64,000 nt of DNA, from the NCBI RefSeq assembly GCF_023703775.1, contig NZ_CP098514.1, positions 2,763,998 through 2,827,997 on the forward strand, given 5' to 3'. The position numbers and the translations under genes were made by a program. The stretch is from Haloplanus sp. GDY1 (GTDB lineage Archaea > Halobacteriota > Halobacteria > Halobacteriales > Haloferacaceae). Positions 1-64,000 of the stretch are shown here, one piece after another; the first letter of the stretch is position 1, and every line of letters begins with the position of its first letter. The notes under the pieces were generated by a model. The model had not been told where the DNA came from, ran no database searches, and worked only from the letters and a program-made list of their open reading frames with translations.

Positions 1-986
1 ACGAACTCCTCCTCGTCCTCGCTGAGGTCCGACTCCGCGAAGTAGTAGTCCGCGATCAGCTGGAACCGCCCCTCGTCGATCGGATCGACGATGTACGTCC
101 CGTAGCCGTCCGCGGTGCCGTACATGTTGACCGTGAAGTTGGGCCAGAAGTAGTGGAACTGGGCCTCGTGTTCGTCGTGGATGCGCAGTTCGTCCTCGAC
201 GTCCTCCTCGTGGGTGTAGTGGAGCACCCAGTGGTAGTCGTTGACCTCCAGTTCCGACTCGTCGAGCTGGATTCCCCTGATCCAGTCCTGGTGGTTCGCC
301 TGACAGTGGTCGCACTCGGAGTAGTTGCCGCCGAAGGTCTTCCAGTTGCACTCCACCTCGGAGACGTACCGGCGGGCGTGTTCGTACTCCGACAGCGGGA
401 GCGACTCCAGCCGGGTCTTCAGCTTCCCGGCCTGTTCGGCCAGCGTGAGCGGCGGGTCGTCGGCGAAGTTCAGGAAGACCAGCGGGCCGATGTCGTCGGT
501 GCGAACCTCCATGAGGCCGTTCTCGTCGGGATCGAGCCCCGAGACGTCCGCGTCGTCGAGGTCCGGGTTGAGACTCGCCTCCTCGAAGCTCCGGGGCGTG
601 CTCCGCAGGTCGCCGTCCAGGTCGTAGGTCCAGAGGTGGTACGGACACTGGATCCGCCCCATGTTCCCGGGGTCGGTCATCGGCGTGTCCTCGACCATCT
701 TCGAGCCGCGGTGCGCACAGACGTTGTAGAACGCGCGCACGTCGCCGTCCTCGTCGCGCGCGACGACGACCTGCTTGTCGCCGACGGTCCGGGTGAAGTA
801 GTCGCCCGTCTCGGGGATGCAGTTCTCGTGACCGGCGTAGACCCAGTACCGGGAGAAAATCTTCTCCTTTTCCATCTCCCAGACGTCGGGGTCGGTGAAG
901 TATCTCGCCGGCAGGGCGTTCGTCTCGTCGGTGATGTCGGGGCTCACGGCGCTCACTTCCTCCGCGCCGTCGTTCCACCGTGTCAT
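1..986 (-). CDS. Rieske non-heme iron oxygenase, alpha subunit (glycine betaine monooxygenase-like), 3' end missing
   Basis: The frame is open from an ATG at 986 to the left edge, about 328 residues, so the C-terminus is cut off. A Rieske [2Fe-2S] motif is visible as C90-x-H92 and C114-x2-H117 (CAHRG and CPYHLW). The mononuclear iron site is visible as H227 and H232 in NYSECDHCQANH. This two-domain layout is that of ring-hydroxylating-type oxygenases, including the GbcA and CntA enzymes that cleave methyl or trimethylamine groups from betaine and carnitine. Adjacent dimethylglycine-dehydrogenase-type genes make oxidative N-demethylation of a betaine the best guess. The substrate is inferred. 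The reductase partner is not in view and may lie beyond the left edge. Confidence 0.85.
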   Translation of the reverse strand, partial: MTRWNDGAEEVSAVSPDITDETNALPARYFTDPDVWEMEKEKIFSRYWVYAGHENCIPETGDYFTRTVGDKQVVVARDEDGDVRAFYNVCAHRGSKMVEDTPMTDPGNMGRIQCPYHLWTYDLDGDLRSTPRSFEEASLNPDLDDADVSGLDPDENGLMEVRTDDIGPLVFLNFADDPPLTLAEQAGKLKTRLESLPLSEYEHARRYVSEVECNWKTFGGNYSECDHCQANHQDWIRGIQLDESELEVNDYHWVLHYTHEEDVEDELRIHDEHEAQFHYFWPNFTVNMYGTADGYGTYIVDPIDEGRFQLIADYYFAESDLSEDEEEF

Positions 987-1042
987 GTACCCTCACGTCG
1001 ACGCCCCGGGATCAAAGTCCCTGACCTGTCTCACGTGTGGCC

Positions 1043-1052
1043 TTTAATATGG
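1043..1052 (-). promoter_or_regulatory. candidate TATA element of the Rieske oxygenase gene
   Basis: On the minus strand the sequence reads ATATTAAAGG about 60 nt before the ATG at 986, implying a leader of about 32 nt. A second AT-rich element (TTTTATATC, near 1096-1104) lies further upstream and could be an alternative promoter. Assigned by position and composition only. Confidence 0.4.
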
Positions 1053-1149
1053 ATTGACGATTCGCCCCCGAAACGGCTGGGGAACTTACGAATCAGATAT
1101 AAAACCGGGAAAACTTCCAAAACGAACGGACGTCACCGACGAGACTTCG

Positions 1150-2007
1150 TCACGCGTCGAGCCGTCCGCGCCGCCACGCCTCGGTGTCGGCCACCTGGTT
1201 GAAGGTGTAGATGTGGAGCCCCCGGATGCCGTACTCCGGGTCGCCGGCGTACGGGGCCAGGCCGTCGACCAGGTCGTCCGGCGTGTACTTCCCGCGCGAG
1301 CCGACGAGCTGGCGGACGAACCCCACGATGCCGCTCGTCTTCCGCAGGAAGCGCACCGAGTCGCCGACGCCGACCTTCTGTGAGATGTTCAGGAGGCGCT
1401 GGTACTTCATGACGCCCGGGATCCCCACCTCGACGGGGAGGTCGATCCCGCGGTCGCGGATCTCCTCGATCCAGCGCCGGACGGCCTCCGGGTCGTAACA
1501 GAGCTGCGTCGTGACGTACGTGGCGTACGGCGCCTTCTTCGCCATCGACTCGGCCAGCGTCCGGTCGTCGAGGAAGTCGTGGCCCTCCGGGTACCCCGTG
1601 ATCCCCACCTCGTCGAAGTCGTAGCCGAGGTCGTCGAGCGCCACGAGGAGGTCGTGGGCCGACTCGAACTCGCCGACGGGATCCTCGCGGTCGCCGCCGG
1701 GCACGAAGACGTCGGTGACGCCGGCGTCGACGAGGCGGCCGGCGACCTCGTCGAGGTGGTCGTCGTCGCGCACGTACCGCGCGGCGACGTGGGGGATGGG
1801 GTCGTACCCCCGGGCGGCCGCCCGCTCGGACCACTCCACCGTCGCGTCGAGGCCGAGCTGTGGCGAGGCCGTGACCGCGATCTCGGCGCCCTCCGGAAGC
1901 TGTTCCATCTGCCCCTCGAAGCTGTCGAAGGGCATCAGCTCGAACCGGGGGTCGGTGAGCAGGCTCGATGCGCCGTCGGCGGATTCGGTCGAGGTGGTGA
2001 GTGGCAT
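1150..2007 (-). CDS. metF: methylenetetrahydrofolate reductase-like protein
   Basis: The 285-residue protein fits the MetF TIM-barrel family, which interconverts 5-methyl-THF and 5,10-methylene-THF using flavin. Visible family features are the segment PHVAARYV (about 72-79), the VPGGDREDP loop (102-110) in the place of the usual LRGDP motif, and the tract LPVEVGIPGVMKYQRL in the second half. It is co-directional with the DmdA-like gene 54 nt upstream, so the two are probably co-transcribed. That pairing suggests it works in the oxidative direction, turning methyl-THF made by the methyltransferase into methylene-THF. A role in methionine synthesis cannot be excluded. Confidence 0.8.
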   Translation of the reverse strand: MPLTTSTESADGASSLLTDPRFELMPFDSFEGQMEQLPEGAEIAVTASPQLGLDATVEWSERAAARGYDPIPHVAARYVRDDDHLDEVAGRLVDAGVTDVFVPGGDREDPVGEFESAHDLLVALDDLGYDFDEVGITGYPEGHDFLDDRTLAESMAKKAPYATYVTTQLCYDPEAVRRWIEEIRDRGIDLPVEVGIPGVMKYQRLLNISQKVGVGDSVRFLRKTSGIVGFVRQLVGSRGKYTPDDLVDGLAPYAGDPEYGIRGLHIYTFNQVADTEAWRRGRLDA

Positions 2008-2061
2008 GTGGTCAGCAGTCGTCGAGCGTGGGGTCGCGTGGTGGTTCGGGCTGTCGAACGG

Positions 2062-3447
2062 TTACTCGCCGGCGTCCTGCCGGGCGTTCAGCTTCGCCTG
2101 TTCCCGGGCGCTCGGGTTCACCGACTCCTTGAACGGCACCTCCGCGACCGTCGCGTACGCGGGTTCGCCGTCCTCCTCGGCGTACTCGTCGGGCAGGTGG
2201 ACGGCGAATTCGAGGTCGAGGTCCTCCTCGTAGATCTCGTCGTTGAGGAGGGCGTCCGTCTCGGACTCCAGCTTCTCCGCGGGCACGAACCCGAGGCCGA
2301 TGTTCGTCTCCAGATCGGGGTTCCACCACGGCGAGGTCATGTACCCACACTCCTTCCCGGTGTCGGGATCGGAGATGATCCAGAAGTCCGGCGCGTAGTC
2401 GCGGATCGGTTCGCCCGCGATCTTCAGGCCGACCATCTTCAGGTTGAACGGGTACTCGCCGCCCTCGATCAGTTCCTTCTGGCGTTCGAGTTCCTCCTTG
2501 CCGATGTAGTCGCCCTCCTTGTCGTCGGGGACCTGGTAGCCGAGGTTGACCTGGAACGGCGAGGTCTCGTGGTCCATGTCCTGTCCCCACGAGAGGATGC
2601 CCGCCGCGATCCGGCGGTGGTGACCGGGGGCGATCTGGCGGCCGCCGTGGTCCTTCACCGTCTCCATCACGGGATCCCAGACGCGCTCGGCGTTCTCGCT
2701 CGCGTCCTTCACGTAGATCTCGAAGCCCTTCTCGCCGGAGAAGCCGGTCTGGCTCACCAGCACCGGACAGCCGTTGATCTCCGTGTCCATGAGGCCGTAG
2801 TACGGAATGTCGCTGACCTCCTCGCCGACCACTTCGACCATCACGTCCTCCGAGAGCGGGCCCTGAATCTGCATCGGCGCGACGTCGATCTCGTCGATCT
2901 CGACGTCGAAGTCCATGCCGACGTTGACGCCCTGCAGCCACTGCATGAGCGTCGAGTCGGAGATGGAGAACCAGAACTCGTCCTCCGCGACTCGCAGGAG
3001 GACCGGGTCGTTCAGGATGCCGCCGTCCTCGTTACAGAGGATGACGTACTTGCCCTTCATCGACTCGATTTCCGTCGCGTCCCGCGTGATCACGTAGTCG
3101 GTCAGGGCCTCGGCGTCCGGCCCCTTCACGCGGATCTGGCGCTCCACGGCCACGTCCCACAGCGTCACGCTCTCGGTCAGCGCCTCGTACTCCTTCATCG
3201 CGCCGCCGTCCTCGGGTTCGACGAGTCCGCGCGGGTGGTAGACGCGGTTGTAGACCGTACAGCGCCACGCGCCCTCCTCGTTGAACGACTTGTGGAAGAA
3301 GGGGGACTTGCGGACGCGCGTCGAGACGAGCATCTCGATGCCCGGATCGCCGGTCTGTCGCAGGTTCCGCGGGAGTACGCGGTCCGACTGATCGATTTCC
3401 GGGTGGTTCGGGTGTGCGTCGAGCGACTGGGATTCGTTGGTCGTCAT
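2062..3447 (-). CDS. DmdA/GcvT-family THF-dependent demethylase (dimethylsulfoniopropionate demethylase-like)
   Basis: The chosen ATG at 3447 gives 461 residues; the frame runs further upstream, but that part would overlap the promoter. The protein has the GcvT fold and specifically resembles the bacterial DmdA branch: VYNRVYHP (65-72), WDVAVERQ (97-104), GGILNDPV (142-149, with the conserved acidic D147) and IQGP (194-197). Known DmdA transfers a methyl group from DMSP to THF. The neighbouring metF fits a methyl-THF product. It is about 90 residues longer than typical DmdA, mainly at the N-terminus and in the last 100 residues. No DmdB or DmdC genes are in view, so glycine betaine or another onium compound is an equally possible substrate. 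Confidence 0.75.
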   Translation of the reverse strand: MTTNESQSLDAHPNHPEIDQSDRVLPRNLRQTGDPGIEMLVSTRVRKSPFFHKSFNEEGAWRCTVYNRVYHPRGLVEPEDGGAMKEYEALTESVTLWDVAVERQIRVKGPDAEALTDYVITRDATEIESMKGKYVILCNEDGGILNDPVLLRVAEDEFWFSISDSTLMQWLQGVNVGMDFDVEIDEIDVAPMQIQGPLSEDVMVEVVGEEVSDIPYYGLMDTEINGCPVLVSQTGFSGEKGFEIYVKDASENAERVWDPVMETVKDHGGRQIAPGHHRRIAAGILSWGQDMDHETSPFQVNLGYQVPDDKEGDYIGKEELERQKELIEGGEYPFNLKMVGLKIAGEPIRDYAPDFWIISDPDTGKECGYMTSPWWNPDLETNIGLGFVPAEKLESETDALLNDEIYEEDLDLEFAVHLPDEYAEEDGEPAYATVAEVPFKESVNPSAREQAKLNARQDAGE

Positions 3448-3500
3448 CTGTCCCCATCGATGATCCCTATCTGCATAAGGGTGAGCCACAGGTATCTCGT

Positions 3501-3509
3501 ACATATAAG
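3501..3509 (-). promoter_or_regulatory. TATA element for the DmdA-like/metF unit
   Basis: The minus strand reads TTATATGT, centred about 58 nt before the ATG at 3447, giving a leader of about 32 nt. The spacing matches the promoters proposed for the Rieske gene and for the divergent FAD-oxidoreductase gene. Confidence 0.55.
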
Positions 3510-3548
3510 AGGCCCCCGGCGCAGGACCGACCGCCTGCTGCGCCCTGC

Positions 3549-3570
3549 TTAACATATCTATCATCGTTAA
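3549..3570. promoter_or_regulatory. inverted repeat in the divergent promoter region (candidate operator)
   Basis: TTAAC (3549-3553) and GTTAA (3566-3570) form a 5-bp inverted repeat with a 12-bp spacer, near the midpoint between the divergent ATGs at 3447 and 3659. It lies between the two TATA elements. Its position suits a shared regulator, but the arms are short and chance is possible in this AT-rich patch. Confidence 0.3.
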
Positions 3571-3596
3571 AATTTGGGCCGTTCACGGGTCACCGG

Positions 3597-3604
3597 TATA
3601 TAAA
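3597..3604 (+). promoter_or_regulatory. TATA element for the FAD-oxidoreductase/GcvT tandem
   Basis: TATATAAA is centred 59 nt before the ATG at 3659, consistent with a leader of about 32 nt. A second weaker element, ATTATAAG at 3626-3633, could drive a nearly leaderless transcript. Confidence 0.6.
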
Positions 3605-3658
3605 TGGGTGTCGTCGCGGAGGTGTGATTATAAGACGCATCGGACGAACTATTTCGGT

Positions 3659-6235
3659 ATGAGTGATGGAAACACGCTACCCAGCGACGCCGGCACCGTA
3701 ATCGTCGGCGCCGGCATCGTCGGGTGTAACCTCGCGTACCAACTCACCGAATTGGGTCGCGACGACGTGGTGGTCGTCGACCAGGGACCGATGCCGACGA
3801 CCGGCGGTTCCTCGACGCACGCGCCGGGCATCATGTTCCAGACGGCCGAGTCGAAGGAGCTCTCGAAGTTCGCGAACTACAGCCGACAGCTGTACTCCCA
3901 GCTCGAGGGACGCGACGGCCAGCAGGCGTACAACGAGACGGGCGGCATCGAAGTCGCCCGCAGCGAGGAGCGGATGGCCTTCCTCCAGCGTCGGGTCGAA
4001 CACGCGACGGCGTGGGGCATTCCGGATCCGCAGCTGCTGACGCCGGAGGAGGTGACCGACCACCTGCCGCTCGTCGACGAGAGCCAGATCCTCGGCGGCT
4101 ACTACTCGCCGACCGACGGCCAGGTGTCGGGCGTCGTCGCCTGCGACGCGCTGGCCCGCGAGGCGATGGACCGGGGGGCGACGTTCGTCCCACACACCCG
4201 TACCGAAGACGTCGAAGTCGTGGACGGCTCGGTCGAGTCGGTCGTCACCGAACGCGGAACGATCGACTGTGACGAAGTCGTCGTCGCGACGAACATCTGG
4301 GCCCGCCAGTTGGGCGAGAAACTGGGCGTCCACCTGCCCGTGACGCCGGTCGAACACCAGTATACGATGACCGAGTCGCTGGACGAGCTGGCCGACAGCG
4401 CGGTCGACGTCACCGACCACCCGCTGTTCGAGGGCTACGAGAACGTCTCCGGCGAGAAGGCGAAACGGCTGCTCGTCGGTCCGGACCGCCCGATCCTGCG
4501 CGACCAGGACAACGCCATGTACTACCGGAACCACGGCGACTCCTACGGCATCGGCTCGTACAACCACGAGCCCATCGTGCCGGACCCGCAGGAGTTGGGC
4601 GGCAACGACCCCGACGGCGAGCAGGGATCGGTCCACGAGTTCACGGAGTATCACATGGAGAATCCGACCCACCCGGACCGGCCGCACAAGGCCCCGCGAC
4701 GGGCCGCCGACGAACTCCTCCCGGCGACGGCGGGCAAGGACCTCGAGTTCAAGTACAACGGGATGTTCGCCGAGTCGCCCAACGGCCTGCCCGTGATGGG
4801 GCCGGTACAGGAACTCGACGGGCTGTGGACGGCGGCGGCCATCTGGGTCACCCACGCCGGCGGCGCGGCGAAGGCGCTCGCGGAGTGGATGGAAAACGGC
4901 GTGCCGCGCCTCCCCGACGGCCCGATCGACCTCGCCCACTGCGACGTCAATCGCTTCGACGACCACGAGGGAAGCTGGGACTTCGCCCGCGACATCGGCG
5001 GCGAGGAGTACCGCATCGTCTACAACATCATGCACCCCAAGTGGGTGTGGGAGGGCAAGCAGCGCGACATCCGCCGGACGCCGATGTACCACTCCCACGA
5101 GGAGTACGGTGCGGAACTCTGGGCCTCCGCCGGCTGGGAGGAACCCCAGTGGTTCGAGTCGAACGCCGACCTGGTAGAGCGGTACGGCGACCGGATCCCG
5201 GACCGCAACGGATGGGAGGGGAAATACTGGTCGCCCATCGAGGGCGCCGAACACCTCCACGTCCGCGAGCACGTCGGCCTCCACGACATGACGGCGTTCA
5301 ACAAGATGGAGGTCGTCGGCCCCGAGGCCGGCGAGTTCGTCCAGCGGCTCTGTACGAACGACATGGACCTCGACGTGGGACAGGTTCGGTACACCCTGAT
5401 GTGCAACGAGGCGGGCGGCGTCCGCGCCGACATCACGGTGACCCGCACCGACGACGACCGCTACCTCCTGCTCACGACGGGCCGCGAGGTGGGGAACAAC
5501 CATGTCGCGTGGGTGCGCGAGCAGGCGCCCGAGGGGGCCGTGGTGAACGACGTTACGTCCTCCTTGGCCGCGATGGTCTGTACCGGTCCGGACGCGCGGA
5601 ACGTCCTCTCGAAGATCGCCGACGCCGACCTCTCCGACGACGCCTTCCCCTTCTTCACGAGCCAGCAGTTCTACGTGAAGAACGTCCCCGTCACCGCCCT
5701 GCGGGTCTCCTACGCGGGCGAACTCGGCTGGGAACTGTACACGCCCGCCGAGTACGGCGAGACGCTCTGGGAACACGTTCTGGAGGCGGGCGAGGAGTAC
5801 GACATCCGCCCCTACGGCAACGGCGCGCTCGACTCCCTGCGCATCGAGAAGGGGTTCCGGCTGTGGGGTGAGGACCTCCACACCGAACACAACCCCTACG
5901 AGGCCGGCCTCGGCTTCGCCGTCGACCTCGACACCGACTTCGTCGGGAAGGAGGCCGTCGCGGCCGCCGCCGCCGGCGACGACATCCGCCACGAGGTCGC
6001 CGTCCTCACGCTCGACGACCCCGAGGCGACGATCCTCGACGACCGCCCGGTGCTCGACCCTGCGACCGACGACCCGATCGGCTACGTCCACTCCGCCGAG
6101 TACGGCTACTCGGTCGGCGCCTGCGTCGCCTACACCTACCTTCCGCCGGAGTTCGCGGATCCAGGCACCGACGTGGAGGTCCTGTACGAGGGCGAGAAAT
6201 ACGCCGCGACCGTCCGCGAGGAGCCGCTGATTTAG
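3659..6235 (+). CDS. FAD-dependent oxidoreductase/GcvT fusion, dimethylglycine/sarcosine dehydrogenase family (copy 1)
   Basis: The 858-residue protein starts at the ATG following the TATA element. The N-terminal DAO-type domain has a dinucleotide motif GAGIVG (17-22). GGSSTHAPG carries H54 at the position that holds the covalent flavin in dimethylglycine dehydrogenase. An FAO_M-like linker (about 385-440) leads to GcvT and GcvT_C domains, with the conserved acidic residue in GGVRAD. The family oxidises N-methyl groups and passes the one-carbon unit to THF. The stop is followed at once by the ATG of a paralogue (TAGATG), so the two are certainly co-transcribed. Which paralogue acts on dimethylglycine and which on sarcosine cannot be read from the sequence. 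Confidence 0.88.
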   Translation: MSDGNTLPSDAGTVIVGAGIVGCNLAYQLTELGRDDVVVVDQGPMPTTGGSSTHAPGIMFQTAESKELSKFANYSRQLYSQLEGRDGQQAYNETGGIEVARSEERMAFLQRRVEHATAWGIPDPQLLTPEEVTDHLPLVDESQILGGYYSPTDGQVSGVVACDALAREAMDRGATFVPHTRTEDVEVVDGSVESVVTERGTIDCDEVVVATNIWARQLGEKLGVHLPVTPVEHQYTMTESLDELADSAVDVTDHPLFEGYENVSGEKAKRLLVGPDRPILRDQDNAMYYRNHGDSYGIGSYNHEPIVPDPQELGGNDPDGEQGSVHEFTEYHMENPTHPDRPHKAPRRAADELLPATAGKDLEFKYNGMFAESPNGLPVMGPVQELDGLWTAAAIWVTHAGGAAKALAEWMENGVPRLPDGPIDLAHCDVNRFDDHEGSWDFARDIGGEEYRIVYNIMHPKWVWEGKQRDIRRTPMYHSHEEYGAELWASAGWEEPQWFESNADLVERYGDRIPDRNGWEGKYWSPIEGAEHLHVREHVGLHDMTAFNKMEVVGPEAGEFVQRLCTNDMDLDVGQVRYTLMCNEAGGVRADITVTRTDDDRYLLLTTGREVGNNHVAWVREQAPEGAVVNDVTSSLAAMVCTGPDARNVLSKIADADLSDDAFPFFTSQQFYVKNVPVTALRVSYAGELGWELYTPAEYGETLWEHVLEAGEEYDIRPYGNGALDSLRIEKGFRLWGEDLHTEHNPYEAGLGFAVDLDTDFVGKEAVAAAAAGDDIRHEVAVLTLDDPEATILDDRPVLDPATDDPIGYVHSAEYGYSVGACVAYTYLPPEFADPGTDVEVLYEGEKYAATVREEPLI

Positions 6236-8779
6236 ATGAGCAGGAAGTTCCCATCCTCCGCCGAGACGGTCGTCATCGGCGCCGGCGCCGTCGGCTGTAG
6301 CGTCGCCTACCACCTCTCGGAACTCGGTGCCGAGGACGTGGTCGTCGTCGATCAGGGGCCCCTGCCGATCACCGGCGGGTCGTCGACGCACGCCCCCGGC
6401 ATCATGTTCCAGACGTCGCCGTCGAAGCTCATGACGAAGACGGCTCACTACACCAGCCGCCTCCTCGACGACGCGGGCGTCTACGACGAGGTGGGCGGCA
6501 TCGAGGTGGCCCGTTCGGAGGAGCGCATGGACTTCCTCCAGCGACGGGTCGAACACGCCACGGCCTACGGCCTCCCCGACCCGCAACTGCTGACTCCCGA
6601 GGAGGTGACCGACCACCTGCCGCTGGTGAACGAGGACGCCATCCTCGGCGGCTACTACTCGCCGACCGACGGCCGCGTCGACGGCGTCGCCGCCCTCCAG
6701 TGGTACATCGAGGAGTCGGACGCCGACTTCCACGGCCACACGTCGGTGACCGACCTCGACGTCGCCGGCGGCGAGGTGCGGGCCGTCGAGACGGATCGGG
6801 GCCGCATCGACTGCGACCGCTGTGTCGTCGCGACCAACAACTGGGGGTACCAGACGGGGAAACTCGCGGGGCTGGACCTGCCCATCGCCCCCGTCGAACA
6901 CCAGTACGCGGTCACCGAACCGCTCGACGAACTCGCCGGCGCGGACCCCGCCACGCGCGTCGACACCGACGCCCTCGACGTTCCGGGCGACCACCGCATC
7001 ACCGACGCGATGGGGAAGGCGCCCAGCCGCCCGGTCGGCCGCGACCAGGACCACTCCCTCTACTTCCGCACCCACGGCGACAGCCTCGGCCTCGGCTCGT
7101 ACAACCACGAGTCCCTGACGGTCGACCCGGACGCCATGGGGGGGAACACCGAGGAGCGCCAGGCCTCGGTCCACGACTTCACCGACGAACACTGGGAGCG
7201 GGCGACCCACCCCGACCGCGACAAATCACCGCAGAGGGCCTTCGAGGAACTCCTCCCCGTCTCCGAGGGGGCGGACTTCCAGGCCACCGAGAACGGCATC
7301 TTCGTGTTCACGCCCGACGGCATGCCGGTCCTCGGCGAGACGGCGGACGTGTCCGGCCTGTGGACCGCCCTCGCCATCTGGTGGACCCACTCCGGCGGCT
7401 ACGGGAAGATCCTCGCGGAGTGGATGGAGACGGGGGTGCCGAAGCTGCCCGACGGCCCCGTCGACACGGGCGCCATCCACGTCAACCGGTTCGAGCCCCA
7501 CGCCGGCAGCAAGCCCTACTTCGTCGACCGGGGCGCCACGCGGTACCGGCAGGTCTACAGCATCGTCGAACCCCACTGGCAACCCGACGACCACCGCGGC
7601 CTCCGCCGCAGTCCCTTCTACCACGCCCAGGAGGACCTCGGCGCCCACTTCGTCCAGAGCGGCGGCTGGGAGTCGGCCCAGTGGTACGAGTCCAACGCCG
7701 ACCTCGTCGACCGCTACGCGGACCGCATCCCCGAGCAGGAGGGCTGGCAGGGCATCAACCGCTCGCGGATCGAGGGCGCCGAACACCTCCACACCCGCGA
7801 GCACGTCTCGATGTTCGACATGACGACGTTCAGCTCGATCATGGTCGAGGGGAGCGAGGCCGGTGCCTTCCTCCAGCGGGTCTGTAGCAACGACGTCGAC
7901 ATCGACGTGGGGCAGGTGCGCTACTCCCTCCTCCTGAACGAGGGGGGCAACGTCCTCGCGGACGTGACCGTCGTCCGCCTCGGTGACGACGAGTACATGG
8001 TGACCACCGGCGGTGGCAACTCGCCGGGCATCCACGGATCGTGGCTGGAGAACCACGCCCCGGACACCGTCTCGGTCACCGTCGAGGAGGGCGCCCGCTC
8101 CACGATCGGCCTGTGGGGGCCGAAGTCGCGGCTCCTCCTCCAGCGGGTCACCGAGGCGGACGTCTCCGCCGAGGGCTTCCCCTACTTCTCGGCCAAGCGC
8201 CTGTACGTCGGCGAGGTGCCCGTGATCGCGCTTCGGGTCTCCTACGTCGGCGAACTCGGCTGGGAGCTGTGGGCCCCCGCCGAGTACGGCGCCCGACTCT
8301 GGGAGACGCTGTGGGAGGCGGGGCAGGACCTCGACGTGCGCCCGATGGGTGGCGGCGCGCTGGAGTCGATGCGCCTGGAGAAGGGCTACCGGCTCTGGGG
8401 GACGGACATCGACACCGACACCGATCCCTTCGCCGCCGGCCTGTCCTTCGCCGTCGACATGGACACGGAGTTCGTCGGCAGGGAGGCCTTGGCGGCGGGC
8501 GGCGACCCCGACAGCCGCATCGTCCCAATCACCCTCGACGACTCGACGGATCGACTGTTGAGCGGCCGCCCCGTCACGGCGGACGGCGAGACGCTCGGCT
8601 ACGTCCAGGCCGCCGACTACGGCTACAGCGTCGGCGCGTCCATCGCCTACACGTACGTGCCGAGCGAGTACGCGGAGCCCGGCACCGCGGTGCAGGTCAC
8701 CTGCGAGGGCGAGACGTACGACGCCACCGTGCGCGAGGAACCGCTGTTCGATCCGGGGAGGGAGAAGATCCTGCGGTAG
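6236..8779 (+). CDS. FAD-dependent oxidoreductase/GcvT fusion, dimethylglycine/sarcosine dehydrogenase family (copy 2)
   Basis: The 847-residue paralogue has the same domain order as the upstream gene. The FAD motif is GAGAVG (15-20), the candidate flavin-linking histidine is H52 in GGSSTHAPG, and GGNVLAD in the GcvT domain keeps the conserved aspartate. Compared with copy 1 it lacks about ten residues after the first FAD region and diverges at the presumed substrate face. With zero intergenic bases, the two may be made in equal amounts. A hand-off of dimethylglycine to sarcosine to glycine by the two proteins is the simplest model, but it is inferred from context. Confidence 0.87.
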   Translation: MSRKFPSSAETVVIGAGAVGCSVAYHLSELGAEDVVVVDQGPLPITGGSSTHAPGIMFQTSPSKLMTKTAHYTSRLLDDAGVYDEVGGIEVARSEERMDFLQRRVEHATAYGLPDPQLLTPEEVTDHLPLVNEDAILGGYYSPTDGRVDGVAALQWYIEESDADFHGHTSVTDLDVAGGEVRAVETDRGRIDCDRCVVATNNWGYQTGKLAGLDLPIAPVEHQYAVTEPLDELAGADPATRVDTDALDVPGDHRITDAMGKAPSRPVGRDQDHSLYFRTHGDSLGLGSYNHESLTVDPDAMGGNTEERQASVHDFTDEHWERATHPDRDKSPQRAFEELLPVSEGADFQATENGIFVFTPDGMPVLGETADVSGLWTALAIWWTHSGGYGKILAEWMETGVPKLPDGPVDTGAIHVNRFEPHAGSKPYFVDRGATRYRQVYSIVEPHWQPDDHRGLRRSPFYHAQEDLGAHFVQSGGWESAQWYESNADLVDRYADRIPEQEGWQGINRSRIEGAEHLHTREHVSMFDMTTFSSIMVEGSEAGAFLQRVCSNDVDIDVGQVRYSLLLNEGGNVLADVTVVRLGDDEYMVTTGGGNSPGIHGSWLENHAPDTVSVTVEEGARSTIGLWGPKSRLLLQRVTEADVSAEGFPYFSAKRLYVGEVPVIALRVSYVGELGWELWAPAEYGARLWETLWEAGQDLDVRPMGGGALESMRLEKGYRLWGTDIDTDTDPFAAGLSFAVDMDTEFVGREALAAGGDPDSRIVPITLDDSTDRLLSGRPVTADGETLGYVQAADYGYSVGASIAYTYVPSEYAEPGTAVQVTCEGETYDATVREEPLFDPGREKILR

Positions 8780-8869
8780 TCGCGACGCGGGTCGGGCGAC
8801 GGCGACGTGGCGCTTCCACCGGAGCGTGCCGCCGCGGTCCCCCCGGTTCGACCATGAAAAAACACCAAG

Positions 8870-8877
8870 CTTTATCT
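8870..8877 (+). promoter_or_regulatory. candidate promoter of the BCCT transporter unit
   Basis: The element CTTTATCT follows an A-rich stretch (AAAAAACACC) and predicts transcription from about 8898. The 283 bp between the oxidoreductase and transporter genes otherwise hold only the small frame described next. The transporter can therefore be expressed separately from the catabolic genes. Confidence 0.4.
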
Positions 8878-8897
8878 GACACAACGAGTAGGGAAGT

Positions 8898-9035
8898 ATG
8901 TGGCTCCCTGTCATGGTGGCGGCTACCCATGCCCACGGGGCACGACGAGGGACCGACGTGACGGGGGACGGCAGTCAGGTGGGACGGCGCACAGAGCGAC
9001 AACCGACGGTGCAGACACGAACATACGATCCATGA
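8898..9035 (+). CDS. possible 45-codon leader peptide upstream of the BCCT gene
   Basis: An ATG sits 1-2 nt from the predicted transcription start and opens a 45-codon frame ending in TGA, 27 nt before the transporter ATG. The predicted product starts MWLPVMVAATHAHGARRG and is otherwise arginine-rich and featureless. Leaderless starts are common in haloarchaea, so translation is plausible. No homology is recognised. It may be a chance frame in a leader, or an upstream regulatory frame. Confidence 0.25.
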   Translation: MWLPVMVAATHAHGARRGTDVTGDGSQVGRRTERQPTVQTRTYDP

Positions 9036-9062
9036 GCAATTCACGACGGACGGAGGCACGGT

Positions 9063-10823
9063 ATGGCTGACTCAGACGAGACGACCGGCGCGATGTCCGA
9101 CGGCCTGCAGGTGGAACTGTTCCACCCCGAGTCGGATCGCGAACCCGGCGACACGAACATCCAGGCGCTCGGCTTCGACATCCACCCGGTGGTGTTCCCG
9201 GTCGCGCTGTTGATCATCGGCGCGTTCATAGCGCTGACGATTCTGGGACCGAGGGTCGGCCTCGACGTCGCGGGCGCCTACACGTGGCTGTTCAACTTCA
9301 TCGGCGAGAACTTCGGCTGGTTCTACCTGCTGGCGGTGAACATCTTCATCGTCGTCCTGCTCTTTTTCGCGTTCAGCAAGTACGGCAAGATCAAGATCGG
9401 TGGCGTCCAGGCCGAGAAGGAGTTCAGCGACTTCTCCTGGATGGCGATGCTGTTCAGCGCCGGCATGGGGATCGGCCTCATGTTCTTCAGCGTCTCCGAA
9501 CCGCTGTACTACTTCCAGAACGTCCCCGGCTTCTTCGGTGCCGAGGCCGGGACGGGTGCCGCGGCGTCCGCGGCGATGGCCCAGACGTTCTTCCACTGGG
9601 GCTTCCACCCGTGGGCCGTCTACGGCCTCGTCGGCCTCGGCCTCGCCTTCTTCTCGTTCAACCGCGGCCTGCCGCTCACCTTCCGCTCCATCTTCTGGCC
9701 GCTCCTCGGCGAGCGGATCTACGGCTGGCCCGGTCACCTCATCGACCTCGTGACGGTGTTCGCGACCCTGTTCGGCCTCGCGACGTCGCTCGGCCTCGGG
9801 GTCGCACAGGTCAACACCGGGCTCTCCTACGTCGGCGGGGACCTCCTCGGACTGGTCTCCATCCCGAACACCCCCCTGGTGCAGGTGCTGCTGATCGCGG
9901 GGATCACCGGCATCGCGACCCTCTCGGTCGCGGCCGGCCTCGACGGCGGCGTCAAGCGCCTGAGCACGATCAACCTCTACCTGATGTTCGCGCTGCTCGG
10001 GTTCCTGTTGATCGCCGGCCCGACGGTGTTCATCCTCGGCACCTGGGTCGAGGGCCTCGGCGTCTACTTCAACAACATCCTCGCGCTCGGCTTCTTCCGT
10101 GGCACCCTCGCCCCGGGCGGCGGGACGGTCACCGCGTGGACCGTCTTCTACTGGGGCTGGTGGATCGCGTGGTCGCCCTTCGTCGGCATGTTCATCGCCC
10201 GCATCTCCAAGGGCCGCACCGTCCGCGAGTTCGTGCTCGGCGTGCTGGTGCTGCCGGCCATGTTCTCGACCATCTGGCTGTCCACGTTCGGCGGCAGCGC
10301 GCTGTTCAACTCGCTCGTGGGGAACGGGGCGGCGCTGGCCACCTACAACGACCTCGGGCAGACGGTCGCCATGTTCGCCATGCTCGAACAGTTCCCCCTC
10401 GGGGCGATTTCGGGCATCCTCGCCACCCTCCTCGTCATCACCTTCTTCGTCACCTCCTCGGACTCCGGGTCGCTTGTCGTCGACCACCTGACCTCCGGCG
10501 GCAAACACGACGTGCCGAAGGTCCAGCGCATCTTCTGGGCGATCACCGAGGGCCTCGTCGCCGCCATCCTGCTGTACGGTGGTGGCCTGACCGCCCTGCA
10601 GACGGCGGCCATCACGACCGGGCTGCCCTTCGCCGTCATTCTCTGTCTGATGTGTTACACCGTCTATCTCGGGCTCAGCAACGAGTACGAGATCCTCGAA
10701 TCCGAGGAGTTCGCCGAGACCATCGAGGAACTCTCGGACCGCGAGAACGTCGACGTGGTGACCTCCGGCGACGAGATGGTGACGGACATCAGGGAGGGCG
10801 ACGACCCGGCGAGTAGCGACTGA
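9063..10823 (+). CDS. BCCT-family transporter, BetP-like (glycine betaine/onium compound importer)
   Basis: The 586-residue protein has about 12 hydrophobic spans. It has the glycine stretch GMGIGLMFF (134-142) that lines the BetP substrate and sodium sites. The aromatic box reads WGWWIAWSPF (364-373), matching the betaine-binding tryptophans of BetP. The C-terminal tail is acidic and hydrophilic, a place where BetP-type carriers are osmo-regulated. Its position directly after the demethylation genes suggests that it supplies their substrate. A role in osmoprotectant uptake is the alternative and is not exclusive. Confidence 0.9.
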   Translation: MADSDETTGAMSDGLQVELFHPESDREPGDTNIQALGFDIHPVVFPVALLIIGAFIALTILGPRVGLDVAGAYTWLFNFIGENFGWFYLLAVNIFIVVLLFFAFSKYGKIKIGGVQAEKEFSDFSWMAMLFSAGMGIGLMFFSVSEPLYYFQNVPGFFGAEAGTGAAASAAMAQTFFHWGFHPWAVYGLVGLGLAFFSFNRGLPLTFRSIFWPLLGERIYGWPGHLIDLVTVFATLFGLATSLGLGVAQVNTGLSYVGGDLLGLVSIPNTPLVQVLLIAGITGIATLSVAAGLDGGVKRLSTINLYLMFALLGFLLIAGPTVFILGTWVEGLGVYFNNILALGFFRGTLAPGGGTVTAWTVFYWGWWIAWSPFVGMFIARISKGRTVREFVLGVLVLPAMFSTIWLSTFGGSALFNSLVGNGAALATYNDLGQTVAMFAMLEQFPLGAISGILATLLVITFFVTSSDSGSLVVDHLTSGGKHDVPKVQRIFWAITEGLVAAILLYGGGLTALQTAAITTGLPFAVILCLMCYTVYLGLSNEYEILESEEFAETIEELSDRENVDVVTSGDEMVTDIREGDDPASSD

Positions 10824-10835
10824 CGGAGCTCCTTT

Positions 10836-11408
10836 TCAGCCTTCGACGCGGGCCTCGACCGACCGCGACGCGTGGATCCACCGTCGTGCCGCACCACCGA
10901 TGCCGACCGCGGCGACCAGCAGCCAGACGCCGAGCGCCGCCGCCGCCGGCAGCGCCAGCCACACCAGGCCGCTGACGCTCGCGCCGACGAGCGGGCCGGT
11001 CCACGCATCCTCGCCGACCACCGTCGCGGCCGTCGTGCCGACGACGACGACGCCGGCGGCGGCGACCACCAGAGCCCCGCCCGTCCCGACGACGGCCGCC
11101 GCCCTGCCGGCGACGGCGCCGAGGCGCCCCGCCTGTCCGAAGGCGTACGCCACCACGAGCCACCCCAGCACCGCCGTCGCCACGCCGTAGATCGGGGATC
11201 GAACCGGCCGTTCCAGCGTGGCGTCGACCGCCCGGTCGAGAGCGTCCGGCCACCGGTATCGGAGCGCCGCGCCGACGGCGAGGACGAGGACGCACGCCGC
11301 CGCCGCGCGCACCGGGGCGGTGGCCGGGACGGGCACGGGGCCGGTCGCTCCCGACTGGAGCGGGGTGACGGCGGCCGCGGTCGACGTGATCGGCGTGGGT
11401 TCGCTCAC
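10836..11408 (-). CDS. alanine/valine-rich multi-span membrane protein, unknown function
   Basis: A GTG start gives 190 residues. After a proline- and threonine-rich N-terminal 30 residues there are about four hydrophobic spans, one of them the very regular AAVVGTGGALVVAAAGVVVV. No enzymatic motif is visible. It converges with the BCCT gene, only 12 bp separating the stops, and diverges from the zinc-ribbon gene. Composition is typical of poorly characterised haloarchaeal membrane proteins. Confidence 0.6.
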   Translation of the reverse strand: MSEPTPITSTAAAVTPLQSGATGPVPVPATAPVRAAAACVLVLAVGAALRYRWPDALDRAVDATLERPVRSPIYGVATAVLGWLVVAYAFGQAGRLGAVAGRAAAVVGTGGALVVAAAGVVVVGTTAATVVGEDAWTGPLVGASVSGLVWLALPAAAALGVWLLVAAVGIGGAARRWIHASRSVEARVEG

Positions 11409-11485
11409 GGCCGACCGTTGGACGGGCCCCGAGGAAAGCCTGTCCCCGACGAGCCATTTATGCCGCTCGCCGCCCCAGATTGCCC

Positions 11486-11938
11486 GTGGTGGCCGGCGAT
11501 CCCCGCGGCCTCGCGGCGGCGCTCGGTTCGGCCGGGAGTCGGCTGATCGCGTCGCTCCGGTGGCTCCTCGCGCGGTTGCTCGCGCCGCTCCGAACCGGCG
11601 ACGGCCCCAACAAGTTCCGGCTGTCGAGCGTCGAGACGCACACGACGACCATCGACGGCGACACCGGCTGGCCGTACCGACCGCCCGCGACGCTCCGGTG
11701 TCCGGAGTGTGGGTCCGGGATCCTGCAACCCGACTCGCGCGAGGACATCGACTGTCCGACCTGTTCGGTGACGCTCCCGCCCGAGCGGTTCACCGACCTC
11801 GAACTCCTCGCGCTGACCTGTCCGATCTGTCGGACCCGGATGCAACACGGCCGGCGCCACCCGGAGACCTTCGAGGTCCCGGAGTGGGCCACCTGTCACA
11901 ACTGCCAGTACCACTGGGAGTTCAAGCACTTCTACTGA
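11486..11938 (+). CDS. zinc-ribbon protein with four CxxC knuckles, unknown function
   Basis: About 150 residues from a GTG at 11486; a TTG six bases earlier is also in frame. The TATA-like element CATTTATG (11455-11462) predicts transcription at about 11484, favouring a leaderless GTG start. The first 60 residues include a hydrophobic stretch rich in Ala, Leu and Arg. The second half holds CPECG, CPTC, CPIC and CHNC, enough for two zinc ribbons. The last residues are aromatic (WEFKHFY). No partner is obvious from the neighbours. Confidence 0.65.
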   Translation: MVAGDPRGLAAALGSAGSRLIASLRWLLARLLAPLRTGDGPNKFRLSSVETHTTTIDGDTGWPYRPPATLRCPECGSGILQPDSREDIDCPTCSVTLPPERFTDLELLALTCPICRTRMQHGRRHPETFEVPEWATCHNCQYHWEFKHFY

Positions 11939-11997
11939 CCGCCCGGCACGTACGGGTGGGAGCTTTTCACCCTCCGGCGCGTGGGACGACACGTCCC

Positions 11998-12165
11998 ATG
12001 CCCGACGCCGTCCCGACGATCCTGGCGCTGGCGACGGTCGCGGCCTTCGCGATGGCGCTGTGGCTGCTGGCCGCGGATCGGCTCAGCCTCGCCGGGCTCA
12101 CGTTCCTGAGCGCGAGCATCCTCATCTACCTCCGCGAGCGGTGGCTCGCCAGGGAGTCCGCGTAG
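11998..12165 (+). CDS. small two-span membrane protein (55 aa)
   Basis: An ATG at 11998 opens a 55-residue frame with two hydrophobic segments (residues about 6-25 and 28-44) and a basic end, RERWLARES. The preceding TTTTC tract may end the zinc-ribbon transcript. Codon use follows the neighbours, and small membrane proteins of this type recur in haloarchaea. Function unknown. Confidence 0.5.
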   Translation: MPDAVPTILALATVAAFAMALWLLAADRLSLAGLTFLSASILIYLRERWLARESA

Positions 12166-12183
12166 GCCCTCCGTCGCGGCCGG

Positions 12184-12624
12184 TCAGTCGTTCATCCGCT
12201 CGCGCACCGTCACGACCGGCGTTTCGGCGGTCCGGACGACCTTCTCGGCCGTGCTGCCGAGCAGCGCCCCCAGCTTCCCCCGGTACGCGCTCCCGAGGAC
12301 GATGGCGTCGATGTCTTCGGACTTCGCGTAGTCGACGATCTCCTCGCCGGGCGACCCGCTCCGGAGCACGCTGACACACTCGAGGCCGCGCTCGCCCGCC
12401 ATCTCGCACAGCTCTCCGGTCACCTCCTCGCCGTACTCGCGGTAGCGATCCCGCATCTCGTCCTCGTCGTCCCGCAGGTACACCGTCCGTGGCGCACCCG
12501 GGAGGTCGATGACGTACAGCGCGTGGACCGTCGCCCCACACGTGGCCGCGAGGTCGATGCCGTGTTCGGCGCCTTTCCGTGCCTCGTCGCTTCCGTCGAA
12601 CGGAATCAGAATCGTCTCGTACAT
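12184..12624 (-). CDS. universal stress protein (UspA family)
   Basis: The 146-residue protein begins MYETILIPFDGSDEA, the classic first strand and ATP-contacting Asp of the Usp fold. It ends with GSAYRGKLGALLGSTAE, matching the G-x2-G-x9-G-(S/T) nucleotide motif. Such proteins are soluble dimers that bind ATP and often accompany transporters in haloarchaea. It lies just downstream of the K+ channel gene on the same strand, 59 nt apart, suggesting shared control of ion or osmotic stress. Confidence 0.88.
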   Translation of the reverse strand: MYETILIPFDGSDEARKGAEHGIDLAATCGATVHALYVIDLPGAPRTVYLRDDEDEMRDRYREYGEEVTGELCEMAGERGLECVSVLRSGSPGEEIVDYAKSEDIDAIVLGSAYRGKLGALLGSTAEKVVRTAETPVVTVRERMND

Positions 12625-12683
12625 GCTACGTCCCTTACCGGTCGTTCTCCTGATGGGAGCAAATAACTTGGGGGCGGCGACGG

Positions 12684-13922
12684 CTACTCGCTCCCGCTCC
12701 CGTCGTCGAAGAGGTCGGTGAGAGCGCCGCCGTTCTCGTCGCCCAGAACCGCCCGCCCGAGGAGTCGGCCGCCGATGACGGCCGGACTGACCACCGCGTC
12801 GGCGCCGACGGCTTCGAGTTTGTCGACGTGTCGCTGGTCGGTCGCCGCGGCGACGATTCGTACGTCGGGGTTGGCCTGCCGCGCCGCGACGACGGCCAGG
12901 GCGTCGCGGGCGTCGTCGTCGGTGGCGACGACCACGCCCCTGGCGGCGTCGATGCGGGCGTCGAGCAGCGGCCCCTCGTCCGTCGGATCGGCGGTCAGGA
13001 CGTTCACCTCCCGGTCGTCGAGCGCGTTCGTCCCCTCGGACTCGGGCGCCACGACGACCACGTCCGCCGTCGCTTCGAGTTCGTCGAGGAGCGGTTCCGT
13101 CAGTTCGCCGTGGCCCAGGACCAGCACGTGGTCCTCGAGCAGTGTGAGTTCGGAGGCGGTCATGGTTCCGAAGGCCTTGGAGATCCGCGATTCGAGGGCC
13201 GGGACGAGCAGCGACCCCGTGGCGACGGTGAACGCGCCCGTCCCGAGGACGATCACCGAGAGCGTGAACAGCTTCGTCACCTGCGTCGTCGGCGTCGCGT
13301 CGCCGTACCCCACGGTCGTCCCGGTGACGATGATGTAGTAGAAGGCGTCGGTCAGGCTCTCGACGCCGGTGAAGTCCTCGCGCATCGCGTAGGTGCCGAC
13401 GGTGCCGTACACCTGCACCGCAACGAAGGAGAGGAGCGCGGTGGCCTGAAACGGCGTCAGATCGAGCGGGCGGTCGAAGCCGCTCCGGTTCGTGACCACC
13501 AGCGGTAGGCCGACGGCGCCGGCGACCAACAGCAACAGGTCGGTGGCGTCGCCCGTCACCAGCGGGGCGGCGAGGAGCGCCGGAAACAGGGCGAGCGCCC
13601 CGTACCACGCGAGGCGATAGCCCGCCCGCAACCCCGCGGCGACGACGACGAGCAGGAACGCCCCGAGGATGCTCGCGAGGGGGACCACCGCCGTCGCTCC
13701 AGCCGGGAGGAGTCCGGCCAGCGGACCCGCGGGGACGAACGATCCCTGACTGAGGTGGGAGAGACCGGCGACGAAGGCGAGGACGGCGGCCGCGCCCGTC
13801 ACCCACACCGCGGTCCGCACGCCGGAGAACGTCCGCCAGTAGACCAGCGGCACTCGATCCGGCCGGTGGAACAGCTCGTCGAGGGCCGTCTCGCTCGGCT
13901 GATCGGGCGTGTCGGTCGCCAC
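12684..13922 (-). CDS. potassium channel with N-terminal membrane domain and RCK (TrkA-N) domain
   Basis: 412 residues. The N-terminal half has about five hydrophobic spans, then an outer helix (158-176), a pore with selectivity filter TVGYGD (203-208) and an inner helix (220-242). The cytoplasmic half is an RCK/TrkA-N fold starting DHVLVLGHGELTEP, with GHGELT (270-275) as its nucleotide-binding turn. The extra N-terminal spans resemble 6-TM rather than 2-TM channels. A TATA element 20-30 nt before the ATG indicates a leaderless transcript, divergent from the second BCCT carrier. Confidence 0.88.
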   Translation of the reverse strand: MATDTPDQPSETALDELFHRPDRVPLVYWRTFSGVRTAVWVTGAAAVLAFVAGLSHLSQGSFVPAGPLAGLLPAGATAVVPLASILGAFLLVVVAAGLRAGYRLAWYGALALFPALLAAPLVTGDATDLLLLVAGAVGLPLVVTNRSGFDRPLDLTPFQATALLSFVAVQVYGTVGTYAMREDFTGVESLTDAFYYIIVTGTTVGYGDATPTTQVTKLFTLSVIVLGTGAFTVATGSLLVPALESRISKAFGTMTASELTLLEDHVLVLGHGELTEPLLDELEATADVVVVAPESEGTNALDDREVNVLTADPTDEGPLLDARIDAARGVVVATDDDARDALAVVAARQANPDVRIVAAATDQRHVDKLEAVGADAVVSPAVIGGRLLGRAVLGDENGGALTDLFDDGSGSE

Positions 13923-13942
13923 GCCTCACGTTCGTGACCCCG

Positions 13943-13951
13943 AGATAAAAA
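13943..13951 (-). promoter_or_regulatory. TATA element of the K+ channel gene
   Basis: The minus strand reads TTTTTATCTC about 25 nt before the ATG at 13922, the spacing expected for a leaderless archaeal transcript. Confidence 0.55.
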
Positions 13952-13969
13952 GTGTGAGTCGACGACACA

Positions 13970-13977
13970 CCTATACC
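13970..13977 (+). promoter_or_regulatory. TATA element of the second BCCT gene
   Basis: CCTATACC lies about 27 nt before the ATG at 14001, again consistent with a leaderless transcript. It shares a 78-bp divergent region with the channel promoter. Confidence 0.5.
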
Positions 13978-14000
13978 CTCGGCCGCCGACAGGTCGTGAT

Positions 14001-15878
14001 ATGGCGACCCACGGCGCGACCGGCGTCGAGCGACTCGTTCGCGCGGCGCTGCTCCCCGTGTGTGCCGCCTCCGGTATCGTCGTCGTCTCGGGCTTTTTCT
14101 TCCCGTGGATCGTCGGCTCCGTCGTGACCGGCCGGGGGTGGCTCGTCGTCGCCCTCCTCTTTTTCGGCTCCGGGCTGGCCTACCTCGCGCTCCTCCCCCT
14201 CGACGCACTGGCGGGCGACGAGGACGCCCGTCCCGGCGCGCCCTACCTCCTCCGTGTCCGGCACGTCTCCCCGCGGGACTGGGCGAGCGGCTTCCTCGCG
14301 CGCCAGGATCCGATCACGTTCGGCGTGCCGGTCCTCGTCCTCGCGGCCTTCTTCGCCGCCCGACTCCTCGCGCCCGGTGCGACGACTGCCGCCGTGGCCG
14401 TCGTCGACGGCGTGCTCTTCGACGACTTCGCCCCGCTTTTCCTCGGGGCGATGTTTCTGGCCGTCCTCTACGCCCTGTTCCTGCTCGTCGGGCCGTGGGG
14501 GGCGATCAAACTCGGCGGCCCGGACGCGGAGCCGACCTACACCTACCCGACGTACTTCGCGATGGTGTTCACCGCGGGCATCGCCGCCGGCGTCGTCTTC
14601 TGGGGCCCCGCCGAGTCGCTCTTTCACTACGGCTCGCCGCCGCCCGGGACCGGCGTCGCGCCCCGATCGGACGCGGCCGTGGTCGTCGCTCTGAGCTACG
14701 CCCTCTTTCACTGGGGGGTCTCCGCCTGGAGCGCCTACCTCGTCGTCGGTCTCCCGATCGCCTACTTCACGTACCGGCACGGCGCGCCGCTCCGCGTCTC
14801 GACGATTCTGACGCCCTTCCTCGGCGTCGAGGGCCTCGACGGCTACGCGGCGAAACTCGTGGACGTGCTCGCGGTCTTTGCCACCATCGGCGGCGTCGCC
14901 ACCTCCGTCGCCATCGTCGGCCGGCAGTTCCTCGCCGGCGTGGCGTTCCAGTGGGGCGTGAGCTTCGGCGGCGTCGGCGCCCTCCTCTTCGTCGCCGGCC
15001 TCGTCGTCATCTACAGCATCTCCGCGGAGAGCGGCGTCCAGCGGGGGATTCGACGCATCGCCGGCGTCAACCTCCTCCTCTTTGCCCTCCTCTCGATGCT
15101 CCTCGTCGCCGTCGGCCCTCGCGGCTTCGTCCTCGACGCCGGGGTCGACGCCGTCGGCCGATACGCGACCGAGTTCGTCGCGATGAGCCTCTCACCCGGC
15201 GGCGACTGGGCCGCCGACTGGACGGTCTGGAACTGGTCGTGGTGGTTCTCTTGGGCGCCCTTCGCCGGCCTCTTCCTCGCGGCGCTCTCGAAGGGGCGCC
15301 GGGTGCGGACCGTCGTGTTCACGGGCGTGGTCGCCACGTCGGCGGCCTCCGTCTGCTGGCACCTCCTGCTCGGCGGGACGGCGCTCTCGCTCCAGCACTC
15401 GGGCCGGGTGGACGCCCTCGCCGCCGTCGCCGCCGGCGGCGGCTCCGAGGCCGTCGCGGGCTTTCCCGTCTTCGCCGCCCTCCCGCTCAGCCGACTGCTG
15501 ATGTTCCTGTTTCTCGCGCTCATCGTCGTCTTCATCGTCACCTCCGCCGACACGTCGACGCTCGTCGTCTCCATCCTGGCGACCGAGCGGGGCCACGCCC
15601 CCACCACCGGCAGCATCGTCTTCTGGGGCGTGCTCCAGGGCCTCGTCGCCGTCGCCGTCCTCCTCGTCGGCGGCGGCGAGTCGCTACAGACCGCGGCGGT
15701 GGCGACGGGCGGTCCCTTCGCCGTCCTCTCGCTCGTCTCGCTGTACGGCCTCACGCGGACCTTCCGCCGACACGAGCGCGGGCATCCGACCGTCCTCGAT
15801 CGGGCGGCCGTCGTCCTCGCGGCCACGCCGCTCGGTCGGTTCGTCCCCTCCGACGACGGCGATCACCGGGAGCGATAG
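14001..15878 (+). CDS. BCCT-family transporter, divergent from the BetP type
   Basis: 625 residues with about 12-13 spans. The aromatic box WNWSWWFSWAPF is present. The region that is GMGIGLMFF in the other BCCT protein reads GIAAGVVFWGPAESL here, so the glycine-rich substrate and sodium stretch is changed and the substrate is probably different. It also has an extra N-terminal extension with two to three spans. Its neighbours are a K+ channel and a Usp protein, not catabolic genes, which suggests a role in osmotic balance rather than nutrition. The 3' end overlaps the convergent small membrane protein gene by 16 nt. Confidence 0.85.
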   Translation: MATHGATGVERLVRAALLPVCAASGIVVVSGFFFPWIVGSVVTGRGWLVVALLFFGSGLAYLALLPLDALAGDEDARPGAPYLLRVRHVSPRDWASGFLARQDPITFGVPVLVLAAFFAARLLAPGATTAAVAVVDGVLFDDFAPLFLGAMFLAVLYALFLLVGPWGAIKLGGPDAEPTYTYPTYFAMVFTAGIAAGVVFWGPAESLFHYGSPPPGTGVAPRSDAAVVVALSYALFHWGVSAWSAYLVVGLPIAYFTYRHGAPLRVSTILTPFLGVEGLDGYAAKLVDVLAVFATIGGVATSVAIVGRQFLAGVAFQWGVSFGGVGALLFVAGLVVIYSISAESGVQRGIRRIAGVNLLLFALLSMLLVAVGPRGFVLDAGVDAVGRYATEFVAMSLSPGGDWAADWTVWNWSWWFSWAPFAGLFLAALSKGRRVRTVVFTGVVATSAASVCWHLLLGGTALSLQHSGRVDALAAVAAGGGSEAVAGFPVFAALPLSRLLMFLFLALIVVFIVTSADTSTLVVSILATERGHAPTTGSIVFWGVLQGLVAVAVLLVGGGESLQTAAVATGGPFAVLSLVSLYGLTRTFRRHERGHPTVLDRAAVVLAATPLGRFVPSDDGDHRER

Positions 15879-16123
15879 ACCGGCCGGAGGTCCGTGGGGT
15901 CCCTGTCGTAGCCGAGCCACACGCTCAGCACCGACGCCACCACCAGGAGGTAGACGGGAAAGAGGGCGATCGTGACGTACACCGCCGCTGCCGGCGCGAG
16001 CGCACCGCTCCGGTAGAGCCAGGCGAGGACCGAGAGGCCGGCGACGGCGGCCACGAGCACGCCGAACCTGAAGGCACTCCGGGCGGCCGGTCCGGGTTCG
16101 GGGGAGGGGTCCACTGTCGTCAT
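15863..16123 (-). CDS. small two-span membrane protein, unknown function (86 aa)
   Basis: The preferred ATG at 16123 follows an ACTTATGG TATA-like element at about 16150, supporting a leaderless start; an upstream in-frame start would add 20 residues. Two hydrophobic helices span about residues 20-37 and 43-65, followed by a charged tail. Its 3' end overlaps the BCCT gene on the other strand by 16 nt. No family is recognised. Confidence 0.5.
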   Translation of the reverse strand: MTTVDPSPEPGPAARSAFRFGVLVAAVAGLSVLAWLYRSGALAPAAAVYVTIALFPVYLLVVASVLSVWLGYDRDPTDLRPVYRSR

Positions 16124-16195
16124 CGACGCCCGAGCTACGGCCTCGCGACCCATAAGTTGGAGGATCGATCCCGCCCCTGACACTGCGACACAGCC

Positions 16196-18127
16196 TCACT
16201 GACTGGCGATTTCCGGCGTCCGCGGGCTGACGGTGTCGAACGCCGTCCGGAGGCGCTCGGCCTCCTCCGGGAGCGCCGCCGCCACGACGTAGCGGGCGTG
16301 GTCGTCGAACACGGAGAGGATCCCGCGGATGCGCTCGGCGTCCAGCATCTCGATGGCGTCGACGACGACGACGGGCACTACGTCGGCCACGTCGTGGACC
16401 AGATATCCCGCCAGCGCGATGACCAGGCCGACCACCTCGCGCTCGCTCTTGCTGAGGGTGTCGACCGACGCGCGGTAGACGGTGCCGTCGTCCGTGGTCC
16501 GCACCACCTGCAGGTCGAACGTCGTCCCCTCGTCCGTCTCCCGGCGGTCGATCCAGACCCGCTCGATCTCGCGGTAGTCCAGCCGATCCAGGGTGCGGGA
16601 CAGGCACTCGTTGACCGTCTCGACGGCCTCGCGCTCGATCCGGTCGACCCGCCCGCGGCGCTCAGCGAGGCGGTCGTTCACCGCCGCACGCTCCTCGCGG
16701 AGCGACTCGACCTCCGCCCGGGCGTCCTCCGCGGCCTCGACGTCGTCCTCGACCGCCGCGATGTCGCGCTCGAGTCGGCCGCGCTCGTACTCCAGGTCGC
16801 TCACCTCGCGGTGGCGCTCGAGCAGGTCGTCGTCCGCGTCGGCCTCGGCGAGGTCCGCCTCCAGGTCGCGGATGCGCTCCTCGGCCGCCTCGATGCGGTC
16901 CTCGAGCTCCGACAGCGCGCGTTCGCGCTCCTCGATCTCCCCCTCGAGTTCGCGCCGGCGCGTCTCGAGGTCCGCGCGCTCGTCGAGACGCTCCTCGAGG
17001 TCCGCGCGCTCGTCGAGACGCTCCTCGATTCGCGCCTCGACGACCGTTCGCTCCTCGCGTTTCGTCTCCAGGATCGCCTCGACGGCCTCGATCTGCTCGC
17101 CGATCTCGCTCCGCTCGACCGACTGGCCGCAGGTCCAGCAGGTGATCGTCTCCGACGCCGGATCGAGGCGGTCGACCACGTCTCCCGCCTCGAACCCCTC
17201 CGGCAGTCGATCGTCCGCGAGGAACGCCCGGTTCAGCTCGACGACGGGCCGCAGGGCGTCGATCGTCTCGTCGAGGCGTCCCTTCCGCTCCCGGAGCGTC
17301 GTCAGTTCCTCCTCGACGGCGTCGAGCCGCGACCGGACGCTCTCCCCGTCGACGTCCGCCGCGAGCGCGGACAGGTCCGCCTCGACGGCGTCGAGGTCGT
17401 CCCGCAGGGAGTCGATGGCCCGTCGCTTGGTGTCCCGTCGGTCGCGGAGTCGCTCGCGCTCCGAGCGGGCGTCTTCGAGGGACTCGAGGAGGTCACGGGT
17501 CGCCTCGGCGGCCGCCCGGCGGTCCGCCCCGTCGAGCGCCGCCCGCTTCTCGTCGAGTCGCTCCGCCACCTCGTCGAGCTCCTCCCGCAGTCGCCGCGCG
17601 CGAACCTCCAGTTCCGGCAGGGCGTCGGCCCGCTCCTCCAGGTCGTCGATCCGCTCGTCGAGGTCCGCCCGTCGGTCGAGCAGTCGCTCGATTTCGGCGT
17701 CGATCCTCTCGGTGTCGACCGGCCGCATGAGCAGGTCGTGCAGCCCCGTCCCGTCGACGACGGCCCGCCGGATCGGGTTGTCCTCGTCGAGGCGGACGAA
17801 GAGGTCGACGAGCGTCGACCGCTCGGTGTACGGCCGTGCGTCGGTGACGACGGTCTCTCCGCCCTCGCGCGCGAGTTCGACGCCGTACCGCTCGCCGTCG
17901 AGGGCGAGCGTGACCGAACCGGTCTCGGCGCCGCCCCGGAGCGGCGGGTGGGAGCCGCCGAGGGCGGCACCCAGGCTCCCGAGCAGCGAGGACTTGTTCG
18001 ACGCGTTCTCCCCCGCGACGACGGTGATGCCGGGATCGAAGGTCACCTCGGCCCGCTCGATGCCGCCGACGTTCCTGACGCTAACCGTCAGCCCGTCCGC
18101 GCCGTCGGTCGAGTCGTCGGCTGTCAT
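16196..18127 (-). CDS. archaea-specific SMC-related coiled-coil ATPase, partner gene of rdfA
   Basis: 643 residues: an N-terminal nucleotide-binding head, long coiled coils (about 130-310 and 345-520) broken by a single CxxC (C330, C333) in the middle, and a C-terminal head half with a Walker B-like VVVVDAIEM. The Walker A is the unusual GENASNKSS (39-47), with Asn before the Lys instead of Gly. The single CxxC at mid-coil recalls a zinc hook. The rdfA-type gene lies 65 bp upstream on the same strand, a pairing typical of haloarchaea. A role in cell-shape control or chromosome organisation is inferred from that neighbour. Confidence 0.75.
   Translation of the reverse strand: MTADDSTDGADGLTVSVRNVGGIERAEVTFDPGITVVAGENASNKSSLLGSLGAALGGSHPPLRGGAETGSVTLALDGERYGVELAREGGETVVTDARPYTERSTLVDLFVRLDEDNPIRRAVVDGTGLHDLLMRPVDTERIDAEIERLLDRRADLDERIDDLEERADALPELEVRARRLREELDEVAERLDEKRAALDGADRRAAAEATRDLLESLEDARSERERLRDRRDTKRRAIDSLRDDLDAVEADLSALAADVDGESVRSRLDAVEEELTTLRERKGRLDETIDALRPVVELNRAFLADDRLPEGFEAGDVVDRLDPASETITCWTCGQSVERSEIGEQIEAVEAILETKREERTVVEARIEERLDERADLEERLDERADLETRRRELEGEIEERERALSELEDRIEAAEERIRDLEADLAEADADDDLLERHREVSDLEYERGRLERDIAAVEDDVEAAEDARAEVESLREERAAVNDRLAERRGRVDRIEREAVETVNECLSRTLDRLDYREIERVWIDRRETDEGTTFDLQVVRTTDDGTVYRASVDTLSKSEREVVGLVIALAGYLVHDVADVVPVVVVDAIEMLDAERIRGILSVFDDHARYVVAAALPEEAERLRTAFDTVSPRTPEIASQ
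16964..17023. repeat. 30-bp exact tandem duplication inside the SMC-related gene
   Basis: Two identical 30-bp units encode the same ten residues twice (ERLDERADLE), in phase with the coiled coil. The duplication keeps the frame and adds a little under three heptads to one arm. Confidence 0.8.
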
Positions 18128-18192
18128 CGTGAGTCGTGTCCGACCGCCCCGTGATCGGACGAACGTACCCGTCGTACGTCCGGGCGAACCTA

Positions 18193-18816
18193 TTACGTTT
18201 GTGACTCTCCCGCGCCCCTCCCCGCGTCGGCACAGGCACAGCCGCCGCGTTCGACCAGGCTCAGCAGCCGATACTCCTCGCCGCAGGACTCACAGGTCAC
18301 CCGCGCGGCGAGCGACACCGAGAGGGGTCCCGTCTCCAGGGCCTCCGTCTCGGCCAGCCGCGACAGCTCCCGCTCGGTGACCGCCTCCGTCCGGCCGAAC
18401 AGCGCGAACACGGTGTCGGTGACGCTGCCCGCGTCGACCGGCTCCGACGCCCGGGCCGTGTCGACGCCCGCACACTCGCGGAGATGCGTGCGGACGGTGC
18501 CGTAGGTCACGAAGTCCTCGCGGAGGGCCTGCACGTCGACGCCGGCCCGGGTCAGCCGGTCCGTCGCCTCCGTGCGCGCCGCGTCGCTCACGCCGTCGTC
18601 GGTCAGCAGCCGGTAGACGTTCGCCGCCTCGTCGTCGAGGAGTTCCATCCCCGCCGCCCGCATCGCCGCCGCGAGCAGTTCGCGGTTGAAGAACCGCTCC
18701 AGGTCCCGGAGGCTGTCGCCCGCCGCCCGCCGCCGCCGCACCAGCCGCTCGGGGAGCGTCGACAGCCCCCGCCGGGCGCACACGTCCTCGATCTTGCAGC
18801 CGCCGCCCTCGGCCAT
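18193..18816 (-). CDS. rdfA: rod-determining factor RdfA family protein
   Basis: 207 residues. The N-terminus has the family-like CKIEDVCARRGL (7-18), a short winged-helix-like start. The C-terminus has a zinc-binding arrangement C175-x2-C178 and C193-x-C195. RdfA was described in Haloferax volcanii as a factor needed for rod formation and is regularly next to an SMC-related gene, as here. The pair should form one transcript. It diverges from the spermidine-synthase-like gene, with TTTAAC and TTAACC elements in the 87-bp gap. Identification is by overall pattern and context, not alignment. Confidence 0.7.
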   Translation of the reverse strand: MAEGGGCKIEDVCARRGLSTLPERLVRRRRAAGDSLRDLERFFNRELLAAAMRAAGMELLDDEAANVYRLLTDDGVSDAARTEATDRLTRAGVDVQALREDFVTYGTVRTHLRECAGVDTARASEPVDAGSVTDTVFALFGRTEAVTERELSRLAETEALETGPLSVSLAARVTCESCGEEYRLLSLVERGGCACADAGRGAGESQT

Positions 18817-18903
18817 CGCCCGGCGGGGCTACGCGGCTCCGGCTGTTAAAGCTCCTGTCCCCGAGCCAAGGCTTAACCGCTCGCTGCCGAAAGGCCACTC
18901 ACG

Positions 18904-20508
18904 ATGCCGTCGCTCCGCGCTCGCGTCGAGTCGCCCTCCGGACCCGGACTCGCGGTGTTCGTCTCCGGCGTGGCCAGCATGGGGCTGGAGATCCTCGCCG
19001 GCCGGATCGTCGCCCCCCAGTTCGGGTCCAGCATCTACACCTGGGGGAGCATCATCGCCGTCTTCCTCGCGGCGCTCTCCCTCGGCTACCACCTCGGCGG
19101 GCAGCGCGCATCCGAGCGGGCGACCGACGGTCGCCTCGCGTGGCTGCTGCTCGGCACCGCCGCGTACGTCGCCGTCGTCGTGTTCGCGAGCGACACCATG
19201 CTGGCGGCGGCGGGGGCCGTCCCCCTCCCCGGCCGCTTCGCCTCGCTCCCCGCCGTGACCCTGCTTTTCGGCCCGCCGACCTACCTGCTCGGGTTCATCA
19301 GCCCCTACGCCGCCGAACTCTCGGACCGCGAGGGGATCGGTGCGGCCTCGGGTCACGTCTACGCCGTCGGCACCGTCGGCAGCATCGTCGGCGCCTTCGT
19401 CACGACGTTCGTGTTGATCCCCGCACTCAGCGTCGAGGCCATCGGCGTCGGCTTCGGCCTGTTGCTCGTCGGCACGGCGCTGTGGCTCGTCCGCCGCACC
19501 GACCGTCGGGAGCCGACCGTCGCCGGCGTCGTCGTCGCCCTCCTCGTCGTCGGCGCGGGGTTCAGCGGCGCCCTCGGCGTCTCCCCCGGCGGGTCCGTGC
19601 TCTATCAGACCCAGACCCCCTACCAGGAACTCGAAGTCACGCAACTGGGGGACGTGCGGACGCTGTACCTCGACGGCCAACCGCACTCCGCGATGGACGT
19701 CTCCGACCCCGACCGCCACGTCTTCGATTACACCCGCTACTTTCACCTCCCCCTCCTCATGACCGACGACGTGGACCGGGTGCTGTTCGTCGGCGGCGGC
19801 GGGTTCACCGGCCCGAAACACTTCGCCGCCGAGTACGACGTCACCGTCGACGTGGCCGAACTCGACCCCGAGGTGATCCGGACGGCGAAGCGGTACTTCC
19901 GTCTGGAGGAATCCGACCGGCTGAACGTCTACAACACCGGGGGCCGGCAGTTCCTCCAGGAGACCAACCGCACCTACGACCTGATCGTCCTCGACGCCTA
20001 CAAGAAGGACAAGGTGCCCTTCCAGTTGACCACCGTCGAGTTCATGCGCCTCGCGGAGTCCCGCCTCGATTCCGACGGCGTCCTCTTCGCGAACCTCATC
20101 TCGGCGCCGGGCGGCCCGGCCTCGAAGTTCTACCGCGCCGAGTACAAGACGATGGCGCGGGTCTTCCCGCAGGTGTACACCTTCCCGACCGCCGAGGGCA
20201 ACGTCGTCCAGAACGTCGAGGTGATCGCCACGAAACGGGAGGAGCGCCTCTCCGAACGAACCCTGCAGCGCCGCAACGACCGCCGGGACGTCGGGATCGA
20301 CCTGCAGCGCGAGATCGCCTACCTCCGGGCGCCGCCGCCGACGGCCGACGTGCCCGTCCTCCGGGACGACCGGGCGCCCGTCGACGCCCTCCTCGACCCG
20401 ATGGTCGGGCGTCGCTACGTCGTCCAGCGGACGGCCGAGAACGGGACGACCGCGGACGCCCCGGCACGCCGGCGCGGCGCCCCGGCGCCGCCGCTCGTCC
20501 GGACGTGA
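18904..20508 (+). CDS. membrane-anchored spermidine synthase-like methyltransferase-fold protein
   Basis: 534 residues. The first 230 form about six to seven membrane spans beginning SGVASMGLEILAGRIVAPQFG, as in fused membrane/spermidine synthase proteins. The second part is a Rossmann domain with RVLFVGGGGFTGPKHF as the nucleotide-binding turn, VAELDPEVI for the ribose-binding acid, and DLIVLDAYKKDKVPFQLTT in the place of the catalytic aspartate region. Members of this family are rarely proven to make polyamines, so aminopropyl transfer is only one possibility. The promoter element GGCTTAACC (18868-18876) suggests a near-leaderless transcript. Confidence 0.75.
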   Translation: MPSLRARVESPSGPGLAVFVSGVASMGLEILAGRIVAPQFGSSIYTWGSIIAVFLAALSLGYHLGGQRASERATDGRLAWLLLGTAAYVAVVVFASDTMLAAAGAVPLPGRFASLPAVTLLFGPPTYLLGFISPYAAELSDREGIGAASGHVYAVGTVGSIVGAFVTTFVLIPALSVEAIGVGFGLLLVGTALWLVRRTDRREPTVAGVVVALLVVGAGFSGALGVSPGGSVLYQTQTPYQELEVTQLGDVRTLYLDGQPHSAMDVSDPDRHVFDYTRYFHLPLLMTDDVDRVLFVGGGGFTGPKHFAAEYDVTVDVAELDPEVIRTAKRYFRLEESDRLNVYNTGGRQFLQETNRTYDLIVLDAYKKDKVPFQLTTVEFMRLAESRLDSDGVLFANLISAPGGPASKFYRAEYKTMARVFPQVYTFPTAEGNVVQNVEVIATKREERLSERTLQRRNDRRDVGIDLQREIAYLRAPPPTADVPVLRDDRAPVDALLDPMVGRRYVVQRTAENGTTADAPARRRGAPAPPLVRT

Positions 20509-20514
20509 GTCATC

Positions 20515-20548
20515 AAAAAACGGAGCGACGCTGTCGCCTTCCGGCGAC
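20515..20548 (-). terminator. hairpin plus U-tract terminator of the cold-shock gene
   Basis: Reading the minus strand, a 6-bp stem (GTCGCC, loop GGAA, GGCGAC; plus 20533-20548) is followed within about 12 nt by six T residues (20515-20520). It lies 12 nt after the cspA stop. This is the clearest intrinsic-type terminator in the window. Confidence 0.55.
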
Positions 20549-20559
20549 GGTCCCCCTGC

Positions 20560-20754
20560 TTAGACGCGAACGACGTTCGTCGCGCGCGGGCCCTTGGGGG
20601 CCTGTTCGATGTCGAATTCGATCTCGGTCCCCTCGGTCAGATCCTCGCCGCCAACGTCCTCCATGTGGAAGAACACGTCGTCGTCAGCATCCTCAGTCTC
20701 GATGAAACCGTAGCCGCCAGTGTCGTTGAAGAAATCAACCTTACCGTTTGCCAT
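20560..20754 (-). CDS. cspA: cold-shock domain protein
   Basis: 64 residues forming one cold-shock (OB-fold) domain. RNP1 is seen as GGYGFIE (residues 13-19), and RNP2 as DVFFHMEDV. Acidic substitutions (TEDADDD) reflect halophilic adaptation. It acts as a single-stranded nucleic acid chaperone in the cytoplasm. A TATA-like CCTTAACT 28-34 nt before the ATG indicates a short leader, and a hairpin/U-tract follows the gene, so it is a stand-alone transcript. Confidence 0.93.
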   Translation of the reverse strand: MANGKVDFFNDTGGYGFIETEDADDDVFFHMEDVGGEDLTEGTEIEFDIEQAPKGPRATNVVRV

Positions 20755-20780
20755 TGCAAGTACGACCACTCGGAGCCCAC

Positions 20781-20788
20781 AGTTAAGG
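20781..20788 (-). promoter_or_regulatory. TATA element of cspA
   Basis: The minus strand reads CCCTTAACT about 30 nt before the ATG at 20754, giving a leader of only a few bases. Confidence 0.45.
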
Positions 20789-21094
20789 GTTCCGTATTCG
20801 TTTTCCCGATCGCACGTTTCGATTACGGACGTCCCGAAAACGCCGGGATCGGTGGAAAAACGCCCATCTCCGAACGCCGAGCGGCGTTCGGCCTCCGAGC
20901 CGTCGGTTCGACCGCGGCGTTCCGAGGAATCCACAGTTTCCGCGCCGGTTCACTCCGACGCCCTCGCGTTCGACGTCGCGTTCGGGCTCGTCGCGGACGG
21001 GTACGGGTGCGGACCGTGGTCCGCAAGGCACAACGGTAAGGAGCAGCGCCTCGAAGGATCCGAGAACTCGTGTCGCGTTCGACAGGGAGTAACG
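20789..21094. other. non-coding interval between cspA and a membrane protein gene
   Basis: With the cspA promoter this makes about 340 bp without a credible gene. Frames cross it on both strands, but their codon composition is arginine-rich shadow type. It has no clear TATA element before 21095, no long hairpin and no repeat that stands out. The only notable stretch is the moderately AT-rich part (20780-20860) that serves cspA. Confidence 0.4.
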
Positions 21095-22096
21095 ATGCGT
21101 GAAGGGGTGACGACGGCGAGTTCGGTCCGGAGCATCGACGGCTACGGCGAGCGGGCGCTCCACTGGCTCGTACTGAGCGGGAACCGGATCGCCGTGGCGG
21201 CGGTGCTTCTCGCGGCCGTCGTCGGGGTCTTCGCCACCCTGACCCAGGTGGGCCTCCTCGCCGTCGGGCCACGGAGCGCCGCGGCCTCGGCGTTCGCCAG
21301 CGGCTTCATCTCCGGGACGGTGACGCTCGTGACCATCGCGCTGTCGATAAATCAGCTCATCCTCTCGCGCGTGTTCGGCTCCCCCGACGAACTGTTCGAG
21401 CAACTGGACGGGACCCGTGACCTCCGCCGCCGAGTCCGGGACCACGCCGGCGACGCCGTCGTTCCGAACGACCCCGCGGAGTTTCTCGGCCTCGTCGCCG
21501 AGACGCTCACCGAACGGGCGAACCGCCTCGACTCGGCGCGTCGGAACGCCGACGCCGACCTCCCGGACGAACTCGGCGACTACGCCGCCGGTATCGCCGC
21601 CTACGGGGAGAGCATCACGGCGAAAATCGAGAGCGGGACGGCCATCGTGAACGTCCTCGAAGTGATCCTGGGGACGGAGTACGCCCGGAACCTCACCGCG
21701 ACGGAACAGGTCCGAAACGAGTACGGCGACCGCCTCTCGGAGACGGCGACGGCGGAACTCGACGCCATCGAGGACCTGCTCGAGGCCATCGCCGTCACGA
21801 GACAGTTCTTCAAGACGCTGTCGCTACAGCAGGACTTCGCCCGACTCTCCCGCGTCGTCGCCTACACGGGCCTGCTCGCCCTGGTCGTCAGCGTCGCGCT
21901 GGCGCTCGTCTACCGCCCCGACTCGGTCACCGTCCCGGCGGGGACGCTCCCGCTTGTCGTCAGCGTCGGAATCGGCGTCATCGTCACGCCGATGGCGGTG
22001 TTCATCGCCTACATGTTCCGGGCCGCGACCATCGCCCGTCAGACCGTCTCTGTCGGGCCGTTCGCCCCGCCTGCGGACCGCACCGACGACGGCTGA
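21095..22096 (+). CDS. four-span membrane protein with cytoplasmic helical domain, unknown function
   Basis: An ATG at 21095 gives 333 residues; the frame stays open upstream but with poor composition. Two hydrophobic spans (about 25-48 and 55-80) are followed by a 150-residue charged helical region (EQLDGTRDLRRRV..., ESITAKIESG...), then two spans near the C-terminus. The layout resembles helical membrane proteins with a large loop, but no named family is recognised. It converges with the beta-propeller gene, 15 bp between stops. Confidence 0.65.
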   Translation: MREGVTTASSVRSIDGYGERALHWLVLSGNRIAVAAVLLAAVVGVFATLTQVGLLAVGPRSAAASAFASGFISGTVTLVTIALSINQLILSRVFGSPDELFEQLDGTRDLRRRVRDHAGDAVVPNDPAEFLGLVAETLTERANRLDSARRNADADLPDELGDYAAGIAAYGESITAKIESGTAIVNVLEVILGTEYARNLTATEQVRNEYGDRLSETATAELDAIEDLLEAIAVTRQFFKTLSLQQDFARLSRVVAYTGLLALVVSVALALVYRPDSVTVPAGTLPLVVSVGIGVIVTPMAVFIAYMFRAATIARQTVSVGPFAPPADRTDDG

Positions 22097-22111
22097 GCGA
22101 CGGTCACGCCG

Positions 22112-23260
22112 TCACGGGGTCGTGACGTCGCGCTCGACGACGGTTCCCTCGGCGCCAACGGCGACGGCCCTGGAGTCGCCCACCGCCACGGCGCGCAGCG
22201 TGACCGTCGCCGGCGTCGCCACCCGCGTCCACTCCGTCCCGTCCCGCTCGAACACCGTCCCCTCCCGGCCGCCGGCCAGACACCGCCCGTTCCGGACGGC
22301 GACCGACTCCAGCGCGGCGTCGGCGACCCGTTCCGGCGTCCACCGCCCGCCGTCGTACCGGCTGACCACCCCGCCGTCGTCACACGCCAGACAGCCCTCG
22401 GGACCGGCCGCCGCGAGGTCGGTCAGGGTCCCCGGCGCGTCGACGCCGATCCGATTCGCGGTTCGCCAGCCGTCGGTCGTCCGGAAGACGGCCTGACTCG
22501 TATCACAGGCGTACCCCACCGACGCCGTCGGGAGGACGACGCCGCTCAGGCTGGAGCCGTTCCCCGGCGTCGTCGGCTCGTCCCACGCCATCTCGCCGTC
22601 GCGGTAGCGGCCACGTCGGAGCCGCCCCGATCCGTCAGCGAGCACGACGGTCTCCCCGTCCGCCGCGTCGGCGGCGGCGAGCGCGACGACGTTCGTGGTG
22701 TCGCCGTTCGGCTCGGAGTGGGACACGTGGCGGTCCGCCGAGCCGTCGATCCGGCCGACGGCCCCGGCGTCGCCGGCGAACCAGACCGCCCCGGAACCGG
22801 TCGTGTCGACGCCGGCGAGCGCGTTCGACCGCGCGTCGGCCCCGTCCGCGACGACCCGTTCCCACCCGCCGCCGGCGTCGCGCAACACGGTGCCCGCCGA
22901 CCCGACCGCGTAGGCGCGGTCCCCGTCGACCGCGACGTCGGTCAGGGTCTCGTCCGTCGGGACGGCGGACGCCGTCCACCTCGGGTCGGGGCGCCCCGCA
23001 GACCCGTCGCGGGATCGGCCCTCGTCGACCGCCGGGTCGTCGCCTCGGTCGGCGTCGGGGTCCTCCGCTCCCGTCGACCGGGCGTAGAGGACGAGCGGCG
23101 GCACGACGTACGCGAGCAGCGCGACGACGGCGAAGAGCGGATCCAGAAACGTCAGCGTTCCGAACGCCGTCAGTGCCGCCGTCGCGACGGCGTGTTTCCA
23201 CGTCCGGGCGTACCGCTCGAAGAACGCGCCGAACGCGGCGATCCGCTCGGTGGGAGACAT
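22112..23260 (-). CDS. membrane-anchored beta-propeller protein (YCF48/BNR-like repeats)
   Basis: 382 residues from the ATG at 23260. An N-terminal charged region precedes a hydrophobic hairpin (about 20-58), followed by an acidic low-complexity linker. The remainder is a run of about seven repeated units of the type 'VAVDGDRAYAVGSAGTVLR', 'VAVRNGRCLAGGREGTVFE' and 'VAVGDSRAVAVGAEGTVVE', typical of a propeller with a G-x-x-G-T-V turn per blade. Such proteins are often assembly or binding scaffolds. Orientation of the propeller relative to the membrane is uncertain. The 217-bp gap upstream (23261-23477) shows no feature. Confidence 0.65.
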   Translation of the reverse strand: MSPTERIAAFGAFFERYARTWKHAVATAALTAFGTLTFLDPLFAVVALLAYVVPPLVLYARSTGAEDPDADRGDDPAVDEGRSRDGSAGRPDPRWTASAVPTDETLTDVAVDGDRAYAVGSAGTVLRDAGGGWERVVADGADARSNALAGVDTTGSGAVWFAGDAGAVGRIDGSADRHVSHSEPNGDTTNVVALAAADAADGETVVLADGSGRLRRGRYRDGEMAWDEPTTPGNGSSLSGVVLPTASVGYACDTSQAVFRTTDGWRTANRIGVDAPGTLTDLAAAGPEGCLACDDGGVVSRYDGGRWTPERVADAALESVAVRNGRCLAGGREGTVFERDGTEWTRVATPATVTLRAVAVGDSRAVAVGAEGTVVERDVTTP

Positions 23261-23477
23261 CGACCGTAGGTCGGTCAGTCGACCACTCGGATCTTTCGCC
23301 CTCACACGACCCCGACGCGGACACCCCGACGCGTTCGCCACCCGCTACCGCGAGTCGGGACGTGGTCCCCCCGCTCCCGCACGGCGTCGCGTTCGCCGAC
23401 GCCGGGCTCGCGAGCGCGCTCCGTCGCCCCCGCCCGTCCGTCGGGTCCGGCCGAGCGCTGCGGTGGGGTCGGTCGTC

Positions 23478-23927
23478 TCAGCCCGACGCTGCCTCTCCCG
23501 GACGGTCGACGACGCCGAGTTGCTGCATCATGTCGAGCGTGTCGGGTTGTAGCCAGCGCTCGACGATCTTTCCGTCGGCGATCCGGGTGAACACCATGTT
23601 CCCGACCTCGAACGATCGCCCCGTCGGCTCGATGCCCATGAACGGACCCTCGTGGGTCCCGCTGAGCGTCACGCGCATGGCGACGAGGTCGCCCTCGGCG
23701 GCGACCGCCTCGACGGTCGCCTCGAAGTCGGGGAACGCCGCGAAGAAGGTTTCGAGCTGTTCTCGGAGCGCCTCGCGCCCGCGGATCTCCCGTCCGAACG
23801 CGAAGTGCTCGACCACGTCGTCGGCGAAGATCTCGTCGAAGTGGTCGAAGTTTCGCTGCGTGGCGATCTCCTCGGGGACCCGGCGGGCGAGTCGCTTGTT
23901 CTCTTCGAGTCGGGGTTCTGTGCTCAT
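23478..23927 (-). CDS. SnoaL-like / ester cyclase-family protein
   Basis: 149 residues from the ATG at 23927. The pattern is that of the SnoaL-like NTF2 fold: VEHFAFGREIRGREALRE, then FFAAFPDFEATVEAVAAEGD, then GHxG-like elements and the ending KIVERWLQPDTLDMMQQLGV, which is typical of the 'ester cyclase' group. The fold forms a cavity for small hydrophobic substrates, and many members have unknown activity. It stands alone, upstream of the gene-fragment zone. Confidence 0.8.
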   Translation of the reverse strand: MSTEPRLEENKRLARRVPEEIATQRNFDHFDEIFADDVVEHFAFGREIRGREALREQLETFFAAFPDFEATVEAVAAEGDLVAMRVTLSGTHEGPFMGIEPTGRSFEVGNMVFTRIADGKIVERWLQPDTLDMMQQLGVVDRPGEAASG

Positions 23928-23990
23928 ACCGACGTTCACATACGCGATTCGCTGGCATAACCTTTTGCTGAACTAACATGTGTGTGGCGG

Positions 23991-24125
23991 TCACGCTGGC
24001 GGTGCGTCCGGAACACCGCCGGCCTCGTAACCCGCCCCTGGTACGAGGAGGGCGTCGGACGCCGCGAGCGGTTCGAGCGAATCGATCTCGGCGACGGGGA
24101 TGAGCGCTCCCGCGTCCGAGACGGC
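23991..24125 (-). pseudogene. N-terminal remnant of a PIN-domain (VapC/DUF3368-like) toxin gene
   Basis: The minus-strand frame encodes VSDAGALIPVAEIDSLEPL followed by ASDALLVPGAGYEAGGVPD. The intact toxin at 27587-28057 has VSDAGPLIHLAEIDSLELL, then STFDTLLVPETVYEEVDAGGVPD. Identity is high over about 45 residues, with a three-residue gap. The copy then stops: the catalytic middle and C-terminus of the PIN domain are missing. It is a duplicate fragment, not a functional gene. Confidence 0.75.
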
Positions 24126-24159
24126 CCTTCGCGCTCTATCGGTACTCGTATCCGGCGAG

Positions 24160-24345
24160 GACCGGGTCCACAAGAAGTTCACACCGCACACCTACCGGAC
24201 GGCGTTCACGACACTGCTGCGGACTCACGGACGGAACAGCATATGCTGCGATACGTTCGAGGTGATGGGGCGAGAGAAACGTCGGCCATCGCTGCACGGG
24301 TCGACCGTGAGGGTGCTCACAGGGAGCATTTGGACTATGCCCATC
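24160..24345 (+). pseudogene. frameshifted C-terminal remnant of a tyrosine recombinase (integrase)
   Basis: In one frame the sequence reads KKFTPHTYRTAFTTLLRTHG, resembling the box-II TPHxxRHxFxTxLxxxG motif. From about 24239 a second frame continues HMLRYVRGDGARETSAI then AARVDREGAHREHLDYA, like the haloarchaeal LKYVRGD...D.YxxID...VREHYL tail. The two halves are one base apart in frame, the conserved RH is RT, and the N-terminal half is absent. The fragment abuts the 3' end of the metal-transporter operon. It is best read as the scar of an integrative element. Confidence 0.6.
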
Positions 24346-25429
24346 AGTCGTCCCCCGTTCCGGCACCGACATCGGCGCTGTCGGCCTCGATGCGACCCAT
24401 GTCGGCCGTGGCCCGTTCACCACGGGCGGATTGCACCTTGCCCAGCGCGACGGCGCAGATGTAGATGCCCACGGCGACGAGGACGATCACGCCACCGGCC
24501 GTGACGCCGGCGTAGTAGGCCACGGCAATGCCCAGCAACACCGCGAGTTCCGCGAGGACGACCGAGACCACGAGCGATTCGGAGAAACTCCGAGACACTT
24601 GGGTCGCGCCTGCGACTGGAACCACGAGCATCGCCGCGACGAGGATGACACCCATGATCTGCATCGCGCCGACCACGACCATCGCCGTCAGCATCACCAT
24701 CACTCGGTTGTACCAGTTGACGGAGATGCCGGAGACCGCGGCCGCGGTTTCGTCGAATGTCACGTACAGGAGCTGGTTGCGCGTGACGGCCACCGTCCCG
24801 ACGATGACGGCGAACAGCACCAGGAGGATGGCCGCGCTCCCCGGCGACACCGTCGCGAGGTTGCCGAAGAGGAACTGATTGACGCCGACGGCGAGGCCAC
24901 CTGCGTTGAGGCTGATGAGCGTCGTTCCCAGCGCGAACCCCGTCGACAGGACGATCGCCATCGAGACGTCGTTGTACGCGTCCGTGGTTTCGGAGATGAG
25001 TTCGATGAACAGCGCGGCGATCATCGCCACGACGACGGCAGTGAGATACGGTGACACCCCGAGGTCGATAACCGCGTTCAGGAACAGCCCCACGGCGACC
25101 CCGGCGAACGCGGTGTGAGCCAGCGCGTCGCCGATGAGCGCGAGCTGTCGGTGGACGAGAAAGGTCCCGATGAGCGGCGCCATCACGCCGACGCAGAGCC
25201 CGACGAGTATCGCCCGGTGCATGAACCGGTAGCGCGGGTTCAGCATCTCCAGACCCGTGACGTAGTACAGCCAGTCCATCAGCCAGTACCACTGCTCCAA
25301 GAACCACAGGAGGACGCCGAAGACGAGGTCACCGATCCCCCCAAGCCCGCTCTGTAGCGGGAGGACCAGCGACGGGTCCACGGTGGTGAGGACACTCGCC
25401 ACGAGCGTGGCCGCGACGCCCGCGCTCAT
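24344..25429 (-). CDS. znuB: metal ABC transporter permease (ZnuB/MntB family)
   Basis: 361 residues. The family core starts near residue 65 with RYRFMHRAILVGLCVGV, and the signature LIGDALAHTAFAGVAVG marks the cytoplasmic loop that meets the ATPase. About eight spans follow. The N-terminal 60 residues add a hydrophobic, tryptophan-rich segment beyond usual ZnuB. The C-terminus ends in an acidic tail. The start overlaps the ATPase gene stop by 4 nt (ATGA), so it is the last gene of the znuA-znuC-znuB operon. Whether the metal is Zn or Mn is not decided by the sequence. Confidence 0.9.
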   Translation of the reverse strand: MSAGVAATLVASVLTTVDPSLVLPLQSGLGGIGDLVFGVLLWFLEQWYWLMDWLYYVTGLEMLNPRYRFMHRAILVGLCVGVMAPLIGTFLVHRQLALIGDALAHTAFAGVAVGLFLNAVIDLGVSPYLTAVVVAMIAALFIELISETTDAYNDVSMAIVLSTGFALGTTLISLNAGGLAVGVNQFLFGNLATVSPGSAAILLVLFAVIVGTVAVTRNQLLYVTFDETAAAVSGISVNWYNRVMVMLTAMVVVGAMQIMGVILVAAMLVVPVAGATQVSRSFSESLVVSVVLAELAVLLGIAVAYYAGVTAGGVIVLVAVGIYICAVALGKVQSARGERATADMGRIEADSADVGAGTGDD

Positions 25430-26250
25430 CCGTCCACCCCCGCGAGGAACCGTGCCTCGGTTCCGAACGCCCGGGCCAGCGCGTCGCTTTCGACGAACTC
25501 GTCGGTCGGGCCGTCGAAGTAGACTTCGCGATTCAGGCAGACGACGCGGTCGGCGTGCTCGACGACTGCCCCGAGGTCGTGCTCGATAAGAACGACGGTG
25601 ATGCCCCGCCCGTTGAGCGCCGCCAGTAGGTCGTAGAAGGCGTCGACCGACTCGGCGTCGACGCCGACGGTCGGCTCGTCCAGCACGAGCAGGTCGGCCT
25701 CGCTCGCCAGCGCCCGCGCGATGAACGCGCGCTGGCGTTGGCCACCCGAGAGCTGCGTGACGCGCCGGTCGGCGAACGCACTCATCCCGACGGTCGCGAG
25801 CGCGTCGTCCACGACGGCCCAGTCCTCGCTCGACAGTCGGCCAAACCCGACGTGGGGGAATCGACCCATCTTCACCACTTCGCGGACGGTGATAGGCATC
25901 TCCTTCGCGGCGCTGGCCTGTTGGGCGACGTAGCCGATCCGCTCGCCGTCGTCGAACCGATCGGCACGTTCCCCGAACAGATGCGCCGTCCCCGTGTCGG
26001 GTTCGAGCAGACCAACCATCAGTTGCATCAGTGTCGACTTCCCGGAGCCGTTCGGCCCCACGATGGCCGCGTACTCACCCGGGTCGATGGTCAGCGAGAC
26101 GTCCTCGACCACCGGTGTCGCCGTGTAGCCGAAGGTGACGCCCGTGAGGTCGACGACTGGCTCGCTTGCCGTGGCGTCCGAATCAGTCTCGGTGACCGTC
26201 GACTCGTCTGACCCGGCCGCCCTCGGGGAGTCGGTATCCTGCGTGCTCAT
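25426..26250 (-). CDS. znuC: metal ABC transporter ATP-binding protein (ZnuC/MntA family)
   Basis: The ATG at 26250 overlaps the stop of the upstream gene by 4 nt (ATGA), which fixes this start over one 21 nt earlier; product 274 residues. An acidic, disordered N-terminus of about 35 residues precedes the ATPase. Walker A is GPNGSGKST, the Q-loop YVAQQAS, the signature LSGGQRQR, Walker B LLVLDEPT, and the switch His lies in LIEHDLG. All catalytic elements are present. It energises import of the metal delivered by the binding protein. Confidence 0.93.
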   Translation of the reverse strand: MSTQDTDSPRAAGSDESTVTETDSDATASEPVVDLTGVTFGYTATPVVEDVSLTIDPGEYAAIVGPNGSGKSTLMQLMVGLLEPDTGTAHLFGERADRFDDGERIGYVAQQASAAKEMPITVREVVKMGRFPHVGFGRLSSEDWAVVDDALATVGMSAFADRRVTQLSGGQRQRAFIARALASEADLLVLDEPTVGVDAESVDAFYDLLAALNGRGITVVLIEHDLGAVVEHADRVVCLNREVYFDGPTDEFVESDALARAFGTEARFLAGVDG

Positions 26251-27329
26251 ATCGGCTCGAAGTTCCGCCACTGTTCAACCCAGCCGTCCCACGGCGCCGC
26301 GTCGTCGGGCGTTTTGTTGCCGAGGACGATCTCGAACGTGGGCATGTTGATGTTGTAGGCGATCTCCTCGTAGCCCCAGTTCTCCTCGACCCACTCCTCA
26401 CGAACGCCGGCGTACGGCGTCACGGGGAAGTACGCATCCACGGCCGTCTCGCGGACGAGCTGCTGGGCCGGGCGCTGGGACTCGAAGACGCCGTTGGCGA
26501 TGTACTCGATGTCGTTCTCGCGGATGACCGCCGCCGCTTCGCGTATGTCCGCGGGCTTGACGTCGCCGCTCGCCGCCAGGCTCGTCACCAGCGGTCGCAT
26601 TCGCACGCCGTAGCGTACCCCGATGTACTGGAAGGCGTTGTGCGCGGCCAGCTGGACGATGTCGCGCTCGGCTCGGTCGAAGACGGCCTCGTAGTCCGAA
26701 TCGATTCGTTCGAGCACCTCGGACTTGTACGTCTCGGCGTTCTCACGGAAGGCGTCGGCGTGCTCCGGGACCACCTCGGCGAACCCGTCGGCGATGTTGT
26801 CGACGGACTCCTTCGCGCGCCGGGGATCCAGCCAGAAATGCGGGTCCTTCCCGCGCTGAGCGCCGACGCCCTCCTCCTCACGATCGAGGGACGCGGCGAG
26901 ATCCACCAGGTCGATGCCCTTCCGGGCGTTGATGAGCGCCGTGTCCACGTCGTCCCCTTCGATCGTCTGGATGGCGCGGTCGGCCCAGGGTTGGAAGTCT
27001 GCCCCGACGTGAACGAACGCGTCCGCCTCGATGATGCGCTGGGTGATACTGGCGTTGGGCTCCCACCCGTGGCCGTGCAGTCCCGTCGGAACGAGGTTCT
27101 CCACCGTCAGCGGGGTCCCGTCGGCGATCTGCCGGCCGAAGTCGAAGAAGCTGAAAAACGAGGCCACGGCGACCGGCCCGTCGCGTCCGCCGTCACCGCT
27201 ACTCTCGGCCTGTCCTGGCGCGCTCGGCAGTGCCGTGCATCCGGCCACCCCCGCGAGCGTCGCGGCACCGCCGGCGCGTAGCGCGTCCCGTCGCGTCACT
27301 GCCCGTCCGCCGTCCTCCTTGCGTGTCAT
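26247..27329 (-). CDS. znuA: metal ABC transporter substrate-binding lipoprotein (ZnuA family)
   Basis: 360 residues. A Tat-type lipoprotein signal is visible: TRRDALRAGG then a lipobox AGVAGC, so the protein is exported folded and lipid-anchored. Candidate metal ligands are His in LHGHGWEP, His in KDPHFWLDPR and His in LAAHNAFQYIG. No His-rich loop is present, unlike many zinc-specific ZnuA proteins, so Mn or a mixed specificity is possible. First gene of the operon, preceded by an AT-rich promoter with a palindrome. Confidence 0.9.
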   Translation of the reverse strand: MTRKEDGGRAVTRRDALRAGGAATLAGVAGCTALPSAPGQAESSGDGGRDGPVAVASFFSFFDFGRQIADGTPLTVENLVPTGLHGHGWEPNASITQRIIEADAFVHVGADFQPWADRAIQTIEGDDVDTALINARKGIDLVDLAASLDREEEGVGAQRGKDPHFWLDPRRAKESVDNIADGFAEVVPEHADAFRENAETYKSEVLERIDSDYEAVFDRAERDIVQLAAHNAFQYIGVRYGVRMRPLVTSLAASGDVKPADIREAAAVIRENDIEYIANGVFESQRPAQQLVRETAVDAYFPVTPYAGVREEWVEENWGYEEIAYNINMPTFEIVLGNKTPDDAAPWDGWVEQWRNFEPI

Positions 27330-27347
27330 AGATCACCACCAACACTG

Positions 27348-27365
27348 TAGATTAGCCGCATCTAA
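27348..27365. promoter_or_regulatory. palindrome near the znuA start site, candidate metal-regulator operator
   Basis: TAGAT (27348-27352) and ATCTA (27360-27364) are inverted around a 7-bp core. The nested TTAG...CTAA adds further symmetry. A direct echo, TGTAGATTA, occurs at 27390-27398. The palindrome sits between the TATA element and the predicted start, where a DtxR/SirR-type repressor would block transcription. The regulator identity is inferred. Confidence 0.4.
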
Positions 27366-27374
27366 TTTATTATT
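27366..27374 (-). promoter_or_regulatory. TATA element of the znuACB operon
   Basis: The minus strand reads AATAATAAA about 40 nt before the ATG at 27329, giving a leader of roughly 10-15 nt. Confidence 0.5.
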
Positions 27375-27410
27375 TTCTGGGGACGCACTTGTAGATTATG
27401 GTTCAAAAAT

Positions 27411-27572
27411 AGCGGCCTCGGAACTCACGACTCCGGAGCGGTCCGTCGTGACCGGTTTAGCGCGGCTACAGACGCCGCACGTTCTAGTCGCTACGGATGC
27501 CGCGCCCCCGACAGCCTCGGCACTCACGACTCGGGATCTCTCCATAGTGACTGTGTTTAGCACGCCTGTAGA
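27411..27572. repeat. imperfect direct repeat of about 58 bp, period about 100 bp
   Basis: The copy at 27413-27472 and the copy at 27512-27572 share CCTCGG(A/C)ACTCACGACTC at one end and GTTTAGC with C(G/C)GC at the other, with one indel. A third, shorter match to the start of the unit is at 28424-28449. None is coding. The copies lie between the VapC-like gene and the znu operon. Origin unknown; remnants of a mobile element's ends are possible. Confidence 0.5.
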
Positions 27573-27586
27573 GCTCGCTCGCTCCG

Positions 27587-28057
27587 TTACTGCTCGTCCA
27601 GCATCCGGATGCCGCGCTCCACGACTGCCTCGGTCACGAAGAGACTCGTCTCACGCTGGAGTGCTCGCATACGCGATGCCGCTTCGTCTCTGTCGAGCAA
27701 TCCGCGGCCGTACCCGAGCGCGATGACGCCGATAGAACCGTGTACTTCGACGCCCGCGTCGGATGCTGCCTCTCGGGCGGCGAGGTCGTCGGTTAGGAGA
27801 ACACCTCCCCGCTCTTCAGCGACCGCAATCGCGGCGCGTTCTCCAGCGTCCAGTTCCTCAGTTCCGACTCGGCTTTCGTCGGCTTCGACGAGTTCGTACG
27901 AGAGGTCGGCCAATCGGTCCGGAACACCACCGGCGTCGACCTCCTCGTAAACCGTCTCTGGGACGAGGAGTGTGTCGAACGTCGAGAGCAGTTCCAGCGA
28001 ATCGATTTCGGCGAGGTGAATGAGCGGTCCTGCGTCCGAGACAGCCGCAAGCGTCAC
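27587..28057 (-). CDS. PIN-domain toxin of a type II toxin-antitoxin pair (VapC/DUF3368-like)
   Basis: 156 residues. The PIN pattern is visible: an N-terminal VSDAGPLIHLAEID with the first catalytic Asp, E in DAGERAAIAVAEE, and GVLLTDDLAAREAA with the later Asp pair. PIN toxins of this group are Mg-dependent RNases. The start overlaps the antitoxin stop by 4 nt (ATGA-type coupling), so the pair is co-translated. A truncated second copy of its N-terminus lies at 23991-24125 on the other side of the metal transporter. Confidence 0.8.
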   Translation of the reverse strand: MTLAAVSDAGPLIHLAEIDSLELLSTFDTLLVPETVYEEVDAGGVPDRLADLSYELVEADESRVGTEELDAGERAAIAVAEERGGVLLTDDLAAREAASDAGVEVHGSIGVIALGYGRGLLDRDEAASRMRALQRETSLFVTEAVVERGIRMLDEQ

Positions 28058-28305
28058 GCGTTCAGACCCCAGTCGACGTCTTCCTCGACGACCTCACGCT
28101 CTCGCTCCGCTCGCTCGACTTTCGTCCGACCGACACGTTCGATTGCTTCCTCGCGGTCGAGTTCGCCGTCGAGGTACCGCGCGAGAACGAGGTCCTCCCA
28201 CAGGTCTTCGAGACCACGTTCGAGCGCCCGCTCGAATACTTCGGACTCCGGAAGACCGCGGGCTTCGGCGATTTCTCGAACCCGCCCGGAGATCTCGGCG
28301 GTCAT
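28054..28305 (-). CDS. antitoxin of the VapB/ribbon-helix-helix-like type
   Basis: 83 acidic residues: MTAEISGRVREIAEARGLPE resembles a short DNA-binding N-terminus, followed by SEVFERALERGLEDLWEDL and a charged C-terminal helix that would wrap the toxin. It precedes the PIN gene with a 4-nt overlap, the standard antitoxin-first order. A TTAAA element at 28331-28335 (minus strand GATTTAAGA) predicts a leaderless transcript from about 28307, likely autoregulated by the complex. No sequence family is asserted beyond this. Confidence 0.7.
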   Translation of the reverse strand: MTAEISGRVREIAEARGLPESEVFERALERGLEDLWEDLVLARYLDGELDREEAIERVGRTKVERAEREREVVEEDVDWGLNA

Positions 28306-28423
28306 ATCGTATGATTGCTCGGCAGCGTTCTTAAATCCGTGTCTGCCTGCCCGGCGTAGATCTGACCGGGGCCTATGTCTACCGTGGCCATATCCAAGTT
28401 CCCTCAGAGACGGCTTCGACCGT

Positions 28424-28449
28424 CAGAAATGGCGGCCTCGGCACTCATA
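28424..28449. repeat. third copy of the GCGGCCTCGG repeat, upstream side of the toxin-antitoxin pair
   Basis: CAGAAATGGCGGCCTCGGCA then CTCA matches CAAAAATAGCGGCCTCGGAA then CTCA at 27404 with three differences. The two copies lie about 1 kb apart in direct orientation and bracket the toxin-antitoxin genes. The surrounding 28306-28585 gap (280 bp) otherwise holds only the antitoxin promoter and the weak CTTTGTATC element before the ATPase gene. Confidence 0.45.
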
Positions 28450-28585
28450 GGGCTCGTCGCCGCCGGGTGCCACCCCGACTCGGAGCGGTGCGCTCGTCAT
28501 CGGCCGTTCGACGCTCCGTACCCGAGGCCCAAACGGGTTTCCCTCCACCCACGCCTTTGTATCGCCCTGGCCCGTACCGGGGTTC

Positions 28586-29527
28586 ATGACCGACGACGCG
28601 AGCGACGTCGTCCTCTACGGCGGGAAGGGCGGCGTCGGGAAGACGACCTGTGCGGCGGCCCACGGCCTCGCGCTCGCCCGGTCGGGCGTCGAGACGCTCG
28701 TCGTGTCGACGGACCCGGCCCACTCGCTCGGCGACGCCTTCGGCCGCGACCTGGGTGCCGACCCGACCGAAATCGAGGGGTCGCTCTCGGCGCTGGAGGT
28801 CGACCCCGAAACCGGGCAGGACGCCTACCGGGGCGTCGTCGAGGCGCTCGCCGCCGAGTTTCGCGACGCCGGCCTCCGACTCGACGACGGTGACCTCGAA
28901 CGCCTGTTCGAGGCGGGACTCATTCCGGGGGGCGACGAGGTAGCGGCCCTGGAGTACGTCGCCCGCTACGCCGACGCCGACTACGAGACGGTCGTCTTCG
29001 ACACGGCGCCGACGGGGCACACGCTCCGCCTGCTTGACCTGCCGGCCGTGCTCTCCGAGACGCTGGGCGTCGCGGGCGACGTGCAGCGGCGGGTGCGGCG
29101 GACCGCCCGCGCGGCACGGAGCGTGGTCCTCGGCCCGGCCGCCTACTGGGGTGGCGGTGACGACGAGGACGCCGTGACGGCCCTCCGCGACCGGGTCGCC
29201 CGCGTGGGGGCGCTCCTCCGCGATCCCGACCGCACCCGGTTCCGGGTCGTTCTCACGCCGGAGCGGATGGCCATCGCGGAGACCGAACGGCTGGTCGCCC
29301 GTCTCCGGGAGGCCGCGGTGCCGGTCGACGCACTCGTCGTCAATCGGCTCTTTGCGAACCCCGAGAACTGCGACTGCGACCGGTGTCGACGGGACGAGTG
29401 CCGACACGCCGAGCGCCTCGCGGCCGTCGAGGCGGACTTCGATCACCCCGTCAGGCGCGTGCCGGAACTGGACGCCGAGGCCGAGGGTCTCGACGCCCTC
29501 GGAGCGGTCGGCGAGTCGCTCGTCTAG
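28586..29527 (+). CDS. ArsA/Get3-family ATPase
   Basis: 313 residues. The deviant Walker A GGKGGVGKTT (12-21) carries the signature intermonomer lysine K14. Switch I appears as STDPAHSLGDAFG and switch II as DTAPTGHTLRLL. The CDCDRCRRDEC segment in the last quarter is close to the CxxC by which Get3 dimers bind zinc. The family includes arsenite pump ATPases and tail-anchored membrane protein targeting factors. The cysteine motif and the lack of arsenic genes nearby favour the Get3 role. Its stop shares CTAG with the convergent dys stop. Confidence 0.85.
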   Translation: MTDDASDVVLYGGKGGVGKTTCAAAHGLALARSGVETLVVSTDPAHSLGDAFGRDLGADPTEIEGSLSALEVDPETGQDAYRGVVEALAAEFRDAGLRLDDGDLERLFEAGLIPGGDEVAALEYVARYADADYETVVFDTAPTGHTLRLLDLPAVLSETLGVAGDVQRRVRRTARAARSVVLGPAAYWGGGDDEDAVTALRDRVARVGALLRDPDRTRFRVVLTPERMAIAETERLVARLREAAVPVDALVVNRLFANPENCDCDRCRRDECRHAERLAAVEADFDHPVRRVPELDAEAEGLDALGAVGESLV

Positions 29528-30528
29528 TCCAGTCGGTCCCGCGCCGCGGCGACGAGCAGCGGCAGGGTGATCGTGGCGTCGCCGAGGACGGTGACGTTCT
29601 GCGCGGACTTCTCCAACTTCCCCCAGGACCGCGCCTCGTCGAGGGTCGCCCCGGAGAGGCCGCCGGTCGAGGCGGGGTCGGTCGTGAGCTGGACGCCGTA
29701 GTCGTACGCCTCCGGCACCGTGAGCATCGTCTGCAGGACGAAGTTCTTGGGCACGCCGCCGCCGACGACGGTGGCGCCGGTCCGCTCGGCGTCGAACGCC
29801 ACGTCGGTGACGTTCGTCAGGTCGGCGAGGGCGTCCAGCGTGAACTCCGAGACCTGCGAGTGCATCCACGCCTGGATGCCGAGCACGGAGTCCTGGATCG
29901 CGGGGACGAAGACGGGCACGTCGTTCTCGTAGGCCGCGGCGGCGATGCCGGCGTCCTCGTCGACGTCGGCGTTGGCCGCGGCGTTCGCGCGGCCGAGTTC
30001 CCGCGTGAACTCGCTGATGGCGACCGGCCCCTCGAACGCCGGGAAGACGTGCTCGCGGAGGTGGTTCTCGAACAGCGTGAAGTGTTCCTGCGGGAGGTAG
30101 ACGTTGTAGATGCGGTCGACGCCCTCGTCGCGCAGCCGTTCGTCGTGGTCGCGCTCCTGCCCCTCCGGCCCGGTTCGGCCGTGGTGGTGTTTGCCGCCGA
30201 TGGCCTCGATGCTGTCGTGGGTGAGGTTCGCGCCCGTCGTGACGAGGACGTCGATGTGGCCGTCACGGATCAGGTCGGTCACCACCTGCCGCATTCCGCC
30301 GGGCACCATCGCGCCCGCGAGGCCGAAGAAGTTGGTCACGTCGTCGCGAGCCAGCATCTCGGCGTAGACGTCCACCGCACGCCCCATCTTCGCCGCGCCG
30401 ATGCCCGCCTTGCCGTACTCCGCCGCGAGGTCGCCGGCGGTCATGCCCGCCCGCACCGCGGCGTGGCCGATGGGGTCCTCGTGGAACTCCTCGCGTGGCA
30501 CCTCGCCGTCGGCGTCGTCGTCGGTCAT
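29524..30528 (-). CDS. dys: deoxyhypusine synthase
   Basis: 334 residues. The family signatures GGGVPKNFVLQT, TTDPASTGGLSGATLDEA and SWGKL are present, with K304 as the catalytic lysine that forms the enzyme-aminobutyl intermediate. It modifies the lysine of aIF5A, encoded 2 kb away on the same strand. Between them lie NIF3-like and agmatinase-like genes, matching the order reported for haloarchaea. Haloarchaea lack ordinary spermidine, so the donor is thought to be agmatine-derived. The gene converges with the ATPase gene over a shared CTAG. Confidence 0.95.
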   Translation of the reverse strand: MTDDDADGEVPREEFHEDPIGHAAVRAGMTAGDLAAEYGKAGIGAAKMGRAVDVYAEMLARDDVTNFFGLAGAMVPGGMRQVVTDLIRDGHIDVLVTTGANLTHDSIEAIGGKHHHGRTGPEGQERDHDERLRDEGVDRIYNVYLPQEHFTLFENHLREHVFPAFEGPVAISEFTRELGRANAAANADVDEDAGIAAAAYENDVPVFVPAIQDSVLGIQAWMHSQVSEFTLDALADLTNVTDVAFDAERTGATVVGGGVPKNFVLQTMLTVPEAYDYGVQLTTDPASTGGLSGATLDEARSWGKLEKSAQNVTVLGDATITLPLLVAAARDRLD

Positions 30529-30590
30529 TACTCCCTATCCGCGTCCGAGCGGTTTCAACGGCGCGATCCGTCGCGGACTCGCCGCCGCGC

Positions 30591-31349
30591 TCAGAGCCCC
30601 GTCGGATGCTCGACGTACGTCGTCTCGACGCCCCACTCCTCGATCAGGTCGCCCAGTCGTCGGACGCCGAACGTCTCGGTGGCGTAGTGGCCCGCGAGGA
30701 AGACGTTCAGCCCCCGGTCCCGGGCCTCGTGGTAGGCCTGCTGTTTCCCCTCGCCCGTCACCAGCGCGTCGAGGCCGGCGGCGGCCGCCTCCTCGATCCA
30801 GTCGGCGCCGCTCCCGGTGACGATGCCGACGTCCGTGATCTCCTCGGGGCCGAAGCCGAGGACCCGCGTCTCGGTGTCGAGTTCCCGGTCCAGCAGGGCA
30901 GCCAGGTCGTCGACGGCGTAGGGGTCGGCCGCCCGTCCCCGCGTCCCGACGACTTCGGGGCCGTGGCTCCCGAACGGGGCGCGGTCGTCGAGTCCCAGCA
31001 CGTCGGCGACGCCGGCGGCGTTGCCGAGTTCCTGGTGGCCGTCGAGGGGGAGATGCGAGACGTACAGCGCCACGTCGTTCCGGACGAGCGGTTCGATCCG
31101 GTCGTAGTGGAGGCCGGTGAGTCGGTCGAACCCGCCCCACGCGAGGCCGTGGTGGACGAGCAGGGCGTCGGCGTCGCGCTCGACCGCCGCCTCGATCGTC
31201 GCCTCGGCGGCGTCGACGGCGAGGGCCACGCGCTCGATTTCCCCCTCCCGGCGGCCGACCTGTAGGCCGTTCGCGCTCGCGTCCACGTCGGCGTAGTCGT
31301 CGGTGCGGAGCCGTTCGTCCAGTCGGTCGACGAACTCGCTGCGGTCCAT
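30591..31349 (-). CDS. NIF3/DUF34-family dinuclear metal-binding protein
   Basis: 252 residues. Metal-binding residues typical of the family are visible: ALLVHHGLAWG near residue 85, LYVSHLPLDGH (about 97-107) and the C-terminal AGHYATETFGV. The length equals bacterial YbgI, without the extra middle domain of longer members. Its reaction is not established; hydrolysis of nucleotide- or folate-type GTP-cyclohydrolase-like substrates has been suggested for relatives. It lies between dys and the agmatinase-like gene in a co-directional group, so a link with hypusination is possible but unproven. Confidence 0.88.
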   Translation of the reverse strand: MDRSEFVDRLDERLRTDDYADVDASANGLQVGRREGEIERVALAVDAAEATIEAAVERDADALLVHHGLAWGGFDRLTGLHYDRIEPLVRNDVALYVSHLPLDGHQELGNAAGVADVLGLDDRAPFGSHGPEVVGTRGRAADPYAVDDLAALLDRELDTETRVLGFGPEEITDVGIVTGSGADWIEEAAAAGLDALVTGEGKQQAYHEARDRGLNVFLAGHYATETFGVRRLGDLIEEWGVETTYVEHPTGL

Positions 31350-31380
31350 ACCGACCCGTCGGCCGGCGGGGAGTTGTAAG

Positions 31381-32226
31381 CTACGGGCTCGCGGCGTCGG
31401 CGTGTGCGAAGACGAAGTCCCGGAGGAGCGCCCCGGCGAGCGTCGCGGCCTGCCCGTCGTCGCGGTCGTTCACCTCGACGACGTCGGCGCCGTCGGCGCG
31501 GGGGGCGATCGCCCGGACGACGCCACGGATCTCGCGGGCCGACAGCCCGCCGGGTTCCATCGTTCCCGTTCCCGGTGCGACGGCCGGATCGGCGGCGTCG
31601 ACGTCGACGCTGAGGTAGGTCGTCGCCGAGTCGAGGTCGGCCGCCGCGGCCATCGCCTCGCGGACGGCGTCGGCGCCGCGCTCCGCCACGGCGTCGGGAT
31701 CGACGACGGTCACGTCCCCCTCGCTCGCCCGCCGCCACTCGCGTTCGCTCCCGGCGCGGACGCCGACGATCACCGCGTGTTCCGCGACGTCGAGCGCCCG
31801 TCGCGTCACCGTGGCGTGACTCCAGGGGTCGCCGTCGAACTCGCGTCTGAGGTCGAGGTGGGCGTCGAGACAGACGAACAGGTCCGGGGAGACGGCGCGG
31901 ACGCCGGCGACGGTGACGGTGTGTTCGCCCCCGAGGAGGAGTGGCGTGGCGCCGTCGGCGAGGGCGTCCGACAGTTCGCCCGCGAGGAAGTCGACGTACT
32001 CGGCGGCGTCGGTCCAGGCGTGGAGGTCGCCCGCGTCGTGAACGCCGAGTTCGGAGAAGTGTCGGTCGGTGTGGTGGTCGTAGTCCTCGAACGAGTCGGC
32101 GAAGCGCCGGATCCGGTCGGGACCGAACCGGGTGCCGGGCTGGAACGTCGTGGAGATATCGAGCGGTGCGCCGACGACGACGTAGGCGGCGTCCGCGCGG
32201 TCGGCGGTCGCCCCTGGGAACGTCAT
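31381..32226 (-). CDS. agmatinase-like ureohydrolase
   Basis: 281 residues from the ATG at 32226. The binuclear Mn ligands are complete: H102 in LLGGEHT, D121, H123 and D125 in DAHLD, and D208 and D210 in SVDVDAADP. The glycine-rich end of the family (GTGTMEPGGLSARE) follows. It is just downstream of aIF5A and in the dys cluster. In Haloferax an agmatinase-like gene in the same place was linked to deoxyhypusine formation. It may therefore hydrolyse a guanidino group from an agmatine-derived aIF5A intermediate rather than free agmatine. That specific reaction is an inference. Confidence 0.9.
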   Translation of the reverse strand: MTFPGATADRADAAYVVVGAPLDISTTFQPGTRFGPDRIRRFADSFEDYDHHTDRHFSELGVHDAGDLHAWTDAAEYVDFLAGELSDALADGATPLLLGGEHTVTVAGVRAVSPDLFVCLDAHLDLRREFDGDPWSHATVTRRALDVAEHAVIVGVRAGSEREWRRASEGDVTVVDPDAVAERGADAVREAMAAAADLDSATTYLSVDVDAADPAVAPGTGTMEPGGLSAREIRGVVRAIAPRADGADVVEVNDRDDGQAATLAGALLRDFVFAHADAASP

Positions 32227-32299
32227 ACTGGTGGCCGTAACCCGCTCCCGGCGGGTCGCCGCGACGCTCCGGCGACTCGCCCGTGGTTCACGGCTCCCA

Positions 32300-32677
32300 T
32301 TAGCCAACGATCTTCCGCTGGCCCTCGTACTCCAGATACTCGATCTCGTCGTCCGGCGACAGGTCCTCGCCCTCGGGGATCCGCATCGTGAACGTCTCGT
32401 AGGTGTCGAGGTCCATGATCTGGGCGTCGTCGCCGGAGACGGAGACGACCTGTCCGCCCTTCCGCTCGACGATGGGGACCCACACCTTCGCGTCGACCGG
32501 CTGGCTGAGCGAGCGCTTCTTCCCGTCGAAGACGCCCTTGCCCTCGATGCGAGCCTTGGCGCTGCCGTGTTTACCGGGTTTGGCCGTGCTGTACCCGTTG
32601 ATCTTGCACGGGGAATCGTCCATCATCACGTAGCTCCCCTCCTGCAGTTCTCGCACCTGCTTTTGCTCTCTCGCCAT
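32300..32677 (-). CDS. eif5A: translation factor aIF5A
   Basis: 125 residues. The hypusine loop reads [14 protein letters not shown], with K36 as the lysine modified by deoxyhypusine synthase. An SH3-like domain is followed by an OB domain ending [10 protein letters not shown]. It promotes peptide-bond formation at polyproline and other stalling sites on the ribosome. A TTTATAC element about 27 nt upstream of the ATG predicts a leaderless transcript. Agmatinase-like, NIF3-like and dys genes follow on the same strand. Confidence 0.97.
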
Positions 32678-32700
32678 ACGGACGGATAACGGAAGCCGGT

Positions 32701-32708
32701 GTATAAAC
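32701..32708 (-). promoter_or_regulatory. TATA element of aIF5A
   Basis: The minus strand reads GTTTATAC centred about 27 nt before the ATG at 32677, giving a leaderless mRNA. Confidence 0.55.
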
Positions 32709-32751
32709 GGTTTGGAAAGCCCTGCGGGCGGGTACTCGCGGCGGCGACGCC

Positions 32752-34425
32752 CTACTCGTCGCGGCGGCGACGCATCTCCTGTCTGGTGAACTGCGGCCGT
32801 GCGCGCACGCCCCGCTTTCGCCGGAGCGAGCGATAGAGCAGGAGGCCGATCGGGAGCGTGACGACCCCCGCGACGACGGCCGCCTCCGGCGCCTCGTTGA
32901 AGGAGTAGAGGATGGCCGTCGAGAGCACGCCCACCGCGGCCAGGATGCTGTAGGCGATCCGTTTCGCCAGCCGATCCAGCACGTCGTGTTCGTCGTCGAG
33001 TTGCACCTGGACCGTCAGGTCGTCGCGCTGGACCCGGTCGAGCACGTCGTCGAGTTTCGGGGGGACGGTCACCAGCGAGCGGGCGGTCTCCTCCAGTTGG
33101 TCGCCCGCCGACTCCACGGCCTGCCGGACCCCCTCCTCGCGATACCCCCGTTCGGTGAGGTAGTCGGTCGCGACGGCGATGAAGTCGAAGTCGGGGTCGA
33201 GAGTGACACACACCCCCTCGACGACCGTCGCGACCCGCAGGATGAGCGCGAAGTTCCGCGGCAGGCGCAGCGGGAACTCGTAGATGGTGTCCTCGACCTG
33301 CTGGATGACCTGCTGGACGCGGTACTGTTCGAGGTCCTCGCCGCGCACGTCCGCGATGGCGAGCTCCATCACCTGTCCCATCACCTCGCGGTCGGCGGTG
33401 GGGCTGAGCGTCCCCATCTCGACCATCGCGTCGAGGATGCCGTCGATGTCCTGGTTGGCGACCGCGATGTAGAACTCCACGATCTTCTCCTGGAAGAACG
33501 CGTCGACGGTCCCGCTCATGCCGAAATCGTAGAAGATGATCGAGCCGTCCTCGGCGACCGACAGGTTGCCGGGATGGGGGTCGGCGTGGAAGACGCCGTC
33601 CTCGATGATCATCTGGAGGTAGATGCGCTGGAGGCTCTCGGCGAGGTCGCTCCGGTCGTGTCCCCGCTCGTCGAGGCGCTCCACGTCGCTGATCTTGACG
33701 CCGTCGATGTACTCCATGACGAGGACGCGCTCGCCGGAGAGTTCGTCGACCGCGTCCGGGATGCGGATGCGGTCGTTGTCGCGGAAGTTGTCGCGGATCT
33801 CGGTCAGCATGCGGCGCTCCCGCGAGTAGTCCATCTCCTCTCTGATCGTGTTGGAGAACTCGTCGGCGAGGTTCGACACCGAGAAGCTCCGGGCCTCGTC
33901 GGTAAAGCGGAGGAGGAGCGGCAGGAGCCACTTGATCGCGCGGAGGTCCGCCTCGACGAGGTCCTCGATGCCGGGGCGGCGCACCTTGATCGCCACCTGC
34001 TCGCCCTCGTAGGTGGCGCGGTACACCTGCCCGAGGCTGGCGCCGCTGATGGCCTCGCGGTCGAAGTCGTCGAACACCTCGTCGACCGGCCCCACGTCCG
34101 CCGCCAGCACCGGCCGGGTCTCCGCCCACGGCGCCGGCGGCACGTCGTCCTGGAGTTTGGTCAGGACGTCGATGTAGGCGGGCGGGAGGATGTCGGGCCG
34201 GGTCGACAGCAACTGTCCGAGCTTGATGAACGTCGGGCCGAGGGTGAGCAGCGAGTCGAGCAGGCGGTCGGCGCGCTCCCGCTGGGTCTCGACGCCGACG
34301 CTGCGCCGACCGCCGAACAGCAGGTACTTCCGGCGGTCCCGGGCGTACGCGACGATCAGCGGGAGGAACTGGTGGATGACGCGGACGAAGCGCCAGTACG
34401 CACGGAGGTTGACCAGCGTAACCAC
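32752..34425 (-). CDS. UbiB/ABC1/ADCK-family atypical kinase
   Basis: 557 residues. KLGQ (68-71), the signature KxGQ helix, is present. The Ala-rich loop reads [12 protein letters not shown] in place of a glycine-rich loop, followed by VAIKVRRPG. The catalytic segment is HADPHPGN with DFGMSG. Two hydrophobic spans near the C-terminus anchor it in the membrane. The family acts in isoprenoid quinone or lipid homeostasis; in haloarchaea the partner quinone is menaquinone. Its start is 6 nt from the Hsp20 gene stop, so the pair is one transcript. Confidence 0.9.
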
Positions 34426-34431
34426 CCGGGC

Positions 34432-34788
34432 TTACGCGTCCTCGATGGGGATGGACTGCTCCGGCGCGGCCTCGTATTTCGGCAGGTGGAGTTCGAGGAC
34501 GCCCCGCTCCATCTCCCCCTCGGCGCCCGCCCCCGTCGCGTCCGGCGGCAGCGGAAGTTCCGCGTCCAGAAACAGCGGCCGGTCCTCGCGCACGTAGTCG
34601 AACGACTCGGGGAGCGCCTTCTCCCGTCGTGCCTCGATGTGCAGCCGCCCCTTCTCGATCCGGATGTCGACCGTCTCCGCGGTCGCGCCGGGAAGATCGA
34701 CGACCAGCAGGTACGCGTCCTCGCTCTCGAGCAGATCCGCGAACACTGCCTCGGGGAGGTCCCGAAGCGCGTCCCGCAGTGCTGACAT
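34432..34788 (-). CDS. Hsp20/alpha-crystallin family small heat-shock protein
   Basis: 118 residues from the ATG at 34788. The alpha-crystallin core is visible as [18 protein letters not shown] then [11 protein letters not shown], ending with [20 protein letters not shown], which contains the dimer-forming and I-x-I-like tail. It is short at the N-terminus, suggesting small oligomers. It binds unfolding proteins without ATP. A CTTTTTCG element about 30 nt upstream could be its promoter; it diverges from moeA. Confidence 0.88.
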
Positions 34789-34902
34789 GGGACGGAATAA
34801 GGAACGGGGATCGAAAAAGGCCGCGGTGTGTGTGTGACGGGACCGCATCCCCTCGCCACCGGCCGGCTACGGGTTTTTGTATCCCCGAACGCAAGGACGG
34901 GT

Positions 34903-36123
34903 ATGAGCCACGACGACCTCGAACGCGCGGGATTCAAGGACCGAACCCGCGTCGCCGAGGCCTTAGAGACCGTGCTCGCGTCGGTCTCGGGCCACGACCG
35001 AACCGACCGGGTGGCGCTCGGCCGGGCCGACGGCCGCACGCTCGCCGAGACGGTGACCGCGCCGGCGCCCGTCCCGGGCTACGACCGCGCGGCGATGGAC
35101 GGCTACGCCGTCCGCGCGGAGGACACCTTCGGCGCCAGCGACCGGTCCCCGACGGTCCTCCGCGAGGGCGACGGCGCCGTCGCCCCGGGCGAGGCCGTCC
35201 GCGTCCACACCGGCAGCGACCTGCCCGACGGCGCCGACGCCGTCGTGATGATCGAGCGGACGGAACTCGTCGGCGACGAGGTGGAGGTGTTCGACGCCGT
35301 CGCCGAGGGCGAGAACGTCGGCGACGTCGGCGAGGACGTCGCCGAGGGCGAGACGCTCTACGAACCCGGCCACCGGATCCGCCCCTCCGACCTCGGCCTC
35401 CTGAAGTCCGTCGGCGTCGAACGGGTCGAGGTGTACGACCCGCCGACGGTCGGCGTGATTCCGACGGGCGAGGAACTCGTCCAGCGGGACCCCGACCCGG
35501 GCGAGGTGATCGAGACGAACGGCCTCACCGTCTCCCGACTGGCCGACCGCTGGGGGGCGATCCCCACCTACCGGAACGTCGTCGACGACGACCCCAACGC
35601 CATCCGCGCCGCGATCCAGCGCGACCTGGCGAAAGACGTCGTCGTCACCACCGGCGGGTCGTCGGTCGGCGAGCGCGACTACACGCCCGAGGTGGTCGAC
35701 GACCTGGGCGAGGTGCTCGTCCACGGCGTCGCCCTCAAACCCGGACACCCGGTCGCCCTCGGCGTCGTCGAGGACACGCCCGTGATCATGCTCCCGGGCT
35801 ACCCCGTCGCCTGCATCGTCAACGCCGTTCAGTTCCTCCGCCCCGTCCTCAAGACCGTCGGCAACATGCCCGTCCCCGACCACCCGACCGTCGAGGCCGA
35901 ACTGTCACGGAAGGTGTCGAGCGAACCCGGCACCCGGACCTTCGCCCGGGTGCGCCTGACCGAGAGCGAGGACGGAACCGTCGCCGAACCCACCCGCGCC
36001 AGCGGGTCGGGCGTCCTCTCCAGCGTCGCCCTCGCGGACGGCTGGGTCGTCGTCCCCGAGGGTCGGGAGGGGTACGACGCCGGGGAGACCGTCGCGGTCG
36101 AGAACTGGGAGTGGTCGGCGTGA
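34903..36123 (+). CDS. moeA: molybdopterin molybdenumtransferase MoeA
   Basis: 406 residues from the ATG at 34903; the TATA-like TTTTTGTAT about 27 nt before suggests a leaderless start. The conserved MoeA elements are AMDGYAV (about 62-68), [29 protein letters not shown] and [12 protein letters not shown], followed by GYPVACIVN. MoeA inserts molybdate into adenylated molybdopterin. The next gene, a second MoeA with an added domain, begins with GTG inside its stop (GTGA), so translation is coupled. Confidence 0.93.
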
Positions 36124-38003
36124 GCGACCGCCGACAGTTCCGCGACCTCGAATCGCCGGCGGCCGCCCGCGAGGCCATCGGGAACCTCGACCTGACGCCG
36201 GCCCCCGAGACGGTCCCGCTCGACGAGGCGCGGGGGCGCGTCCTCGCCGAGCGGATCGACGCCGAACTCGACGTGCCGGGGTTCGACCGCGCGAGCGTCG
36301 ACGGCTACGCCGTCCGCGCCCGCGACACCTTCGGTGCCGACGAGGCCGACCCGGTCGTCCTCGATCGGATCGGCACCGTCCACGCCGGCGTCGAACCGGA
36401 CGTGGCGGTGCGGGAGGGGACCTGTGCCGAGATCTCGACCGGCGCGGTGATGCCCCCCGGCGCCGACGCCGTCGTGATGGTCGAGCGCACGGACGAGGTC
36501 GCGGACGGGATCGCAATGCGCACCTCGGTCGCGCCGGGCGACCGCGTGATGGTCGCCGGCGCCGACGTCGCCGCCGGGTCGCGGGCGCTCGGTCCGGGGA
36601 CCCTCCTCACGCCCCGCGAGATCGGCCTGCTGTCCGCGCTCGGCGTCGACGAGGTGCCCGTCCGCGGGACCCCCACGGTCGGCATCGTCTCGACGGGCGA
36701 CGAACTCGTCCGGCCTGGCGGGGACCTCCGCAGCGAGGCCGGCCAGATCTACGACGTCAACTCCTACACCATCGCCGCGGGCGTCGAGGAGGCGGGCGGC
36801 GAGGCCGTCCTCTACCCCCACGCCGGCGACGACTACGACGAGATGGAGCGCCTGCTGGTCGAGGCCGCCGAGGAGTGCGACCTCGTCCTCTCCTCGGGGT
36901 CGACCTCCGCCAGCGCCGTCGACGTGATCTACCGCGTCATCGAGTCGGAGGGGGAGCTCCTCCTGCACGGCGTGTCGGTCAAGCCGGGCAAGCCCATGCT
37001 CGTCGGCCGGCTGGAGGACTCGGCGTACGTCGGCCTCCCCGGCTACCCCGTCTCCGCGCTCACCATCTTCCGTACCTTCGTCGCCCCGGCGATCCGGTCG
37101 GCCGCCGGCCTCCCCGACCCGCAAACGGCGACCGTCGAGGGCCGCATGGCCGTCCGCGAGCGCTACGGCGAGGGACGGACCCGGCTCATGCCCGTCGGCC
37201 TCGTGGAGACCGACGACGGCACGCTCGTCTACCCCGTCGACAAGGGGAGCGGCGCGACGACGAGCCTCGTCGAGGCCGACGGCGTCGTCGAGGTGGACGC
37301 CGACACCGACTACCTCGCCGAGGGCGAGACGGTGACGGTGCAACTGTTCTCGCCGGACGTGCGCCCTCCCACCCTGCTCGGCGTCGGCGAGGACGACCCC
37401 GCGCTCTCGCGCCTGCTCGACCGGATCGAGCGCCCCCGCTATCTCGACGTGGGGAGCCGACAGGGGCGGCGGCGCCTGCGTGACGGCGTGCCCGACGTCG
37501 CCGTCGTCTCCGGACCCTCGGATCGCGACGTCGACGCCGTCGACCTGGGCGGCTGGACCCGCGAGTGGGGGCTCGTCGTCCCCGCCGGAAACCCCCGGGA
37601 CGTGGCGGGGCTCGCGGACCTGATCGACCGCGACCTGCGCTTCGTCAACCGGGCGACCGACTCCGGACTCCGGGCCAGCCTCGACGCCGAACTCGACCGC
37701 TTGGCCGACGACCGCGGCGTCGACCGCTCCGACATCACCGACGCCGTCGACGGCTACGACCTGACGGTCAAGGGCTTCGAGAGCCCGGCGCGGAAGGTGC
37801 TCGCGGGCGCGGCCGACGCCGGTCTGGGCCTCCGAGCGACGGCCGACGCGCTCGATTGCGGGTTCGTCCCCCTCGGCACCGAGTCCGTGCGCGTCCTCGC
37901 GAACCCCGAGCGGACCGGGAAGGCGGGCGTCCGGGCGCTCGACCGGGCGCTCGACTCGGCTCTCGACGACGCCGTCGCCGAGCTCGACGGGGTCGACAGC
38001 TGA
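36120..38003 (+). CDS. MoeA-like protein fused to a C-terminal substrate-binding (PBP-like) domain
   Basis: 627 residues from the GTG overlapping the previous stop. Residues 1-400 are MoeA: SVDGYAV, EISTGAVMPPGADAVVMVE, PTVGIVSTGDEL. The loop that is [10 protein letters not shown] in the first MoeA reads SSGSTSASAVDV here, a marked change at the molybdate/cofactor face. From about 415 a periplasmic-binding-protein-like domain follows (YLDVGSRQGRRRL, VPAGNPRDVAGL, VNRATDSGLRASLD). This MoeA-PBP fusion recurs in archaea, and the extra domain may bind molybdate, tungstate or a cofactor. The two MoeA proteins may serve Mo and W or different steps. Confidence 0.88.
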   Translation: MSDRRQFRDLESPAAAREAIGNLDLTPAPETVPLDEARGRVLAERIDAELDVPGFDRASVDGYAVRARDTFGADEADPVVLDRIGTVHAGVEPDVAVREGTCAEISTGAVMPPGADAVVMVERTDEVADGIAMRTSVAPGDRVMVAGADVAAGSRALGPGTLLTPREIGLLSALGVDEVPVRGTPTVGIVSTGDELVRPGGDLRSEAGQIYDVNSYTIAAGVEEAGGEAVLYPHAGDDYDEMERLLVEAAEECDLVLSSGSTSASAVDVIYRVIESEGELLLHGVSVKPGKPMLVGRLEDSAYVGLPGYPVSALTIFRTFVAPAIRSAAGLPDPQTATVEGRMAVRERYGEGRTRLMPVGLVETDDGTLVYPVDKGSGATTSLVEADGVVEVDADTDYLAEGETVTVQLFSPDVRPPTLLGVGEDDPALSRLLDRIERPRYLDVGSRQGRRRLRDGVPDVAVVSGPSDRDVDAVDLGGWTREWGLVVPAGNPRDVAGLADLIDRDLRFVNRATDSGLRASLDAELDRLADDRGVDRSDITDAVDGYDLTVKGFESPARKVLAGAADAGLGLRATADALDCGFVPLGTESVRVLANPERTGKAGVRALDRALDSALDDAVAELDGVDS

Positions 38004-38056
38004 CGACCCCACCGCGTTCGTGTCGGCCGATACCCCGATAATGTGGCCGGGGCTAT

Positions 38057-38755
38057 ATGTGTGCCGACGGCCAACTGCGGGGCGTGTCCGCCCGTCCGAC
38101 CGTCCTCCACGTCGACGACGACCGAACGATGCTCGACCTGTCGAGCGACTGGGCCAGCGACGAGGGGCTGACGTGGCTGACGGCGTCCGACCCCGCCGCC
38201 GCGCTCACGCTCCTGTCCGACAACGACGTCGACTGCCTCGTCAGCGACTCGCTTCGCACCCCCGACGGCGACTCGTTCGTCGACCGGGCGACCGACGCCG
38301 ATCCGGACCTGCCCGTGGTGCTGTTCACCGCCACCGACCGCGACGCGGTCGCTCCCGACACCCGCCGGGTGGCCTCGGGGTACGTCCGGAAGGGGACGAC
38401 CGACCAGTTCTCCGCGCTCCTCGAACGCGTCTCGGCGCTCGTCGCCGACCAGCCGTCGGGTCACTCCGCGGCCGACGGGGGCGACGACTGGGAACTCGTC
38501 GGCCACCACGACTGGGACGGCGCCGGGACCGACCTCGCGACGACCATCGTCACCGCCGTCGAGGAGCACACCGAACGGGACGTGTCGACGGCGGCGCCGC
38601 TGTACGAGAGCATCGACGCCGAGATTCTGGAGTCGCTCCTCCGCCGTCCGGAGGGCGAGCCACGAACCGGGATCCGGGTTCGCTTCCCCTTCGCCGGCCA
38701 CGAACTCGCGGTGGCCAGCGACGGGCGGATCCTGCTGCGGTCGGCGACGGCATAG
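38057..38755 (+). CDS. response regulator with receiver and HalOD1 output domains
   Basis: 232 residues from the ATG at 38057; a GTG 27 nt later (VSARPTVLHVDDD) is an alternative start. The receiver domain is intact: HVDDD acidic pocket, phospho-acceptor Asp in LVSDSLRTPDG, Thr in LFTAT, Lys in YVRKG. After a linker, residues 150-230 fit HalOD1, a haloarchaeal output domain without a DNA-binding fold. No histidine kinase is adjacent, so it belongs to an orphan or distant phosphorelay. Confidence 0.82.
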   Translation: MCADGQLRGVSARPTVLHVDDDRTMLDLSSDWASDEGLTWLTASDPAAALTLLSDNDVDCLVSDSLRTPDGDSFVDRATDADPDLPVVLFTATDRDAVAPDTRRVASGYVRKGTTDQFSALLERVSALVADQPSGHSAADGGDDWELVGHHDWDGAGTDLATTIVTAVEEHTERDVSTAAPLYESIDAEILESLLRRPEGEPRTGIRVRFPFAGHELAVASDGRILLRSATA

Positions 38756-38779
38756 CGGACGGCTCCTGCTGCCGGCCGC

Positions 38780-39430
38780 TCAGGCGACGGGCCGACTGAG
38801 CCCGCGCAGTTCCCTGATGCTCTCGATCCGCCGATCGCAGAGGATACAGTGGCCGCGCCGCCCGTGGCCGTGTCGTTCGATGTGGATCGCGTCCAGGTCG
38901 ACGTTCCAGGCGGCCCCGACGTCGACCGCGCTGTCGCCGACCAGCGCGCCGCCGTCCGCGGCGGTGGCTCCGAGGCCCCCCATCGCCGTTCGCACCGGAT
39001 CGGGGTTCGGCTTCATCCCGACGTCCGGGGAACAGCAGACGACCGTCTCGAACCAGTCGCGGATGTCGAGGTGGTCCAGGACGACCCCCGTGACCGGCTC
39101 CGGACAGTGCGTCACGATGCCGAGCGGTCCGTCGTAGTCGCTCAGGAGGGCGGCGTCGTCGTAGAGGTACGTCGCCTCCGCTCGCGCCCGGGGATCGTCC
39201 ACCTCGTCGAACACCTCCCAGAACCGCTCGACGCTCACGCCCGCCGACTCGCGGAGCCGCCGTCGCTCGTCGCCGATCCCGTGCCACAGGGCGTAGGCGG
39301 TCTCGTCGGAGAATCGGTGACCGAGACGGTCGCCGACCTCGTCGAACGTCCCTCGCACGTACGTCCAGTCCACGTCCACGAGCGTCCCGTCGAGGTCGAA
39401 CAGCCAGAAGTCGTAGGCGGTGTCGACCAT
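38780..39430 (-). CDS. HAD-superfamily hydrolase
   Basis: 216 residues. Motif I is FDLDGTL, with D12 as nucleophile and D14 as the general acid/base. A helical cap follows (about 20-95), then motif II in GIVTHC, a lysine in GMKPNPDP and the acidic motif IV in ALVGDSAVDVGAAW. This is the phosphoglycolate phosphatase-like layout, and the small-molecule phosphate substrate is unknown. Unusual is the C-terminal HCILCDRR, a CxxC-bearing tail that could bind a metal. Confidence 0.85.
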   Translation of the reverse strand: MVDTAYDFWLFDLDGTLVDVDWTYVRGTFDEVGDRLGHRFSDETAYALWHGIGDERRRLRESAGVSVERFWEVFDEVDDPRARAEATYLYDDAALLSDYDGPLGIVTHCPEPVTGVVLDHLDIRDWFETVVCCSPDVGMKPNPDPVRTAMGGLGATAADGGALVGDSAVDVGAAWNVDLDAIHIERHGHGRRGHCILCDRRIESIRELRGLSRPVA

Positions 39431-39512
39431 TCGCCTCCCCGTACGCGCGGCCGGAACAAGTGTGTTCCGCCCGCGCCGTCGGGCCGTCTCCGTCGCGGGT
39501 CGGCCGTCCCGA

Positions 39513-39872
39513 TCAGTCGGTCACGCGGACGGAGCTACCCAGGTGTGCGTGCAGGACCTCGCGCGGCGGGTCGTCGAACGCCGGGTCGTCCGCGACGGCC
39601 GCCCGGAGGGCGTCGAGGTACGCCTCGTCGGTTCGGAGTTCGCTGAACGTCACGTCCGTGACGGGCACCGAGAGCCAGTCCTCGGCCAGGTCGCGGAGGT
39701 GTCCCTCGTCGCTCACCTCGCCGCGCCACAGCGCGTCGCGGAAGAACAGCCAGCCTTCGGTCCCGGGGTCGGCGGCGGGGCTGGTGACCACCGTCTCGAA
39801 CGTGTCCGGGTCGGCCGTCACGTCCGTCGGATCGAGGCGGAACGTCACCCGGAAGACGTAGGCGGCGTCCAT
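39513..39872 (-). CDS. LWR-salt protein (haloarchaeal family)
   Basis: 119 residues with the DALWRGE motif near residue 47 that names the family, flanked by WLFFRD and a YVFRVTFRLDP start. It is confined to haloarchaea and has no known activity. The stop-to-start spacing with the pterin dehydratase gene upstream is zero, so both are co-transcribed. That arrangement is the only clue to its role. Confidence 0.8.
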   Translation of the reverse strand: MDAAYVFRVTFRLDPTDVTADPDTFETVVTSPAADPGTEGWLFFRDALWRGEVSDEGHLRDLAEDWLSVPVTDVTFSELRTDEAYLDALRAAVADDPAFDDPPREVLHAHLGSSVRVTD

Positions 39873-40148
39873 CTATCGCTCGGCGTCGAACAGGCCCGCG
39901 AGACGGAGGTCGGTGTCGGTGATCCCGCCCGCCTCGTGGCTGGTCAGTCGCACCTCCACCTCGTCGTATCGGATCGTGATCTCGGGGTGGTGGAACTCCT
40001 CGTCGGCCACCTCCGCGACCCGGGTGGCGAAGGTGACGCCGTCGAGGTAGTCGTCGAAGGGGTAGACGCGGACGATCTCGTCACCGTCTCGCTCCCAACT
40101 GTCCGGAAGCTGTCGGTCGATCTCGTCGTCGTCGAGCCGGTTCGGCAT
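39873..40148 (-). CDS. 4a-hydroxytetrahydrobiopterin dehydratase (PCD/DCoH)
   Basis: 91 residues, the usual length. The signature EFHHPEITIRYDEVEV (51-66) has H53-H54-P55, followed by the acidic HEAGGITDTD. The family dehydrates carbinolamine pterins made by aromatic amino acid hydroxylases and also moonlights as a folate/molybdopterin-related factor in microbes that lack such hydroxylases. It abuts the LWR-salt gene. Confidence 0.92.
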   Translation of the reverse strand: MPNRLDDDEIDRQLPDSWERDGDEIVRVYPFDDYLDGVTFATRVAEVADEEFHHPEITIRYDEVEVRLTSHEAGGITDTDLRLAGLFDAER

Positions 40149-40190
40149 GTCTCACCGTCCGCCCGGCCGAGGAATAACGATTGGGGTGGC

Positions 40191-41525
40191 CTACTCCTCG
40201 CGCAGGCCGTCGAGGACGTGCTGGGGGATGTCCTCGTCCATCCCCTCGCGGGGCGTCTCGGCGCTGGGCGGCGCCGAGCGGTCGCCGCCGAACTCGGGGT
40301 CGAACAGGCCGAGGGCGGTCTGGATGGTCGTCCAGTCGTCCTCGGCGGCGGCGTCCCGGAGGCTCTCGGTCGGCGCGGCGAGCAACTGGCCGACGAGCGC
40401 GTCGGCCAACGAGGCGACCGTCTCGCGTTGCTCGTCGGTCAACCCGCCCTGGGACTCCAGCCGCGACAGCGCGGTGTGGAGTTCCCGCTCCTTGACCATC
40501 TCGGCGCTCTCGTACATCGCGCTGATGGCCTCGTCGGCCTGTCGTCGCTTGAACGAGTCGATCAGGCGGTCGAACTCCTCGTCGATCATCCGCTCGACCG
40601 TCTCGGCGGCCTCCCGACGCCGCTCCCGCGTCTCGTCGGTGATGGCCTCCAGCGAGTCGATGTCGAAGGCCTCGACGCCGTCGACGTCGGCGACCGCCGG
40701 GTCGACGTCGCGCGGCTGCGCGAGGTCGATGACGAGCGTCTCCCCGGCGTCGGCGAGCGCCGAGCGGTCGAGGACGTACCTCGGACTGTCGGTGGCGGTG
40801 ACGAGGACGTCGGCCCGCTCGGCGGCGGCGGCCGCCCGGTCGAGGCCGACGCCCGTCGCCGCCGTCTCCACCTCCTCGGCGAGGTGGGTGGCGTGGGGTA
40901 TCGTCCGGTTGGCGACCACGAGTTCCGACACGCCCGTGTCGTCGAACGCCTGGGCCGCCAGCCGACCCATCTCGCCGGCGCCGACGACCAGGGCCGTCGT
41001 CCCGTCCAGGTCGCGCTCGCGGGTCGCGAGTTCGACCGCCGCGCTCCCCAGCGACACCACGCCCTCGTTGATCGTCGTCTCGGTTCGCGCCCGCTCGCCG
41101 ACGTGCAGGGCCTTCGTGATCGCCGGATCGAGGACCGGACCGATGCCGCCGACGCCCCGGGCCGTCTCGAACGCCGTACGGAGCTGGCCGATGATCTGGT
41201 CCTCGCCGAGGACGAGCGACTCCAGCCCCGCCGCGACGCGCATCAGGTGACGGAGGCTGGCCTCGTGGTCCAGTTCCCTGACGGCGCCGTCGCGAACCTC
41301 GGGCGCGAACGCCGCGAGGGCGGCGCGCCCGGCCGCCGCGTCCTCCGTCACGACGTACGCCTCGGCGCGGTTGCAGGTCTGGAGCGCGAACGCCTCGTCG
41401 ACGCCGTCGCTCGCCAGCAGGTCGCGGACGGCGGTCGACTCGTCGTCGTCGGCTGCGGACTCGATCTCGTCGACCGTCGCACGCCGGTGGGACACCGTCA
41501 CCCCGCTGATGACGCCCGTCGTCAC
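40191..41525 (-). CDS. hemA: glutamyl-tRNA reductase
   Basis: 444 residues from a GTG preceded by a strong Shine-Dalgarno-like GAGGTG at about 7-nt spacing. The catalytic cysteine is C51 in LQTCNRAEAYVV. RHLMRVAAGLESLVLGEDQI and the NADPH turn GAGEMG follow, and the C-terminal dimerisation helices are rich in Arg/Glu. It makes glutamate-1-semialdehyde, the first committed step to heme, siroheme and cobalamin. The siroheme-synthase gene often found beside it in haloarchaea is not here. The 285-bp upstream gap is GC-rich with no recognisable gene. Confidence 0.95.
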   Translation of the reverse strand: MTTGVISGVTVSHRRATVDEIESAADDDESTAVRDLLASDGVDEAFALQTCNRAEAYVVTEDAAAGRAALAAFAPEVRDGAVRELDHEASLRHLMRVAAGLESLVLGEDQIIGQLRTAFETARGVGGIGPVLDPAITKALHVGERARTETTINEGVVSLGSAAVELATRERDLDGTTALVVGAGEMGRLAAQAFDDTGVSELVVANRTIPHATHLAEEVETAATGVGLDRAAAAAERADVLVTATDSPRYVLDRSALADAGETLVIDLAQPRDVDPAVADVDGVEAFDIDSLEAITDETRERRREAAETVERMIDEEFDRLIDSFKRRQADEAISAMYESAEMVKERELHTALSRLESQGGLTDEQRETVASLADALVGQLLAAPTESLRDAAAEDDWTTIQTALGLFDPEFGGDRSAPPSAETPREGMDEDIPQHVLDGLREE

Positions 41526-41810
41526 AGGTGCTCACCTCGGGACTCGCGGATCATTCGATTCGATTCGCATCACGGTTTGCGCGCGTCCTACCTAAACTCT
41601 TCCAATGACGCCGCCGCTCCCGCGCCGGCGTCGGGGTCCGGTTCGGGGGTCGCCCCGGCGTCGTCGCCCCCGACGCCGACGACCGGATCCGTTGCATACG
41701 CCACCCTCCGCGATACGGCGTCTTAAACGTCCCGTCGTCTCCCGGTCGCTGAAAATCCCCCGTGTCGGCCGTCGGAAGGCTCATGCGCGTCCGTTCCTTA
41801 CGCCGTGTCG

Positions 41811-42536
41811 ATGACCGTCTCTCGACGAACCCTCCTCGCGACCGCGGGCGTGGCCCTCGGGGGCGTCGCCGGCTGTCTCGGCGGCGGTGGCGGCGGCAGT
41901 GCCGAGAACCTCGACGGCTACGAGTCCACGACGACCGACGGCCAGTCCGTGCCGCTCGCCCCCCTGAGCGACGTTCACGAGTGGTACGAATCGGACCGCG
42001 CCCGCTTCGCCGACGCGCGCTCGCGGGCCGCGTACCGGCAGTCACACATCGAGGGCGCGGTGTGGAGCCCCGCGCGCTACGGACAGGAGACCGACGACCC
42101 CGTGGCCGACTGGTCCGCGGACACGCTCGTCGTCACCTACTGTGGCTGTCCGCACCACCTCTCCTCGATGCGCGCGGCGGCGCTCATCCAGGCGGGCTAC
42201 GAGCGGGTGGCCGCCATCGACGAGGGGTTCTGGGCGTGGCAGGACGCGGGCTATCCGGTCGCCGGCGGTGCGCCGAACCTGGAGCCGGCCCTCCACGTCG
42301 TCGAGGGGCGGACCGACCCCGACTTCGCCGGCGAGTGGGCGTGGGCTCGACACGACCCCTCCGGCCAGCGCGAGGTCACGCCCATCGCCGACGACGGCTC
42401 CTACGCGCTGAACGTCCGCTTCGCCGGCGTGGCGCCGACCGACTCGATCAGGCTCACCACGCCCGGGTACGAACTGTCGGCACCCCTCGGATCGCTCGCC
42501 GGGGGCGTCGTCGGCGCCGACGGCCGTCTCGCCTAG
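41811..42536 (+). CDS. Tat-exported lipoprotein with a rhodanese-like domain
   Basis: 241 residues from ATG 41811. The signal SRRTLLATAGVALGGVAGC is a twin-arginine lipobox with C22 lipidated. A Gly-rich spacer precedes a rhodanese fold: RARFADARSRAAYRQSHIEG and the active-site loop VVTYCGCPHH, with C111 as the candidate sulfur carrier and a second cysteine two residues later. The C-terminal 80 residues form a beta-rich extension. An extracytoplasmic sulfur-transfer or redox role is inferred. It shares a CTAG stop overlap with the convergent DUF5778 gene. Confidence 0.82.
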   Translation: MTVSRRTLLATAGVALGGVAGCLGGGGGGSAENLDGYESTTTDGQSVPLAPLSDVHEWYESDRARFADARSRAAYRQSHIEGAVWSPARYGQETDDPVADWSADTLVVTYCGCPHHLSSMRAAALIQAGYERVAAIDEGFWAWQDAGYPVAGGAPNLEPALHVVEGRTDPDFAGEWAWARHDPSGQREVTPIADDGSYALNVRFAGVAPTDSIRLTTPGYELSAPLGSLAGGVVGADGRLA

Positions 42537-42940
42537 GCGTCGTCCTCCAGCACGACGCTCGTCACCTCGTACCCGCGGTCGCGGATGTCCGCCACCAGCG
42601 CCTCCTGGTCCACGTCCGCCTCGTAGTAGAACACGATGTCGAAGGTGCCGTCCCGGAGGAGCTGCTGGCACTCCCAGACGAACGCGTCGTCGTCGACGGT
42701 CAGGCCCTGGAACTGGTTCGAGGAGAAGTCCGTGTCGTCGTTGCCGGCGTAGATGTACGTCTCGCCCTTGCCGGCGTGGGCGGCGATGACCTCGTTGAGG
42801 TCGACCGTGAGTTCGTGCATCTCCAGGTCCTCCGACCCCGTGAGGTCGGTGTGGACGATGGCGCCCGCGAGGTCGATGTCGCCGGGCTCCAGGAGCGCCT
42901 TCGTCCGCCGGTAGAGGTCGTCGTCGACTGCGTCGCTCAT
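42533..42940 (-). CDS. DUF5778-family haloarchaeal protein
   Basis: 135 residues from the ATG at 42940, with a highly acidic N-terminal helix region and a clear alternating beta pattern (GTFDIVFYYEADVDQEAL). It is soluble with no signal peptide or cysteine cluster beyond one Cys in WECQQL. Proteins of this kind are conserved in haloarchaea beside the lrp-carA locus, but the function is unknown. The Lrp regulator is 41 nt upstream on the same strand, so they may be co-transcribed. Confidence 0.7.
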   Translation of the reverse strand: MSDAVDDDLYRRTKALLEPGDIDLAGAIVHTDLTGSEDLEMHELTVDLNEVIAAHAGKGETYIYAGNDDTDFSSNQFQGLTVDDDAFVWECQQLLRDGTFDIVFYYEADVDQEALVADIRDRGYEVTSVVLEDDA

Positions 42941-42981
42941 GGGTCGGAGTGCGCGGGCCACGGTGTTACCCGTGACGGTTT

Positions 42982-43395
42982 TCATCCCAGCCGCTCGTCC
43001 AGGATCAGCCGCGTCTTCGTGTTCTGCACCTCGTCCAAGTCCCGCGCCTTCGTGATGAGTTCGTTGACGGCGCGCGTGTCCGCGGCGTCGACCACCATGA
43101 CGATGTCCTTCTCGCCGGACACCTGCCAGACGAAGTCCACCTCGTCCCACTCCGCCATCCGGTCGGAGACGCCGGTGGTGTCGACGTCCACCGCGACGGA
43201 CACCTCGATCATCGCCTTTACGTTGCCGGTGCGCGTCGCCACGGTGAACCGCTCGATCACCCCCTCGTCGATCAGTCGCTCGACGCGGTTGCGGACCGTC
43301 CCCTCGGAGGTGCCCACCCGATCCGCGATCTCGGTGTAGGGGGTCCGCGAATCCCGTCGGAGGATCGACAGAATCCGGCGGTCCAGTTCGTCCAT
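42982..43395 (-). CDS. lrpA: Lrp/AsnC-family transcriptional regulator
   Basis: 137 residues: an N-terminal winged HTH (LDRRILSILRRDSRTPYTEI then ADRVGTSEGTVRNRVERL) followed by a RAM/ACT-like domain with the GEKDIVMVVDAAD core. Such proteins form octamers and sense amino acids. It is divergent from carA over a 97-bp region holding a 15-bp perfect palindrome, so it probably regulates both itself and carbamoyl phosphate synthesis. Confidence 0.9.
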   Translation of the reverse strand: MDELDRRILSILRRDSRTPYTEIADRVGTSEGTVRNRVERLIDEGVIERFTVATRTGNVKAMIEVSVAVDVDTTGVSDRMAEWDEVDFVWQVSGEKDIVMVVDAADTRAVNELITKARDLDEVQNTKTRLILDERLG

Positions 43396-43426
43396 ACGGC
43401 GCCTTGTGCTGGGGCCCCCTTACCGA

Positions 43427-43441
43427 TTACGAATTTCGTAA
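43427..43441. promoter_or_regulatory. 15-bp inverted repeat between lrp and carA, candidate Lrp operator
   Basis: TTACGAA and TTCGTAA are perfectly inverted around one T. The site overlaps the AT-rich element upstream of lrp (about 32-46 nt before its ATG) and lies 20 bp before the carA TATA element. A second small palindrome GCTTCGAAAGC is at 43446-43456. Confidence 0.55.
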
Positions 43442-43459
43442 CTCAGCTTCGAAAGCAAG

Positions 43460-43467
43460 GCTTATTG
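43460..43467 (+). promoter_or_regulatory. TATA element of carA
   Basis: GCTTATTG is centred 30 nt before the ATG at 43493, consistent with a nearly leaderless transcript. Confidence 0.5.
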
Positions 43468-43492
43468 CGGGGACGTCCCTGTGTTTCTCGTA

Positions 43493-44560
43493 ATGTCGGA
43501 CGCCTACCTTGCCCTGGAGGACGGCCGCGTCGTCGAAGCGCGTGGCCGCGTTCCGGGTCGGACGCGTGGCGAACTGGTCTTCACGACCGCGTACACCGGA
43601 TACGAGGAGAGCCTGACCGATCCCTCCTACGAGGAGCAGGTCCTCACCTTCTCGTACCCGCTCATCGGCAACTACGGCGTCCGAGAGGAGCGATTCGAGT
43701 CCGACCGGGTCCACCCGCGTGCCGCCATCGCCCGCGAGTTCACCGAGGAGGTCGTCGAGTGGCTGGACGAGGAGGACACCCCAGCCATCGACCACCTCGA
43801 CACCCGTGACCTCGTCACCTCCATCCGCGAGGAGGGGGCGATGAAGTGTGGCATCGCGGTCGGCCCCGACGCGACCCCCGAGGACGCGAAGGCGGAACTC
43901 GACGCCTGCAAGGGCATGAGCGAGCACACGGACATCGGCGCGCAGGTCAGCGTCGACGACCCCGTCGTCTACGAGGGCGGGTCGGCCGCGACGGTAGCCC
44001 TGATCGACTGCGGCGCCAAGGGCTCGATCACCGAGTCCCTGCTGGAGCGGGACGCCACCGTTCACGTCCTGCCCTACGACGCCACCCCCGCGGACGTCGC
44101 GGCCGTCGACCCGGACCTCCTGTTCGTCTCGAACGGTCCCGGCGACCCCGAGAACTTCGGGGCCGCCGAGGCGCTGGTCGACGAGTACCTCGGCGACCTG
44201 CCCATCGCGGGCATCTGCCTCGGGCAGCAGGTGGTCGCCAACGCCCTCGGCGGCAGCACCGAGAAGATGTCCTTCGGCCACCGAGGCGTCAACCAGCCGG
44301 TCCGCGACCTGGAGTCCGGCCGCGTCGTCATGACCACCCAGAACCACGGCTACACCGTCGGCGACCCGGGCGACCGCCTGAACGTGACGCAGGTGAACGT
44401 CAACGACGGCACCGCGGAGGGCCTCGAAAACGAGGACCTCGGCGTCATCACCCGTCAGTACCACCCCGAGGCCAACCCCGGCCCGCACGACTCGCTCGAC
44501 TTCTTCGACGACGTGCTCGACCTGGTGTCGACGGACGCGCCCGTCGCCACCTCGGACTAG
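43493..44560 (+). CDS. carA: carbamoyl phosphate synthase small subunit (glutaminase)
   Basis: 355 residues. The N-terminal CPSase_sm domain begins AYLALEDGRVVEARG. The class I amidotransferase triad is C242 in GICLGQQ, with H324 and E326 in YHPEA. It hydrolyses glutamine to feed ammonia to CarB for arginine and pyrimidine synthesis. CarB is not adjacent and must be elsewhere. The 3' end, including the stop, is the first unit of a fourfold 46-bp tandem repeat. Confidence 0.96.
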   Translation: MSDAYLALEDGRVVEARGRVPGRTRGELVFTTAYTGYEESLTDPSYEEQVLTFSYPLIGNYGVREERFESDRVHPRAAIAREFTEEVVEWLDEEDTPAIDHLDTRDLVTSIREEGAMKCGIAVGPDATPEDAKAELDACKGMSEHTDIGAQVSVDDPVVYEGGSAATVALIDCGAKGSITESLLERDATVHVLPYDATPADVAAVDPDLLFVSNGPGDPENFGAAEALVDEYLGDLPIAGICLGQQVVANALGGSTEKMSFGHRGVNQPVRDLESGRVVMTTQNHGYTVGDPGDRLNVTQVNVNDGTAEGLENEDLGVITRQYHPEANPGPHDSLDFFDDVLDLVSTDAPVATSD

Positions 44561-44720
44561 GCGCCGTCTCCGACTTCTCGCCGCGCCCGTCGCCACCTCG
44601 GACTAGGCGCCGTCTCCGACTTCTCGCCGCGCCCGTCGCCACCTCGGACTAGGCGCCGTCTCCGACTTCTCGCCGCGCCCGTCGCCACCTCGGACTAGGC
44701 GCCGTCTCCGACTTCTCGCC
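44537..44720. repeat. 46-bp unit repeated four times at the carA/MFS convergent junction
   Basis: Four exact copies, with stop codons at 44558, 44604, 44650 and 44696 on the plus strand. Each copy contains the last codons and stop of carA on one strand and the last codons and stop of the MFS gene on the other, overlapping as CTAG. Only the first copy ends carA and only the last ends the MFS gene. The inner copies are non-coding spacers carrying duplicate stops. Confidence 0.95.
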
Positions 44721-46029
44721 GCGCCACCCCGACCAGCAATCCGATCACCGGCAGGACGACCGCCGCCCCCGCGACGAACGGCGACCAGTAGGCGAGCGCG
44801 TACAGCGCGGCCGCGACGGGCGGGCCGACGGTGCGACCCAGGCTCCCCGCCCCCTGCGTGACGCCGAAGGCGGTCCCCTGCCGGTCGGCGCCCGACCCCG
44901 CCGACACCAGCGCCGCCAGCGACGGGTTCAGGAGGCCGTTGCCGAGCGAGAGCACGGCGAGCACGGCGAGCAGCGCCACCACCTCGCGGGTGAGCCACGC
45001 CGGCCCGCCCGGCGCGGGGAGGGCGGCCCCGAGGTCCGGCGCGAACGGGAGGGCGGCGAGGGCGACGAGCAGTAGCGCCGCGCCGCCGACGGCCAGCCGT
45101 GCCGACCCGACCCGCTCGGCGAGGCGGCCGACCAGCACCCCCTGGTTGAGCGCGCCGAGGACGCCGACGTACGTGAGTAAGAGGGCGGCGGCGGAGGCGT
45201 CGAACCGGTAGGCCGGCGCGTCGGCGACGAAGGGAATGAACATCACCTGTACGCCCGCGAAGGCGACGGAGACGAGGAAGAAGGCGAGGACGAGGCCACG
45301 GAGCGCCGGGTCGCGAAGCGCCGTCGCGAACGACCCGACGAGCGTCGTCCGCTCGGCGGCCGCCCGGTGGCGGTCGGGTTCCTCCAGGGCGACCAGCGCG
45401 ACGGCGAGCGCGGCGAGGCTCATCGCCGCCGCGCCGAACGCCGGGAGGGAGAACCGACTCGCCGGAATCGGGAGGGTCGACGCCGCCCGCACCGCCCGCT
45501 CGCTCGCCAGCGCGCCGCCGATGGCGGGGCCGAAGATGAACCCGAGGCTGAACGAGGCGCCGACGAGGCCCAGCGCGCTCGCCCGCCGCTCCGGCGGCGT
45601 CACGTCCGCGACGTAGGCCTGCGCGGCGGCGATGTTGCCCCCCATCGCCCCGGCGAGCGCCCGCGCGACGAAGAGCGTGGCGACGCCGACGGCGGCCCCG
45701 CGGGCGTCGCCGGCCAGGTCCGCGAGGCCGAAGACGGTCCACGCGACGACGCTCCCGGCGAGCGAGAGGACGACCACCGGCCGCCGCCCCCAGCGGTCGG
45801 AGTACCGACCGAGGACGGGCGCGGCGAGAAACTGCGTCAGGGAGTACGTCGCCGCCAGCAGGCCGATGAAGACGTCGCCGACGCCGAAGCTCCGGACGTA
45901 GTAGGGGAGGATCGGGATGACGACCCCGAAGCCGACCAGGTCCAGAAAGACGACGAACACCACGGTGGCGACGCCCCGCCGGGGACGCTCGACGACCGGC
46001 CGTGCCGTCGCGCCGCCGGGGACACCCAT
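44695..46029 (-). CDS. MFS transporter, TetA-like drug:H+ antiporter type
   Basis: 444 residues, about 12 spans. Motif A reads GRYSDRWGRRPVVV after span 2, and GAMGGNIAAAQAYVADVTPPE is typical of the TetA-like group of MFS exporters. Between the two halves lies an acidic loop (ALEEPDRHRAAAERTTL). Substrate unknown; drug or metabolite export is the family norm. Its last residues (REVGDGA) and stop come from the terminal copy of the 46-bp repeat. Confidence 0.88.
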   Translation of the reverse strand: MGVPGGATARPVVERPRRGVATVVFVVFLDLVGFGVVIPILPYYVRSFGVGDVFIGLLAATYSLTQFLAAPVLGRYSDRWGRRPVVVLSLAGSVVAWTVFGLADLAGDARGAAVGVATLFVARALAGAMGGNIAAAQAYVADVTPPERRASALGLVGASFSLGFIFGPAIGGALASERAVRAASTLPIPASRFSLPAFGAAAMSLAALAVALVALEEPDRHRAAAERTTLVGSFATALRDPALRGLVLAFFLVSVAFAGVQVMFIPFVADAPAYRFDASAAALLLTYVGVLGALNQGVLVGRLAERVGSARLAVGGAALLLVALAALPFAPDLGAALPAPGGPAWLTREVVALLAVLAVLSLGNGLLNPSLAALVSAGSGADRQGTAFGVTQGAGSLGRTVGPPVAAALYALAYWSPFVAGAAVVLPVIGLLVGVARREVGDGA

Positions 46030-46127
46030 ACCGAAGGACCGCGGGCGGCTCCCTAAAAGCTCCCGTCGACGTGGGGCGGGTGTCGACCTTCGGCAGGTTT
46101 TTGACCCGACTCGCGCAACTCCGTTGC

Positions 46128-47012
46128 ATGATTACGGTCAGGGCTCCCGCGACGAGTGCGAACCTCGGCAGCGGGTTCGACGTGTTCGGCGCGGCCCTCG
46201 ACCGACCGGCGGACGTCGTTCGCGTCGAGAAGGCCGACCGGACGACAATCGACGTGACGGGCTACGGGAGCGAGTTCATCCCCGAGGACCCCGAGAACAA
46301 CACCGTCGGGGCAGTCGCCGAGGCGCTCGACGCCCCGGCGCACATCCGCATCGACAAGGGGATCCGTCCCTCCTCGGGGCTCGGCTCCTCGGGCGCCAGC
46401 GCCGCGGCGGCGGCGCTCGCCCTGAACGAACTGTACGACCGCGGCCTCACGCGCGAGGAACTCGTCCCCATCGCGGGGAAAGGCGAGGCCACCGTCTCCG
46501 GCGAGGTCCACCTCGACAACGTGGCGCCCGCCCTGCTGGGAGGGTTCACCGTCGCCACGGGCCGGGACGTGACGACCGTCGACGCCGACATTCCGCTCGT
46601 CGCCTGCCTCCCCGAAATCGCCATCTCGACGCGCGACGCCCGCGACGTGGTGCCCGCGGGGGCGACGATGGAGCAACTCGTCTACACCGTCGGCCGGGCG
46701 GCGACGCTGACGACGGGCATGTGTCGGAACGACCCCCGCCTCGTCGGCAAGGGGATGCACGACCGCCTCGTCACGCCCGCCCGGGCCGACCTCATCTCGG
46801 GGTACGACGAGGTGCGCGAGGCCGCCCTCGACGCCGGCGCCACCGGCGTCACCGTCAGCGGCGCCGGCCCCGGCGTCCTCGCGGCGTGTTACCCCGAGGA
46901 CCGCCGGTCGATCGCGGCCGCGATGGTCGAGGGGTTCGCCGAGGTCGGGGTCGACTCCCGGGCCTACCAGACCGAGATCGGCCGCGGCGCGACGCTGTAC
47001 CCCGACACGTAG
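46128..47012 (+). CDS. thrB: homoserine kinase
   Basis: 294 residues from the ATG at 46128. The GHMP kinase pattern is present: TVRAPATSANLGSGFDVFG at the start, the phosphate-binding loop PSSGLGSSGASAAAAA, and the late GVTVSGAGPGVLA. It phosphorylates homoserine on the way to threonine. It stands alone; ThrC is not in the window. Confidence 0.94.
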   Translation: MITVRAPATSANLGSGFDVFGAALDRPADVVRVEKADRTTIDVTGYGSEFIPEDPENNTVGAVAEALDAPAHIRIDKGIRPSSGLGSSGASAAAAALALNELYDRGLTREELVPIAGKGEATVSGEVHLDNVAPALLGGFTVATGRDVTTVDADIPLVACLPEIAISTRDARDVVPAGATMEQLVYTVGRAATLTTGMCRNDPRLVGKGMHDRLVTPARADLISGYDEVREAALDAGATGVTVSGAGPGVLAACYPEDRRSIAAAMVEGFAEVGVDSRAYQTEIGRGATLYPDT

Positions 47013-47065
47013 GCCGCCCGCCGCTCGCCACAAGACGTATTCTCCCCGACGGCCGTCTCCGAGAC

Positions 47066-47446
47066 GTGGACTCGAACAGCCTGCCGATGGTCCCCGACCT
47101 CCACGTCGTCTCCAAGCCGGTTCGGTACCTCGTCCTCGGCGTCCTGGGTGCCGGCGTCCTCCTGTTGGTCGTCCTGGTGTTGCTCGGCATGGCGAGCACC
47201 CCGACGGTCACGCTGGAGGCGACGGTCGTCGACTCGGTGCCGTCGGAGACGGCGGCCGAGGACGTGCACTCGCTGTCCGGATTCGCCGACGACAGCCCGG
47301 TGCGGGCCGTCGTCGAGGACGCGCTCCGAACCGGCTCCGCGTCCGTGGAGGCGACGACGGCGGACGTTCGTGACGCGGACGTTCCGTCGACCGAGTTCTA
47401 CGTCAGACACGACGGTCGGGTGGTCCGGGTCGTGATCGATTCCTGA
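47066..47446 (+). CDS. [10 protein letters not shown] membrane protein, unknown function (126 aa)
   Basis: A GTG at 47066 opens the frame (MDSNSLPMVPDLHVVSK), and the short distance from a GTATTC element fits a leaderless start. One strong membrane span (about 20-42) is followed by an extracytoplasmic-looking, acidic domain of 80 residues with a beta pattern ending TEFYVRHDGRVVRVVIDS. No named family recognised. Confidence 0.55.
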   Translation: MDSNSLPMVPDLHVVSKPVRYLVLGVLGAGVLLLVVLVLLGMASTPTVTLEATVVDSVPSETAAEDVHSLSGFADDSPVRAVVEDALRTGSASVEATTADVRDADVPSTEFYVRHDGRVVRVVIDS

Positions 47447-47461
47447 CCGGGCCGGCGTCCG

Positions 47462-48361
47462 TCAGACCCCGCGACCCTGCAACTGCTCCTCTTCGGCCAT
47501 GTCGGCGTTCGACTGCCCCTTCATCCCCCGGCCGACGTTCGTCGCGATGTCGGCCAGGCGTTCGGGGTCGTCCCAGTTGTTGACCGCCTCGACGATGGCG
47601 GTGCCCATCGCCTCGGGGTTCTCGGCGCCGAAGATGCCGGAGCCGACGAAGATGCCGTCACACCCGTGGTGCATCATGAGCGCCGCGTCCGCGGGCGTCG
47701 CGATGCCGCCGGCGGCGAAGTTGACGACCGGCAGGCGCCCCATCTCCGCCGTCTCGTGGACCAGGTCGCGGGGCGCGCCGTGTTCCCGCGCCCACCGCTC
47801 GCGCTCCTCGTAGGCCATCCCGTCGAGTTCGCGGATGGCGCCCTTGATGGCGCGCTGGTGGGTGACCGCCTGGTTCACGTCGCCCGTGCCCGCCTCGCCC
47901 TTGGTGCGGATCATCGCCGCGCCCTCGTCGATGCGGCGGAGCGCCTCGCCCAGGTTCCGCGCCCCGCAGACGAACGGCGCGGTGAACTCCCGCTTGTCGA
48001 TGTGGTACTCGTCGTCGGCGGGCGTGAGCACTTCGCTCTCGTCGATCATGTCCGCGCCCTTGGCCTCCAGGATCTCCGCCTCCTTCCGGTGGCCGATGCG
48101 CGCCTTGCCCATCACGGGGATGGACACCTCCTCCAGAATCTCGGTGAGCGCCGCGGGGTCGGCCATCCGGGCGACGCCGCCGCGCTTGCGGATGTCCGCG
48201 GGGACGGCCTCCAGGCTCATCACCGCGACGGCGCCGCAGTCCTCCGCGATGCGGGCCTGCTCCGCGTTGACGACGTCCATGATGACGCCCCCTTTCTGCA
48301 TGCGGGCGAAGCCGCGCTTCACCAGTTCCGTGCCGCGCCGCAGTTCTTCGAGATCGGTCAT
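47462..48361 (-). CDS. pdxS: pyridoxal 5'-phosphate synthase, PdxS subunit
   Basis: 299 residues, the usual PdxS length. Signature segments are [20 protein letters not shown], the catalytic lysine K86 in MGKARIGH and GEAGTGDVN, ending with [18 protein letters not shown]. It condenses ribose 5-phosphate, glyceraldehyde 3-phosphate and ammonia to PLP. The ammonia comes from PdxT, whose gene is not here. Confidence 0.97.
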
Positions 48362-48478
48362 ACCCCCCGTTACGGGGGGACCTACTTAACGGCGGGCATC
48401 CGGAAGATGTTGCCATCGCCCCGGCCCCGTGTGGCCGTGACCGCCACCGATTTACCGGCCCGCTCCCTCCCACCGACA

Positions 48479-49213
48479 ATGAGTTCCGGGTCGGAGTCGG
48501 TGACGGGCCGCATCGCCACCCTCGTGGACGGCGACGGCCTCCCCACGCCCGACTCGCTCCCCCGGTGGCTCGCGCCGCTCCCGCGACCGGTCGAGAACCT
48601 CGGCCTCTCGCTCGCGTGGGCGGTGGTCGCCACCAACCTCGTCGGAACCGCCTTCGGCTTCTGGTACTACCGCTTCCAGTTCGCGGCCGAGCCCCTCGTC
48701 ATCTGGCCGCTCGTCCCCGACAGCCCCGTCGCCACGCTCTTCGTCGCCCTCTCGCTCGCCCTCTGGAAACTCGGCCGGTCGAACGAGACGGTGAACGCGC
48801 TGGCCTTCTTCGGCTGCTGGAAACTCGGCCTCTGGACGCCCTTCGTCCTCCTCGCGTTCGCCGACGGCTTCCTCGCGACCACCCCGCTCCCCATGTACGC
48901 GTTCCTCCTCGGGAGCCACCTCATGATGGTCGTCGAGGCGTTCGTGATCCACCGCTACAGCGACTTCCCCGTGGGCGCCGTCGCCGTCGCCGCCGCGTGG
49001 TACGGCCTGAACGACCTGGTGGACTACTTCCTGCCGCTGGTCGGCACCCCCCACCACACCCTGCTCCCGGGCCAGCGCATCGTCGACGGCACGATCACGC
49101 ACGTCTCGCCGAGCCACGAACTCGCCGCCGCCGGCGCCGTCGTCCTGACGCTCACGGCGACGTTTCTCACCCTGGCGACGCGGGTGAAGAAACTGGAGGT
49201 CCGATCACGGTAG
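48479..49213 (+). CDS. DUF1405 family membrane protein
   Basis: 244 residues with about six to seven spans. The family-like features are NLVGTAFGFWYYRFQF near span 1 and LVIWPLVPDSPVATLF and FFGCWKLGLWTPFVL in the middle, with SHLMMVVEAFVIH later. The conserved W, D, S and H residues in these loops are characteristic of DUF1405 (also YpjA in Bacillus). Function unknown. It is divergent from pdxS. Confidence 0.82.
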   Translation: MSSGSESVTGRIATLVDGDGLPTPDSLPRWLAPLPRPVENLGLSLAWAVVATNLVGTAFGFWYYRFQFAAEPLVIWPLVPDSPVATLFVALSLALWKLGRSNETVNALAFFGCWKLGLWTPFVLLAFADGFLATTPLPMYAFLLGSHLMMVVEAFVIHRYSDFPVGAVAVAAAWYGLNDLVDYFLPLVGTPHHTLLPGQRIVDGTITHVSPSHELAAAGAVVLTLTATFLTLATRVKKLEVRSR

Positions 49214-49267
49214 TTCGGCGCGTGCGGGACCCGTCGCTCGACGACCGCCCCGGCGCCACCGCCTCGC

Positions 49268-49951
49268 TCAGTCCTCGGCGTCGCCGCCAGGGTCCTCCTC
49301 CGGCCTGCCGGTCTGGAGTCGCTGGGTCGCGAGCACCTGTCCGATCCGGAGCACGAACTCGAGGAGGACGAGAAAGAGCAGGTAGAGGAGAATCGTCTCC
49401 CACTGTTCGGCCATCGCGACGACGACGTCGACCGGAATCTCCGTGGGGAGTGCCGGCGAGCCCTCCAGGATCAGCGCCCCGAGGATGCCCAGCGGAAGCA
49501 TCTTCGCCAGGTCCTGCGAGAGGTTCTGGCTGTAGTACGCCGTCACCCTGATGGCGGTCACGATGGCCATGGCCGTCACGAGGAGGAGGCGAACGTCGAT
49601 GCCCGGCGCCAGGAGGACGACCAGAAGCAGGTAGAACACGTACCAGACCATGGTCAGGACGGGGTAGACGACGAGGTACTCGACGACGTAGAGGGCGATT
49701 CGGACGACGTTGCCGACGCTCTCGACGCTCCGCCCGACGACGCCGCGGGCGTACCGCCGGAACCGGAGTTCGAAGATGTCCCGTCGGGCGACGAAGCGAT
49801 AGAACTCGAAGATGAAGATGAGGTAGACGACGATGACGACGGCCCTGAGGACGAGTGGCTCCCAGGTGCGGAGGGCGACGTCCGGCGAAACCGGAACCGG
49901 GAGCGGTATCTGCTGGAGGAGCGTCGACGGGATGATCGGATCTGGATGCAT
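49268..49951 (-). CDS. five-span membrane protein, unknown function
   Basis: 227 residues from ATG 49951. An extracytoplasmic, proline-rich N-terminus (about 25 residues) is followed by spans at about 35-52, 85-105, 118-135, 150-165 and 185-205. Basic arginine clusters (RRDIFELRFRRYARG) lie on the inside, and the tail is acidic and ends EEDPGGDAED. No active-site motif is visible and no family is recognised. Confidence 0.6.
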   Translation of the reverse strand: MHPDPIIPSTLLQQIPLPVPVSPDVALRTWEPLVLRAVVIVVYLIFIFEFYRFVARRDIFELRFRRYARGVVGRSVESVGNVVRIALYVVEYLVVYPVLTMVWYVFYLLLVVLLAPGIDVRLLLVTAMAIVTAIRVTAYYSQNLSQDLAKMLPLGILGALILEGSPALPTEIPVDVVVAMAEQWETILLYLLFLVLLEFVLRIGQVLATQRLQTGRPEEDPGGDAED

Positions 49952-50074
49952 GGATCTCACTGCTCGCGCACGGCACGAGATACATTGCTACGCTGTCAGG
50001 AAGGATAACCGTTGGTGGTCGGCGAGACGCCGACGCCGGCGTACCGTTATTCCGCTGGCATCCGTAGCGGGGAT

Positions 50075-51121
50075 ATGGCCCTGTACGACCGCCTCGCGGA
50101 CCTCCCGCTCCGGGTCGGCCGCGAGACACGGACGCGACACGAGCGTGACACCTCTAGCGGGTTCACCCGCACGACGACCGTCTTCGAACTCCACGGTGAC
50201 GGCCACGTCGGCCGCGGCGAGGACGTGACCTACGACACGGAGGATCACGACGCGCTCGCCGAAACCGACTCGCTCGTGCCCACCGGCGAGTTCACGTTCG
50301 ACGAGTTCTCGACCGCGCTGGACGACGTCGACCTCTTTCCCACCGGGGAGCCCGAACAGCCCTCCGCGCACCACTACCGGCGCTGGGGAGTCGAGAGCGC
50401 GGCCCTCGACCTCGCCTTGCGGCAGGCCGACACCGACTTCGCGTCGGCGCTGGGACGCGAGCGCGACCCCCTGAACTTCGTCGTCAGCACCCGCCTCGGC
50501 GACCCGCCGACGACCGATCGGGTCGAGGCCATCCTCGACCGCCATCCCGACCTCGGCCTGAAACTCGATCCGACGAGCGACTGGGACGACGAACTCGTCG
50601 CCGCCCTCGCCGACACCGGCGCCGTCCGCCTCCTCGACCTCAAGGGTCACTACGTCGGAACGACCGTGGATCAGCCGCCGGATCCAGCCCTCTACGAGCG
50701 CGTGATCGAGGGGTTCCCGGACGCGGTGATCGAGGACCCGGCGCTCACCGACGGGACGCGCCCGGTCGTCGAATCCGCGAGGGACCGCCTCTCGTGGGAC
50801 GCCCCCATCACCGGCGTCGAGAGCGTCCGAGACCTCCCCTTCCCACCCCGGTGGCTCAACGTCAAGCCCTCGCGGTTCGGGACCGTCGAGTCCGTACTGG
50901 AAACCATCGAGTACGCCCTGGAGCGTGACGTGAGGCTCTACGGCGGCGGTCAGTTCGAACTCGGCGTGGGCCGGGATCACATCCAGACGCTGGCGTCGAC
51001 GTTCTACCCCGACGCACCGAACGACGTGGCACCCGGCGGCTACAACCTGCCCGACCTGCCCGCGGATCCGCCGGGGAGCCCGCTGGCCCCGAGCGACGAC
51101 GCGGCCGGACTGGACTTCTAG
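50075..51121 (+). CDS. enolase-superfamily (mandelate racemase-like) protein
   Basis: 348 residues from ATG 50075. The N-terminal capping domain carries a threonine/arginine-rich beta region (TRTTTVFELHGDGHVGRG), followed by a TIM barrel. Candidate metal ligands are Asp in RLLDLKGHYVG and Glu in DAVIEDPAL, with a lysine in GLKLDPTSD. Later strands show WLNVKPSRFG and LYGGGQFELGVGR, where superfamily catalytic residues sit. The set is compatible with an acid-sugar dehydratase or epimerase, but the substrate is unknown. It overlaps the convergent regulator gene by CTAG. Confidence 0.72.
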   Translation: MALYDRLADLPLRVGRETRTRHERDTSSGFTRTTTVFELHGDGHVGRGEDVTYDTEDHDALAETDSLVPTGEFTFDEFSTALDDVDLFPTGEPEQPSAHHYRRWGVESAALDLALRQADTDFASALGRERDPLNFVVSTRLGDPPTTDRVEAILDRHPDLGLKLDPTSDWDDELVAALADTGAVRLLDLKGHYVGTTVDQPPDPALYERVIEGFPDAVIEDPALTDGTRPVVESARDRLSWDAPITGVESVRDLPFPPRWLNVKPSRFGTVESVLETIEYALERDVRLYGGGQFELGVGRDHIQTLASTFYPDAPNDVAPGGYNLPDLPADPPGSPLAPSDDAAGLDF

Positions 51122-52038
51122 TCGCGGACCGGCACGTCCTCCCGGTCGGCGTGGGCGCGCACCCACAGTTCGCCGATGCGGGAGAGCCGCGTCCGGTAGG
51201 ACTTCCCGTGTTCCTCCTGTTCGATGTAGCCCTTCCCACCCGGGCCGAGGCGGTCGACGTTGTAGATGACCTTCGACCGGAAGCTGTCGGTGTACTCCTC
51301 GCCGAGTTCGGCCGCGAGGGCTTCGGCGAGTTCGGAGACGGACTCGAACTCGCCGTGGTCGCCGAGTTCGAACAGGATCACCTCCTCGAACGGCTTGACG
51401 TTCGAGAAGGAGGCGACCGGGAGTTCGACGATGTGGTTGTCGCCGATGCGCTTGGCGCCGATGGTGGTGCCCCGTTCGTCGAACTCGTCGAGGAGTTCGG
51501 TCGTCCCGTCGAGGCGCTCGCGGACGCGCTCGTCGTCGACCGCCCCCTCGTCGAGGAGGCTCCGCAGCAGGTCCCGGTTCGCCCGCAACTCCTCCGCGAG
51601 TTCCGTCTCCAGGTACTTCTCGGGGGCGGTGTAGTAGGTGTGGATGCGGTCCCGGTCCGCCTGCCGTTCGAGGGTGATGGAGTGGGCGGCGGTGGCGAAG
51701 GCGAAACTCACCGGCCGCGGCATCGAACTCACGTTCACCCACACCTCGCCGTCCGGCGCTCCCTCGTCCAACTGGTCGTTGATGAGGTCGAAGGCGTCCT
51801 CGAAGGCGGCGTCGTAGTCGTAGACGTCCTCGATGACGACGCGCCTGGTCTCGGCGCCGAGCAGGTTCCGGAAGTCCTGCTCCAGTTTCTCCGAGATGTT
51901 CCGCGAGTACTCCACGTTGGCCTCGCTCCCGACGGCGCCCTCGAGCAGGATGACCCGGTCGACGTCGAACTGGTCGCGGATCAGCGGCGCGATCAGCCGG
52001 TCGTAGTCGAAGCCGACCGGGACGATGTGGGTCTGCAT
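51118..52038 (-). CDS. HFX_2341-family transcriptional regulator (CARF-like N-terminus plus winged helix)
   Basis: 306 residues from ATG 52038. The N-terminal 130 residues begin MQTHIVPVGFDYDRLIAPLI then RDQFDVDRVILLEG, a Rossmann-type CARF-like pattern. The C-terminal half holds a helix-turn-helix region (FESVSELAEALAAEL). The family is common in haloarchaea, often away from CRISPR loci. No CRISPR array or cas gene was seen in this window. A nucleotide ligand is a family-based guess. Confidence 0.75.
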   Translation of the reverse strand: MQTHIVPVGFDYDRLIAPLIRDQFDVDRVILLEGAVGSEANVEYSRNISEKLEQDFRNLLGAETRRVVIEDVYDYDAAFEDAFDLINDQLDEGAPDGEVWVNVSSMPRPVSFAFATAAHSITLERQADRDRIHTYYTAPEKYLETELAEELRANRDLLRSLLDEGAVDDERVRERLDGTTELLDEFDERGTTIGAKRIGDNHIVELPVASFSNVKPFEEVILFELGDHGEFESVSELAEALAAELGEEYTDSFRSKVIYNVDRLGPGGKGYIEQEEHGKSYRTRLSRIGELWVRAHADREDVPVRD

Positions 52039-52141
52039 GACCGGTGTTCGGGCCGGTATCTGTAAAAAGGCCAGTTTCCGTGCCGGACGCCGACCCCGCC
52101 CGCGGTAGGTCTTAGTGTCACTCGTCCGTACGGTCGTGGCG

Positions 52142-54268
52142 ATGGACCGAGAGCGAGCGGAGGCCCTGCGGCGCCGCGCCGAGCGCGAGCCGGAATCGGT
52201 GGCCCTCGACACGGTGCGGACGGGGCTGTCCGCGGACGACGGGGAGATACGCAACGCGGTCGCACACGCCCTCGCCCGCGTCGCGGAGGCGGACGCGGAG
52301 CGGGTCGTCGACCTTCTGGACGCCCTCGTGCCGTGTCTCCGCGACCGGAACGACCACACGCGCAACTACGCGACCTTCGCGTTCAAGCGCGCCGCGACGG
52401 TCGATCCCGAGACGGTGGGCCGATATCTCGGCGCGCTCGAACCGCGCCTCCGGGACGGCGTGGGGGAGACCCGGAACTGCGCGGCCGACGCGTTCATGGA
52501 AGTCGCGGCGGCCGTCCCGGAACGAGTCGGACCGTATCTGGAGGCGCTGGGTCCCTGTCTCGCCGACGACAACGAACGGACCCGCAACTACGCGACCTTC
52601 GCGTTCTCCGGGGTGGCCACCGTCGACCCCGAGCGAGTCGCGGAGTTCCTGGATTCGCTCGCACCCCGCCTCCAGGACGAGGACCCGAAGACACGCGACT
52701 GTGCGGCGTTCGCGTTCAAGGAGGTCTCGAAGGCCGACGCCGAGGCGGTGGGCGGCTACCTGGCGGCGCTCGAACCCGCTCTCGGGGACGGCCGAGCGGC
52801 GACCCGGAACTACGCGGCGTTCGCGTTCAAGGAGGTCTCGAAGGTCGACGCCGGGGCGGTCGTCCCCCACCTCGACGCGCTGGCGCCCCGCCTCGGCGAC
52901 GACGACGGGACGACCCGTCACCACGCGGCGTTCGCGTTCAAGCAGGCCGCGAAGGCCGACGCCGGGGCGGTCGCGCCCCACGTAGACGCGCTCGCCCCTC
53001 GCCTCGGCGACGACGACGAGACGATCCGCAACTACGCGACCTACGCGTTCGGCGCGGTTTCGGAGGTCGATCCGGAGCGGATCGCCGAGTATCCGGGGGC
53101 GCTCGCCTCCCGTCTCCGCGACGAGAACCAGCACACGCGATACTTCGCGGCCGGGACGCTCGCGACGCTCGCGGAGTCGACCGTGGACCCGGTCGTCCCC
53201 CACCTGGAGTCGCTCGTTCCGCTCCTCGGCGACGACTTCGCGGACGCCCGTGAGATGGCCCGGTCCTGCCTCGCGACCGTCGCCGCGGCCCGCCCCGGTG
53301 CCGTCCGGGATCTGTTCGACCGGGCCGATCCGTCGCATCCGGCACACGACGCCCTCGAATCGATCCTGCGGGAGGCCGACCTGCCCCGCCGGATCGACCC
53401 GGATCGCGTCGCCGCGGCCCGCCCGGACGGCGACGAGATCCCGTCCGCTCCCGACGTGGCCGTCAGCCGGGACCGCGTGATCGACGAGCGTCACATCGGG
53501 ACCGGCGGCAACGCGGTCGTGCTGGAGGCGACGGTGACCACGTCCGCGGAGTCGGTGACGGTGGCGATCAAGCGACCGCGGACGAGCGGGACGATCCACA
53601 CCGAGACGGTCGAGCGCCTGCTGGACGAGGCCGAGACGTGGGCGAAACTCGACGATCACGACCACGTGGTGGACGTCGTCGACTACGGCGCCGACCCCGT
53701 CCCCTGGATCGCGATGGAGTACATGGACGGCGGCCACCTCGGCGACCGCGCCGCGGACATGGACCTCCCCCAGAAGGCGTGGACGGCGCTCGCGGTGACG
53801 CGGGGCGTTCGGCACGCCCACCGCCACGGGGTCGCCCACCTGGATCTGAAACCGGACAACGTCCTGTTCCGGCGGGTCGACGGCGCGTGGGACGCCCCGA
53901 AGGTGGCCGACTGGGGCCTCTCGAAACGGCTGCTCGATCGATCCACGAGCCCGGCGGGGCTCTCCCCCACCTACGCCGCCCCCGAGCAGTTCGACGACGA
54001 CTACGGCCCGACCGACGACATCACCGACATCTACCAGCTCGGCGCCGTGTTCTACGACCTGTTCACCGGCCGACCGCCCTTCGAGGACGAGCCCTCCAGC
54101 GCGACGTCTCGGATCCCGGAGGGGCCACCGGCGCCCCCGAGCGAGGTGGCCCCCGTTCCGTCCGAACTCGACGACGTCCTCCGCACGGCGCTGGCGACGG
54201 AGCGAGCGGAGCGGTACGACGACATCGTCTACCTCCGGGACGCGCTCCGCCGGGTGATCGAGGGATGA
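52142..54268 (+). CDS. HEAT-repeat protein fused to a eukaryotic-like Ser/Thr protein kinase
   Basis: 708 residues from ATG 52142. Residues about 40-395 hold nine or ten near-identical 37-residue HEAT-like units of the form 'LAPRLGDDDxTTRNYAAFAFKE'. The kinase domain spans about 440-708. The Gly loop is GTGGNAVV and the ATP lysine lies in VAIKRP. The catalytic loop is HLDLKPDN (HRD becomes HLD) and the metal site is DWGLSKR in place of DFG; TYAAPEQF is the APE motif. All key acids are present, so it is probably active. It stands alone between a regulator and a MOSC gene. Confidence 0.85.
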   Translation: MDRERAEALRRRAEREPESVALDTVRTGLSADDGEIRNAVAHALARVAEADAERVVDLLDALVPCLRDRNDHTRNYATFAFKRAATVDPETVGRYLGALEPRLRDGVGETRNCAADAFMEVAAAVPERVGPYLEALGPCLADDNERTRNYATFAFSGVATVDPERVAEFLDSLAPRLQDEDPKTRDCAAFAFKEVSKADAEAVGGYLAALEPALGDGRAATRNYAAFAFKEVSKVDAGAVVPHLDALAPRLGDDDGTTRHHAAFAFKQAAKADAGAVAPHVDALAPRLGDDDETIRNYATYAFGAVSEVDPERIAEYPGALASRLRDENQHTRYFAAGTLATLAESTVDPVVPHLESLVPLLGDDFADAREMARSCLATVAAARPGAVRDLFDRADPSHPAHDALESILREADLPRRIDPDRVAAARPDGDEIPSAPDVAVSRDRVIDERHIGTGGNAVVLEATVTTSAESVTVAIKRPRTSGTIHTETVERLLDEAETWAKLDDHDHVVDVVDYGADPVPWIAMEYMDGGHLGDRAADMDLPQKAWTALAVTRGVRHAHRHGVAHLDLKPDNVLFRRVDGAWDAPKVADWGLSKRLLDRSTSPAGLSPTYAAPEQFDDDYGPTDDITDIYQLGAVFYDLFTGRPPFEDEPSSATSRIPEGPPAPPSEVAPVPSELDDVLRTALATERAERYDDIVYLRDALRRVIEG
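52264..53300 (+). repeat. tandem 111-bp (37-codon) repeats encoding HEAT units
   Basis: The phrase GAGGTCTCGAAGG recurs exactly 111 bp apart (52721 and 52832), and blocks such as ACGCGGCGTTCGCGTTCAAG recur along the array. DNA-level similarity between central units is high, implying recent expansion or gene conversion. Confidence 0.75.
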
Positions 54269-54284
54269 CCGTCGGGGTCCCCGA

Positions 54285-55112
54285 TCACTGCTCCCGGTCC
54301 CGTTCGGGCACCCGGACCTCGTCGCCCACCGAAACCGTCCGCCCCCGACTCGCCTCGGGCACCCGCGCGATGAGCATGACCGTGTAGTTGTGGGGGAACG
54401 CCTCGGGGTCGGCCCACTCCGGGAAGGTGGCCGCCCGGCGCTCGACGAACCGCTCGCGGAACCCCTCCAGCGGCTCGCCCGTCTCGGGGTCGCGACTGGG
54501 GACGACACACCGCGCACAGGGCTCGGCGCCCTCGAATCGAACCGCGTCGTCGCCCGACCCGACGACGAATCCGGGGGCGTCCTCGCCGACGAAGCGGTCC
54601 TCCCAGAACGCGGGGACGCCCCCCACCTCCACGTTGGCTCGGAGGCGGCGGCGCGCGCCCTCGACGGTCACGTCCTCGAACCACGACGCCACCGCCTCCA
54701 GGGTCGCCGTGCTGACGACCGACGGGCCGGCGTCGGGTCGGTCGACGAACGCCGGCGGTTCGCGGCGGCGGAGTTCGACGGGATCGCCGACGAACCCGGA
54801 GAACCACTCGCTGGCGGCGGCCCGTCCCGCGTCGGTCGAGAGGTCGAACGCCCGGCTGTCGTCGTCCGTCTCGACGGTCAGCGTTCCGTCGTCGAGGCGG
54901 GTCCGCACGTCGTGGACGCGGTCGGTCTGCTTGCCGTTGTAGGCGAGCGTCCGTACGTCATCGCCCGTCTCGATGGCGTCGGCGGTCGGGTCACACATGG
55001 CGTACTCGCGGTCGCCGGCGACGGTGCCGGCCGCCGTGATCCGGACCGACTCGGCGTCCGCGCCGTCCAGTCCCTTGATCGGATACCGCCGCAGTCGCTC
55101 GACGTGTGCCAT
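54285..55112 (-). CDS. MOSC domain protein (YcbX/mARC-like)
   Basis: 275 residues from ATG 55112. An N-terminal MOSC_N beta barrel starts VERLRRYPIKGLDG. The MOSC domain carries the conserved molybdenum-linking cysteine region FEGAEPCARCVVPSRDPETG, with the C-x-x-C variant. The family reduces N-hydroxylated compounds using molybdenum cofactor supplied by proteins such as the MoeA pair. A partner electron-transfer protein is not adjacent. It is convergent with the kinase gene (16 bp). Confidence 0.85.
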   Translation of the reverse strand: MAHVERLRRYPIKGLDGADAESVRITAAGTVAGDREYAMCDPTADAIETGDDVRTLAYNGKQTDRVHDVRTRLDDGTLTVETDDDSRAFDLSTDAGRAAASEWFSGFVGDPVELRRREPPAFVDRPDAGPSVVSTATLEAVASWFEDVTVEGARRRLRANVEVGGVPAFWEDRFVGEDAPGFVVGSGDDAVRFEGAEPCARCVVPSRDPETGEPLEGFRERFVERRAATFPEWADPEAFPHNYTVMLIARVPEASRGRTVSVGDEVRVPERDREQ

Positions 55113-55221
55113 GTCGGCGCTACGGCGGAGGGCGACATAACGGTACGCGTCCCGGTGGCCCGCGAGCCGCGGGGCACCGGGACCGCTTCGGGTCGACGCC
55201 GACGGCCTCACGATCCGAACC

Positions 55222-56634
55222 TCAGATCCGCGAGAGCGCCGCCCACACCAGGACGCCGACCGGCAGCAGGAGAAACGGGCCGACCGCGACCCCGACGCCG
55301 GCGGCCGTGGCCGCGTCGACCTGCGGCGCGAGCACGAGTCCGGCGGGAACGGCGAGGAAGGCGAGCGCCAGGAGCGAGGCAGCGACGATGGCTGCCGGAT
55401 CGCGCTCCGGGCGGTCGGTCCGCTCGACCGGGAGGTCGAGCGTCTCGATGGCCTCGTCGGCGTCGGCCACGGGGCCGATCTGGACGTCCCGACCGTCGGC
55501 CGACGCCACGTCCGCGACCGTGAGCGTGTCGGTGCCGCGGAGCCGGTCGACGATGGCGTTTTTCACCGAGAACTCCGTCGACGGCTCGACCGGCACGATC
55601 CACTGCGGCGCGTCGAGCAGCGCGTCGTACGCCACCAGGTCGTCGCCGCGGCGCCGGTACTCGACGGTCCCGTATCTGAAGTAAACCGTGAGGACGCGCC
55701 CGACGACGACCCCGAGAACCGCGAGACAGCCGGCGGCGATCCAGACCGGCCGCCCCGCGAGCGCCGCGATCCCGAGCAGGGCGAGCGCGCCGAGGCCGAA
55801 CCGGGTCGCGAAGCCGAAGGCGATGGCCGGGACGCTCCACAGCAGGACCGACCGCGCGTCGACGGTCACCCGTCCCCGGACCGGCGCGTCCGGAACGTCG
55901 AGTTCGGGCGGCGGCTCGCTCGCGTCGACGGCGAATCGCTCCCCGAGTCGGAGGATCGGCCGCCCGACGTGGTCGGCGTAGAAGCGATACGCCGACGCGC
56001 CGGCCTTCGCGACGACGACCCCGAGGAGGAGGGCGACCCCGCCGGCGCGGCCGTCGACGGCGAGGAGGCCGACCGAGAGGACCACCACCCCGAGCTGTGC
56101 CGGCGTTCGCAGCAACTCCTGTGCCGACGCCGTCGCGTACTCCCGGCCGCCGACGTACTCGACGCGGAAGTCCCGGACCTGCGCGACCACCAGGGCACCG
56201 ATCCCCAAGAGGAGATCGAGCGAGAGCGCGACGCTCGGCCCCGCCGTTCCCAGGTAGAGAAGCGTCAGCGGGAGCGCGGTCACGGCCCAGAACCCGACGA
56301 CCGAGAGCGCGAACGGGACGTTTCGGGGGTAGATCGGCGGCCACCCCGCCCGCGGCCGCCAGCCGCCGCGCTTCTCGCGGAGTTCGTGTAGCGGTTCGAG
56401 CGACCCGGGGACGCCCGGCGAGCCGCGCTCGGCGAACAGCGCCTTCACTGCGGCCATCACGACCGTCGCGAGCGCCTCCACCCAGTAGACGAGCAGGAGC
56501 GACGTGAGGTCCCAGCCCCAGGCCACGACGCCGACGAGCGGGAGGAGGTTCGCCCCGACGACGACGCTCATCCCGGCGACGGCGGTCACGGGGAGGGGAA
56601 GCGCGTCGGAGAGCCGGTCCCACGGGCGTCGCAT
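55222..56634 (-). CDS. DUF6498-type multi-span membrane protein
   Basis: 470 residues with about eight spans. The start LLPLVGVVAWGWDLTSLLLVY then WVEALATVVMAAVKALFAE matches the hallmark YWVEA helix of DUF6498. A cytoplasmic loop (residues about 70-105) is basic and proline-rich (REKRGGWRPRAGWPPIYP). The middle holds a 150-residue region with possible PH-like beta segments (VEYRRRGDDLVAYDALLDAP). Function unknown. Confidence 0.68.
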   Translation of the reverse strand: MRRPWDRLSDALPLPVTAVAGMSVVVGANLLPLVGVVAWGWDLTSLLLVYWVEALATVVMAAVKALFAERGSPGVPGSLEPLHELREKRGGWRPRAGWPPIYPRNVPFALSVVGFWAVTALPLTLLYLGTAGPSVALSLDLLLGIGALVVAQVRDFRVEYVGGREYATASAQELLRTPAQLGVVVLSVGLLAVDGRAGGVALLLGVVVAKAGASAYRFYADHVGRPILRLGERFAVDASEPPPELDVPDAPVRGRVTVDARSVLLWSVPAIAFGFATRFGLGALALLGIAALAGRPVWIAAGCLAVLGVVVGRVLTVYFRYGTVEYRRRGDDLVAYDALLDAPQWIVPVEPSTEFSVKNAIVDRLRGTDTLTVADVASADGRDVQIGPVADADEAIETLDLPVERTDRPERDPAAIVAASLLALAFLAVPAGLVLAPQVDAATAAGVGVAVGPFLLLPVGVLVWAALSRI

Positions 56635-56740
56635 ACGCGAACACGTGCGTCGGTTCGGGTATGTATCCCCCGAATCGCGGCGGAAGCGGCCGTCCGGCGG
56701 GGACCCGGAGTACGACAGGTATTTCCCGCCTGCCCGAAAA

Positions 56741-56747
56741 GTATATA
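56741..56747 (+). promoter_or_regulatory. TATA element of dnaG
   Basis: GTATATA about 67 nt before the ATG at 56811 implies a leader of about 40 nt, which then contains the repeat described next. Confidence 0.5.
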
Positions 56748-56772
56748 GGCGTACATGGGTCGCCCCATGTCG

Positions 56773-56810
56773 TCATCATCACCATCATCACCCCCCAGAG
56801 GGGATCATCA
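56773..56810 (+). promoter_or_regulatory. dnaG leader with TCA-rich tract and CCCC/GGGG stem
   Basis: The leader holds an almost pure TCATCA tract (56773-56790). A short stem CCCC-CAGA-GGGG (about 56793-56804) ends just before the ATG. Haloarchaeal leaders are usually short and unstructured, so a role in translation control is possible. Confidence 0.35.
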
Positions 56811-58205
56811 ATGGACGACACAGCAAAATACCTCATTCACGCATCGATCGCGGCCGACGGCGTGGTCGAGCGGAGCGACGTCGTCGGCGCCGTCTTCGGG
56901 CAGACCGAGGGGCTGCTCGGCGACGAACTCGACCTCCGCGACCTCCAGCAGTCGTCGAAAGTCGGCCGGATCGACGTCGAAATCGACAGCGAGAACGGCC
57001 AATCGTTCGGCCGAATCACCATCGCCAGCAGCCTCGACAAGGTGGAGACGGCCATCCTCGCGGCGTCGCTGGAGACCATCGACCGCGTCGGCCCGTGTCA
57101 GGCCTCCGTCGAGGTGACGAACATCGAGGACGTCCGCGAGGCCAAGCGCCGGAAGGTCATCGACCGCGCCAAGGAACTGCTCGCGGGGTCGTTCGACGAG
57201 AGCGTCATGGACTCCTCGAAGATCCTGGAGGAGGTCCGCGAGAGCGTCCGCATCGACGACATCACCGAGTATCGCGGCCTCCCCGCCGGCCCGCGGGTCG
57301 ACGACGCCGACGCCGTCATCGTCGTCGAGGGCCGGGCGGACGTGCTCACGCTCCTCCAGTACGGGGTCAAGAACGCCGTCGCCGTCGAGGGGACCAACGT
57401 CCCCGACGCGGTGGCGGACCTGACCGAAGAGCGGACCGTCACGGCCTTCCTCGACGGCGACCGGGGCGGCGAACTCATCCTGCGCGAACTCGCCCAGGTT
57501 GGCGACGTCGACTACGTCGTCTTCGCGCCGGAGGGGCAGTCGGTCGAGGACCTCGACCGCCACGAAGTCATGTCGGCGCTCCGCGACAAGACGCCTTACG
57601 GCGACCTCTTCGAGGGGGACGAGAGCCCGCCGGCGCCCGCCGCGGTCGAGGACCAGGCCGAGTCGGTCCCGACCGCCGCCGTCTCGGTCGCCGCCGCCTC
57701 GTCCGTCGCCGAGACGTCCCGCTCCGAGGCCGGTGGCGACGGGTCGGATGCCGACGGAGCCGGAACTGGCGGGTCGGACGCCGACGCCCCCGCCGACGAG
57801 GGGCGGGAGGACGACGAGGCCACCGGACCCGACGAGGCCACTGGACCCGACGAGGCCACCGGACCCGACGACGGGACCGCCACCCAGGGGTCCCGCGACG
57901 AACCGTCGACGCTCCGCGGCCACGTCCGTGCGGTGATCGACGACGAGACGGGGTCGGCACGCCTCCTCGACGACGACTTCGCGGCCACGGGGACGGTGCC
58001 CGCGGACGACGCCTTCGACGCGATTTCCGGGGCCGAGACGGCGCCGTACGCGGTGGTCATCGACGGCGAACTCACCCAGCGATTGCTCGACGTGGCCGCC
58101 CAGCGCGGCGTCGAACACGTCGTCGCCCGGTCGTCGGGGGAGATGGTCAAGACGCCAGTCGACGTGCGGGTGCGGACGGTCGACCAGCTGGCGACCGCCG
58201 AGTGA
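56811..58205 (+). CDS. dnaG: archaeal DnaG-like primase/exosome subunit
   Basis: 464 residues from ATG 56811. The Toprim core shows E173 in VIVVEGRADVL and the acidic motif FLDGDRGG (213-220); EGTNVPDAVADL lies in between. Residues about 270-350 are a disordered acidic and proline/alanine linker with three copies of an 18-bp repeat, then a C-terminal globular segment. Archaeal DnaG binds the RNA exosome and can make short RNA; the balance of the two roles is not set by the sequence. Convergent with the acetyltransferase gene over a duplicated junction. Confidence 0.94.
   Translation: MDDTAKYLIHASIAADGVVERSDVVGAVFGQTEGLLGDELDLRDLQQSSKVGRIDVEIDSENGQSFGRITIASSLDKVETAILAASLETIDRVGPCQASVEVTNIEDVREAKRRKVIDRAKELLAGSFDESVMDSSKILEEVRESVRIDDITEYRGLPAGPRVDDADAVIVVEGRADVLTLLQYGVKNAVAVEGTNVPDAVADLTEERTVTAFLDGDRGGELILRELAQVGDVDYVVFAPEGQSVEDLDRHEVMSALRDKTPYGDLFEGDESPPAPAAVEDQAESVPTAAVSVAAASSVAETSRSEAGGDGSDADGAGTGGSDADAPADEGREDDEATGPDEATGPDEATGPDDGTATQGSRDEPSTLRGHVRAVIDDETGSARLLDDDFAATGTVPADDAFDAISGAETAPYAVVIDGELTQRLLDVAAQRGVEHVVARSSGEMVKTPVDVRVRTVDQLATAE
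57813..57866 (+). repeat. 18-bp unit in three copies in the dnaG linker
   Basis: GACGAGGCCACCGGACCC is repeated three times in phase (one base differs in the middle copy), giving DEATGP tandem peptides in the disordered linker. Confidence 0.8.
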
Positions 58206-58264
58206 CGGCGGTACGGTCGCGCCGTCACTCGCCGACCGCCGACCGACGGCGGTACTGTCGCGCC
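58191..58264. repeat. imperfect 33-bp direct repeat at the dnaG/acetyltransferase junction
   Basis: The copy at 58191-58223 includes the dnaG stop; the copy at 58232-58264 carries CCGAC in place of GAGTG at the stop, and about four bases differ in 33. The echo CCGCCGGTACAGTATCGCC lies in the end of the acetyltransferase gene. Origin unknown. Confidence 0.6.
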
Positions 58265-58272
58265 CTCCACAC

Positions 58273-58686
58273 CTACCGCCGGTACAGTATCGCCGCCCCG
58301 TCCTCGAAGAACTCCGGGAGACGACGCACCTCCTCGAAGCCCCGGCGCCGGTACAGCGACCGCGCCGCCTCGTTGTCGGGGGCGACGGTGACCGTCACCC
58401 GCTCCGCGTCGGTCGCACACGCCGACAGCAGCGCCGTCGCTCTCCCCTCCCGCCGGTGGTCCGGGTCGACGACCAGTTCCGCCACGTAGGTCGTCCCGTC
58501 GCCGGGCACGGCGAGCAGGTAGCCCACGGGGTCGTCGCTCCCCTCGGCCGTCGCGACCAGCGCCGTCGCCGGCGAGAGTTCGCCGTCGGCGAGCGCGCCG
58601 TCCAGCAACCCGGGACTCGGCTCGCGGAGGTGCGACTGGAGGCGGGCGAGCGCGGCGGCGTCGTCCGGCCGTGCGGCGCGGATCAC
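58273..58686 (-). CDS. GNAT-family N-acetyltransferase
   Basis: 137 residues from a GTG overlapping the DUF92 stop (GTGA). The N-terminal VIRAARPDDAAALARLQSHL is the usual start. The acetyl-CoA loop is VVDPDHRREGRATALL (R/Q-x-x-G-x-A variant), followed by VTVAPDNEAARSLYRRRGF. The substrate is unknown. Translational coupling with the DUF92 gene suggests a shared context. Confidence 0.85.
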   Translation of the reverse strand: MIRAARPDDAAALARLQSHLREPSPGLLDGALADGELSPATALVATAEGSDDPVGYLLAVPGDGTTYVAELVVDPDHRREGRATALLSACATDAERVTVTVAPDNEAARSLYRRRGFEEVRRLPEFFEDGAAILYRR

Positions 58687-59993
58687 AGCAAGAGGGCGAG
58701 GCCGGCGCTCACGACGGCGCCGGCGAGGGTGCCGAGGAAGTTGACCGTCTGGTTCCCGATCCGGCCCCCTTCGAGCGTCGCCCCGAGGAGGCTGTCGACG
58801 GTCATGCCGGCGACGCCGCCACAGACGACGGCGAGGGCGGCGAGTCGGGGCGCATCGAACGCGAAGAAGCCGACGGCGACCCCCGAGACGACGGCGGCGC
58901 CGACGACGCCGACGACGTACCCCTGCCAGGTCACCCCGCCGTCGGTGCCGGGGTCGACCCGCTTCAGGGTCGTGATGAGTCGCGGTTCGCCGAACAGCAC
59001 GCCGATTTCGCTGGAGAGCGTGTCGCTCATGGCGGCGGCGAGGGAGCCGGTGAAGGCGAACCGAAAGAGGTCGGGGTTCATGGACACGCTGCCGCTGGCG
59101 GCGAAGCCGATGACGGCCACGAGCGCGACGGCGGCGTTGCCGAGGACGTTCCCGCTGCCTCGGGCGCCCTCGTTGTCCTCGGCGACGCCCCGCTGTCGTT
59201 TCTCCTCGTAGCGGTACTTCGCGGAGAGGCCGCCGATGCCGAAGAAGGCGATGAGGATCGCGAACCACCCGACGCCGCCGAAGACGATGGTGAGGAGGGC
59301 GAGCAACACGCCGGTCACCATCCCGGGCACGGAGGCGGTGCCGGTGCGATAGGAGAGGTAGCCGAGGGCGACGGTCACGGCGAGGGCGACGCCCACCTCC
59401 GTGAGGCCCGCGGTCACGCCGATGGCGTCGAACAGCCACAGCAGGAGGCCGGTCGAGAGCATCACCAGCGGGTCGTCGCGCTCGTAGAGCATCGAGCGCA
59501 GGAGCGCCGCCACGAGCGCGCCGGCCGCGGCGAGGAAGATGGCGGCGGGCAGCGACGGGGTCGTTCCGAGGTTCCACCCGACGATCAGTTGCCCCGCGAG
59601 CGCCGCCAGAAAGGCGGCGAGGCCGAAGCCCGCGGCCGAGCGCGCCGGATCGCTGTCCACCCGCTCGACGGCGCGAGCCCCCACCTTGCCGTAGGCGACG
59701 ACGAGGACGGCGGCGACGAAGACGCCCGTTGGCATCGACTCCCGGGGTGCCGTCGACAGGATGGCGAGTCCGGTCGCCGCGAGCGCGAAGCCCGCCAGGC
59801 CGTTGAGCCGGCCGTCCCGACGGTCCTGTGGCCGGGCGAAGAGTTCGAACACCGGCCCCTCGTCCACGACGAACGCGGCGAGGAGCGCCACGATGGCGAA
59901 GGGGGCGGCGGCCGCACGCCCCAGTTCGGGGGCGGCGAGCGAGAGCGTCCCGACGGCCGCGAACCCTCCTGCCCGCCGAAGGGTGGACGTCAC
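58683..59993 (-). CDS. DUF92-family membrane protein (phytyl-phosphate kinase VTE6-related)
   Basis: 436 residues, about ten to eleven spans. The family core is AAAMSDTLSSEIGVLFGEPR then LITTLKRVDPGTDGGVTWQG, with the acidic SDT and the glycine-rich GTDGG loop. VTE6 in plants phosphorylates phytyl phosphate, and DUF92 proteins in microbes are unassigned. It sits divergently 107 bp from the cis-prenyltransferase-like gene and near uppS. A polyprenyl-phosphate kinase role in lipid-carrier metabolism is therefore a reasonable, untested suggestion. Confidence 0.8.
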   Translation of the reverse strand: MTSTLRRAGGFAAVGTLSLAAPELGRAAAAPFAIVALLAAFVVDEGPVFELFARPQDRRDGRLNGLAGFALAATGLAILSTAPRESMPTGVFVAAVLVVAYGKVGARAVERVDSDPARSAAGFGLAAFLAALAGQLIVGWNLGTTPSLPAAIFLAAAGALVAALLRSMLYERDDPLVMLSTGLLLWLFDAIGVTAGLTEVGVALAVTVALGYLSYRTGTASVPGMVTGVLLALLTIVFGGVGWFAILIAFFGIGGLSAKYRYEEKRQRGVAEDNEGARGSGNVLGNAAVALVAVIGFAASGSVSMNPDLFRFAFTGSLAAAMSDTLSSEIGVLFGEPRLITTLKRVDPGTDGGVTWQGYVVGVVGAAVVSGVAVGFFAFDAPRLAALAVVCGGVAGMTVDSLLGATLEGGRIGNQTVNFLGTLAGAVVSAGLALLL

Positions 59994-60100
59994 ACCCTCC
60001 GGTATCCCCGACGGCCACTTAACGCTCCCGACACGCCCCGCTGGCGTCGGCCAGTCCGCCGAATCCGTGGGCTTTTGCGCCGTCGGATCCTGGTTCCGCC

Positions 60101-60709
60101 GTGGGACTGTACGACCGCTATCTCGCGCTCAGACAGCGAACCCACGACGGCGACCCCCCCGGCCACGTCGCCCTCGTGCTCACCGAGCGCGACCTGCTGG
60201 AACAGGGGGCGTACGACCGCCTCGAACGCGTCCTCCGCTGGGCCTTCGAGTACGGCGCCGAGCGCGTCACCGTGAGCGTGAGCGTCCTCGACGAGGCGGT
60301 GGTGCCGACGCTGGAGCGCGAACTCCGCTCGGTCGACGCGCCCCGACCCGTCGCCGTCCGGGCCCCCGACGACACCGAACCCGCCGAGGCGCCCGTGCAG
60401 ATGAACGTCGGCCTCGGCGGCAAGGGGGAGTTCGCCGCCGCCGTCCGCTCGCTGGCCGAGGAGGTGGACGCCGGCCGCCTCGACCCCGCGGACGTCGACG
60501 AGGCCGACGTCGAGCGCCGCCTCGTGTTCCCCGACGAACCCGACCTGCTGGTCAAGACGGGCGCCGAGCGCCTCTCCGATTTCATGATCTGGCAGTCCGT
60601 CTACTCGGAACTCTACTTCACGGACGTGAACTGGCGCGACGTGCGCAAGCGCGACTACCTCCGGGCCGTACTCGATTACCAGAACCGCCAGCGCCGGTTC
60701 GGACGGTAG
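60101..60709 (+). CDS. degenerate cis-prenyltransferase (UppS-family) subunit
   Basis: 202 residues from a GTG at 60101. The second half is plainly UppS-like: PDLLVKTGAERLSDFMIWQ then SVYSELYFTDVNWRDV, ending RQRRFGR with an R-x-G motif (R199-F200-G201). The catalytic MDGNxR site is missing: the aligned stretch reads GHVALVLTERDLLEQG. Loss of the catalytic Asp with retention of R-x-G is how accessory subunits such as NgBR/Nus1 look. A canonical UppS that lacks R-x-G lies at the right edge. Confidence 0.8.
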   Translation: MGLYDRYLALRQRTHDGDPPGHVALVLTERDLLEQGAYDRLERVLRWAFEYGAERVTVSVSVLDEAVVPTLERELRSVDAPRPVAVRAPDDTEPAEAPVQMNVGLGGKGEFAAAVRSLAEEVDAGRLDPADVDEADVERRLVFPDEPDLLVKTGAERLSDFMIWQSVYSELYFTDVNWRDVRKRDYLRAVLDYQNRQRRFGR

Positions 60710-60746
60710 TCCGAACGCCGGCGCCGCGAGGCTCCCACTTAAGCGT

Positions 60747-60754
60747 GTTATATG
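60747..60754 (+). promoter_or_regulatory. TATA element of the DMT transporter gene
   Basis: TGTTATAT is centred about 47 nt before the ATG at 60797, with the palindrome ATATGCATAT overlapping its downstream side. Confidence 0.4.
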
Positions 60755-60796
60755 CATATCCGGCAGGTAGTTGTCCCCGGACCGACTGGTGTGGGT

Positions 60797-61723
60797 ATGG
60801 ACGGTCGGATCGCGGACCCGGCGGAGGGTGCCGGCGTCGCGCTCGTCGTCGCCGGCGCGGCCCTGTTCGGGACGCTGGGGATCTTCGGCGAGGCGGCGCG
60901 TCTCGTCGGGCTCTCGACGGCGACGCTGCTCGGCGTCCGGTTTCTCGCCGCCACGGCGATCCTCTGGGGGTATCTCGCCCGGCGGCCGGGGTCGGCCCGT
61001 CTCGGCGGCCGGACGCTCGCCGTCGAACTCGGCCTCGGGCTGGTCTACGGGGTGATGTCCGTCGCCTACTTCGAGAGCCTGGCGTGGCTCTCCGCGGGCG
61101 TCGCCGCCCTCGTTCTCTTCACCTACCCGGTGCAGGTGACGCTCGTCTCGGCGGCCGTCCTCGACGAACCGGTGACGGTCCCGAAGGCCGTCGCCCTGCT
61201 GTCGGCGCTCGGTGGCGTCGCGTTGGTGGCCGCCACCGGCGGCGACGGGGTGCGCGTCGCCGTCGCGGGGCTGGCGCTTGTCGGGGTGGCGTCGCTCGCC
61301 TACACCGTCTACTCGACGGCCACCCGGGTCGTGGTCGAGACGGTGTCGCCGCTCGTCCACACGGCCCACGTGTTCCTCGGCGTGACCGTCGTCGTCCTCG
61401 GCTACGGCGTCGTCACGGGCTCGCTCGCGGCGCCGGCGACGAGGGCCGACTGGCTCCTGATCGCCGGCATCACCCTCGTCGGGACGCTCCTGCCGATGGT
61501 GCTGTTCACCGCCGGGCTGGCGCGGATCCCGGCGAGCACGGCCAGCATCGTGAGTACGAGCGAGCCGCTGACCACCGTCGTCCTCGGCGTCGCGCTCCTC
61601 GGCGAACCGCTCACGGCGTCGGTCCTCGGCGGCGGCCTCCTGATCCTCGCGAGCGTCGTCGTCGCCTCGCCGGCCGTCGAGCGGACGCTGTGCGACCGGC
61701 TGGGATCGGGGGTGATCGGCTGA
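60797..61723 (+). CDS. EamA/DMT-family transporter
   Basis: 308 residues from ATG 60797, with ten hydrophobic spans in two EamA halves: the first includes GIFGEAARLVGLSTATLLGVRFLAA, the second LIAGITLVGTLLPMVLF followed by IPASTASIVSTSEPLTTVVLG. This is the usual drug/metabolite exporter type. The substrate is unknown. The stop overlaps the next gene's ATG by one base (TGATG), so they are translationally coupled. Confidence 0.88.
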   Translation: MDGRIADPAEGAGVALVVAGAALFGTLGIFGEAARLVGLSTATLLGVRFLAATAILWGYLARRPGSARLGGRTLAVELGLGLVYGVMSVAYFESLAWLSAGVAALVLFTYPVQVTLVSAAVLDEPVTVPKAVALLSALGGVALVAATGGDGVRVAVAGLALVGVASLAYTVYSTATRVVVETVSPLVHTAHVFLGVTVVVLGYGVVTGSLAAPATRADWLLIAGITLVGTLLPMVLFTAGLARIPASTASIVSTSEPLTTVVLGVALLGEPLTASVLGGGLLILASVVVASPAVERTLCDRLGSGVIG

Positions 61724-62379
61724 TGGGCGGTCTGACGGCCGTCCTCCGGGTGGAGCATCCGGACCTCGCGCTGACCGAAACCGTCGCCGCGGACCCGAGC
61801 GCGACGATCCACCCCGTCCGGGAGGCGGGCACCGACGCCGAGTCGGACGACCACCACTTCGTCGTCCAGTCGGCCGACTTCGAGCGCTTCGAAGAGGCGC
61901 TCGACGCCGATCCGACCGTCGAGACGTTCGCGCGGGTCACCCGCCTCGGCGACGAGGTGCTCTACCGCGTCGCCTACACCTCGCGGGCCATCCTGTTCTC
62001 GCCGGAACTCACCCGGGCCGACGGCCTCGCCCTCGACATCGAGAACGACGGCACCGGGTGGACGATGACCGTCTGGCTCCCGGACCGGGAGCGACTGGCG
62101 CGGATCTGGGCGTTCGCGGAGGATCACGGCGTCGACGTCCGCCTGCGCCGGATCGCCGACGGGGTCGATGCGGTCGACGGCGCCGCCGACGCCGCGGCCG
62201 ACCTCACCGCCGCACAGCGGGAGGCGCTGCTGACCGCACTCGACGCCGGCTACTTCGAGGAGCCCCGCGAGGTCACGCTGGGCGAGGTGGCGGCGGCCCT
62301 CGACATCTCGCAACCGGCGGCCGGTGGCCTGCTCCGACGGGGGATCAAGCGGCTGCTGCTCGCGACGGTCGCCCGCTAG
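61723..62379 (+). CDS. bacterio-opsin activator-like HTH (HTH_10) regulator
   Basis: 218 residues. The N-terminal 150 residues are the beta-rich effector-like domain seen upstream of HTH_10 in haloarchaea. The C-terminal LTAAQREALLTALDAGYFEEP then REVTLGEVAAALDISQPAAG is the HTH_10 signature, with recognition helix SQPAAGGLLRRGIKRLL. It probably controls the coupled DMT transporter. The stop shares a CTAG with the convergent MscS gene. Confidence 0.9.
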   Translation: MGGLTAVLRVEHPDLALTETVAADPSATIHPVREAGTDAESDDHHFVVQSADFERFEEALDADPTVETFARVTRLGDEVLYRVAYTSRAILFSPELTRADGLALDIENDGTGWTMTVWLPDRERLARIWAFAEDHGVDVRLRRIADGVDAVDGAADAAADLTAAQREALLTALDAGYFEEPREVTLGEVAAALDISQPAAGGLLRRGIKRLLLATVAR

Positions 62380-63278
62380 CCGTCGCCCTCGCCCGCGTCG
62401 TCGACGTCGATCCGTCCCTGCAGTTCCCGCTTCGAGGCGGGGCTGATCGTGATGCCGGCGGCGTCAAGGCGGGCCTTCGCCTCGCGGGCGTAGGCGGACC
62501 GGACGGCGAAGACGTCCTGTCGTCGCGGGTCCTCGATCCAGTAGTGGACGCGACAGACGACCGCGTCGCCGCCGAACTCGTCGACGTAGGCCTTCGGCGT
62601 CGGCTCGGCGACGATGTCCTCGACGGCGGCCGTCGCCTCGGTGAGGGTGTCGAGGGCGTCGCTCACGTCCGCCTCGTACGCGACGCCGACGTGGTCGACG
62701 ATGCGGCGGCGCTTCCGACCGTACGGGCGGGTGATCGCCTGTCCCGTGAGGACCGTATTGGGAACCGTGATGAGTTCGCCGTCCGGCGTCAGGACGCGGG
62801 TCACCCGGAGGGTGATGGACTGGACGGTTCCCTCGCCGTCCGTCCACTCGATGTAGTTGCCGACGTTGAACTCGGGGTCGGCGACGAGGACGAGGCCGCT
62901 GACGATGGAGCCGATGACCGTCTGGCCGGCCACCCCGATGGCGAGCGTCCCGGCGGCGATGACGAGCGCCGAGTCGCCGACCAGGTCGCCGTACCCCGCC
63001 GTCCCCGCGGCGACGAAGAAGGCGACCACGAGGACGACCAGGCGGACGTACCGCCTGACGGCCTCCCTGAGCGTCGGGTTGTTCCGGTTCCGACGGCGGA
63101 CGAACCGCGCCACGAGGGGTTCGACGACGAACCAGCCGACGAGGACGACGGCGACGAAGCCGGCCAGAAACCACGCCCCGCGGCGGAGGACGGGCCAGTA
63201 GTCGGTGAGTCCCTCCGGTCCGACGACGGGGGGTGGCGTGGTCGTCACCTGTGCGAGCGCCGGTGCGAGGACGTGCAT
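62376..63278 (-). CDS. MscS-family mechanosensitive channel
   Basis: 300 residues from ATG 63278; a GTG nine bases upstream is also possible. Three spans (about 30-50, 75-97, 100-125) include the pore-lining glycine/alanine helix ALVIAAGTLAIGVAGQTVIG. This is followed by GNYIEWTDGEGTVQSI and ITVPNTVL, the MscS beta-domain hallmarks. It opens under membrane tension to release solutes on hypo-osmotic shock, relevant to a halophile with BCCT carriers. Confidence 0.92.
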   Translation of the reverse strand: MHVLAPALAQVTTTPPPVVGPEGLTDYWPVLRRGAWFLAGFVAVVLVGWFVVEPLVARFVRRRNRNNPTLREAVRRYVRLVVLVVAFFVAAGTAGYGDLVGDSALVIAAGTLAIGVAGQTVIGSIVSGLVLVADPEFNVGNYIEWTDGEGTVQSITLRVTRVLTPDGELITVPNTVLTGQAITRPYGRKRRRIVDHVGVAYEADVSDALDTLTEATAAVEDIVAEPTPKAYVDEFGGDAVVCRVHYWIEDPRRQDVFAVRSAYAREAKARLDAAGITISPASKRELQGRIDVDDAGEGDG

Positions 63279-63322
63279 ACGGGTCACTCACGCCTGGAGG
63301 GTACAAAGGTCCCTGCCGGGGC

Positions 63323-64000
63323 CTACTCGGCGGTGCGGTCCTGCCGGTCGAGTTCGGCCGCCAGTTGCTCGGCGCCGCCGCGGGGCAACTGCTCGCGGAG
63401 GCGACCGACGACGTCGCGGGTCTCGACCAGCGACGACCCCGCGACGGCCCGAACCAGCGCCACCGCCCGCTCGGTTCGGGTGTGTCGCCACGACGCCTCC
63501 CGGGACTCGTAGGTCCGGATCGCCCGAAGGAAGTCCACCTTCGAGAACTCGGGCCAGTAGGGCGCACAGAAGAAGACGGCCGCCTCGTTGCCGTTGGCGT
63601 GCCACGGGAGGAAGTTGCTCGTCCGCTCGGCGCCGCCCGTGCGCACGATCAGGTCGACGTCGCGGACGGGCCGGGCGTACAGCCGGCGGTCGATCTCCGC
63701 GACGTCGACGTCGGCGGGGTCGAGACGGCCGTCGGCCACCGCCTCCAGGGTGTCGCGGGCGGCGCCGAGCAGTTCCGCCCGCCCGCCGTACGCCACCGCG
63801 ACGTTCAACTGGAACCGGTCGTACGACTCCGTCCGGCGCTCGGCGTAGGCGACGGCGTCGCGGACCCGTTCGGGCAGGCGCTCCACCTCGCCGATGGCGC
63901 GGATGCACACCTCGTTCTCGTGGACGCCGTCGGCGTCGGCGAACTCCCGAAGCTTCGACTCGATGAGGTCGAACAGGTGTTCCCGCTCCTCCCGCGGCCG
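63323..64000 (-). CDS. uppS: polyprenyl (undecaprenyl-type) diphosphate synthase, canonical; 5' end beyond window
   Basis: 225 residues are visible, the frame being open to the right edge, so the N-terminus with MDGNxR is not seen. Family elements are EVCIRAIGEVERLP, LNVAVAYGGRAEL, DLIVRTGGAERTSNFLPWHA and FCAPYWPEFSKVDFLRAI. Unlike homodimeric enzymes it lacks the terminal R-x-G: after AIRTYESR it continues with a 55-residue arginine-rich tail to the stop. It makes the cis-polyprenyl carrier for glycosylation. A degenerate paralogue with R-x-G is 2.6 kb away. Confidence 0.9.
   Translation of the reverse strand, partial: RPREEREHLFDLIESKLREFADADGVHENEVCIRAIGEVERLPERVRDAVAYAERRTESYDRFQLNVAVAYGGRAELLGAARDTLEAVADGRLDPADVDVAEIDRRLYARPVRDVDLIVRTGGAERTSNFLPWHANGNEAAVFFCAPYWPEFSKVDFLRAIRTYESREASWRHTRTERAVALVRAVAGSSLVETRDVVGRLREQLPRGGAEQLAAELDRQDRTAE

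Follow-up and report, generated by a model that had tools for sequence, protein, structure and literature searches.

A DmdA-like methyltransferase at a haloarchaeal demethylation locus as a probable cobalamin-free entry into glycine betaine catabolism

The described systems closest to the locus presented here are DmdA of Pelagibacter and the roseobacters, LigM, which acts with MetF in aromatic O-demethylation in Sphingobium, the Rieske oxygenases GbcA and CntA, the dimethylglycine oxidase region of Arthrobacter, and MtgBCD. The last of these brings a glycine betaine methyl group onto folate by means of a corrinoid protein and an MttB-family enzyme, and in the literature searched only the GbcAB, Bhmt and cobalamin-dependent routes are described for the first step of betaine degradation (PMC12478193). 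A survey of haloarchaea in 2011 noticed dimethylglycine oxidase (DMGO) and BCCT genes, but not an enzyme of the type that we call DmdL (PMC3102087); it is also the only report on haloarchaeal growth on betaine that we found in the open-licence literature. The search of that literature brought up no betaine demethylase described as THF-dependent.

The locus lies at the beginning of a 64,000-nucleotide stretch of the Haloplanus sp. GDY1 contig NZ_CP098514.1, which as a whole is referred to as the window; negative positions precede its first nucleotide. The window is haloarchaeal, with its close relatives in the Haloferacaceae and allies. The following features were annotated:

986..1, continuing to window -156, minus strand: Rieske non-haem iron oxygenase alpha subunit (Pfam, NCBIfam and PDB matches)
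1150..2007, minus strand: MTHFR, MetF-like (Pfam MTHFR, PDB 7xg9)
2062..3444, minus strand: DmdL, DmdA-like GcvT-fold methyltransferase (Pfam GCV_T, NCBIfam DmdA, PDB 3tfh)
about 3445..3658: divergent intergenic region of ~214 bp, demethylase genes on one side, oxidase and transporter genes on the other
3659..6235, plus strand: DMGO1, FAD/GcvT fusion (Pfam domains, PDB 1pj5)
6236..8779, plus strand: DMGO2, FAD/GcvT fusion (Pfam domains, PDB 1pj5)
9063..10823, plus strand: BCCT-family betaine-type importer (Pfam BCCT, TIGR00842)
window -497 to -159: small protein just downstream of the Rieske gene (Pfam HVO_B0008)
window -1814 to -1167: HTH_10/BAT regulator

All genes of the cluster are long open frames and match their families strongly. 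The first-pass annotation had described them as clustered around a divergent region, and every gene that it named is indeed present; the clustering is not due to chance, because they also lie together across Halobacteria and in bacteria. DMGO1 starts at ATG 3659. The DmdL frame opens at 3564; the alignments with its homologues begin only at about residue 40-50, which makes ATG 3444 the probable start, giving 460 aa. Within the divergent region, TATA-like stretches were seen, by eye only, at ~3501-3508 (minus) and ~3596-3604 (plus).

We consider it likely that the whole cluster constitutes a glycine betaine catabolic module, and there is a good probability, judging from sequence comparison, that DmdL is a glycine betaine:THF methyltransferase working without cobalamin. 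The BCCT carrier would import glycine betaine and DmdL would pass one of its N-methyl groups directly to THF, with neither cobalamin nor oxygen, yielding dimethylglycine and 5-methyl-THF, the latter being oxidised by MTHFR to 5,10-methylene-THF. The Rieske oxygenase would offer a second, oxygen-using route to dimethylglycine with release of formaldehyde. DMGO2 and then DMGO1 would convert dimethylglycine to sarcosine and glycine, placing the methylene groups onto THF. In relatives, the predicted exits are encoded nearby: glycine would be turned into serine by GlyA and serine into pyruvate by serine/threonine dehydratase, and one-carbon units would leave as formate and CO2 through FolD, Fhs and formate dehydrogenase.

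DmdL is a member of the GCV_T superfamily (PF01571, 149.7 bits, gathering score 25.6). Its best NCBIfam model is DmdA (NF009133) at 243.5 bits, below the curated cut-off of 410, and its top PDB match is the P. ubique DmdA 3tfh (E-value = 6.6e-44), while the GcvT models NF001567 (156.4 bits, cut-off 300) and TIGR00528 (129.4 bits, cut-off 235.85) also stay under their thresholds. In a tree sampling DmdL, DmdA, GcvT, DMGO domains and alphaproteobacterial relatives, the haloarchaeal and bacterial DmdL proteins make up a separate clade on a long stem (support 100/99), outside which lie P. ubique DmdA and two proteins annotated as DmdA. DmdL resembles DmdA in its GcvT fold, in the redox-neutral, THF-dependent methyl transfer that it would perform, and in the N-D and W-x-S-x2-D residues, which in P. 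ubique numbering are Asn107-Asp108, Trp120, Ser122 and Asp125 and which are wholly or partly missing from GcvT and DMGO domains. An ordinary GcvT identity was rejected on these residues and the cut-offs. The structure that AlphaFold gives for DmdL is of modest quality (pLDDT 69.5); it matches T-protein and DmdA structures, which confirms the T-protein/DmdA fold, but is too weak for a reading of the substrate pocket. To our knowledge, no enzyme of the DmdL subfamily has been assayed, nor was one found in the open-licence literature.

Apart from its clade and score, DmdL differs from DmdA in being about 90 residues longer and in standing in a betaine rather than a dmdBCD context. It also has Phe at the position of P. 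ubique DmdA Trp197 in 48/48 haloarchaeal sequences. A Trp has been named as a DMSP-specific residue under another residue numbering (PMC7487153), and we infer that it is Trp197; the same paper counts AEM59334.1, apparently haloarchaeal, among the DmdA homologues. DMSP had been put forward in the first-pass annotation as a possible substrate of the cluster. If DmdL demethylated DMSP as DmdA does, it would have betaine genes as neighbours because both share osmolyte import and the methyl-folate pool; its best curated and PDB matches, both DmdA, suit that idea, as does a Marivivens relative (~37% identity) sitting in a dmdBCD operon. We regard it as quite improbable in view of the score well below the DmdA cut-off, the separate, long-stemmed clade and the Phe at Trp197 (although two roseobacter DmdA sequences have Tyr there). 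Moreover, dmdB, dmdC or dmdD genes were not found in the clade A loci read in annotated form, and use of DMSP does not require the near-universal DMGO partnership and the complementarity with Rieske reported below. The comparative evidence points to glycine betaine, and DMSP is not upheld. The substrate cannot be read from phylogeny alone, because the nearest relatives outside the DmdL clade include one probable DMSP demethylase and proteins without known substrate. There is a second haloarchaeal subfamily, clade B (about 62-72% identity); the betaine context of clade A was not found in the clade B loci examined, which have other neighbours, and therefore the substrate may vary within the DmdL clade.

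A LigM-type aromatic O-demethylase was also considered for DmdL, prompted by the MetF partner and the length of ~460 aa, and was rejected on a score of only 37-50 bits. Both are GcvT-fold THF methyltransferases paired with MTHFR, but LigM takes an aromatic O-methyl donor and has ~16% identity to DmdL in the structural match. The closest solved relative of the MTHFR of the cluster is nevertheless 7xg9 (E-value = 1.4e-34).

The MTHFR scores 43.7 bits with PF02219 (gathering score 24) and 51.3 bits with the equivalog TIGR00676, below the cut-off of 293.7. Among 391 Halobacteria genomes, matches were obtained for DmdL in 97, MTHFR in 102 and Rieske in 72, and strong matches for DMGO in 116. MTHFR is present in 96/97 DmdL genomes, six genomes have it without a DmdL match, and the two genes lie at most 12 kb apart in 76/95 genomes; only 27/72 Rieske genomes carry MTHFR. 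A Pfam search of 48 DmdL-free haloarchaeal genomes detected an MTHFR family protein in none (0/48) and gave a positive result for the genome of the window; the model scores haloarchaeal MTHFR weakly (2.5e-10) and could miss remote forms, and a search with the MTHFR protein itself agrees with the absence. In Halobacteria, MTHFR thus appears to occur almost only where something makes 5-methyl-THF. This compound is the classical methyl donor of methionine synthase, and an anabolic role of the pair, feeding osmolyte methyl groups into methionine synthesis, would accord with the MetE-type protein found in 13/13 genomes tested. However, 12 of these are MTHFR-free and keep the same MetE-type protein, so MTHFR probably serves methyl-THF oxidation, running from 5-methyl-THF to methylene-THF. 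With catabolic neighbours as well (oxidases, serine dehydratase, formate dehydrogenase and Fhs), the anabolic role seems very improbable to us.

Both fusions have the Pfam domain order DAO, FAO_M, GCV_T, GCV_T_C and match the PDB dimethylglycine oxidase 1pj5 over nearly their full length (E-value = 7.3e-173 for DMGO1 and 2.4e-164 for DMGO2). They recall the Arthrobacter dimethylglycine oxidase region, in which DMGO stands with folate genes, being end-to-end matches with folate and serine genes nearby in relatives, while the archaeal cluster adds DmdL with MTHFR and the BCCT carrier and holds two fusions in tandem. In two loci (L037 and L114), a SolA-like protein of the monomeric sarcosine oxidase type takes the position of DMGO1 and DMGO2 is kept, and in the Rieske-only loci of Haladaptatus pallidirubidus and Halarchaeum a DMGO2-like protein is paired with SolA. 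Because SolA replaces DMGO1, the latter is probably the sarcosine enzyme and DMGO2 the dimethylglycine enzyme. The first-pass annotation had further suggested that having both first-step routes would let the cell work at low oxygen, which finds no support, as the two enzymes that follow the first step most resemble dimethylglycine oxidase. The carrier reaches 591.5 bits with Pfam BCCT and 474.1 bits with TIGR00842 (cut-off 407.55), and 514 bits with the glycine betaine BCCT model NF047988, below its cut-off of 650.

The Rieske protein has 380 aa in full; its C-terminal 52 codons lie outside the window, with the stop at window -156. Both Pfam domains score above gathering (Rieske, 68.4 bits against 20.3; Ring_hydroxyl_A, 41.3 against 24.9). 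The best NCBIfam model is GbcA (NF058607), with 135.2 bits on the 328-aa truncated frame and a cut-off of 670, and the closest PDB structure is the carnitine monooxygenase CntA (E-value = 2.5e-41). It thus belongs to the Rieske oxygenases of the quaternary-ammonium group, but differs from GbcA and CntA in scoring below the GbcA cut-off, in having no adjoining GbcB-type reductase and in being followed, as in the loci examined, by an HVO_B0008-type small protein. It is a probable glycine betaine monooxygenase, an alternative for the first step.

Distribution supports this alternative. DmdL and/or Rieske occur in 114/116 strong-DMGO genomes: 52 carry DmdL alone, 39 carry Rieske alone, 23 have both genes and 2 have neither. 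The association is inverse (odds ratio 0.023, Fisher p = 3e-12, a value too small as related genomes are taken as independent events), and the pattern remains at genus level, where the majority state is DmdL in 15 genera, Rieske in 14, both in 4 and neither in 1. When the 22 genomes that have DmdL but no strong DMGO1 match were searched again with DMGO2, 21 gave a 37-53% DMGO homologue, in many cases 12-25 kb from DmdL. Since the distribution among DMGO genomes is complementary, DmdL with MTHFR and Rieske look like interchangeable first steps, and the inverse pattern is what two alternative first steps predict. It fits the earlier proposal that an oxygenase and a redox-neutral THF-methyltransferase route adjoin here, followed by two oxidative demethylations and served by betaine import. 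That possession of both routes is unusual, as was also proposed, is only partly true, given the 23/116 DMGO-positive genomes that carry both.

Across Halobacteria, clade A DmdL has as neighbours MTHFR, the DMGO-like pair, threonine/serine dehydratase, GlyA, FolD, Fhs, formate dehydrogenase, folate-synthesis genes and BCCT, which together would make up a full route from betaine to pyruvate and oxidised one-carbon units. In the stretches read of Haladaptatus salinisoli, Salinigranum and Halomicrococcus, the loci are free of Rieske and keep DmdL, MTHFR and THF/serine genes; those of Haladaptatus salinisoli and Salinigranum also include both oxidases. Haloarcula hispanica, which has DmdL on its plasmid and no close Rieske match among the best hits there, may likewise be without the oxygenase; the Haloarcula marismortui type has both genes. 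The genome of the window has 0 MttB-family and 0 homocysteine S-methyltransferase family proteins, so the known cobalamin and Bhmt routes look absent from it, and DmdL and Rieske therefore remain the candidates for the first step. The cluster would achieve the same net step as MtgBCD, but in a genome without the MttB-family enzyme which that system uses. A simple betaine-use reading is opposed by Haloquadratum walsbyi: although it has DMGO-like and BCCT genes, it was reported not to grow better with betaine (PMC3102087). A genome of this species (L095) carries DmdL.

As far as the open-licence literature searched shows, the relatives of DmdL, which share this setting across haloarchaea and marine bacteria, have so far gone unrecognised. 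We think it fairly probable that DmdL founds a cross-domain family which, with an oxidative MTHFR, makes up a fourth first-step route for betaine besides GbcAB, Bhmt and MttB/corrinoid, used by haloarchaea, Marinobacter, SAR86 and Gemmatimonadota. If so, a B12-free folate route would account for a set of proteins whose annotation goes no further than "glycine cleavage T" or "aminomethyltransferase", and DmdL would be a marker gene for betaine use. A scan of 84,980 species genomes gave bacterial orthologues with 58-65% identity in Marinobacter, Halomonas, Litchfieldella, SAR86, Gemmatimonadota, Arthrobacter, roseobacters and others. Many of these genes adjoin MTHFR, Fhs and DMGO-like genes, so that the synteny spans two domains. 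In Marinobacter, the set also includes the betaine regulator GbdR (491.7 bits, cut-off 480) and an L-serine ammonia-lyase. The search for other routes in bacteria covered GbcA and MttB: true GbcA was present in 3/11 genomes searched, and two alphaproteobacteria possess MttB-family proteins, which leaves room there for a candidate besides DmdL. Neither a GbcA-type match nor MttB was found in four Marinobacter genomes and Arthrobacter castelli. A further possibility is that Rieske alone demethylates glycine betaine and that the donor of DmdL is another quaternary or methylated compound, such as carnitine, a betaine lipid headgroup or proline betaine. The solved structure nearest to the Rieske protein is carnitine monooxygenase, which shows that substrates differ within such families, and clade B DmdL has different neighbours; both agree with another donor. 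We nevertheless judge it unlikely, as it leaves unexplained why DMGO genomes seldom have neither DmdL nor Rieske, and why GbdR stands beside DmdL in Marinobacter genomes without a GbcA match.

The paralogues of DmdL (the proposed glycine betaine:THF methyltransferase) that form clade B probably act on a different substrate. Neither MTHFR nor DMGO is present in their neighbourhood at the loci listed here, and in Haloarcula the neighbouring genes encode an MFS carrier and an HTH regulator, and sulfur-transfer genes lie there too.

L086, L089 and L123-L128: DmdL paralogues of clade B, at about 62-72% identity

Two plasmids carry further DmdA-like genes.

L081:8998-14157 (Marivivens plasmid): DmdA-like gene followed by dmdB-, dmdC- and dmdD-type genes
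L080:7660-12227 (Lichenihabitans plasmid): genes for MTHFR, a DmdA-like protein, PurU and FolD in one module

The Marivivens gene falls outside the annotated DmdA group, and the set probably forms a DMSP operon whose first enzyme is divergent. The Lichenihabitans module is accompanied by amino-acid ABC transporters, its substrate being a putative methylated compound. In the SAR86 genomes L132 and L134, as well as in L135, a Cryomorphaceae bin, a DMGO-like gene adjoins DmdL and a second DmdA-like gene occurs with MTHFR, accompanied in L134 by Fhs.

In the Rieske-bearing loci examined, the Rieske oxygenase gene is directly followed by that of a small protein, possibly its accessory factor, which contains a CxxC pair in the copy left of the window.

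Window -497 to -159 (L005:2503-2841), minus strand: HVO_B0008-family small protein with Pfam N- and C-terminal domains

The window also encodes a second, more divergent carrier, near which lie a UspA-like ORF and, at 12684-13922, the gene for a TrkA-type potassium channel.

Window 14001-15878: second BCCT carrier

Follow-up and report, generated by a model that had tools for sequence, protein, structure and literature searches.

In Haloferax volcanii, both rdfA and sph3 are needed for the formation of rods, and the adjacency of RdfA and Sph genes is already in print, as 42 of 54 and 42 of 50 (PMC10869688). All four sph deletions of this species impair gene conversion, sph2 and sph4 could not be deleted together, and the deletions of sph2 and sph3 lead to opposite shapes (PMC11276520). 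The family to which Sph proteins belong, the archaea-specific SMC-related proteins (ASRPs), carries a CxxC motif that has been described as a zinc hook (PMC9389158). A study from 2026 (PMC13286277) states, in its available text, that Sph3 maintains plate shape, which is the opposite of what PMC10869688 and PMC11276520 report, namely that no rods are formed upon sph3 deletion. What the accessible parts of PMC12240190 and PMC13286277 otherwise offer on these genes concerns regulation and abundance only. The word "Walker" occurs neither in the main text of PMC10869688 nor in the text of PMC11276520, as far as these are available, and a search by title and abstract opening in the open-licence PubMed Central literature returned no paper on a degenerate ATP site or on a methanogen RdfA. 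RdfA, the ASRP family and their pairing are thus already published, while the apparently intermediate ATP site of the divergent clade presented here, and the lineage-wide change that the alignments suggest, were not found described.

A divergent RdfA-ASRP pair in Haloplanus

The window, a stretch of 64,000 nucleotides from Haloplanus sp. GDY1, contains an RdfA gene followed by an ASRP gene, both on the minus strand and with 65 bp between the two open reading frames (Table 1). The original prediction of an RdfA and an SMC-related ATPase that are adjacent and co-directional is borne out: the first protein scores 193.9 bits against Pfam PF21811 (gathering cut-off, 27) and the second 553.3 bits against NCBIfam NF045487 (curated cut-off, 300), covering the profile entirely (1-593 of 593). 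These family matches and the adjacency of the genes also support, by homology, membership in the RdfA-Sph module; as for the cell-shape role proposed along with it, we infer it for the window copy from homology only. The genome contains two RdfA and two ASRP genes over cut-off and every RdfA adjoins an ASRP, although the other pair is arranged tail to tail and its ASRP (L001) belongs to the main branch of the family, with Asn-Arg in Walker A.

Table 1. Features of the RdfA-ASRP locus, in positions of the window
Feature	Position	Strand	Basis
RdfA family protein, 207 aa	18193..18816	-	PF21811 match, AlphaFold2 model
RdfA C-terminal CxxC...CxC, residues 175/178/193/195	18232..18294	-	Cys conservation in aligned RdfA
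ASRP/Sph (archaea-specific SMC-related protein), 643 aa	16196..18127	-	NF045487, AlphaFold2 model, Rad50 fold match
Walker A GENASNKSS, residues 39-47; Asn44 for last Gly, Lys45 kept	17987..18013	-	translation; comparison
Zinc hook CWTC, residues 330-333	17129..17140	-	CxxC in 85 of 85 haloarchaeal ASRPs
30-bp direct repeat, 2.2 copies, 100% match, C-terminal coil arm	16964..17028	-	repeat detection, comparison with relatives
ABC signature LSKSE, residues 558-562 (canonical LSGGE)	16442..16456	-	LSxSE shared by all 58 ASRPs in alignment A2
Walker B and D-loop VVVDAIEMLD, residues 587-596; Ala591 for catalytic Glu, Glu593 present	16340..16369	-	alignments

ASRPs of the window's clade were found in five genomes only, three from the window's own genus, including Haloplanus ruber, and two from a second genus, where one copy matches a 356-kb plasmid of Haloprofundus salinisoli. 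The window locus is chromosomal and syntenic within the genus. The dN/dS values between the window pair and its nearest relative, that of H. ruber, are 0.35 for the ASRP and 0.25 for RdfA, indicating purifying selection on both. The pair is flanked by genes for a spermine-synthase-like protein and a BCCT transporter and by a small ORF that matches nothing in Pfam. A block at 12675-16190 of the window (TrkA-type channel, BCCT transporter and small ORF) is absent from the otherwise syntenic region of H. ruber and mostly there in another genome of the genus. Further away, the protein encoded at 22112-23341 (minus strand) scores 27.6 bits against the HVO_0234-like beta-propeller family, barely over the cut-off of 27, and ARAGORN reports at 7902-7993 (plus strand) a tRNA gene with unresolved anticodon.

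The AlphaFold2 model of the ASRP, made from a 58-sequence alignment (mean pLDDT 88.8), builds the head from both chain ends and forms the coil arms from helices 139-305 and 339-516, with the hook between them. The head aligns with that of Rad50 (3qku_A; Z 21.4, rmsd 3.6, 301 aligned; Foldseek and VIA-align 2) and with that of Smc (5xns_A; Z 20.7, rmsd 4.1, 324 aligned), and the solved relatives found by sequence were two Rad50 sequences only (E 0.007-0.008). As modelled, the ASRP has a Rad50/SMC-type ABC head whose two parts are separated by an antiparallel coil that carries a zinc hook. The single CxxC that had been singled out in the middle of the coil is indeed there, but it is the normal hook of the family, as its presence in every haloarchaeal ASRP compared demonstrates, and its being a peculiarity of this protein is ruled out.

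The resemblance of the head to Rad50, together with the gene conversion defects of the H. volcanii sph deletions, the failure to delete sph2 along with sph4 and the opposite shapes upon loss of sph2 and sph3 (PMC11276520), speaks for a reading in which genome maintenance comes first: Sph proteins would act in recombination or in the copy equalisation of polyploid chromosomes, with shape as a downstream effect. Such a role would fit a clamp as well as an ATPase. We nevertheless consider it somewhat unlikely as the primary function, since cells deleted for sph3 or rdfA form disks only and show no growth defect (PMC10869688).

RdfA is modelled (mean pLDDT 91.6) as a helical N-terminal domain, a long helix at 129-156 and a C-terminal Cys4 end that resembles a zinc ribbon. 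The four cysteines are kept in 59, 59, 59 and 57 of 61 aligned sequences, which makes this a probable zinc site. None of the 110 Foldseek matches of the model to the PDB reached E 0.001 or better, the sequence search for solved relatives returned a single chance-level match, and a second structural comparison gave a top Z of 4.8, to a cytochrome P450, a value that names no fold and excludes none, that of kleisins included.

The coil of the window ASRP had also been predicted to carry a recent in-frame duplication of 30 bp. The repeat is real: the longest exact repeat reaches 35 bp here versus 9-13 bp in four relatives, a length reached in only 1 of 300 trials of synonymous-codon shuffling, and the two 10-residue units are identical at 28 of 30 bases in the window against 14-16 of 30 in the relatives. 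The event is recent, local and lineage-specific, but it did not lengthen the arm, because at the repeat the coil aligns without gaps with four close relatives of equal length, and a coil-lengthening duplication is thereby ruled out. The equal length and the identities of the units are better explained by local homogenisation, or by an insertion offset by a deletion, than by a net insertion.

The ATP site of haloarchaeal ASRPs

The Walker A of the window ASRP does not follow the canonical GxxxxGK[ST], the last Gly of GENASNKS being Asn, as the original prediction had noticed and correctly numbered (N44). It had missed a second loss, that of the catalytic Glu of Walker B (hhhhDE), which in the window ASRP reads VVVVDA (VVVVDAIEMLD); at this place the Rad50 of this genome has LILDE and its SMC has YALDE, as read by eye. 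The H-switch is equally changed, with YVVAAALPEE in the ASRP versus IVIVSHDEE in Rad50 and FVVVSHRS in SMC of this genome (also by eye), and neither a Q-loop glutamine nor an H-switch histidine could be recognised in the window ASRP. The ASRPs show neither the DE nor the SH pair that both canonical proteins have.

These changes are not private to the window. The comparison covered 85 haloarchaeal ASRPs, chosen for a high score or for likeness to the window protein, with 17 lower-scoring ones added, and not drawn at random. In these, the last Gly and the Lys of Walker A read Asn-Arg (NR) in 69, Gly-Lys (GK) in 11 and Asn-Lys (NK) in five, the latter being the window's clade. Asn is thus found in 74 of the 85, so that the altered P-loop is a lineage-wide trait and a P-loop unique to the window is ruled out; the window ASRP keeps the Lys and so departs less from the canonical motif than the majority of its relatives do. 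Position 591 of Walker B is Ser in 69, Gly in eight, Ala in five, Arg in three and Glu in none. The seven ASRP loci of three Haloferax genomes (species other than H. volcanii), with four distinct genes newly counted, all read DS, which brings Glu to 0 of 89, and none of the seven shows the motif state of the window. Outside haloarchaea, all nine ASRPs compared are GK and seven have the catalytic Glu, the other two having Asn and Asp. In these counts, L133, whose sequence ends before Walker B, was left out, and the 13 non-haloarchaeal loci entered the motif table without L094 (close to L093) and without L098 and L100, which are of the L097 type. Alignment A2 comprises the window ASRP and 57 others out of the 72 that were found; its counterpart A1 took 57 of 62 other RdfA proteins and three methanogen RdfA-like ones.

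Two residues downstream of the lost acid, Glu593 is found in all 53 haloarchaeal rows of A2, with Thr or Leu in the five others, in all 69 NR sequences and in the five NK ones; it appears where Glu591 is gone. It may be a replacement for the lost acid, and Asn tolerates the backbone turn that Gly makes in P-loops. On these grounds the ASRP could be a working ATPase, in which Glu593 of a D-x-x-E motif stands in for the canonical Glu, Asn keeps the turn and the cycle is Rad50-like. We find this unlikely. GK-type haloarchaeal ASRPs have Glu neither at 591 nor at 593 (such as DGLGG and DRLGG), and 69 of the 85 haloarchaeal proteins have changed Lys to Arg, a substitution that usually cripples P-loop ATPases.

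In the 69 NR sequences, N41-S47, S591 and E593 are invariant against a mean column conservation of 0.62, and the P-loop, the signature and the Walker-B Asp rank with the least variable columns. The invariance of the changed residues suggests that the site has been re-set and selected, not left to decay. We infer that haloarchaeal ASRPs bind ATP, although so invariant a site could bind something else. One of the seven Haloferax loci, that of Haloferax prahovense (L141), encodes an ASRP with a further decayed P-loop, GRNAADRTP, that keeps its RdfA neighbour and its zinc hook; dispensability accounts for this better than strict constraint. This case and the loss of the catalytic residues are what could be said for a nucleotide-free coiled-coil scaffold of cytoskeletal nature, in which the head would be a dimerisation domain only, in line with what the authors of PMC10869688 suggested for Sph3, which they likened to coiled-coil-rich proteins. 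The near-invariance of P-loop, signature and Walker-B Asp would be unexpected in a head that binds no nucleotide, and makes this explanation quite improbable.

A tree was built from the head columns of the ASRPs after removal of five motif columns (L097, which has LSGGE and adjoins an apparent Mre11-type gene, is not in it). The four motif groups map onto this tree with three changes, the minimum possible, and the NK clade is sister to the NR clade with SH-aLRT values of 88 (NK and NR together), 84 (NK) and 90 (NR), although the support of these key branches is moderate, the outgroups that place the root have long branches and the tool cautions about long-branch joins. This position makes the window's clade look like a surviving intermediate. 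The order of events would be a loss of the catalytic Glu before haloarchaeal ASRPs diversified, then a change of Gly to Asn, and finally of Lys to Arg in the main branch, the window's clade having stopped after the second step. The Glu is also missing in two of the nine non-haloarchaeal ASRPs, so its loss may have been more than one event.

The reading that we prefer, and whose chances we judge to be about even, is that the pair represents the haloarchaeal RdfA-Sph module in a divergent copy located on the chromosome, and that it encodes a zinc-hooked, Rad50-like and ATP-gated clamp with RdfA as partner. Two ASRP copies would join at the zinc hook and through heads bridged by nucleotide; this dimer would turn over ATP at a very low rate, if at all, and RdfA would bind the head or the neck and set the open or closed state. 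The absence of a catalytic Glu, a Q-loop glutamine and an H-switch histidine would leave little or no hydrolysis, and hence a clamp or tether gated by ATP binding and not a cycling loop extruder.

RdfA as partner and relatives in methanogens

RdfA was found in the flanks of 74 of the 85 haloarchaeal ASRPs, the 11 without it all being of the NR type. The gene lies upstream on the same strand in 59 cases, downstream on the same strand in nine, and on the opposite strand in three upstream and three downstream cases. That adjacency has been kept despite changes of order and strand argues more for a functional link than for the persistence of an old operon alone. The adjacency count includes five of the nine non-haloarchaeal ASRPs, the others having been read by eye, and L091 was scored as lacking RdfA (under the adjacency threshold) although PF21811 finds it with E 1.3e-4. 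L065 and L072 carry an additional RdfA gene, co-directional with the ASRP and some 0.6 kb downstream of it. The distance matrices of both proteins correlate with r 0.90, which none of 2000 permutations attained, and with r 0.89 within the NR group, and the nearest neighbour is the same for both partners in only 43 of 74 cases; part of this correlation is plain co-inheritance, since the partners share their history and are near neighbours on one replicon. Given that the fold of RdfA has no convincing match, a role in binding the head or the neck is a guess.

Outside haloarchaea, PF21811 matched proteins from three genomes of a single family, one over cut-off (E 1.3e-8) and two under (1.6e-5 and 1.3e-4), and all three genes adjoin an ASRP on the same strand. 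The search covered 11 non-haloarchaeal genomes, and in the remaining eight the best PF21811 match had an E of 0.05 or worse, or there was none. Two of the three methanogen loci with a match are on plasmids, of Methanohalobium evestigatum (NC_014254.1) and Methanomethylovorans hollandica (NC_019972.1), and the partner gene is already annotated as RdfA on the former and as hypothetical on the latter. A related winged-helix gene follows as the third member in all three loci, with a Pfam HTH_45 match in two of them; the methanogen module combines an ATP site more canonical than that of haloarchaeal ASRPs with a winged-helix gene. An SMC-like protein with a partner and a winged-helix protein recalls SMC-kleisin-KITE complexes. 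A search for a haloarchaeal counterpart of the winged-helix gene, with a profile of its three methanogen proteins, found only those three genes, each in several overlapping loci, plus an unconvincing match in L080 (E 0.027). There is apparently a different ASRP module as well: in the non-haloarchaeal loci L090, L092, L093, L096 and L099, the ASRP gene comes after a gene for an ATPase of the AAA type (with PF00004 in L090), and most of these loci have a small gene in the place of RdfA.

The plasmid location of one copy of the window's clade and of two methanogen copies, and the varying number of copies per genome (0 to 6), could speak for an accessory or mobile-replicon system, such as plasmid maintenance or a defence of the Lamassu kind, in which RdfA would be a partner other than a kleisin. 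LmuB profiles do match the ASRP (E 2e-18), mostly in the coil, and so does the structure 9hqx_B (E 1.9e-10, TMq 0.40). Yet RdfA has no match in PADLOC-DB or in phage records, no gene next to the window pair could be recognised as coding for a nuclease, and the locus sits on the chromosome with synteny across the genus, so that we regard such a function as very improbable. Defence in particular was rejected, the LmuB and JetC matches of the ASRP being weak and mostly driven by the coil and RdfA matching neither PADLOC nor any phage record.

Seen across the family, the clamp that we prefer could be the product of a longer history. We propose tentatively, and with clearly less confidence than for the window genes themselves, that haloarchaea converted a Rad50/SMC-type ATPase stepwise into a class of non-cycling, ATP-gated clamps, with a re-set site (N-A-T-N-R-T-S with D-S-x-E) under strong selection and RdfA as fixed company. 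The hydrolysing ancestor would still be found in methanogens, as a three-gene set of ASRP, RdfA-like and winged-helix proteins (on plasmids in two of three cases), and the window's clade would represent the middle step, Asn-Lys.

Implications and comparison with known systems

If haloarchaeal ASRPs cannot hydrolyse ATP canonically, models in which their effect on shape comes from loop extrusion or Rad50-type cycling become unlikely, and the question turns to what switches the clamp, for which RdfA is the first candidate. The motif series (GK with or without Glu, then NK and NR) provides ready natural variants for ATPase assays and for complementation tests in Haloferax.

Among known systems, Lamassu has in LmuB an SMC-like protein of similar size, and 9hqx, 9hqu and 9ux7 are among the best Foldseek matches of the ASRP; it differs from the window pair in that no LmuA effector nuclease was recognised beside the latter and in that RdfA is without PADLOC match. 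With Rad50, the window ASRP has in common an ABC head with a zinc hook (Z 21.4), but its partner is RdfA instead of a nuclease of the Mre11 type, and the catalytic Glu and the H-switch His are missing. Closer still are the ASRPs already described, Sph proteins and the coalescin ClsN (PMC9389158), with which the window protein shares NF045487, the split head, the coil and the zinc hook; Walker A and B are reported there as present, and the haloarchaeal loss of the catalytic Glu and the changes at the Gly and Lys of the P-loop were not found in the available text. The closest counterpart remains the pair of H. volcanii, RdfA (HVO_2174) and Sph3 (HVO_2175) (PMC10869688), which consists of the same two families encoded by adjacent genes. 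The window pair belongs to the NK clade, unlike the Haloferax ASRPs compared, which come from species other than H. volcanii.
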